From a virus: 26,532 bases of DNA. This document shows positions 1 through 26,532 of this stretch, piece by piece. A program made the position numbers and the translations under genes. The notes below the pieces were generated by a model. It was not told the origin of the DNA. It was given only the letters and a program-made list of their open reading frames with translations, and did no database searches. The DNA lies in the IMG/VR virus record IMGVR_UViG_3300044624_000920, positions 1 through 26,532 of that record. The stretch is one strand, 5' to 3'. Position 1 is the stretch's first letter; every line of letters starts with the position of its first letter.

Positions 1-1485
1 TATCCTAACAAGGCAGGAAAAATAGCAAAGGCAGCCACAGTTGATGTTAGAGACCAATATCTTGCTACAAGAAAAGCCGGTGTCTATGTTGCTGGCTTTG
101 GGCATCTAAAAGCCGTTCAAAATATAACTGGCAAACAAGGTGTGGCGGAGGATTCTAGTAACAATATCCCAACTATTGGGATCAATGTAAGAAGTGACGG
201 TGACATTGATTATGCTAGTTTGATAGTTGACGGGAAAAAGAAATACGAATCTAGAAAAACTAACAGTCTTAGACCATATATAGGTAAAACTGTTGGCATT
301 GTTAGAACCGGTAATGGGCCTGCAGTGGCTATCGGACAAGTAACAATTGGGGAACCAATTATAGTAGATGTAGAAAAGTTTAATAAACTACGCAACCAAC
401 ATTTAGTTCCACGGGGCAGTAAGTTTGACATAGATAGTGATGGTACAAAATATCTGTATCCAATGATTAATCCAGTGCGATGGGATAATGAAAAACCAAT
501 AAAAAATAAAGGTATCATTTCTAGAAAAATACAAGAGCAACTTGACGAGTATAATGTTAGGAAAACTAAAAAGTTTATCCAAAGAGCGCATGACCAAGAA
601 CAAGGACAGATGTATGGTAATATGCCATATTCATCGCATCCTAAGCAAGTTGCTAATCTTGGTAAAAAGTTTTTTGGAACTAAGTTTGGACCCGAAGCCG
701 TTAAGGTAGCATTACTTCACGATGTTCTTGAAGATACACCTTATACTATAGATCAACTTGCTAAAAAAGGTTTTAGTAAAGAAGTAATTCAAGCAGTACA
801 ATTGCTCACAAAGAACAAAGCATTGTCTTACGCCGACAATATACGTAACATCATTAATAGCGGTAATTCATTAGCAATGATGGTTAAGTACAGTGACAAT
901 TACATGAACTATACTGGAGATAAGTCACATTGGACTCCCGAAAGAGCGGCGCATTCACAAAAGAAATATCTTGCAAGTTTGAATATGCTAGGTGATGTTC
1001 TTGGTATCAAAAAGCATATCGGTGATGAAGTACTAGATGAATACAAAGTAGATAACAAAAATGGTCTTGGTTCAGTTCCCTATAACCAAGATGTAGACTA
1101 CTTTGGTATGAAAGTTATGATGAAGCCTAGCACATTTCTACAACTAGCACTTCCATTAAACAAGCCTATAAGCGTAGATCACATTGCACAGCATCTTAAA
1201 AATGGCGGCAGTTTAGGTGCGCCTTTCTTAGATGTTACTATTCCTAAAGAATGGGAAGAGGGTGACATGTCAGAGCCTGCAAGAGTTTCTGGACATGAAG
1301 GACGTAATCGTATGTTAGCAATTCAACAGGTTGAAGGTGACGATCCCGTTGAAGTACATATTTTCCCCAAAGGTGGTATGAGAGCAAGAGATTTAACGCC
1401 CGAAATCACTACAGCATTACGTAATGGAATGATGAATCAAGAACGGTCTAGATTCATACGTGGAGATTTATTCTCCACAAGATGA
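1..1485 (+). CDS. Large phage protein, 5' end missing: HD-hydrolase region plus ParB-like C-terminal region
   Basis: The frame is open from the first base, so the protein starts outside the window; the GTG at 142 is only an internal codon. A RelA/SpoT-type HD hydrolase signature is visible: His at 637, the LLHDVLEDT block at 712-738 (His-Asp at 718-723, Glu-Asp at 730-735) and the conserved Asp of VKYSDN at 895. In SpoT and MESH1 these positions bind Mn and hydrolyse (p)ppGpp. From about 1100 a second region begins with a MKPSTFL motif and contains HEGRNRM near 1297-1317. I recognise this as a ParB-like module common in phage multi-domain polyvalent proteins. Such proteins are often packaged in the capsid and injected, which fits the capsid-targeted gene that follows. 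The substrate is not proven, and the missing N-terminus could hold further domains. Confidence 0.75.
   Translation, partial: YPNKAGKIAKAATVDVRDQYLATRKAGVYVAGFGHLKAVQNITGKQGVAEDSSNNIPTIGINVRSDGDIDYASLIVDGKKKYESRKTNSLRPYIGKTVGIVRTGNGPAVAIGQVTIGEPIIVDVEKFNKLRNQHLVPRGSKFDIDSDGTKYLYPMINPVRWDNEKPIKNKGIISRKIQEQLDEYNVRKTKKFIQRAHDQEQGQMYGNMPYSSHPKQVANLGKKFFGTKFGPEAVKVALLHDVLEDTPYTIDQLAKKGFSKEVIQAVQLLTKNKALSYADNIRNIINSGNSLAMMVKYSDNYMNYTGDKSHWTPERAAHSQKKYLASLNMLGDVLGIKKHIGDEVLDEYKVDNKNGLGSVPYNQDVDYFGMKVMMKPSTFLQLALPLNKPISVDHIAQHLKNGGSLGAPFLDVTIPKEWEEGDMSEPARVSGHEGRNRMLAIQQVEGDDPVEVHIFPKGGMRARDLTPEITTALRNGMMNQERSRFIRGDLFSTR
1460..1478 (+). other. Perfect 7-bp hairpin at the gene end
   Basis: GTGGAGA (1460-1466), a 5-base loop, then TCTCCAC (1472-1478). 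It lies just before the TGA at 1483-1485. No T-tract follows, so it is not a typical intrinsic terminator. It could stabilise the 3' end of the mRNA. Confidence 0.4.
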
Positions 1486-1494
1486 AAATAATGC

Positions 1495-1523
1495 TTGACA
1501 TTGGTATCCATTGGTGCTATAGT
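1495..1523 (+). promoter_or_regulatory. Sigma70-like promoter, extended -10
   Basis: TTGACA at 1495-1500, a 17-base spacer and TATAGT at 1518-1523, preceded by TGC as an extended -10. It lies upstream of the gene at 1580. The GGTGCTAT stretch around the -10 recurs in the promoter at 21962-21990. Confidence 0.7.
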
Positions 1524-1554
1524 AAGATTACTAAGTGCATCTTGTTCCAATCTA

Positions 1555-1562
1555 GATAAATA
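1555..1562 (+). promoter_or_regulatory. T4-type late promoter candidate
   Basis: GATAAATA matches the NATAAATA core used by T4-like late sigma factors. Transcription would start about 6 bases downstream, near 1568. This puts the AAAGGA ribosome site (1567-1572) at the extreme 5' end of the mRNA for the capsid-targeted gene at 1580. Confidence 0.5.
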
Positions 1563-1579
1563 CATCAAAGGAATATAAC

Positions 1580-1918
1580 ATGAAAATCACTGAATTTCTC
1601 ACAGAATCAAAGCAAGATGATTGGGATGCAGAGGACGAAATCGTATCTGATCCAGATCAGGACAAAGTACCTCACATTCTAATGCAGTTGAAGAAGTCTG
1701 CCGACGTTGGTGGAAACTATCCTATTACATTTAAGGATGGATCAAAGGCAACTGTTTCTCTTCATGACATTGGAAGGTTCGTAGAACGTTATATGGACTT
1801 AAAGCCTGCTGACCGAGAAATAATGCAAGACCTTGCATCACAGAGTCACAAAAACTTTAAAGAAATCATTGTGTTCTTTGCTGGTGAAAAAGCCCCTAAG
1901 AGTTTATACGTAAGATGA
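1580..1918 (+). CDS. Small protein with capsid-targeting peptide
   Basis: The 112-residue protein begins MKITEFLTES. This closely resembles the capsid-targeting sequence of T4 internal head proteins, whose processing site is Leu/Ile-X-Glu; here cleavage would follow FLTE, after residue 9. The remainder is acidic at first (residues 10-35) and then a compact mixed alpha/beta domain with no fold I recognise. The ATG has an AAAGGA ribosome site 7 bases upstream, and both a sigma70-like and a late-type promoter lie in front. Its stop overlaps the next start as ATGA. I infer a protein packaged in the head and perhaps injected with the DNA. The capsid tag is well supported by sequence; the function of the mature part is unknown. 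Confidence 0.8.
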   Translation: MKITEFLTESKQDDWDAEDEIVSDPDQDKVPHILMQLKKSADVGGNYPITFKDGSKATVSLHDIGRFVERYMDLKPADREIMQDLASQSHKNFKEIIVFFAGEKAPKSLYVR

Positions 1919-2361
1919 AAACAGCATTTTTAATTTTTGCAATAGCACTGGTTAGTTTTTCAAATGTAGCACACGCACAAAAGACTAAAGCAGGAGTAAC
2001 TTATGACGTAGAGTTCACTAGAGTTATCGACGGTGATACTGTAGCATTCTCTGCTAGTTGGTTACCTGACCCACTAAAGAAAGAATTATCACTACGTGTA
2101 TTTGGTGTCGATACTCCTGAAAAAGGGTTTCGAGCCAAATGCGCAAGTGAAGATAAGCATGGCAAAGCCGCATCTGAATTCACTACCTTACTTCTTAAAT
2201 CAAGCACTAAACGTCAAATCGTTCTAATGGATTGGGACAAGTATGGCGGGCGTGTATTGGGTGACGTTGTACTAGACGGCAAAAGTCTACGTGCATTACT
2301 GATTAAGAACGGTTATGCAAGAGAATACTACGGAGAAGCAAAGACTTCTTGGTGTAACTAA
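1915..2361 (+). CDS. Secreted thermonuclease-like (SNase family) nuclease
   Basis: A Sec signal peptide (residues 1-21, ending AHA-Q) is followed by a single SNase domain of about 125 residues. The family hallmarks are present: RVIDGDTV (36-43), RVFGVDTPE (61-69) and DKYGGRVLG (108-116). The residues matching the staphylococcal catalytic set, R61, E69 and R113, are intact, as is the Asp pair around 39-41 that binds calcium. Family members cleave single- and double-stranded DNA and RNA. The signal peptide means it acts in the periplasm or outside the cell, so it is more likely to degrade incoming competitor or released host nucleic acid than to act in phage replication. A role during entry or lysis is also possible. 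The start ATG overlaps the upstream stop (ATGA), which suggests coupled translation. Confidence 0.88.
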   Translation: MKTAFLIFAIALVSFSNVAHAQKTKAGVTYDVEFTRVIDGDTVAFSASWLPDPLKKELSLRVFGVDTPEKGFRAKCASEDKHGKAASEFTTLLLKSSTKRQIVLMDWDKYGGRVLGDVVLDGKSLRALLIKNGYAREYYGEAKTSWCN

Positions 2362-2466
2362 CATACCTCAGGACCGTTAGAGGTTATGTGCCCGGCTGCT
2401 GGGCTGATTGATGGATTCGCTACCCTAAAAGTCTAAAGTGAGCCCTTCCCATATATATGCTGTTAT
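2362..2466 (+). other. Intergenic stretch with possible RNA hairpins
   Basis: No coding frame was seen. CATACCTC (from 2362) can pair with GAGGTTATG further on, with one bulged base. Immediately after comes GCCCGG-CTG-CTGGGC, a 6-bp stem including one G-U pair. No T-run follows the second stem. It could be a 3' mRNA structure or a small non-coding RNA. The tRNA hallmarks are absent. Confidence 0.3.
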
Positions 2467-2488
2467 TTTATTGACCTAAGTCAATAAA
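2467..2488 (+). promoter_or_regulatory. 9-bp inverted repeat overlapping a late-type promoter
   Basis: TTTATTGAC, loop CTAA, GTCAATAAA: a perfect 9-bp dyad. Its right arm overlaps the AATAAATA late-promoter candidate at 2483-2490. It could be an operator for that promoter or a hairpin ending upstream transcripts. Confidence 0.45.
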
Positions 2489-2490
2489 TA
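2483..2490 (+). promoter_or_regulatory. T4-type late promoter candidate
   Basis: AATAAATA fits the NATAAATA late core. It would give a leader of about 50 bases before the ATG at 2546. The nearby TTGACC (2471) has only 12 bases to TATACT, so a sigma70 promoter is unlikely here. Confidence 0.45.
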
Positions 2491-2545
2491 TACTATCAAA
2501 AGTATGACAAAATCATACTTCAGCATAACCAAGGGAAAAACAATA

Positions 2546-3691
2546 ATGATAAAAAGACTCCTTGGGTGTGCCGGACTGGTAGCCTACCTATTTACCTCAA
2601 CGGTCGCACTCTCACAAACAAATACAAGTACACAAAGTACGACTGGTGGCACAACCACTAGCACAACTACTCCTATTAACCAAGGCGGTTATACTAGTAC
2701 TTCATTGGTAGATACTAATAGCACTAGCAACAGTACTAGTAGTGTTAATACTACAAACATGACCACTACTAATAATAATAGTACCAGTACGAGTACAGTT
2801 AACAGTAATAGTACTAATAACAACAATAATACTAGCACTTCAACTAACGTTAATACAAACAATAACGTTAATAGTGGTACTGTTACAAATATCAATCAGA
2901 ATACCAACAATGGTACAATGACTTATAACAATAACAATGTGCAAAGTGGTGCAGTAACTTATACTAACAATAATGTACAAAGCGGAACATTAACTAACGT
3001 TAACAATTCTACTAGCGTAAACACAAATAATAACGTTATGAGTGGTACAGTTACATATAATAACAACAACGTGTCAACATCAAACAATGTTAATCAAAAC
3101 ATTAATAGTGGCACAATGACTTATAATAACAACAATGCTAGTACATCAACATCAAATAACAATAACGTTAATACTAACAACAACGTTAATACAGGTGACA
3201 TGACTAATAGAAATATCAATACTTCAACTAGTACTGCTACCAATGTCAATCAGAACAATAACGTTAGTACTGCAACCAATGTCAATCAAAACATTCAAAG
3301 TGGTGAAATGACTAACCGTAACATCAACGAAACAAGTGTTACACAAAAAGTTATTCAGCCTCCTCCAACAGCAATTGCTCCTGCAATGATGAGTGGTGGT
3401 GGTGCAGACTTGTGTACAACTGGTGTTTCAGGTGCCGCACAGACTCAAATTCTTGGTCTTTCTTTTGGTTCTACCCTAAAAGATGAGAATTGCGAAAGAT
3501 TGAAACTTTCTAAAACTCTTTATGACATGGGTATGAAAGTTGCGGCTGTTGCTACTATGTGTCAAGACCGTCGTGTATTTGATGCAATGCTTTCAGCAGG
3601 TACTCCTTGCCCATATGAAGGATTGATCGGTGAGCAAGCAAAGGCTGCATGGGAAGCAAATCCAAATAAGGCTCCTAAGCATAAGAAATGA
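2546..3691 (+). CDS. Exported Asn/Thr/Ser-rich repeat protein
   Basis: I place the start at 2546 because an AAGGG ribosome site lies about 10 bases upstream and the protein then opens with a good Sec signal peptide (residues 1-24, cleavage after ALSQ). An in-frame ATG at 2504 would add 14 polar residues before the signal. Residues about 25-270 are extremely rich in Asn, Thr and Ser. Within them a unit such as SGTMTYNNNNVQ recurs about every 12 residues, sometimes stretched by NVNTNNNVN inserts, which suggests a stacked beta-solenoid or amyloid-like fibre. The last 95 residues (from ADLCTTG) form a normal globular domain with four Cys, possibly disulfide-bonded. Its stop overlaps the next start (ATGA). 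Its role is unknown; adhesion or envelope decoration is possible. Confidence 0.8.
   Translation: MIKRLLGCAGLVAYLFTSTVALSQTNTSTQSTTGGTTTSTTTPINQGGYTSTSLVDTNSTSNSTSSVNTTNMTTTNNNSTSTSTVNSNSTNNNNNTSTSTNVNTNNNVNSGTVTNINQNTNNGTMTYNNNNVQSGAVTYTNNNVQSGTLTNVNNSTSVNTNNNVMSGTVTYNNNNVSTSNNVNQNINSGTMTYNNNNASTSTSNNNNVNTNNNVNTGDMTNRNINTSTSTATNVNQNNNVSTATNVNQNIQSGEMTNRNINETSVTQKVIQPPPTAIAPAMMSGGGADLCTTGVSGAAQTQILGLSFGSTLKDENCERLKLSKTLYDMGMKVAAVATMCQDRRVFDAMLSAGTPCPYEGLIGEQAKAAWEANPNKAPKHKK
2873..3330 (+). repeat. Imperfect coding repeats, about 36 bases per unit
   Basis: Degenerate tandem repeats inside the gene at 2546. Each carries AGTGGTAC-type codons for SGTVT, SGAVT, SGTLT, SGTMT or SGEMT, followed by AAC/AAT runs. 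The first is at 2873 and the last at 3299. Spacing is 36 bases in the regular part and longer where Asn/Thr inserts occur. Codons vary between units while the protein motif is kept, which argues for selection on the protein. Confidence 0.7.
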
Positions 3692-5511
3692 AGAAATTAT
3701 TAGCCGCATTATTGTTATCGGTTAGTACTGTAGTATCTGCACAAACGGTAGATCCTAATACAGGTACTGTTTCGGTAACACCCAATGTAATTGATCCATC
3801 ACTTTGGACTCCTATAATTCCGTTGAATTCAAGTCAACTAGGCCAAATTGAAGGATCAGGAGGCGGCCCTATTCCTGCAATTAACACTGATACAAATACA
3901 ATACGATTTAGTTTTATGCCATATACAGTTAGCCAAGTACGTGCTATTGAACAAGTACTAAGTGGTAACGGCATTAAAGTTTCAGGATTTAATTATTCAT
4001 GGCAAATTTATAATGATCTAAGCAATGGAAGTGGAACTAGAGGTCCATTAAATGTCACTGGACAATTAGCAGATAAGAATGGTTCAGTACTAGAATCTTA
4101 TTTTGAAGATTACAGTAACTTTAATACAGGTGCAAGGTTCGTAACATTTTCAGGCACTGAAAATTTTTCAAAGTCATATAATTTAGAAACATTGGGCTAT
4201 ATAGGATTAGCATGGACTGGTAGTGATATGAACTTTTGGTCTGGTTATTATGGTCCTAGAGTTCGCAACACCTCACTGACTTTAAACTATAGTGTGGGTC
4301 CAACTTCACCTAATACACCCACAACACCTACTACGAACACAACAATTGCCGGAGTACCTACTGCTACTGACATTGCTACTGCCGCAAGTTTGCCTCCTCC
4401 GGAAGCAGAACCTGCCCCTGCGCCAGTAACAACTTCAGCCTCAGGGCCATCATCTAGTGGGGCACCTCCCCCGCCACCAGGTTCAGAACCTCCTCCCGGA
4501 AGTTCACCACAACAATCATCTAGTCCTGCCCCCTCACAACAATCTGCATCAACTAGTTCACCTCAACCTTCTTCAACTGGATCACCGGCTCCTGCAGGTA
4601 GTCCTCAATCTGGTGCAACTTCTACTAGTGTAGCAAGTTCAGGCTCATCACAACAGGGCGGTGCACCGTCTACAACCAGTGGTCCAAGTCTTTCATCAGT
4701 ATTGACTACTATTAAAAATAACGAAAAGAAAGAACAAGCAATTGCTTCTGCCGCAGTTAGTGGGGCAAATGAGGTTGCACAAACTGCTATATCAGCAACA
4801 GAACAAACTGCGCTATCAGTGGCTGCTATGTCTGTTACTTCAAGTCAAACTTCTAGTACATCTAATAGTAGTTCAAGTTCATCAAACAATGATTCATCTA
4901 ATTCATCAAAGTCATCATTGACAATGGGTGTACCATTAGTAACGCCAAACACACAAACTGGACCTGTTCAGGGAAGTTCTACATTGACTGCAACTGTTTC
5001 ATCTATGCAAGGATCAGTGGCAGTTAATCAATCAACACAACAGGTTGCAACTATTAATACACAAACGTTGCAATTGTCACAACAGACCCAACAAACACAA
5101 AATAGTCAGTTACAATTACGTGGTCCTGAAACATCTGAATTTAAAACTTCTGATGACAACACGGTGTTTTCTAATAACTTTTTAACTAATCGTGGCAATC
5201 CACTGACAGAGATTGTTGAAAACAATACAAAAACTAATACTTCAGAAAGAAATGAACAACCCTCAACAACTGTTAAGACTAATGTTCAATCTAATGATTT
5301 AGCAGGTAAAGTAGATATCGCAAGTATTGCTGTAGTCCCGTCAGGCTACAATCTATATACTGGATTAATACTTAAAGACGTTGCATTTTATGCACCAAAA
5401 GAAATCTACAGAAATCAAAAAAACGTAGACAATACAAGACTATTAAGACAACTCGCATCAGATGCTAAACATCAGCAAATGGTGAATTTACAATATGGAG
5501 AAAAACAATGA
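3688..5511 (+). CDS. Exported beta-domain protein with Pro/Ser-rich linker
   Basis: The 607-residue protein has a Sec signal peptide (1-18, ending VSA). Residues about 30-200 form a Gly/Tyr/Trp-rich beta domain with the phrases TIRFSFMPYTV, GFNYSWQIYND and FWSGYYGPRV. A Pro/Ser/Ala-rich, probably disordered stretch follows (225-340), then a Ser/Gln-rich region (385-490). The conserved-looking C-terminal segment (540-607) contains VAFYAPKEIYR and ends near NLQYGEKQ. I recall similar proteins in marine T4-like phages of cyanobacteria, without a known function. The start overlaps the upstream stop (ATGA) and the stop overlaps the next start, so it belongs to a coupled chain from 2546 to 6211. 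It may be a virion surface or host-envelope protein. Confidence 0.78.
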   Translation: MKKLLAALLLSVSTVVSAQTVDPNTGTVSVTPNVIDPSLWTPIIPLNSSQLGQIEGSGGGPIPAINTDTNTIRFSFMPYTVSQVRAIEQVLSGNGIKVSGFNYSWQIYNDLSNGSGTRGPLNVTGQLADKNGSVLESYFEDYSNFNTGARFVTFSGTENFSKSYNLETLGYIGLAWTGSDMNFWSGYYGPRVRNTSLTLNYSVGPTSPNTPTTPTTNTTIAGVPTATDIATAASLPPPEAEPAPAPVTTSASGPSSSGAPPPPPGSEPPPGSSPQQSSSPAPSQQSASTSSPQPSSTGSPAPAGSPQSGATSTSVASSGSSQQGGAPSTTSGPSLSSVLTTIKNNEKKEQAIASAAVSGANEVAQTAISATEQTALSVAAMSVTSSQTSSTSNSSSSSSNNDSSNSSKSSLTMGVPLVTPNTQTGPVQGSSTLTATVSSMQGSVAVNQSTQQVATINTQTLQLSQQTQQTQNSQLQLRGPETSEFKTSDDNTVFSNNFLTNRGNPLTEIVENNTKTNTSERNEQPSTTVKTNVQSNDLAGKVDIASIAVVPSGYNLYTGLILKDVAFYAPKEIYRNQKNVDNTRLLRQLASDAKHQQMVNLQYGEKQ

Positions 5512-6065
5512 GTATTATTGACGAACAATCAATTAAAGAAGCAAAGCCTTACGAATTTAGCATTGCTGGCTTTAAACTTAAATTAAACAGCACGTTCCTT
5601 GCTATTGCTATTCCAGTAGTAACAACACTCGGTGGTGCAAGTTGGGGTGCATTTGAATTTTATAATGACTATCGCAACATGAAGTTGAAGATCGAAAAGT
5701 ACATTGCACCTGATCTAACTACATTTGATAAGCGTTTGGCTGTTATTGAAGAGAACAGTCAGAAGACAGTAGATTATACACGTGATATTAAAATCGATTT
5801 GAAGAATGACATTCGCCGATTAGATGACGTTGTTTCTGATGTTGAGCGTACTGCTAAATCAAGTCAACGTGAAACTGATAACTCAGTTAGAGATTTAAGA
5901 ACAGAAGTTCGTTCAATTAGAGGCGATATGGAAGTTACATTAAAATCAAATAATCGTGAATTGCAATCTACAGTGAGTGAACTAAAGCGTGAGAATCAGG
6001 CTTTGGAACGCAAATTAGAAAATAAGATTAAACAGGCATTGGATAATCCATTGGCAAACAAATGA
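5508..6065 (+). CDS. Membrane-anchored coiled-coil protein
   Basis: The 185-residue protein has a short cytoplasmic N-terminus, one membrane segment at about residues 29-50 (FLAIAIPVVTTLGGASWG) and then a long charged helix region (55-180) with heptad-like spacing and no prolines, as in a coiled coil. There is no signal-peptidase site. This layout recalls inner-membrane spanin subunits or other phage envelope adaptors, but no family motif proves that. Both ends overlap neighbouring genes by ATGA, placing it in the exported block. The first residues of the membrane domain (FSIAGFKLKLN) look conserved in related marine phages from memory. Function unknown. Confidence 0.72.
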   Translation: MSIIDEQSIKEAKPYEFSIAGFKLKLNSTFLAIAIPVVTTLGGASWGAFEFYNDYRNMKLKIEKYIAPDLTTFDKRLAVIEENSQKTVDYTRDIKIDLKNDIRRLDDVVSDVERTAKSSQRETDNSVRDLRTEVRSIRGDMEVTLKSNNRELQSTVSELKRENQALERKLENKIKQALDNPLANK

Positions 6066-6211
6066 AATATCTGTTGCTACTGATGACGGTAATTGTTATA
6101 CCGTCATCGGCGGCACGATATGAATGTGTTCGTTGGACTTGGAGTGGTGATGTTTATAATAGACAAGTGATTTGTTTAGAGTGGAGAAAAAAAGAAGAAA
6201 TAAGGAAATAA
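6062..6211 (+). CDS. Small exported peptide
   Basis: A 49-residue gene whose ATG overlaps the preceding stop (ATGA). Residues 1-18 form a clear signal peptide (MKYLLLLMTVIVIPSSAA). The mature part is about 31 residues with two Cys, three Trp and a basic Lys/Arg-rich end. There is no lipobox next to a Cys, so it is not a lipoprotein. A periplasmic partner of the coiled-coil protein upstream is possible. Support comes from the overlap, the signal peptide and the fit to the next gene three bases later. Confidence 0.6.
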   Translation: MKYLLLLMTVIVIPSSAARYECVRWTWSGDVYNRQVICLEWRKKEEIRK

Positions 6212-6214
6212 AAA

Positions 6215-6712
6215 ATGATCGATCCGATGACAGCACTGGCAGGTATTCAATCTGCTATATCAATGGTTAAGAAGGCAAGCAAGGTAGCCAACGATTTAGG
6301 ATCACTCGCACCAATGATTGGCAAGATGTTTGATGCTAAAAGTACTGCTACTAAAGCATTGATTGAGGCCAAAAAGTCTAAAAAAGGCTCTAACATGGGA
6401 ACGGCACTTCAAATTGAAATGGCATTAGAACAAGCCAGAGTATTTGAAGAAGAATTAAAAATGCTGTTTATGCAGACCGGTAAGATTGATGTATGGAACA
6501 AAATTAAGGCTCGCCAAGCAGAAATGGATGCTGATGATGCTAATGAGTTAAGACTTTTTAATTCTCAAGAACGTCAACGTAAACAAAAAGAAGCAGAAAT
6601 GAATGAATGGGCAGTAATCATAGGAGCCTCTGCATTTGTTTTATTCTTGCTGTTCATTGGTGGTTATGAACTAATGCAGTTTTGTCAAACAGGTAATAGG
6701 TGCGGAAGATGA
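6215..6712 (+). CDS. Tail-anchored membrane protein, family seen in marine T4-like phages
   Basis: A 165-residue protein opening MIDPMTALAGIQSAISMVKK. The N-terminal half is amphipathic and helical, the middle (80-130) is a charged helix, and one membrane segment lies at about 132-152 (VIIGASAFVLFLLFIGGY). It ends with a short Cys-containing tail. I recall similar MIDP-starting proteins with a C-terminal membrane segment in cyanophages, where they are unassigned. An AAGGA ribosome site precedes the ATG. The stop overlaps the next start (ATGA). A role in lysis or membrane remodelling is possible but unproven. Confidence 0.72.
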   Translation: MIDPMTALAGIQSAISMVKKASKVANDLGSLAPMIGKMFDAKSTATKALIEAKKSKKGSNMGTALQIEMALEQARVFEEELKMLFMQTGKIDVWNKIKARQAEMDADDANELRLFNSQERQRKQKEAEMNEWAVIIGASAFVLFLLFIGGYELMQFCQTGNRCGR

Positions 6713-6861
6713 ACGAATACCAAAAAACATTTGATATGTGTTTAAAAATATTCGTATATGGTTGCGTTGCATTATACTTTTTAGGGTTCTTAAAATTTTT
6801 ACCTGATGATTTATCGGATAAAATTGTTAACGGTTTGTTAGGAAAATTCTTACCCGGTTAA
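6709..6861 (+). CDS. Small membrane protein
   Basis: A 50-residue gene starting inside the preceding stop (ATGA). One hydrophobic segment spans about residues 10-31 (CLKIFVYGCVALYFLGFLKF), followed by a short polar tail ending KFLPG. Size and position resemble holin or antiholin genes, but nothing in the sequence settles it. Confidence 0.55.
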   Translation: MNEYQKTFDMCLKIFVYGCVALYFLGFLKFLPDDLSDKIVNGLLGKFLPG

Positions 6862-6869
6862 GAAATAAT

Positions 6870-6959
6870 ATGGATGAAGAATACATTTATCAAATGGTGT
6901 GCGGAGCAATGATAATTGCAGTAATTATCGTAACTATCTGTTATTTCATTTTTAAATAA
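6870..6959 (+). CDS. Tiny single-span membrane peptide
   Basis: 29 codons: MDEEYIYQMVCG followed by a hydrophobic stretch (AMIIAVIIVTICYFIF) and a terminal Lys. It starts nine bases after the previous stop in the same cluster of small membrane genes. I recall similarly tiny membrane peptides after the MIDP-type gene in cyanophages. Short length limits confidence. Confidence 0.45.
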   Translation: MDEEYIYQMVCGAMIIAVIIVTICYFIFK

Positions 6960-6962
6960 ATA
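6955..6962 (+). promoter_or_regulatory. T4-type late promoter candidate
   Basis: AATAAATA, overlapping the stop of the 29-residue peptide. It would give a leader of about 100 bases before the outer-membrane barrel gene at 7065. That leader contains a small hairpin, GTGTC-8-GACAC (7026-7043). Confidence 0.4.
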
Positions 6963-7064
6963 ATGTATTGGCAAACGGGAAACAATAAAAAATTTACACA
7001 CACAGATGCTCGTTAAATAATCACAGTGTCAGAGTTACGACACTATTTTACAAAGGAAAAATAT

Positions 7065-7631
7065 ATGATTAAATTTGTTACAGCGGCACTATTAGCAGTT
7101 GCAATTCCAACTGCTGCCATGGCAGACACACTCACAGGCGAAGTTCTCTTCTCCGATCCTCGCGGCGGTAGCCGTACCGATACAACAGAGTATCGTGTTG
7201 AGGCTTGGAAGTCCGTAGGTAAGATTAACCTCGGAGCAGAATTGCAAACAATTCAGCCAGAAAATGAAGGCAAGGTTAAGTCCTTAGTTTCATTTAAGGC
7301 AGGAACTTCATTACCCACTATCGCAGGAGTACATACTGTAGCATATGCTGAAGTAGGTCATAACATTGCAGATCGTGTTGCCGGTGGTAACCACGAATTC
7401 TGGGGTGCCGCAATTAAGGCAAATCGTCCTATCGCAGGTGGTTTTTCTGTTAACGCAGGTTATCGTCATCGTGAAGGATTCAATAGTGGTAACTTAAAGG
7501 AAGACCGCTTATTAGGTGGTATTTCTTATGCAGTTAATAAGAACCATACCTTGGGTGTAACTTATTATCGCACTCGCACTGGTGGTAACGATACTGACGC
7601 AATCGGTGTTAACCTAGCACACAAGTTCTAA
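7065..7631 (+). CDS. Phage-encoded small outer-membrane beta-barrel protein
   Basis: I use the ATG at 7065, with AAAGGA at 7052-7057, rather than an in-frame GTG at 7026, because the protein then begins with a signal peptide (MIKFVTAALLAVAIPTAAMA, cleavage before DTLTG). The mature part of about 168 residues alternates polar and hydrophobic residues in short strands separated by Gly/Asn-rich turns, such as VNAGYRHREG and LGVTYYRTRTGG. It ends VNLAHKF, with the C-terminal Phe typical of barrels inserted by BAM. I count about eight strands. Several stretches, for example near 7150-7180, are richer in GC than neighbouring genes, hinting at bacterial origin. A strong terminator follows. Possible roles are receptor masking, superinfection exclusion or membrane alteration during late infection. 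Confidence 0.75.
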   Translation: MIKFVTAALLAVAIPTAAMADTLTGEVLFSDPRGGSRTDTTEYRVEAWKSVGKINLGAELQTIQPENEGKVKSLVSFKAGTSLPTIAGVHTVAYAEVGHNIADRVAGGNHEFWGAAIKANRPIAGGFSVNAGYRHREGFNSGNLKEDRLLGGISYAVNKNHTLGVTYYRTRTGGNDTDAIGVNLAHKF

Positions 7632-7652
7632 TCAAACTTAAGTAGACCGCAG

Positions 7653-7680
7653 AAGCCCGAAGATTAACGTCTTCGGGTTT
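7653..7680 (+). terminator. Rho-independent terminator
   Basis: CCCGAAGA (7656-7663), loop TTAACG, TCTTCGGG (7670-7677), followed by TTTCCTTT. AAG before the stem can pair with TTT after it, extending it to 11 bp with one G-U pair. It lies 25 bases after the barrel gene stop. Confidence 0.88.
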
Positions 7681-7690
7681 CCTTTATCGG

Positions 7691-7698
7691 AATAAATA
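7691..7698 (+). promoter_or_regulatory. T4-type late promoter candidate, possibly leaderless
   Basis: AATAAATA directly after the terminator. With the usual 6-base distance the transcript would start at about 7704, the A of the ATG. No Shine-Dalgarno site is seen, so the mRNA may be leaderless. Confidence 0.5.
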
Positions 7699-7703
7699 CT
7701 ACT

Positions 7704-8414
7704 ATGCGAGCCAATGAATTCATCACCGAACGTAAAAATAAACGTAAAAATAATAAGTCACTGCGTAAGTACTTTTTCCCTGGATATGCCTATTATGGTT
7801 TTGGAGGAACAGATTCTTCCGGTGAAGGTGGCGGAGATGGCGGTGGTGGTGAAAGCATTTATGAAACTGCGGTATCAGAGTTAGTCAAAGAACTACCTTC
7901 TTTGGCTAAACATGACTACACTGCAATTGATGATTTGGTTCGCAGGGTCGCCAGCAAACATAAGATCACTCACAAAGCACTTGAAACTCTTTTCCAAAAG
8001 AAATTCAAAAAAACTCCTGACTCTTGGATTAAGGGTAAACTTGACGAAAACAATAACGATATCGACTTGCAAAGTGAAGTAGATAAATTTGTTGACTGGG
8101 CTTCTAAGAAACTTAATCTTAATGAAGTTCCTACTGTGGAATTAAGTATGGATACTGAAGAAGCACAAGACAATCATCATACTGGTGGTCACGTTGTAGG
8201 AAGCGGTGAAATTTGGGTATATGCTAATAACAGAAATCTAGTTGATATTCTACGTACCGTTTTCCATGAATTGGTCCATGTACGTCAGGAAGAACTAAAC
8301 ATGATTAAGCCAGGCGATAGTTATCCCGGTAGCCCAATCGAAGCAATGGCAGACATGTTAGCCGGAAAATATATCAAGATTTACGGCGAAGAAAACCATC
8401 ACATCTTTCAATAA
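7704..8414 (+). CDS. Capsid-targeted putative zinc metallopeptidase
   Basis: The 236-residue protein begins MRANEFITER, a capsid-targeting peptide with a prohead-protease site (ITE, cleavage after residue 9). A basic stretch, a Gly-rich linker (about 37-51) and a helical middle follow. The C-terminal domain contains FHELVHVRQEE near residues 187-197, the HExxH motif of zincin metallopeptidases, and about 20 residues later PIEAMADMLAGK, whose Glu is a good candidate third zinc ligand, as in gluzincins. I infer a peptidase packaged in the head and delivered with the DNA to cleave a host protein; autoprocessing in the head is an alternative. It stands alone between a terminator and the next promoter. 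The peptide and HExxH are seen directly; activity and target are not known. Confidence 0.75.
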   Translation: MRANEFITERKNKRKNNKSLRKYFFPGYAYYGFGGTDSSGEGGGDGGGGESIYETAVSELVKELPSLAKHDYTAIDDLVRRVASKHKITHKALETLFQKKFKKTPDSWIKGKLDENNNDIDLQSEVDKFVDWASKKLNLNEVPTVELSMDTEEAQDNHHTGGHVVGSGEIWVYANNRNLVDILRTVFHELVHVRQEELNMIKPGDSYPGSPIEAMADMLAGKYIKIYGEENHHIFQ

Positions 8415-8419
8415 TTAAA

Positions 8420-8470
8420 ACGGGTAACACTTGTTAGATTTCCTACCTTTGGTTACCTTGCCCAAAAAAA
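8420..8470 (+). terminator. Weak terminator candidate
   Basis: GGTAAC just after 8420 can pair with GTTACC near 8452 across a 22-base loop, and a run of A begins at 8464. The stem is short and no T-tract follows on the + strand, so termination is doubtful. Confidence 0.2.
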
Positions 8471-8473
8471 AGA

Positions 8474-8502
8474 TTGACAAACTTAACATAACACTATATA
8501 AT
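8474..8502 (+). promoter_or_regulatory. Perfect consensus sigma70 promoter
   Basis: TTGACA (8474-8479), a 17-base spacer and TATAAT (8497-8502): both hexamers match consensus exactly. It drives the DsbA-like gene and DNA polymerase, and suggests early transcription by unmodified host RNA polymerase. Confidence 0.85.
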
Positions 8503-8525
8503 TATAAGACTAAAGGAGTACACAC

Positions 8526-8786
8526 ATGACTACACGTACATTTAACGGCGACGCTAAAATCAAACTAACACAACTTATCAATGAAGGCATGGGCGTCATG
8601 CAAGAAATTGAAACATTGCGTGAGGGTCTTAATGACACAGTTAAGGCTATTGCAGAAGAACTAGAAATCAAGCCAAGCGTACTAAAGAAGGCAATTTCAG
8701 TTGCTCACAAGTCGCGCCTCGGTGAGACAAATAAAGAAAATGAAGAACTTAATACAATTTTGGAGACCGTTGGTAAGACTCTATAA
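8526..8786 (+). CDS. DsbA-like small dsDNA-binding protein
   Basis: An 86-residue, mainly helical, charged protein. The segment LREGLNDTVKAIAEELEIKPSVLKKAISVAHKS resembles, in length and pattern, the small T4 double-stranded DNA binding protein DsbA, which binds near late promoters: acid and basic helices, an E-L-x-x-K turn and a basic helix. An AAAGGAG ribosome site and a perfect sigma70 promoter lie in front. Its stop overlaps the polymerase start (TAATG), so the two are translated together. The resemblance is by eye and short proteins mislead, so a generic DNA-binding or replication accessory role is the safe reading. Confidence 0.6.
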   Translation: MTTRTFNGDAKIKLTQLINEGMGVMQEIETLREGLNDTVKAIAEELEIKPSVLKKAISVAHKSRLGETNKENEELNTILETVGKTL

Positions 8787-11503
8787 TGAGTTATGTTGAC
8801 GCAATTCACGACCGTGACTCTGACAAGATTGTTGTCGTAGAGCGCACACCTTCTGGTAAGAGAACTTATCAGGAACATCCCACAAACTATACATTTTACT
8901 ATAGTGATCCTAAGGGCAAGTATCGCAGTCTTTATGGAGATTCTGTCTCACGTTTCAGTACACGAAAGCGTACTGAATTCGAAAAGGAAAAGCGCATTCA
9001 CTCAAACAAGAAACTGTTTGAAAGTGATGTGCCGGTAGTTTTTAGATGTTTATCAGAAAACTATCTAAAAGCAGAACCTCCTAAACTTCATACTTGCTTT
9101 TTCGATATTGAGGTGGACTTTGATCCAGTAAAGGGTTTCAGTCCCACTAGTGACCCGTTTAACCCAGTAACTGCTATCAGTTGCTACTTAGATTGGCTTG
9201 ACCAATGTGTTACTCTAGTCATTGCTCCCAAACATATGACACCAGAGACAGCACAAGAGATTGTCAACGAGTTTGAGAATACAATGTTATTCACAAATGA
9301 AAAGGAAATGTTTGACGTTTTCTTTCAGTTGATTGAAGATGCAGATGTATTAACTGGCTGGAACTCAGAGGGCTATGATATTCCTTACATGGTAAATCGT
9401 GTTACACGTGTGATGAGTAAGGATGATACTCGCAAGTTCTGCTTGATGGGTCAACTTCCTAAGCCTAGAGAATATGAACGATTCGGTAAGAGTGAAACAA
9501 CTTATGACTTAGTAGGTCGTATTCACTTGGACTATCTACAGTTGTATAAAAAGTACAACTATGAATCACGACACAGTTATAAACTAGATTCTATCGGTGA
9601 GATGGAAGTTGGTGAAAACAAAACTGTGTATGAGGGTACTCTTGATCAGTTGTATAACAAAGACTTTAAAAAGTTCATTGAATACAACAGACAAGATACA
9701 ATGTTGTTGGTAAAAATTCATAACAAACTTAAGTTCTTAGACCTTGCTAACGCACTGGCTCATGAAAATACAGTGTTGTTGCCAACAGTTATGGGTTCAG
9801 TTGCTATGATTGAAATGGCAATTATGAATGAAGCGCATGAACGTGGTTTAGTAGTTCCTGATAAAAAACGAAAGGGTTCAAATGACGAAGACGTACAGCA
9901 GGCAGCAGGTGCCTATGTTGCTACTCCCAAAAAGGGAATTCACGAATGGGTCGGTGCAGTCGATATCAACTCACTCTATCCGTCAGCAATCCGCGCACTC
10001 AACATGGCGCCAGAGACCATTGTTGCTCAGGTCAGACAAACACTCACTGACAAATACATGCTTGATAAGGGACTGAAACTAGCACAAGAAAAGAAACGTC
10101 ATAAAGACGGCGATGATGCAGTTACAGGTTCTATCTTGTGGGAAGGTTTGTTTGGTGCATTAGAGTACACCGCAATCATATCACAGGAACGTGGCACTAT
10201 GCTAACAGTTGACTTTGAAGATGGTCGTAGTGTAGAAATGTCTGCGGCTGAAATCTGGAAGTTAGTGTTTGATAGTCATAAGCCCTATATGTTATCAGCA
10301 AATGGTACAATCTTTACATATGAGAAAGAAGGTGTCATTCCAGGTCTATTGACTCGTTGGTATTCAGATCGTAAGGTCATGCAAAAGAAACTAAAAGAGT
10401 CTACTACTGATGAGGATCGTGAGTACTGGGATAAACGTCAGTTGGTTCGTAAGATTTTGCTTAACTCAGCATATGGTGCATTGTTGAATGAACATTGTCG
10501 TTTCTATGACAAACGTATTGGTCAATCAGTTACATTAACTGGTCGTCAAATTGTTAAGCATATGATGAGTAACATCAATGAAACAGTTTCGGGAATCTAT
10601 ACACATGATGGTGATGCGATTGTGTATGGTGATACTGACTCTTGTTATTTCAGTACGTGGCCTATTCTTAAAGAGCAGATTGCAAAGGGTGAACTTGAGT
10701 GGAGTAAAGAAACTTGTATTGGACTATACGATAGTATTGCTGATACAGCAAACGAATCGTTCCCTGCATTCATGGAAAAGGCATTTCATGCACCTCGCAA
10801 GAATGGTGAAATCATTAAGGCTGGTCGTGAACTAATCGGTGATCGTGCTATCTTTATTACTAAAAAGCGTTATGCTATCAATATCTTTGATAAAGAAGGT
10901 AAGCGCAAGGATAAGGATGGTAAGAAGGGTGACATTAAGGCAATGGGTCTTGACTTGAAACGTGCAGATACTCCCAAGTATGTGCAAGAATTCTTGCTAA
11001 GTGTATTGTCAATGGTCATTCAAGAGGGTAAAGGTCGTGATGATGTAATCGAAGCAGTAAAAGACTTTAAGCGTATATTGACTGCACAAGATAGTTGGAC
11101 TAAAGGTTCTCCAAAGGGTGTTAACAAACTTACATACTATGGTGACTTAGAAGCAAAGAGTTCAACTGGTCGAGCGAACATGCCCGGTCACGTTCGTGCG
11201 GCATTGAACTACAACTACTTACGTAGAGTAAACAGTGACAACTATAGTCAATCTATTGTTGATGGTATGAAAGTTATTGTTTGCAAACTAAAGCCTAATC
11301 CACTAGGCTTTACAAGCGTAGCATATCCTACTGATGAACTACGATTGCCACAATGGTTCTGTGACTTGCCCTTCGATGATGCGGCAATGGAACAAACATT
11401 GGTTGATGAAAAGATTAACAACTTGTTGGGTGTACTTGATTGGGATATTCGTAGTAATACTAATACTAATTCAACATTCGATGATTTGTTTGATTTCGGT
11501 TAA
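8786..11503 (+). CDS. 43: T4-type family B DNA polymerase (gp43)
   Basis: A 905-residue replicative polymerase, close to the roughly 900 residues of T4 gp43. The proofreading exonuclease motifs are intact: FDIEVDFD (Asp107, Glu109), GWNSEGYDIPYM (about 191) and YNRQDTM (about 299). The polymerase motifs follow in order: VDINSLYPSAIR (about 392, motif A), KILLNSAYGA (about 556, motif B) and YGDTDS (about 614, motif C with two catalytic Asp). The last residues, TFDDLFDFG, match the C-terminal clamp-binding peptide of the T4/RB69 polymerases. There is no intein and no frameshift. It copies phage DNA in complex with the clamp encoded just downstream. The start overlaps the upstream stop, and the gene shares the consensus promoter at 8474. 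Confidence 0.97.
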   Translation: MSYVDAIHDRDSDKIVVVERTPSGKRTYQEHPTNYTFYYSDPKGKYRSLYGDSVSRFSTRKRTEFEKEKRIHSNKKLFESDVPVVFRCLSENYLKAEPPKLHTCFFDIEVDFDPVKGFSPTSDPFNPVTAISCYLDWLDQCVTLVIAPKHMTPETAQEIVNEFENTMLFTNEKEMFDVFFQLIEDADVLTGWNSEGYDIPYMVNRVTRVMSKDDTRKFCLMGQLPKPREYERFGKSETTYDLVGRIHLDYLQLYKKYNYESRHSYKLDSIGEMEVGENKTVYEGTLDQLYNKDFKKFIEYNRQDTMLLVKIHNKLKFLDLANALAHENTVLLPTVMGSVAMIEMAIMNEAHERGLVVPDKKRKGSNDEDVQQAAGAYVATPKKGIHEWVGAVDINSLYPSAIRALNMAPETIVAQVRQTLTDKYMLDKGLKLAQEKKRHKDGDDAVTGSILWEGLFGALEYTAIISQERGTMLTVDFEDGRSVEMSAAEIWKLVFDSHKPYMLSANGTIFTYEKEGVIPGLLTRWYSDRKVMQKKLKESTTDEDREYWDKRQLVRKILLNSAYGALLNEHCRFYDKRIGQSVTLTGRQIVKHMMSNINETVSGIYTHDGDAIVYGDTDSCYFSTWPILKEQIAKGELEWSKETCIGLYDSIADTANESFPAFMEKAFHAPRKNGEIIKAGRELIGDRAIFITKKRYAINIFDKEGKRKDKDGKKGDIKAMGLDLKRADTPKYVQEFLLSVLSMVIQEGKGRDDVIEAVKDFKRILTAQDSWTKGSPKGVNKLTYYGDLEAKSSTGRANMPGHVRAALNYNYLRRVNSDNYSQSIVDGMKVIVCKLKPNPLGFTSVAYPTDELRLPQWFCDLPFDDAAMEQTLVDEKINNLLGVLDWDIRSNTNTNSTFDDLFDFG

Positions 11504-11511
11504 ACTCACTA

Positions 11512-11540
11512 TTGACTTACACAATAAATTCCGCTATTAT
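11512..11540 (+). promoter_or_regulatory. Sigma70-like promoter
   Basis: TTGACT (11512-11517), a 17-base spacer and TATTAT (11535-11540), 38 bases before the clamp gene. It allows the clamp and the downstream DpdA-like gene to be transcribed independently of the polymerase. Confidence 0.7.
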
Positions 11541-11578
11541 ACACTATAGCAAAGCCTAAATATTACAAAGGAAACAAA

Positions 11579-12310
11579 ATGAAAGATAATTTACAAGACT
11601 TGATTCAGCATACACATGGTCTAGGGGTCGTTGACCTTATTAAGATTTTTGGTACTGACCAAGAAACACAGATTGCGGCAATCGCAGAAGATAAGTCAGT
11701 TGTGGTGACTGGCACATTCAAGACACCACTAGCAGACTTCATCGGTACGTTCGGTATGCCTAATCTAGCAAAGTTGAAGACTATTCTAGGATTCGATGAC
11801 TATGATGATAAGGCTATCATCAATGTCACACGTGTCAACAAAGATGGAGTAGATACACCAACTACTATTCACTTTGAAACTTCATCCGGCGATTTCGTAA
11901 ACGATTATCGTCTAATGTCAAAGACAATCATTGAGGAAAAGGTACGCAACGTAACATTCAAGGGTGCGGCTTGGAACGTTGAGTTCGAACCAACTGTTGC
12001 GGGTATCATGCGTCTTAAGAAGCAGGCTTCTGCTAACAGTGAAGAAAACAACTTCACTACTAAGACAGACAATGGTGATCTAAAGATTTTCTTTGGTGAC
12101 CCATCAACTCACAGTGGTAACTTTGTGTTTCACACTGGTGTAACTGGTGCACTATCCCGTCAATGGCAGTGGCCTGTAAAGGTCTTTCTTGCTATCATGG
12201 ATCTACCGGGTGACAAGATTGTTAAGATCAGTGATGCAGGTGCAGCCGAAATTACTGTTGACAGTGGTCTAGCAACATATCGTTATCTACTTCCTGCACA
12301 AGCAAAATGA
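11579..12310 (+). CDS. 45: Sliding clamp (gp45-like)
   Basis: A 243-residue protein in the size range of T4 gp45 (228). Sequence similarity is weak, but the layout fits a two-domain clamp fold: an N-terminal part with VVVTGTFKTPLADFIGTFGM and KLKTILGF, resembling the gp45 DLNGFLGILSLV helix region, and a C-terminal part with VFLAIMDLPGDKIVKISD followed by a final strand near YRYLLPA. Its position directly after gp43 and ahead of a modification gene supports a replication role. The trimeric ring would hold polymerase, and possibly the DpdA-like enzyme, on DNA. An AAAGGA ribosome site and a sigma70-like promoter precede it. A different small replication protein cannot be fully excluded. Confidence 0.75.
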   Translation: MKDNLQDLIQHTHGLGVVDLIKIFGTDQETQIAAIAEDKSVVVTGTFKTPLADFIGTFGMPNLAKLKTILGFDDYDDKAIINVTRVNKDGVDTPTTIHFETSSGDFVNDYRLMSKTIIEEKVRNVTFKGAAWNVEFEPTVAGIMRLKKQASANSEENNFTTKTDNGDLKIFFGDPSTHSGNFVFHTGVTGALSRQWQWPVKVFLAIMDLPGDKIVKISDAGAAEITVDSGLATYRYLLPAQAK

Positions 12311-12357
12311 TTAAAAACATCATTAAGACTTTAATCAAACCAGAAACTACAAATTAA
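12307..12357 (+). CDS. Possible 16-residue coupling peptide
   Basis: The ATG overlaps the clamp stop (ATGA), and its TAA ends exactly one base before the DpdA-like ATG. It encodes MIKNIIKTLIKPETTN. The DpdA-like gene has no clear Shine-Dalgarno site, so ribosomes finishing this short frame could restart there. It could equally be a chance frame. Confidence 0.25.
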   Translation: MIKNIIKTLIKPETTN

Positions 12358-13905
12358 ATGGAACAAGTTAACCTTTCAGATAAACATAAACCCGACTGGG
12401 CATTATTCTTACCTGCAGTAAGTTCATTCTTTATTGCTGGCTTAGGTAAACAACGTGCAGGCGAAGACTATTTTCCACAAGCACGTATCCCTGCACAGTT
12501 CAACGGTGATGTTGAATGTTTAAACTTTTTAAACAGTAAAGAAGGGTTGTATACTTACAAGTGGGGTTTATATTCTGCTGGTCATGCTAACTTAGACACT
12601 ACAAAGAATGATCCATGTGAATCTATTGTACGTGATAGAGAGCAAGGAACATTCATGCTGGGTGACTCAGGTGGATTTCAAATTCTTAAGTGTCAATGGC
12701 CTGCTGACTGGAAAGATCCTAACTGTCCTCGTGCAATGAAGAAGCGTATTGAAGTTCTAAAGTGGATGGATACATACATGGATTATGGCATGTGTCTTGA
12801 TATTCCATCACAATCACTAAGTACGTTTCATATCAAGGATCCAAAGACAGGTAAATCTGCACATGGTATCAGTACGATTGAAGAAGCGATTAGTGCAACA
12901 CATATCAATAACGAATACTTTATTAAAAATCGTAACGGCAACTGTAAATTCTTAAACGTATTGCAGGGTCGTAATCATACACAAAGTGATGATTGGTATG
13001 AAGAGATGAAGAAGTATTGTGATCCAAACATCTATCCCGATAATCATTTTAACGGCTGGGCGTTTGGTGGTCAAAATAAGATTGACGTTGAACTAATGCT
13101 AACTCGTTTAGTTGGTATCATTCATGACGGACTATTGCAAGAAGGCAAACATGACTTGATTCACTGTTTAGGTGTATCGATTATGGAATATGCAGTAGTG
13201 TTTACTGATATTCAACGTGCTATTCGTAAGTATCATAATCCAAATCTACAGATTACGTTTGACTGTGCAAGTCCATTCTTTAGTGCGGCTAAGGGTCTAG
13301 CATACTTTAACAATAGCATTGAACACGGTAAGAAGTGGGCATACAGCATGGAAAAGACGGCTGAAAACAAAGATTATGACAAAGATAATCGGAAATTCAG
13401 TGTTGCTGTATTACAAGATGGTATTCACAAAGTGTTTGCAGATAGTCCAGTAACTGACAGAATGGTAATGAAGGACCTTTGTTATCGTGGTCAAGGCTTT
13501 ATTGGTCAACATGGCAAAGAAACTAAAACAAGTTGGGATACATTATCTTATACACTATTGCAAGCACATAATGTGTATCAACATATTGTGGCAGTGCAAG
13601 AAGCCAATCGTCAATATGAACAGGGTTTGATGCCAAAGATGGTTATGAATAAGTTTGATGATAATCATTTGGGTGTTGTTATTGACGAAATCTTTAGTTT
13701 GAAGGATCGTCAAAAGAGTTTAGACTTGATTAAGCATCACAGCAAACTTTGGACACAGATGCAGTCTGGTAGTCAGGGCTTCTCTGGTAAGAAGACTGTC
13801 AATGCTATGACTATGTTTGATCAATTGTTTGATGTTCAGGCTGAACCCGAATATGATGAAGTTATTGAAGACAGCGATGATCTTATGGCAGAAATTGCTG
13901 AATAA
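12358..13905 (+). CDS. dpdA: DpdA-like 7-deazaguanine DNA transglycosylase
   Basis: A 515-residue protein with the tRNA-guanine transglycosylase fold: GDSGGFQ (102-108), LDIPS (147-151), VLQGRNH (201-207), GWAFGGQ (233-239), HCLGVS (269-274) and FDCASP (301-306), whose Asp302 corresponds to the Tgt nucleophile. I see no CxCxxC zinc cluster of canonical Tgt. It sits in a phage with folE, queD and queE, so it most likely belongs to the DpdA group that swaps guanine in DNA for a 7-deazaguanine and protects against host restriction. Its acidic tail contains MFDQLFDV (486-493), much like the polymerase clamp-binding peptide. It directly follows the clamp gene and is probably co-transcribed with it. 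Which deazaguanine is inserted cannot be told from the sequence. A tRNA substrate is less likely. Confidence 0.85.
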   Translation: MEQVNLSDKHKPDWALFLPAVSSFFIAGLGKQRAGEDYFPQARIPAQFNGDVECLNFLNSKEGLYTYKWGLYSAGHANLDTTKNDPCESIVRDREQGTFMLGDSGGFQILKCQWPADWKDPNCPRAMKKRIEVLKWMDTYMDYGMCLDIPSQSLSTFHIKDPKTGKSAHGISTIEEAISATHINNEYFIKNRNGNCKFLNVLQGRNHTQSDDWYEEMKKYCDPNIYPDNHFNGWAFGGQNKIDVELMLTRLVGIIHDGLLQEGKHDLIHCLGVSIMEYAVVFTDIQRAIRKYHNPNLQITFDCASPFFSAAKGLAYFNNSIEHGKKWAYSMEKTAENKDYDKDNRKFSVAVLQDGIHKVFADSPVTDRMVMKDLCYRGQGFIGQHGKETKTSWDTLSYTLLQAHNVYQHIVAVQEANRQYEQGLMPKMVMNKFDDNHLGVVIDEIFSLKDRQKSLDLIKHHSKLWTQMQSGSQGFSGKKTVNAMTMFDQLFDVQAEPEYDEVIEDSDDLMAEIAE

Positions 13906-13919
13906 GTTGACCATAATCG

Positions 13920-13947
13920 TTGACTTTAGCAATATTTGATGTATAAT
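13920..13947 (+). promoter_or_regulatory. Sigma70-like promoter
   Basis: TTGACT (13920-13925), a 16-base spacer and a consensus TATAAT (13942-13947), 36 bases before the gene at 13983. A second GTTGAC lies 13 bases upstream. Confidence 0.7.
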
Positions 13948-13982
13948 CATTTTATTAACTAAGACTCTTAGGAGAACTTAAA

Positions 13983-14183
13983 ATGTATGAAAACAGAATT
14001 TCTAAACTTGAACAAAGATTTGAAAATATTAGCAAGAAACTTAATGAGAAGAAAGAAAAATCTCTTGAAACGTTAAATCTAAATGATGAACGTGGTAGGG
14101 TATTTGAAGAGATTCGCAGACTAAAGCGTCTGCAATGGGAAGAAGAAAACAACACTATTAACTGGGACGAAGATGACCGTTGA
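13983..14183 (+). CDS. Small coiled-coil protein
   Basis: 66 residues, almost entirely charged helix with heptad-like spacing (ISKLEQRFENISKKLNEKKEKSLETL and beyond) and a Trp/Asp-rich acidic end. A GGAG ribosome site and its own promoter precede it. Its end overlaps the next gene by 11 bases. No family recognised; a structural or regulatory oligomer is plausible. Confidence 0.65.
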   Translation: MYENRISKLEQRFENISKKLNEKKEKSLETLNLNDERGRVFEEIRRLKRLQWEEENNTINWDEDDR

Positions 14184-14634
14184 ACAAAACATTGATCAAG
14201 AACTAACTACAAAACGCAATCGTATTAAAGAACGTGCAAAGCGCACAATCTTTGTACGTTTTCAGAAAGAAGGTATTCATAAGTACCCAGCGGCTGCAAC
14301 AGACCCTAACTTGGCAACAGGTGATGAGTATGACGTTAGTTTTCTATCAACTCCGCATCGTCACATCTTTCACTTTGAAGTGACAATTGAAGTATTTCAC
14401 AACGACCGTGATATTGAGTTTATTCAATTCAAAAGATGGTTAGAGAATAGATATTCTCAAGGCATTCTTGCATTGGATTACAAAAGTTGTGAAATGATTA
14501 GTGATGACCTCTATGAAGTCATTGCAACTCGGTATCCAAATCGTAGTATCACTATCACAGTATCAGAAGATAATGAGAACGGTGCCACGATTCATTATAA
14601 TACAACAACCCCTTATCAATCACTCGCTATTTAA
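14173..14634 (+). CDS. Conserved-looking phage protein of unknown function
   Basis: 153 residues. After a basic N-terminus (KRNRIKERAKRTIFVRFQKEG) comes a globular alpha/beta region with HKYPAAAT, FLSTPHRHIFHFEVTIEVFHNDRDIEFIQFKRWLE and a final strand (SITITVSED). The dense His cluster PHRHIFHFEV could bind metal, but I recognise no enzyme motif. I recall this HIFHF-type protein in other T4-like marine phages, also unassigned. The start lies inside the previous gene (11-base overlap), in keeping with coupled translation. It is followed closely by another small gene. Confidence 0.7.
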   Translation: MTVEQNIDQELTTKRNRIKERAKRTIFVRFQKEGIHKYPAAATDPNLATGDEYDVSFLSTPHRHIFHFEVTIEVFHNDRDIEFIQFKRWLENRYSQGILALDYKSCEMISDDLYEVIATRYPNRSITITVSEDNENGATIHYNTTTPYQSLAI

Positions 14635-14646
14635 AGGAAAAATAAA

Positions 14647-14859
14647 ATGGCAAAATACGAAGTCAAGTCAAACCCACGTGTACGTCAGGTTTTCAACGAT
14701 CTAGAGGCATATCTAGCCTTTTGTCAGGACTATGGGTACAAGTTCGATGAGAAGGACTTATACTCTACACGGAGTTATATCTTCCGTCAGTTTCAAAAGT
14801 TCGTTGCAGGTAAGCCTGTAAAGAATATGTGGGAACTTGATGCAAAACCTCGGTTTTGA
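14647..14859 (+). CDS. Small basic phage protein of unknown function
   Basis: 70 residues with an AAAGGA ribosome site. It is helical and basic, with aromatic pairs (LEAYLAFCQDYGYKFDEKDLY, SYIFRQFQKFVAGK). No motif recognised. Its last 20 bases overlap the start of the nucleotidylyltransferase-cupin gene at 14840, so the two are probably translated together. Confidence 0.65.
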   Translation: MAKYEVKSNPRVRQVFNDLEAYLAFCQDYGYKFDEKDLYSTRSYIFRQFQKFVAGKPVKNMWELDAKPRF

Positions 14860-15616
14860 TGTAGTTGTAATTACGGGAGGATTTGACCCTCTTCATAGTG
14901 GCCACTTAAGTTATATTAAAGCGGCTGCTGATTTGGGTCAAGTCCTTGTAGTAGGTGTAAACAGCGATGACTGGCTTACTCGCAAAAAGAGTAGGGCATT
15001 CATGCCGTTTATAGAACGACTAGCAATCATCAAAGAAATCAAGTATGTTAATCATGCTATTAGTTTTGATGATTCAGATGGTAGTGGTAAAGACGCTATC
15101 AACTGGGCACGTAAACAATTCCCTGACTCAAAGATTATCTTTGCTAACGGCGGAGATAGAACTGAAATGAATATCCCTGAAATGGATATCGAAGACGGTA
15201 ACATAGAGTTTATCTTTGGTGTAGGCGGAACTAATAAAAAGAATTCAAGTAGTTGGATTCTTGAAGAATGGAAAGCCCCAAAGACATTGCGTTCATGGGG
15301 ATATTATCGTATACTGCATGAATATGGTAGTGCAGTGAAACTTAAAGAACTAACAGTAGAGCCAGGCAAGTACTTAAGTATGCAACGGCATGAACAACGT
15401 GCAGAGTTTTGGTTTGTTGCAGAAGGTGTTGCATCAGTATACACTGTAAATAGTTCAACTGATGTTGAAATAGTAGGTATGTATACAGAACATCAATATA
15501 TGCATATCAAGACTGGTGCATGGCACCAGTTAGCAAATGAAACTGACAAACCATTAAAACTTATTGAAATTCAATATGGTACTAACTGTATTGAAGAAGA
15601 CATTACGAGGAAATAA
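14840..15616 (+). CDS. Nucleotidylyltransferase-cupin fusion (sugar nucleotide enzyme)
   Basis: A 258-residue two-domain protein. Residues 1-145 are a cytidylyltransferase-like domain: GGFDPLHSGH (13-22) is the HxGH nucleotide-binding motif, and TNKKNSSSW near 132-140 fits the second binding loop. This family makes CDP-glycerol, CDP-ethanolamine or ADP-heptose. Residues 150-258 match the cupin domain of type II mannose-6-phosphate isomerases: SWGYYRIL, VEPGKYLSMQRHEQRAEFW, AWHQLANETDKPLKLIEIQ and EEDITRK. Such a pair could isomerise a sugar phosphate and activate it. I choose the ATG at 14840 over the TTG just before it. The next gene, a glycosyltransferase, begins two bases after the stop. 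Exact substrate unknown. Confidence 0.82.
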   Translation: MQNLGFDVVVITGGFDPLHSGHLSYIKAAADLGQVLVVGVNSDDWLTRKKSRAFMPFIERLAIIKEIKYVNHAISFDDSDGSGKDAINWARKQFPDSKIIFANGGDRTEMNIPEMDIEDGNIEFIFGVGGTNKKNSSSWILEEWKAPKTLRSWGYYRILHEYGSAVKLKELTVEPGKYLSMQRHEQRAEFWFVAEGVASVYTVNSSTDVEIVGMYTEHQYMHIKTGAWHQLANETDKPLKLIEIQYGTNCIEEDITRK

Positions 15617-15617
15617 A

Positions 15618-16805
15618 ATGCGCAAATTATTTTATATGGGTTTAGAACCTTATAAGGATCGGTATACACTTCAGTTAACTGACTGGAACGTAGAAGTGTT
15701 TAAGAAACGTGGGATTGATTATGTAATCGTTCCCGGTGATACACTTGATGCAAGTCGCACTATTGTGACAGGTCAAGTACTTGATGCACATGGTCGTTCA
15801 TACTTTAGTATGAGTCAGATGATGAATCTTGTTAAGATGATGCGTGAAGGTAAAGTCACTGGCGAAGATGTAATTTATTTTGAAGATATGTTTCAGCCAG
15901 GCATTGAAAGTCTTCCGTATATCATCGATCAGATTCCTGAAAAGATGCGTCCTCGTATCTTTGTTCGTTGTCTAGCACAAAGTATTGACCCAGATGATTT
16001 TGTACACGTATGGGGTATGGAGAAGTGGATGGGTCACTATGAAAAGTTAGTTAATGAGTTTGCAGATGGTGTGCTTGCTAGTAACGAAGAAATGGTAGCA
16101 CACATGAAGATTGCAGGTTGGACTGCACCCATCTATAATATCTCAGGTCTAGCATTTGGTAAGGATGAAGTTCGTCGCCGTGTACTTGACAGCGATCAAG
16201 ATATTAAGATTTTTGATGAGCGTCATATGCGTGTTGCGTTTGCCGCACGTTGGGATCAAGAAAAACAACCTGACTTTTATATGGACCTAATTGAAGAATG
16301 GTTCAAACGTGATCCTAAATCAGGGGTAGAGTTTGCTGTCTTTACTGGTTCAGTATTGCGTAGTAACAACTCTAGTTACATGGAACGTACTAAGCGTTTA
16401 CAAGAAGAAGGTAAACTTAAAGTTTATGAAAATCTTGATAAGACACATTACTATTTGTTATTGAATGATTCACGTGTTCTATTCAATTGTGCGTTGCAAG
16501 ATTGGGTAAGTAATACAGTAAGTGAAGCAGATAGTTTGGGTTGCAATGTATTGTTTCCAGCATATCGCAGTTTCCCAGAAACATTTGCTAATGACCATGA
16601 GCGTCTATATGTTCCCTGGTCAATCGATGATGCTATGAACAAACTAGATAAGTTACTACTAGTACAGCATCAAAATGTAGGCAAGATTAGTGATCACACT
16701 GATGGCACAATTGATCGTATTTGCAACATCATTGAAGGTCGTGGTCAGCATCTATTGCGTATGAGTACAGACTATCGTAAATACAATAGGGAATCAAAGT
16801 ACTAA
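15618..16805 (+). CDS. GT-B type glycosyltransferase
   Basis: A 395-residue protein with the two-lobe GT-B layout. The N-lobe includes [19 protein letters not shown] and [11 protein letters not shown]. The C-lobe shows the order [29 protein letters not shown] and [37 protein letters not shown], whose Glu/Ser block matches the nucleotide-sugar site of glycosyltransferase family 1/4 enzymes. The start at 15618 has a GAGGAA ribosome site; an in-frame ATG at 15564 lies inside the upstream gene. It follows the nucleotidylyltransferase-cupin gene by one base, so it may use the sugar that enzyme activates. The acceptor (DNA base, virion protein or host glycan) is not visible from sequence. Confidence 0.82.
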
Positions 16806-16806
16806 A

Positions 16807-17883
16807 ATGAGAATCGAAAACGAAGTTAAGTTAGACTTTAGTGACGTACTAATTCGTCCTAAACGTTCAACTCTATCTAGTCGCAGAGAAGTAAACCTTG
16901 AGCGTACCTATACGTTCAAGCACAGTGAACAGACATGGACTGGTGTCCCCATCATGGCTGCTAACATGGATGGTGTTGGTACATTTGCTATGGCAGAGGC
17001 TCTAGCAAAGCATAAGATGTTTACATGTTTAGTTAAAAACTATGACTATAATGATTGGAGTAAAGGTTATCCATTCAGAGGTAACAATCTTGCTATTTCT
17101 ACTGGAACAGGTGCCGCTGACTTTGACAAGTTAGTTGATTTGTGTGCCCACTTTATTGATATTAAGTTTATTTGTATTGACATTGCCAATGGATATAGTG
17201 AACACTTTGCTGACTATGTTTCAAAGGTTCGTAAAGAATTCCCACTACATACGATCATTGCTGGTAACGTAGTTACTGGTGATATGACACAAGAATTAAT
17301 TTTAAGAGGAGCAGATATTGTCAAAGTTGGAATCGGGCCAGGATCGGTATGTACAACTAGGATACAGACTGGGGTTGGCTACCCGCAACTTTCTGCGATC
17401 ATTGAGTGCGCTGATGCGGCGCATGGGCTTGGTGGACATATTATTGCTGACGGCGGGTGTACTTGCCCAGGCGATGTGGCTAAAGCATTTGGCGCAGGCG
17501 CCGATTTCGTAATGCTAGGTGGAATGTTTGCTGGGTGTGATGAAGGCGGTGGCGAAATTATTCATAAGAGTATTTTACTTGATGAACTAAGCAATAAGAC
17601 TGGCGAACCATATGTGGATACAGTTGACTATGTTAAGTTCTATGGTATGAGTAGCGAAACTGCTATGGAAAAACATCATGGAGGCATTGCTAACTATCGT
17701 AGTAGCGAAGGTAGAACAGTAGAGATTCCGTACAAAGGTCCAGTAGAGAAAATCATACTAGATACACTAGGTGGATTACGTTCAACTTGTACTTATGTTG
17801 GTGCAAGCAACTTGAAGCAACTAAGCAAGTGTACTACATTTGTTAGAGTTAATAATCAGTTTAATAGAATCTTTATCAAATAA
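16807..17883 (+). CDS. guaC: GMP reductase
   Basis: A 358-residue IMPDH/GMPR barrel that reads very close to bacterial GuaC along its full length: [57 protein letters not shown] with catalytic Cys182, [33 protein letters not shown] and TCTYVGAS. There is no CBS domain, which separates it from most IMP dehydrogenases. It converts GMP to IMP and ammonia using NADPH. In this phage it may recycle guanine released by DpdA or rebalance purines from degraded host DNA. Its start follows the glycosyltransferase stop by one base, and its stop overlaps the next start (TAATG). The middle (about 17330-17555) uses GC-richer codons than both ends, suggesting recombination with bacterial DNA. Confidence 0.95.
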
Positions 17884-18659
17884 TGTTGTCGAATATTAAA
17901 TGTTTAATTACTGCCGGTTGTAGTTATAGCCAAGTACCCAATAGAGATGTTACTTGGCCATTTCACTTAAACAAACATCTTAATCCTAAAGAAATTCATT
18001 ATTTAGGACAAGGTGCCGCCGGTAATGGAATCATCAGTAGAAAAACTTTATATGCTGTAACTAAAGCCCTTGAAAAGTATAAGCCAGAAGAAATTCTAGT
18101 GGGTGTAATGTGGAGTGGATTTGATCGTAGGGAGATTTATTCTAGAAAATCACTAGATTGCAATAGAATAGAATATGGAAACAATACTGACGCCTATGCT
18201 AATCCAACAAAGATCGTTGATCTAAAAAATAGAAATTATTATATTATTAATAAAAATTGGGATGATTACCTAACTGTTAATTTTATGAAATATGCGTACA
18301 CCGATGAGGATTCACTTATGGTTACCTTAGAGCATGTGCTTAGAGTACAAACTTTTTTAAAGTTACACAATATAAACTATTTCATGACTGAATATGATTT
18401 TGATTGTTTAGATAAGTTTCCCTATAGAAAAGAACTTCTTAAGTTGGATAAGGAAATATCTTTTTTGTATAATCAAATAGATAAGTTAAACTGGTTACCA
18501 ATTACCAATTTGTATGAATGGGCCAAGTATGAATCGGGATTTGACTTTGCACGACCACCCGATCCTCATCCAAGCACTGAGCAACACCAGGATTTTGTTG
18601 AAAAGATCATTGTCCCATATCTACTTGACAAAAGAATTATTTCTGATACAATAGTATAA
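17883..18659 (+). CDS. SGNH-hydrolase-like protein
   Basis: 258 residues. ITAGCSYSQ (about 9-17) fits block I of the SGNH/GDSL family with Ser as nucleophile, GQGAAGNGI near 40-50 fits the oxyanion Gly/Asn blocks, and PDPHPSTEQH near 225-235 fits the DxxH block V that completes the triad. The family includes sugar O-acetylesterases and lipases. Among glycosyltransferase and nucleotidylyltransferase genes, a role removing or transferring acyl groups on a glycan is plausible. The start overlaps the guaC stop by one base. The codons are more AT-rich than in guaC. Its 3' end carries promoter elements for folE. Confidence 0.65.
   Translation: MLSNIKCLITAGCSYSQVPNRDVTWPFHLNKHLNPKEIHYLGQGAAGNGIISRKTLYAVTKALEKYKPEEILVGVMWSGFDRREIYSRKSLDCNRIEYGNNTDAYANPTKIVDLKNRNYYIINKNWDDYLTVNFMKYAYTDEDSLMVTLEHVLRVQTFLKLHNINYFMTEYDFDCLDKFPYRKELLKLDKEISFLYNQIDKLNWLPITNLYEWAKYESGFDFARPPDPHPSTEQHQDFVEKIIVPYLLDKRIISDTIV
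18625..18652 (+). promoter_or_regulatory. Sigma70-like promoter for folE
   Basis: TTGACA (18625-18630), a 16-base spacer and TACAAT (18647-18652), inside the end of the SGNH gene. Confidence 0.6.
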
Positions 18660-18662
18660 ATA
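18655..18662 (+). promoter_or_regulatory. T4-type late promoter match
   Basis: TATAAATA, an exact match to the T4 late core, overlapping the stop of the SGNH gene and about 62 bases before folE. It may add late transcription or be a chance AT-rich match. Confidence 0.4.
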
Positions 18663-18666
18663 TCAA

Positions 18667-18684
18667 TGTAACACAACGGTTACA
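18667..18684 (+). promoter_or_regulatory. Inverted repeat in the folE leader
   Basis: TGTAAC-ACAACG-GTTACA, a perfect 6-bp dyad placed at the expected transcript start of the two overlapping promoters. It could be an operator. Confidence 0.35.
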
Positions 18685-18723
18685 AAATAATATTAACATA
18701 TCCGTGTAAGGAAGGAAACAAAT

Positions 18724-19401
18724 ATGTCTTATAACAAAACTAAAACCGATCCAGAGTTGGGTCAACAAGTTCACGAACACCTCGTTAAGATGGGTGTTGA
18801 AACTCCAATCAAAAAGCGCAATCTAGACCGCAAAGATCAAATCGATATTATCGAAGGTAACTTTGCTGAAATCATGCGGGCCTTAGGATTAGACTTAACT
18901 GATGATAGTCTAATGGATACTCCAAAGCGTGTTGCTAAGATGTATGTCAACGAAATCTTTTGGGGTCTTGACTATGATGCGTTCCCCAAGTGTACTACAG
19001 TCGATAACAAGATGAAGTACAATGAAATGGTTGTAGAGCGTAATGTCAATGTGCAATCTAATTGTGAACATCACTTTGTTATCATTGATGGGTTAGCAAC
19101 TGTTGCTTATGTTCCTAAAGATAAGGTACTTGGTTTATCAAAGATCAATCGTATCGTTGAGTATTTCAGTAAGCGTCCTCAAATTCAAGAGCGTTTGACA
19201 GAACAAGTATTTCATGCACTGCAATTTATTCTTGAAACAGAAGATGTTGCAGTATTAATTGATGCACGACACTATTGTGTTAAGTCACGTGGTGTAGAAG
19301 ATACAGGCTCGTCAACTGTTACTGTTCGTTTAGGTGGTGGATTTAAATCTGATCCGGCGGCAAGAGCAGAGTTTCTTAGCATTGCTAGGATGGGTAAATA
19401 A
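18724..19401 (+). CDS. folE: GTP cyclohydrolase I
   Basis: A 225-residue FolE with all hallmarks: NCEHHFVIIDG with zinc ligands Cys114 and His117, VLGLSKINRIVEYF, RPQIQERLTEQ and HYCVKSRGVED with the third zinc ligand Cys185, ending LGGGFKSDPAARAEFL. It opens GTP to dihydroneopterin triphosphate, the first step towards 7-deazaguanines and also towards folate. QueD and QueE downstream, and DpdA upstream, point to deazaguanine synthesis. The N-terminal 35 residues are longer than in the compact bacterial enzymes. A GGAAGGA ribosome site precedes the ATG. Its stop abuts the next start with no gap. Confidence 0.96.
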   Translation: MSYNKTKTDPELGQQVHEHLVKMGVETPIKKRNLDRKDQIDIIEGNFAEIMRALGLDLTDDSLMDTPKRVAKMYVNEIFWGLDYDAFPKCTTVDNKMKYNEMVVERNVNVQSNCEHHFVIIDGLATVAYVPKDKVLGLSKINRIVEYFSKRPQIQERLTEQVFHALQFILETEDVAVLIDARHYCVKSRGVEDTGSSTVTVRLGGGFKSDPAARAEFLSIARMGK

Positions 19402-19875
19402 ATGATCTTTAATAAAATCAAAGAATTAAAAGCACAAGGTAAAAAGATTGGTATTACATTTAGTACCTTTGATCTGTTACATGCAGGTCACATCGCTATG
19501 CTAAGTGAAGCAAAGAACCACTGTGATTACTTAATTTGCGGATTACAAACTGATCCAACGATTGATAGACCTGATACTAAAAATCACCCCATTCAAAGTA
19601 TTGTAGAACGACAGATTCAACTTAGTGCTTGCCGCTATGTAGATGAAGTTGTTGTATATCAAACAGAACAAGACTTAATTGACTTGTTGCTTATTTTACC
19701 ACTAGATGTTCGCATTTTAGGTATAGAGTATCACGAAAAAGACTTCACTGGTCGAGGCGAATGCTTTGACCGTAATATTGAAATTGTATTTAACGGACGT
19801 GACCACAGTTTCAGTAGTTCAAGTTTGCGTAAAAGAGTAGCGGAAGCACAAATTATTAACACATTAAATCACTAA
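19402..19875 (+). CDS. Glycerol-phosphate-type cytidylyltransferase-like enzyme
   Basis: A 157-residue single-domain nucleotidylyltransferase. TFSTFDLLHAGH (19-30) is the HxGH motif, and SSSSLRKR (138-145) replaces the RTxGISTT-type second motif at the C-terminus. The length fits TagD-like glycerol-3-phosphate or related sugar-phosphate cytidylyltransferases. The start is the base after the folE stop, so translation is coupled. It is the second of three such domains in the window, which suggests production of an activated sugar or polyol. The substrate cannot be read from the sequence. Confidence 0.82.
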   Translation: MIFNKIKELKAQGKKIGITFSTFDLLHAGHIAMLSEAKNHCDYLICGLQTDPTIDRPDTKNHPIQSIVERQIQLSACRYVDEVVVYQTEQDLIDLLLILPLDVRILGIEYHEKDFTGRGECFDRNIEIVFNGRDHSFSSSSLRKRVAEAQIINTLNH

Positions 19876-19876
19876 T

Positions 19877-20674
19877 ATGCCACAACGAATTTTAATCATG
19901 GGCTTGCCAGGATCAGGCAAAACGTATCTAGCACAATATGTACTAGAATATTTACAAAACGAAAAGAAACGTGTAGGCTGGCTAAACGCAGACGATGTAC
20001 GTAAAAAATACAATGACTGGGATTTTAGTACAGAAGGTCGTGTTCGGCAAAGTCATCGTATGCGTGAACTAGCAGATTCGATGACAGAGTATGATTATGT
20101 AATCTGCGACTTTGTAGCACCATTAGTTGAGATGCGTAATAACTTTAAAGCAGATTGGACTGTTTGGGTTGATACTATTGATAAAGGTCGATTTGAAGAT
20201 ACTAACAAGGCCTTTATTCCACCTGATGTATATGATTTTAGAATCACAGAACAGCATGGTGAGAAGTGGGGTGAGTTTATTGCCGCGCATATATATGACA
20301 ACCGTCGTAGACCGGTGTTTAACTGGCAAAAAGAAACAGTTCAAATGTTAGGTCGTTGGCAACCTTGGCATGAAGGTCATCGTAAGTTGTTTGAACGTGC
20401 TATTGTTAAGACTGGACAAGTAGTTATTCAAATTAGAGATTGTCAAGGATGGCAAGGAAGTAATCCTTTTGCAATCGACCAAGTAAAAAGTTTTATTAAA
20501 CGTGACTTAGATATGTTATATCAGGGTCAATATGAGATTCAAATTGTTCCAAACATTGTAAACATTACATATGGTCGTGATGTTGGATATAAGATTGAAC
20601 AAGAAACATTTGATAAAAGTGTAACAGATATTTCCGCAACAAAAATTCGTAAAGAATTAGGTTTTGGTAAATAA
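19877..20674 (+). CDS. Kinase-nucleotidylyltransferase fusion
   Basis: A 265-residue bifunctional protein. The N-terminal 150 residues are a P-loop kinase like APS kinase: GLPGSGKT (9-16), WLNADDVRKKYNDWDF, and YVICDFVAPLVEMRN near 76-90 on the usual substrate lid. The C-terminal half has GRWQPWHEGHRKLF (from 159, with His165 and His168 forming HxGH) and the closing ISATKIR (252-258). The kinase-then-transferase order recalls PAPS synthase, but the transferase half is far too small to be ATP sulfurylase, so another small phosphorylated substrate is likely. No ribosome site is evident, and it starts two bases after the previous stop. It is probably part of the same activated-sugar route. Confidence 0.78.
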   Translation: MPQRILIMGLPGSGKTYLAQYVLEYLQNEKKRVGWLNADDVRKKYNDWDFSTEGRVRQSHRMRELADSMTEYDYVICDFVAPLVEMRNNFKADWTVWVDTIDKGRFEDTNKAFIPPDVYDFRITEQHGEKWGEFIAAHIYDNRRRPVFNWQKETVQMLGRWQPWHEGHRKLFERAIVKTGQVVIQIRDCQGWQGSNPFAIDQVKSFIKRDLDMLYQGQYEIQIVPNIVNITYGRDVGYKIEQETFDKSVTDISATKIRKELGFGK

Positions 20675-20700
20675 AGATAGCGGTCTCGGCGTCATCCCGC

Positions 20701-20729
20701 TTGACAAATTCTGCCGCCTATGCTAATAT
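20701..20729 (+). promoter_or_regulatory. Sigma70-like promoter for queD
   Basis: TTGACA (20701-20706), a 17-base spacer and TAATAT (20724-20729) with TGC in front as an extended -10. A GC-rich 5-bp dyad (AGCGG 20679-20683, CCGCT 20697-20701) ends on the -35 box and could act as a weak upstream terminator or operator. Confidence 0.75.
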
Positions 20730-20749
20730 TAACATAGGAGAAAATAAGC

Positions 20750-21253
20750 ATGACATATCAACCAGTAACATACAAGTACACAAGTACAAAAGAGTATCAC
20801 GATTCATTCCCTTGCGCATATCGTCAATGGCGTGCTGACTCTCACTGTAATCTAATTCATGGTTACAGTTTTTCAATCAAGGTATATTTCGGAACTGACA
20901 ACCTCGATGTTCGTAATTGGGCCGCTGATTACGGTGGTCTTAAAGAATTAAAGGGAATTCTTGAAGATCAGTTTGATCATACACTATTGGTTGCAGAAGA
21001 CGATCCTGAACTTGAAACATTCAAAATGTTGCAAGAAAAGAATATGGCTAAATTGACTATTCTTCCTGCACTAGGTTGTGAAGCACTTGCTGATATGATC
21101 TATAAGTTTATCAACACAGTTTATGTTCCTGACTATTATGGTCCTAGCGAAGCAGAACGTCTATGGTGCTATCGTGTAGAAGTTCGTGAGACACAGAGCA
21201 ACATGGCTTTCCGTGAAGGTCATAGGGAGTGGAATGAGGACTTGATCGGATGA
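20750..21253 (+). CDS. queD: QueD, 6-carboxytetrahydropterin synthase
   Basis: A 167-residue member of the PTPS/QueD family, which converts dihydroneopterin triphosphate to 6-carboxytetrahydropterin. Visible features: His17 as first zinc ligand, SHCNLIHGYS (31-40) with the catalytic-type Cys33 and zinc His37, AADYGGLKELK, FDHTLL and VEVRETQSNMA with the conserved Glu. In the usual HGH motif the second His is a zinc ligand; here it is Tyr39 (HGY), an unusual replacement. It has its own promoter and an AGGAG ribosome site. Its stop overlaps the next start (ATGA). The neighbouring folE and queE support the deazaguanine role over a pterin-only role. Confidence 0.9.
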   Translation: MTYQPVTYKYTSTKEYHDSFPCAYRQWRADSHCNLIHGYSFSIKVYFGTDNLDVRNWAADYGGLKELKGILEDQFDHTLLVAEDDPELETFKMLQEKNMAKLTILPALGCEALADMIYKFINTVYVPDYYGPSEAERLWCYRVEVRETQSNMAFREGHREWNEDLIG

Positions 21254-21441
21254 ACAGCCTAGAAAAAATTTGGGCTAGAGCAACTGGACATTTAATAGGT
21301 AGTACAGATGAGGATAGGCCGGATGTGCCTATCCTCACACTGCGTGAAGCACGTATTGCTTTATTTTTAAAGACCTTTTGGGTAGTAATTCATACTATTA
21401 CCTGTATCGTAATTATTGCTAACGCAATACATCATTGGTGA
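21250..21441 (+). CDS. Small membrane protein
   Basis: 63 residues, starting in the queD stop (ATGA). The polar N-terminal half contains WARATGHLIG. A single membrane helix spans about residues 38-58 (FLKTFWVVIHTITCIVIIANA). No family recognised. The coding sequence holds an 11-bp perfect hairpin (21309-21337). The next gene begins three bases after the stop. Confidence 0.6.
   Translation: MNSLEKIWARATGHLIGSTDEDRPDVPILTLREARIALFLKTFWVVIHTITCIVIIANAIHHW
21309..21337 (+). other. Perfect 11-bp hairpin inside a gene
   Basis: TGAGGATAGGC (21309-21319), a 7-base loop, GCCTATCCTCA (21327-21337). No T-run follows. It is an unusually long perfect stem for coding DNA and may be an mRNA processing or stability signal, or a protein-binding site. 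Confidence 0.6.
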
Positions 21442-21444
21442 TTT

Positions 21445-21951
21445 ATGAAAAAGATATACTACACAAACGAACACATTGCAGGATATGTAAACGATATTAT
21501 TCGGCAACTGGTAATTGATGATTTCAAGCCTGACTATATTGTTGGACTTACAAGAGGGGGATTAGTTCCTGCTCTAATGCTTAGTCACTATCTAAAAGTT
21601 CCCATGCATACATTAAAGGTTAGTATGCGTGATGATGACCATTGTGAATCTAATTTATGGATGGCTGAGGATGCATTTGGTCATGAACAAGAAAAAAAGA
21701 ATATTCTTATCGTAGATGATATTAACGATTCGGGCGAAACTCTTAATTGGGTACAGCGTGATTGGGAATCAAGTTGTCATGCTGACAGTGACAAATGGCT
21801 TGATGTTTGGAATCATAATGTCAAGTTTGCAACCATTGTTAACAATGATTATTCTAAATTTGAAAACGTAGACTATAGTGCAGTACATATTAATAAGTTT
21901 GAAGAACCATGTTGGATTGTCTTCCCTTGGGAAGAATGGTGGAAAAATTAA
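21445..21951 (+). CDS. Gpt-like purine phosphoribosyltransferase
   Basis: A 168-residue type I phosphoribosyltransferase. YIVGLTRGGLVPALMLSHYL (31-50) is the pyrophosphate-binding region, and ILIVDDINDSGET (87-99) is the PRPP loop with paired Asp. The C-terminal PCWIVFPWEEWW (155-166) resembles the purine-stacking WIEQPWD segment of E. coli xanthine-guanine phosphoribosyltransferase, so guanine or xanthine is the likely base. It would join the base to PRPP to give GMP or XMP. Placed between queD and queE and with guaC upstream, it could salvage guanine set free by DpdA. It starts three bases after the preceding gene. A pyrimidine base or a regulatory role is less likely. Confidence 0.78.
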   Translation: MKKIYYTNEHIAGYVNDIIRQLVIDDFKPDYIVGLTRGGLVPALMLSHYLKVPMHTLKVSMRDDDHCESNLWMAEDAFGHEQEKKNILIVDDINDSGETLNWVQRDWESSCHADSDKWLDVWNHNVKFATIVNNDYSKFENVDYSAVHINKFEEPCWIVFPWEEWWKN

Positions 21952-21961
21952 TCCATTATCA

Positions 21962-21990
21962 TTGACACCTAAATACAAAGGTGCTATGAT
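21962..21990 (+). promoter_or_regulatory. Sigma70-like promoter, extended -10
   Basis: TTGACA (21962-21967), a 17-base spacer and TATGAT (21985-21990) preceded by TGC. It shares GGTGCTAT with the promoter at 1495. Confidence 0.7.
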
Positions 21991-22010
21991 TGTATATAAG
22001 GATAAGATTT

Positions 22011-22184
22011 ATGACGTTATTTGATTTTATTGTTAAAGTAATAGTTCCTATTTTTGTAGTCGGGAGTGCGGCTTTTATTGTGTACGGTCAATATCTTCTT
22101 ATGAATGATCGTGATGAGTATAAACGTAAACATGGTGTCGATCCTTGGCGTCATGGTTGGGATAAAGATGAAAAACAAGATTAA
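22011..22184 (+). CDS. Small membrane protein
   Basis: 57 residues from the ATG at 22011, with an AAGGA site at 21998-22002; an in-frame TTG at 21990 overlaps the -10 box and is rejected. A membrane helix at about 5-27 (DFIVKVIVPIFVVGSAAFIVYG) is followed by a charged tail (RDEYKRKHGVDPWRHGWDKDEKQD). Its end overlaps queE by 17 bases. No family recognised. Confidence 0.6.
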   Translation: MTLFDFIVKVIVPIFVVGSAAFIVYGQYLLMNDRDEYKRKHGVDPWRHGWDKDEKQD

Positions 22185-23019
22185 AATTAGTGAACTGTTT
22201 TACAGTATTCAAGGTGAAGGTAGATACATGGGTGTGCCTTCTGTCTTTCTAAGAACATTTGGTTGCAATTTTACTTGCGACGGATTTGGTATGCCTAAAG
22301 GAGAAAAGTCTAATGAGCGACACATTGTTGCAAGCAATGCTAAGGGGTATAAGCAGTATAGAGATTTACCTCTTGTTAATACCGGTTGTGATTCTTATGC
22401 TAGTTGGGATCCTAAGTTCAAACATCTTTCTCCGTTTCTTACAACGGATAGTATTGCGGAAGCAATCGTTGAAACATTACCCTTCAAAGAATGGAGAGAC
22501 GAACATTTAGTCATTACCGGTGGTGAGCCACTACTAGGATGGCAGAAGAGTTATCCTGCATTACTTGCACATCCTCTTATGCGAGGTCTAAAAGAAATTA
22601 CATTTGAAACTAATGGTTCACAGAAGTTACATCAAGAATTAGTTGATTACTTGAATCTATGGCAATGGGCAATGCCCGGTCGTCAAGTTACATTTAGTGT
22701 TAGTACTAAGTTGAGTGTATCGGGAGAGCCTCGTAAGAAGGCAGTTAAGCCTAATGTGATTTGTCAATATGAAGAAGTTGGCTACGTATATCTTAAGTTT
22801 GTAGTTGCAACTCAGGAAGATGCAGACGAAGCACTTGAAGTAACTAACATCTATCGCAGTGCAGGATTCACTGGTCCTGTGTATCTTATGCCACTAGGTG
22901 GTGTCGAGAGCGTATACAAAATGAACAATCGTAACGTAGCAGACTTTGCTATGAAGAATGGCTTGCGTTACAGTGACAGATTGCAAGTTCCTCTCTTTAA
23001 AAATGAGTGGGGAACCTAA
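22168..23019 (+). CDS. queE: QueE, 7-carboxy-7-deazaguanine synthase (radical SAM)
   Basis: A 283-residue radical SAM enzyme that rearranges 6-carboxytetrahydropterin to 7-carboxy-7-deazaguanine. The start at 22168 gives the family opening KISELFYSIQGEG (substrate-binding QGEG). The cluster Cys are Cys33 and Cys37 (FGCNFTC); the third, Cys74, lies in TGCDSYASWD, which matches the usual WCDTxYA. The standard CX3CX2C has thus become CX3CX36C, with an insert containing GFGMPKGEKS. VITGGEPLLGWQ is the SAM-binding GGEP block, and TFETNGSQ and VTFSVSTKLSVSG follow. It is longer than most bacterial QueE (about 210-250). A catalytic variant is possible, but the family assignment is firm. Confidence 0.92.
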   Translation: MKNKIKISELFYSIQGEGRYMGVPSVFLRTFGCNFTCDGFGMPKGEKSNERHIVASNAKGYKQYRDLPLVNTGCDSYASWDPKFKHLSPFLTTDSIAEAIVETLPFKEWRDEHLVITGGEPLLGWQKSYPALLAHPLMRGLKEITFETNGSQKLHQELVDYLNLWQWAMPGRQVTFSVSTKLSVSGEPRKKAVKPNVICQYEEVGYVYLKFVVATQEDADEALEVTNIYRSAGFTGPVYLMPLGGVESVYKMNNRNVADFAMKNGLRYSDRLQVPLFKNEWGT

Positions 23020-23045
23020 TGTTATTTGACAATAAGGAGTAAAAA

Positions 23046-23429
23046 ATGGCAACATGGTCAGTAAAACCTGAATGGAAGAAATCAATTATTGAACGCAATT
23101 ACCTATCAAAAGGTGACAATCGTGTCATGATTGAAACTGGTTGGCGTTGGGGTGAATTCACAGTAGAAACTGAGGATGACAATCCTCCTATTATTGGAGC
23201 AGGAGTAGATATCTATGACTGCGGATACGAATCAGAACTTGTAGAAACAAGTGATGGTTGTTGGGAAGAACATGACATGTATGAGTGTGATGAGGAAACC
23301 CAAGAATGGCTAGAAGAATTCTTTGAAGAGGGGAATTCCTGGCTTGATTTAGAAGAAAATGGTTGGTCACAAGATGAATGCGAAATGATTATTGATTGTG
23401 ACTTAATCATTGAAAAAGTCGAAGATTAA
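23046..23429 (+). CDS. Highly acidic small protein, possible DNA mimic
   Basis: 127 residues. After a basic opening (WSVKPEWKKSIIERNYLSKG) the protein is dominated by Asp and Glu, for example EEHDMYECDEETQEWLEEFFEEGNSW, with many Trp and five Cys (including DGCWEE, YECDEE and DECEMIIDCD). The strong negative charge recalls DNA-mimic inhibitors such as Ocr, but no homology is visible. An AAGGAG ribosome site precedes the ATG at 23046. It sits between queE and a histone H1-like gene. Cys pairs might bind metal. Function unknown. Confidence 0.7.
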   Translation: MATWSVKPEWKKSIIERNYLSKGDNRVMIETGWRWGEFTVETEDDNPPIIGAGVDIYDCGYESELVETSDGCWEEHDMYECDEETQEWLEEFFEEGNSWLDLEENGWSQDECEMIIDCDLIIEKVED

Positions 23430-23443
23430 AAAGGAGAAACGAC

Positions 23444-23632
23444 ATGAATGCACATAACGATATTGAAACACATTTGGCAGCATATATTGCTGAAAGCACA
23501 AAGTTTGAAGCAGGTAATAGTGCCGCAGGTACACGTGCCCGCAAGGCTCTTGGTGAACTAGCAAAGGCTGTTAAGGCTCGCCGTAATGAAATTACCGAGA
23601 CTAAGAACGCACGTAAGGAAGCAAAGGCCTAA
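23444..23632 (+). CDS. Histone H1/Hc1-like small protein
   Basis: 62 residues: a short acidic/helical start, then FEAGNSAAGTRARKALGELAKAVKARRNEI and a Lys/Ala-rich tail (ETKNARKEAKA). This matches the pattern of the Hc1-type histone H1-like proteins found in many phages and bacteria, which bind DNA. An AAGGAGA ribosome site lies upstream. The following glycosyltransferase begins one base after its stop. DNA compaction or protection is the likely role; it could also be a general nucleoid protein. Confidence 0.65.
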   Translation: MNAHNDIETHLAAYIAESTKFEAGNSAAGTRARKALGELAKAVKARRNEITETKNARKEAKA

Positions 23633-23633
23633 G

Positions 23634-24983
23634 ATGAAATTGTATAGTAGGAGAATTGCTTTTCTAATTAGTGACCAGCACTTTATCCCTCACGGGGGTA
23701 TTGGGTCATTTGCAAAAGGCTTCACAGAAATGTGCAGTCGTTTGAATTGGAAGGTTGATATTGTTTTAGACAAGGCTCCTACTAACGATTTTGTTGAACT
23801 AATCAAGTCGCTAGGTGCAAACATAGTATACCCCGAAGAACCATTGCGTTACTCGGATCATACTGCTACGTTTGCATTTAGCGATACGATTAACTTTGAA
23901 AAGATTATTAACTTCCGCAAAGCAATATTACGTGCTTTTGAAACAAACATCTATGATATGATTGTTTGTAATACGCAGGAAGCAATGACTGCTAGTTATG
24001 CTATGACAGTGAACAAGTATATTCCTGTGGTGTTCTATACACATTTACATAGTATGATCTTCCGTGAAAGTCAGGGCAGTGATGTGTTCTTAGATTCATA
24101 TCACAACTTTTATAACAAGCATATGGAATTTACTGATATTATTATCGGTACACAAAGTCAAAAGAACATTGATGAACTCACGAAATACGGTGCAACTAAC
24201 TGTCATTTGTTACGCATGCCTATGAGTGAGCGGGGATTATTAGAACGTTATGCAGGTGTGCGTGAAGGTGTATTGTTCATTGGACGATGGGAAGAAGGCA
24301 AGAATCCAGAAGCATATATCCGTGTAATGAAAGAATGTAAATTACCTTGCCGCGTGATGACCAACGAGAGTGGTCGTAAGAAGTTTGAGAAAGCATTTGC
24401 AGAAGCAGGTATCACAGATTATGTCATCAAAGCAGGTATCACAGGGCAAGAAAAGGTAGCATTCATAAAAGGTTCTATGGCATTTTTCATGCCAAGTCTG
24501 CGTGAAAATTATCCATTCGCATTCCTTGAATGTCTAGCACACATGCCCTGTGTTGTATTAGACAAACAAGATTGGAGTGATAATTTTGATAGACAATACT
24601 TTCATAAGGTAAATATAAAGGATGCGGCGGAGTTGATCAAAACAATATACGGTGGTGATCAGTTAACTTCGGCACTTGACTATGTTAAGAAGTTAGATGA
24701 TGAAGTGGCACAAGGTTGGATTAAGTTCTTAGATGACTTTGTTGGTAAACGTAGCAATACAAACTCCGCAAAGATTAATAACTATGAAACAATCAAGTAT
24801 CGTGACTATATTACAGAACTAGATCGTAATCATTTAGCACGTGAGGACTTTGAATCAGTACTATCAAACAAGTATAAGTTTGTTAATGTTTGGTACACCG
24901 ATAATGATACGTATTTGTCAAAAGATCCTACGTTTAGACCAGTAGAAGAAATTAATAGTATTGGATTATTTGACGGATGGTAA
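23634..24983 (+). CDS. GT4-type glycosyltransferase
   Basis: 449 residues from the ATG at 23634; an in-frame ATG at 23586 lies within the histone-like gene. The N-lobe opens RIAFLISDQHFIPHGGIGSFAKGF, the donor-site Gly-rich loop typical of GT4 (GGIG). The C-lobe has GVLFIGRWEEGKNPEAYIRVM, VIKAGITGQEKVAFIKGS and FFMPSLRENYPFAFLECLAHMPCVVLD, where the ExxxFAFLE-like Glu pair contacts the nucleotide sugar. A further 100 residues after the fold (KINNYETIKYRDYI onwards) have no assigned role. Its stop is overlapped by the first methyltransferase start. It likely acts with the other sugar genes. Confidence 0.85.
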   Translation: MKLYSRRIAFLISDQHFIPHGGIGSFAKGFTEMCSRLNWKVDIVLDKAPTNDFVELIKSLGANIVYPEEPLRYSDHTATFAFSDTINFEKIINFRKAILRAFETNIYDMIVCNTQEAMTASYAMTVNKYIPVVFYTHLHSMIFRESQGSDVFLDSYHNFYNKHMEFTDIIIGTQSQKNIDELTKYGATNCHLLRMPMSERGLLERYAGVREGVLFIGRWEEGKNPEAYIRVMKECKLPCRVMTNESGRKKFEKAFAEAGITDYVIKAGITGQEKVAFIKGSMAFFMPSLRENYPFAFLECLAHMPCVVLDKQDWSDNFDRQYFHKVNIKDAAELIKTIYGGDQLTSALDYVKKLDDEVAQGWIKFLDDFVGKRSNTNSAKINNYETIKYRDYITELDRNHLAREDFESVLSNKYKFVNVWYTDNDTYLSKDPTFRPVEEINSIGLFDGW

Positions 24984-25675
24984 ACAATACAAAACAATTT
25001 ACGTTAGATAACGAAATCGTATTAGATAATATACGTAATATGGACGGCGGTGGTAGTACTCACTATAGAGATTTTTTAAGTATTGTTAAAAGAAAAGGCA
25101 AATCTCACTATAGTAAAGCACTTGAATGGTGCGCAGGACCAGGATTTATTGGTTACGCCCTATTAGGTAATAAAGTATGTGACCATTTAGTTTTGATGGA
25201 CAAGTATGAACCTGCTATACTAAGTTGTAATGAAACTGCTTTAGCAAATAATCTTAATGAACAAGTAACCACTTATGTTGTTGATGCAGTTGGTAAGTTA
25301 CCTAAAACAGAAAAATTTGATTTAGTGTTGGGTAATCCCCCGCATATGTGGGATAGTAATCAATTCATTAAAAATATTGAAGATGACTGGGCAGAAAGAG
25401 GCCATATCTTGAAACAAGAAAACGTTGATATATTAGAAAGACTATTATTAGATCACGGACAACATATTCATATTGAATTTTTCAAGAACATAGGTAAATA
25501 TCTATTGCCAGGCGCTGATTTGTTTATATCAGAACCAGGCAATAATCAACAAATGCCCGAAATAGTTGAATACGCAATATCTAATGGGTTGTTATTTGTA
25601 GGTGAAGAACCTATGCCAACAATGCAAGTTAATGCATCTAATGCTACATTACTTCATTTTAGATTTGAGGGATAA
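24977..25675 (+). CDS. Class I methyltransferase, first of a tandem pair
   Basis: 232 residues. The SAM-binding motif I is LEWCAGPGFIGY (49-60), an acidic residue ends the next strand (LVLMDKYEPA), and motif IV is GNPPH (119-123), in the NPPY/NPPH group of N-methyltransferases such as PrmC, RsmC and TrmN6. The C-terminal half has FFKNIGKYLLPGADLFISE. It is clearly paralogous to the gene at 25679, sharing the same motif I, NPPH and the FFK..YLLP.AD.FISE block. The substrate may be DNA, protein, RNA or a sugar amine. It overlaps the upstream glycosyltransferase stop. Confidence 0.82.
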   Translation: MVNNTKQFTLDNEIVLDNIRNMDGGGSTHYRDFLSIVKRKGKSHYSKALEWCAGPGFIGYALLGNKVCDHLVLMDKYEPAILSCNETALANNLNEQVTTYVVDAVGKLPKTEKFDLVLGNPPHMWDSNQFIKNIEDDWAERGHILKQENVDILERLLLDHGQHIHIEFFKNIGKYLLPGADLFISEPGNNQQMPEIVEYAISNGLLFVGEEPMPTMQVNASNATLLHFRFEG

Positions 25676-25678
25676 TAA

Positions 25679-26341
25679 ATGGAAAAAGTACTTTTAGATA
25701 ATATTACTATACAGTATCCTATCATCTTAGATGGTGGTGGAAAGGTGCACCGATTTCAATTTATAGACAAAGTAAAACAGCAAAACAAAACTTATAAAAG
25801 TGGTTTAGAATGGTGTGCTGGTATGGGTTTGATTGGCTATGATATATTCAGTCAGAATCTATGTGAAACAATGTCATTTAATGATTTGTTTGAACCCGCA
25901 ATTGAAAACATATTAGAAAACGCTACTTCTAACAATATTAGTGACAAGATCAGTGCATATTTAGGTAATAGTATTTCAGTTATCCCAACTGACAAACAAT
26001 TTGATTTAGTACTAGCAAATCCACCGCATACTGATGACAGTAAAGAGTGGCGTAAAATATCAATGCAAGATTTCATTGACTCGGATAGAGAACCCTGGAA
26101 TACTAAATTATATGACAACTGGGAACGATTGATTGTTGACGAAGAGTGGAAATCTCATTATGATTTTTTTAAACATTTAAAAAACTATCTATTACCCGAT
26201 GCTGATATCTTTATTTCAGAGTATGCTAAGTTTGATGTACTTGAAGAATTATTTCAAAAAGATTTTGATATCATATCAGTAGAAGACTTCCCTGCATTAG
26301 GCCCACACGGTTTATTATATCATCTAAAGGAAAAGAAATGA
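25679..26341 (+). CDS. Class I methyltransferase, second of a tandem pair
   Basis: 220 residues, a diverged copy of the preceding gene: LEWCAGMGLIGY (43-54) for SAM binding, ANPPH (113-117) as motif IV and FFKHLKNYLLPDADIFISE near 162-180. The first copy's insert region differs, so the two probably methylate different sites or substrates, or work as a pair. An in-frame start with weak ribosome site follows the previous stop by three bases. Its own stop overlaps the next start (ATGA). Confidence 0.82.
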   Translation: MEKVLLDNITIQYPIILDGGGKVHRFQFIDKVKQQNKTYKSGLEWCAGMGLIGYDIFSQNLCETMSFNDLFEPAIENILENATSNNISDKISAYLGNSISVIPTDKQFDLVLANPPHTDDSKEWRKISMQDFIDSDREPWNTKLYDNWERLIVDEEWKSHYDFFKHLKNYLLPDADIFISEYAKFDVLEELFQKDFDIISVEDFPALGPHGLLYHLKEKK

Positions 26342-26532
26342 AAAAGATTTTAGTTACAGGATGTTCAGGTTATATTGGCTCACACTTGTGTAAGTTATTA
26401 GAGTCAGAATATGAAGTACATGGACTTGATATCCGTCAACCACAACATCCAGTTGCAAAGTTCTATGAGCAGGACATTAATCGTCCTATCAACATTGAAG
26501 AAGAATATGATGCTGTTATTCATTTAGCCGCA
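26338..26532 (+). CDS. NAD-dependent sugar-nucleotide epimerase/dehydratase, 3' end missing
   Basis: 65 codons at the window edge. MKKILVTGCSGYIGSHLCKLL shows the GxxGxxG Rossmann motif of extended short-chain dehydrogenases such as GalE. Then comes HGLDIRQP with the Asp that selects NAD at the end of beta-2, and DAVIHLAA, the usual ending of the fourth strand. The rest lies beyond 26532. It overlaps the methyltransferase stop by ATGA with an AAAGGA site in front. It probably edits an activated hexose used by the glycosyltransferases. Confidence 0.85.
   Translation, partial: MKKILVTGCSGYIGSHLCKLLESEYEVHGLDIRQPQHPVAKFYEQDINRPINIEEEYDAVIHLAA

Follow-up and report, generated by a model that had tools for sequence, protein, structure and literature searches.

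A putative clamp-binding tail motif common to the DNA polymerase and a DpdA-like, predicted base-exchange enzyme in a large-phage lineage

Phage T4 proteins gp43, gp55 and gp33 carry interchangeable hydrophobic-acidic C-terminal tails that bind gp45 (PMC2988020), and the RB69 gp43 tail has been co-crystallised with gp45, lodged in a pocket that is hydrophobic and carries two basic residues (PMC3012046). The tails described here resemble these in the short hydrophobic-acidic motif, in the flexible tail and in the several clients that one clamp would serve; they differ in that the proposed client is an enzyme that modifies DNA by base exchange, and in that the motif mostly stops short of the end, lying about 20-45 residues ahead of it in most DpdA members. 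A clamp-held phage DNA-modifying enzyme is already on record. According to a 2026 study (PMC13216743, citing Sommer 2004), T4 alpha-glucosyltransferase co-purifies with gp45 and binds it, and expression level, not clamp binding, sets its share of glucosylation. It is, like the DpdA proposed here, a phage DNA-modifying enzyme interacting with the sliding clamp, and unlike DpdA in enzyme and chemistry, which are unrelated, and in that binding did not determine the modification share; the excerpts of that study consulted name no docking motif for it. Among eukaryotes, DNMT1 is one of the listed PCNA clients (PMC9690074). As a DNA-modifying enzyme brought to replicated DNA by a clamp it offers a parallel, but the PIP-box motif of PCNA clients has another sequence and DNMT1 is a eukaryotic methyltransferase. 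Phage DpdA and DpdA2 (Hutinet et al. 2019, PMC6884629) are, as here, enzymes of the tRNA-guanine transglycosylase (TGT) fold accompanied by FolE, QueD and QueE; no clamp is mentioned in that paper. A search of the open literature, with most subscription journals outside it, found no paper linking DpdA to a sliding clamp. An earlier, sequence-only reading of this DNA, whose author had not seen such a coupling described for DpdA, is to be amended in that the general idea of a clamp-held phage modifying enzyme was already there.

The window analysed is a stretch of 26,532 nt (IMG/VR record IMGVR_UViG_3300044624_000920, positions 1 to 26,532). It hosts, on the + strand, a family B DNA polymerase of 905 aa (8786-11503; Pfam DNA_pol_B 1.9e-41, phrog_262 5e-201), a predicted sliding clamp of the PCNA/gp45 type of 243 aa (11579-12310) and a DpdA-like protein of the TGT superfamily of 515 aa (12358-13905), assigned by fold and invariant columns. 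No Pfam or NCBIfam name was obtained for the clamp gene, its sole PHROG match has no assigned function, and a PDB sequence search with the clamp gave no match. The product is predicted to be a sliding clamp because its AlphaFold model (pLDDT 94.3) matches PCNA over 217-227 residues, with a Foldseek E of 5e-11 and VIA Z scores of 18-19. It shows a two-domain clamp fold within a size range of about 230-260 aa, and several residues of its C-terminus, YxYxLPA, are nearly invariant. A clamp homologue is found upstream of dpdA on the same strand, at less than 2 kb, in 231/231 loci featuring both, and polymerase, clamp and dpdA follow in this order on one strand in 218/218 loci where all were found, counts that are not independent since DpdA was the means of finding the loci and a good many of these are relatives of one another. 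The sequence-only reading had placed dpdA directly after a clamp gene, and had located TFDDLFDFG at the end of the polymerase and MFDQLFDV in the DpdA-like protein; fold and gene order bear out the former, and letters and coordinates of both tails proved exact.

The DpdA-like protein had no convincing sequence-family match in Pfam or PHROG, and a PDB sequence profile search with the DpdA alignment returned one chance match only. At E<=0.001 the PDB matches of its model are solely tRNA-guanine transglycosylases (TGT/QTRT chains), with a modest TM of 0.34-0.42 by query length, and this fold supports the identity first read from the letters. D103 (GDSGGFQ) and D302 (FDCASP), which we take to be the catalytic pair of TGTs, are invariant in 51 homologues. 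Downstream of dpdA, the window also encodes enzymes of the 7-deazaguanine pathway, all on the + strand: GTP cyclohydrolase I (FolE, 18724-19401, Pfam 4.9e-61), QueD (20750-21253, Pfam PTPS, phrog_2389 QueD-like) and the radical SAM protein QueE (22105-23019, phrog_2076 6e-54). The DpdA-like protein is predicted to exchange guanine for a modified base in phage DNA. QueC was not found among the window proteins scanned, nor in PA5oct or a 352-kb relative; it may be that an earlier pathway intermediate is inserted, or that the base depends on the host.

The putative clamp-binding motif of the DpdA-like protein, MFDQLFDV (residues 486-493), is singled out by sequence and conservation and encoded on the + strand at 13813-13836, ATGTTTGATCAATTGTTTGATGTT. 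It had been assigned to the C-terminal tail, and it does lie there, but not at the extreme end, as an acidic stretch of 22 residues follows. This stretch (13837-13902) features at its end a second conserved element, DSDDxM, replaced in distant DpdAs by LxxLE; the second element is predicted as a short helix. In a close set of 80 viral loci (L003-L082), at 76-100% identity to the window protein, MF[DNE]xLF occurs at the same position in 78, with L sometimes replaced by M or F, and the remaining two have the near variant KFDEFF or KFNELF (KF[DN]E[LF]F), so that the motif is not missing from close relatives. With wider scans, DpdAs of about 27-53% identity were recovered from PA5oct, from Vibrio phage 2.275.O and from roughly 150 uncultured phages, and the motif is retained at 27-50% identity as well. 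Matches came from alignment queries; viral scans with the single PA5oct or Vibrio 2.275.O DpdA protein gave none, and a scan of genome contigs yielded a single locus, on a contig of phage-like character within a MAG. The pattern F..[LMF]F is found inside the last 60 residues in 182/239 DpdAs, and in 32/47 after clustering at 70% identity. For comparison, the pattern occurs in 3.7% of shuffled tails, 0.3% of 60-aa windows taken from DpdA bodies and 1.4% of the tails of other ORFs of the same loci. By these sequence counts, the putative motif is far above chance. F491 is at least 90% conserved among 51 homologues of 30-87% identity. Many DpdAs outside the 182 bear near variants, such as NDLF, SFFE, HNLFDF and NDLFGW, and few DpdAs have truly lost the motif or depart strongly from it (L086, L100, perhaps L098, L099, L190, L212 and L230). 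In L100, L098, L099, L190 and L212, where the DpdA motif is lost or altered, the polymerase still keeps its own.

The clamp-type tail of the polymerase, TFDDLFDFG (11474-11500, + strand), is conserved in related loci. Polymerases of close loci end in STFDDLFSFG or near variants, and C-terminal [FLMIV]..[LMF]F is found in 219/225 polymerases of related loci. In the 352-kb relative (378 ORFs of at least 80 aa) and in PA5oct (340 ORFs), F..[LMF]F[DESG] occurs in the last 60 aa of PolB and DpdA only. Vibrio phage 2.275.O, with NNTDLFDW at the end of the polymerase and NNNDLFGW at that of DpdA, has three further proteins matching the regular expression, and exclusivity is weaker there. Variants of the tail go together. 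The polymerase ends FFEF and DpdA NEFFEF in L173 and L178; a polymerase with FFEF is accompanied by a DpdA with FF in 10 of 11 cases, and one with LF by a DpdA with LF in 89 of 90 (Fisher p 6e-12, without phylogenetic correction). The DpdA tree holds just four supported independent FF/LF contrasts, of which three agree, none disagrees and one is neutral, too few to reach significance. In a six-residue comparison, tail similarity is 19.1 for DpdA and polymerase of the same phage vs 15.7 for cross-pairs. A partial Mantel test with DpdA-core distance removed gave r 0.37 and p 0.0005, the permutation leaving some phylogeny in. At the level of sequence, DpdA tails resemble the polymerase tail of their own phage after this crude correction for relatedness. 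What was found is a hydrophobic-acidic motif, set in a predicted disordered tail and common to the polymerase of the same genome, itself a likely clamp client.

The tails of the T4 and RB69 polymerases and of the T4 late-transcription proteins dock onto their clamp, and by analogy docking onto the phage clamp is to be expected of the DpdA tail. FDQLF would be a short linear motif of the disordered tail that docks with the clamp encoded by the same phage, in the peptide pocket predicted to receive FDDLFDF of the polymerase as well. Docking would keep the base-exchange enzyme on clamps that sit on DNA being copied or just copied, and a 7-deazaguanine would take the place of guanine shortly after synthesis, ahead of the encounter of unmodified DNA with host nucleases. 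We assign to this reading, in which the DpdA tail docks at the polymerase-tail pocket and tethers base exchange to replicating or new DNA, a probability of roughly 0.78. A clamp-binding function of the motif, as proposed from the letters, is well supported on the computational side by conservation reaching distant DpdAs, disorder, near-exclusive sharing with the polymerase, matched tails, gene order and clamp fold; action of DpdA behind the fork is a reasonable supposition. The tail may alternatively bind the clamp and load DpdA on idle clamps, or serve as a general tether, raising local concentration with no bearing on replication timing. We hold this as a lesser possibility, resting on the same motif evidence: in T4, gp45 serves late transcription away from the fork by way of like tails (PMC2988020), and the binding of T4 alpha-glucosyltransferase to gp45 did not set the modification share in vivo (PMC13216743).

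FxxLF might instead be a structural or regulatory piece of DpdA, involved in oligomerisation, autoinhibition or DNA contact, and resemble the polymerase tail by chance. In the close family the motif does come after a conserved basic/glycine stretch, SGSQGxSGKKTVNA; in distant DpdAs this flank is fully changed, and FxxLF itself stays. The AlphaFold2 model of the DpdA-like protein is confident up to about residue 469, with core blocks mostly above 90, and pLDDT falls below 50 at residues 470-489 and 491-515, a short helix being predicted at 483-490. Because of these values the motif is placed in a predicted free tail of 46 residues (470-515; 13765-13902, + strand), outside the folded core. It is moreover terminal or nearly so in L066, L173, L178, L139, L170 and Vibrio phage 2.275.O. 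With the disorder, the changed flank, the terminal position in several lineages, the likeness to the phage's own polymerase tail and the near restriction to PolB and DpdA proteome-wide all against it, such a role is improbable. Given that the polymerase gene is a neighbour, the partner of the DpdA tail could be the polymerase or the clamp loader; this is very unlikely, as one motif borne by both DpdA and polymerase indicates a partner that the two share rather than the polymerase itself, and the clamp tails of the T4 polymerase and transcription factors have the same hydrophobic-acidic layout. Gene conversion between close neighbours, without function, would fit the 16/21 nucleotides identical in the two motifs of the window, and is hardly credible, since across many loci motif codons change synonymously with the amino acids kept, and a like tail is found on a glycosyltransferase about 10 kb away.

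The motif is missing in DpdA2 of the T4-like phage nt-1 and in DpdAs of the GR7B group, hence it is dispensable for DpdA function in general. In nt-1, dPreQ0 amounts to about 0.1% of G (PMC6884629). Comparison of the window protein with nt-1 DpdA2 gave an hhalign probability of 9%, with the DSGG, LD and FD segments aligned, and tblastn found no match to nt-1. The sequence-only reading had suggested a comparison with DpdAs of T4-like phages; as the T4-like nt-1 DpdA2 lacks the motif, the latter belongs to another large-phage lineage. The putative motif is a trait of one large lineage, a widespread group of large phages in which dpdA is found behind polymerase and clamp. The DpdA of Sinorhizobium phage Phosso (L084:5968-7617) ends IVEGLF, recalling bacterial beta-clamp motifs, and those of its relatives end IGGIFS; a DnaE-like gene is present in Phosso, and the stretch read gave no match to PolB.

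A tail resembling that of the polymerase, NSIGLFDGW (24957-24980), is found at the C-terminus of a predicted GT-B (GT4-like) glycosyltransferase encoded in the window (23586-24983, + strand), for which Pfam Glycos_transf_1 scored 6.6e-6, just under the cut-off. Homologues were collected from L302-L381 and G001:219308-220636, and show a conserved terminus of the LF[DE]xL type; LF[DESQGV] is present in the last residues of 38 of the 39 distinct homologue tails listed, as in SLFEGL, GLFEF, NLFSFE and ELFQW. PolB and the glycosyltransferase homologue are the sole proteins of the 352-kb relative in which the pattern occurs anchored at the C-terminus. The glycosyltransferase is a probable candidate for a second client of the clamp, and DNA may be what it glycosylates. 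We consider, tentatively, that the clamp might act as a hub of hypermodification, DpdA and glycosyltransferase both carrying polymerase-like clamp tails. Guanine would then be exchanged, and the new or another base glycosylated, on freshly copied DNA.

Other GT-B-like proteins are encoded downstream of dpdA in the window (15564-16805, without a Pfam match) and beside dpdA in PA5oct (L083:7617-8678), which suggests that further modification enzymes are hosted in the region. A dpdA neighbour in Vibrio 2.275.O encodes a protein (L085:6621-7733, AUS03050) starting MFNELFDFND, with the motif at the N-terminus; a clamp motif in N-terminal position is known from T4 RNase H. Small proteins with FxxLF-type ends were found in L189 (11512-12138, STFQNLFAYDN), L119 (13166-13552, HFDSLFEVIQ) and L026 (12242-12661, FFNSLFTIA). 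These had no Pfam match, and may be further clamp clients. Terminal matches of the NLFLNLLQLFG type in other ORFs were set aside as a membrane-protein-like family.

The tail common to polymerase and DpdA may serve as a search key, and as such it flagged the glycosyltransferase as a likely second client. The two-phenylalanine motif provides a simple test of DpdA-clamp coupling, and since this arrangement also occurs in cultured phages of the PA5oct group, the question can be addressed in the laboratory. Docking onto the clamp is proposed as the way in which a transglycosylase acting genome-wide would find fresh DNA fast enough to protect it from restriction.
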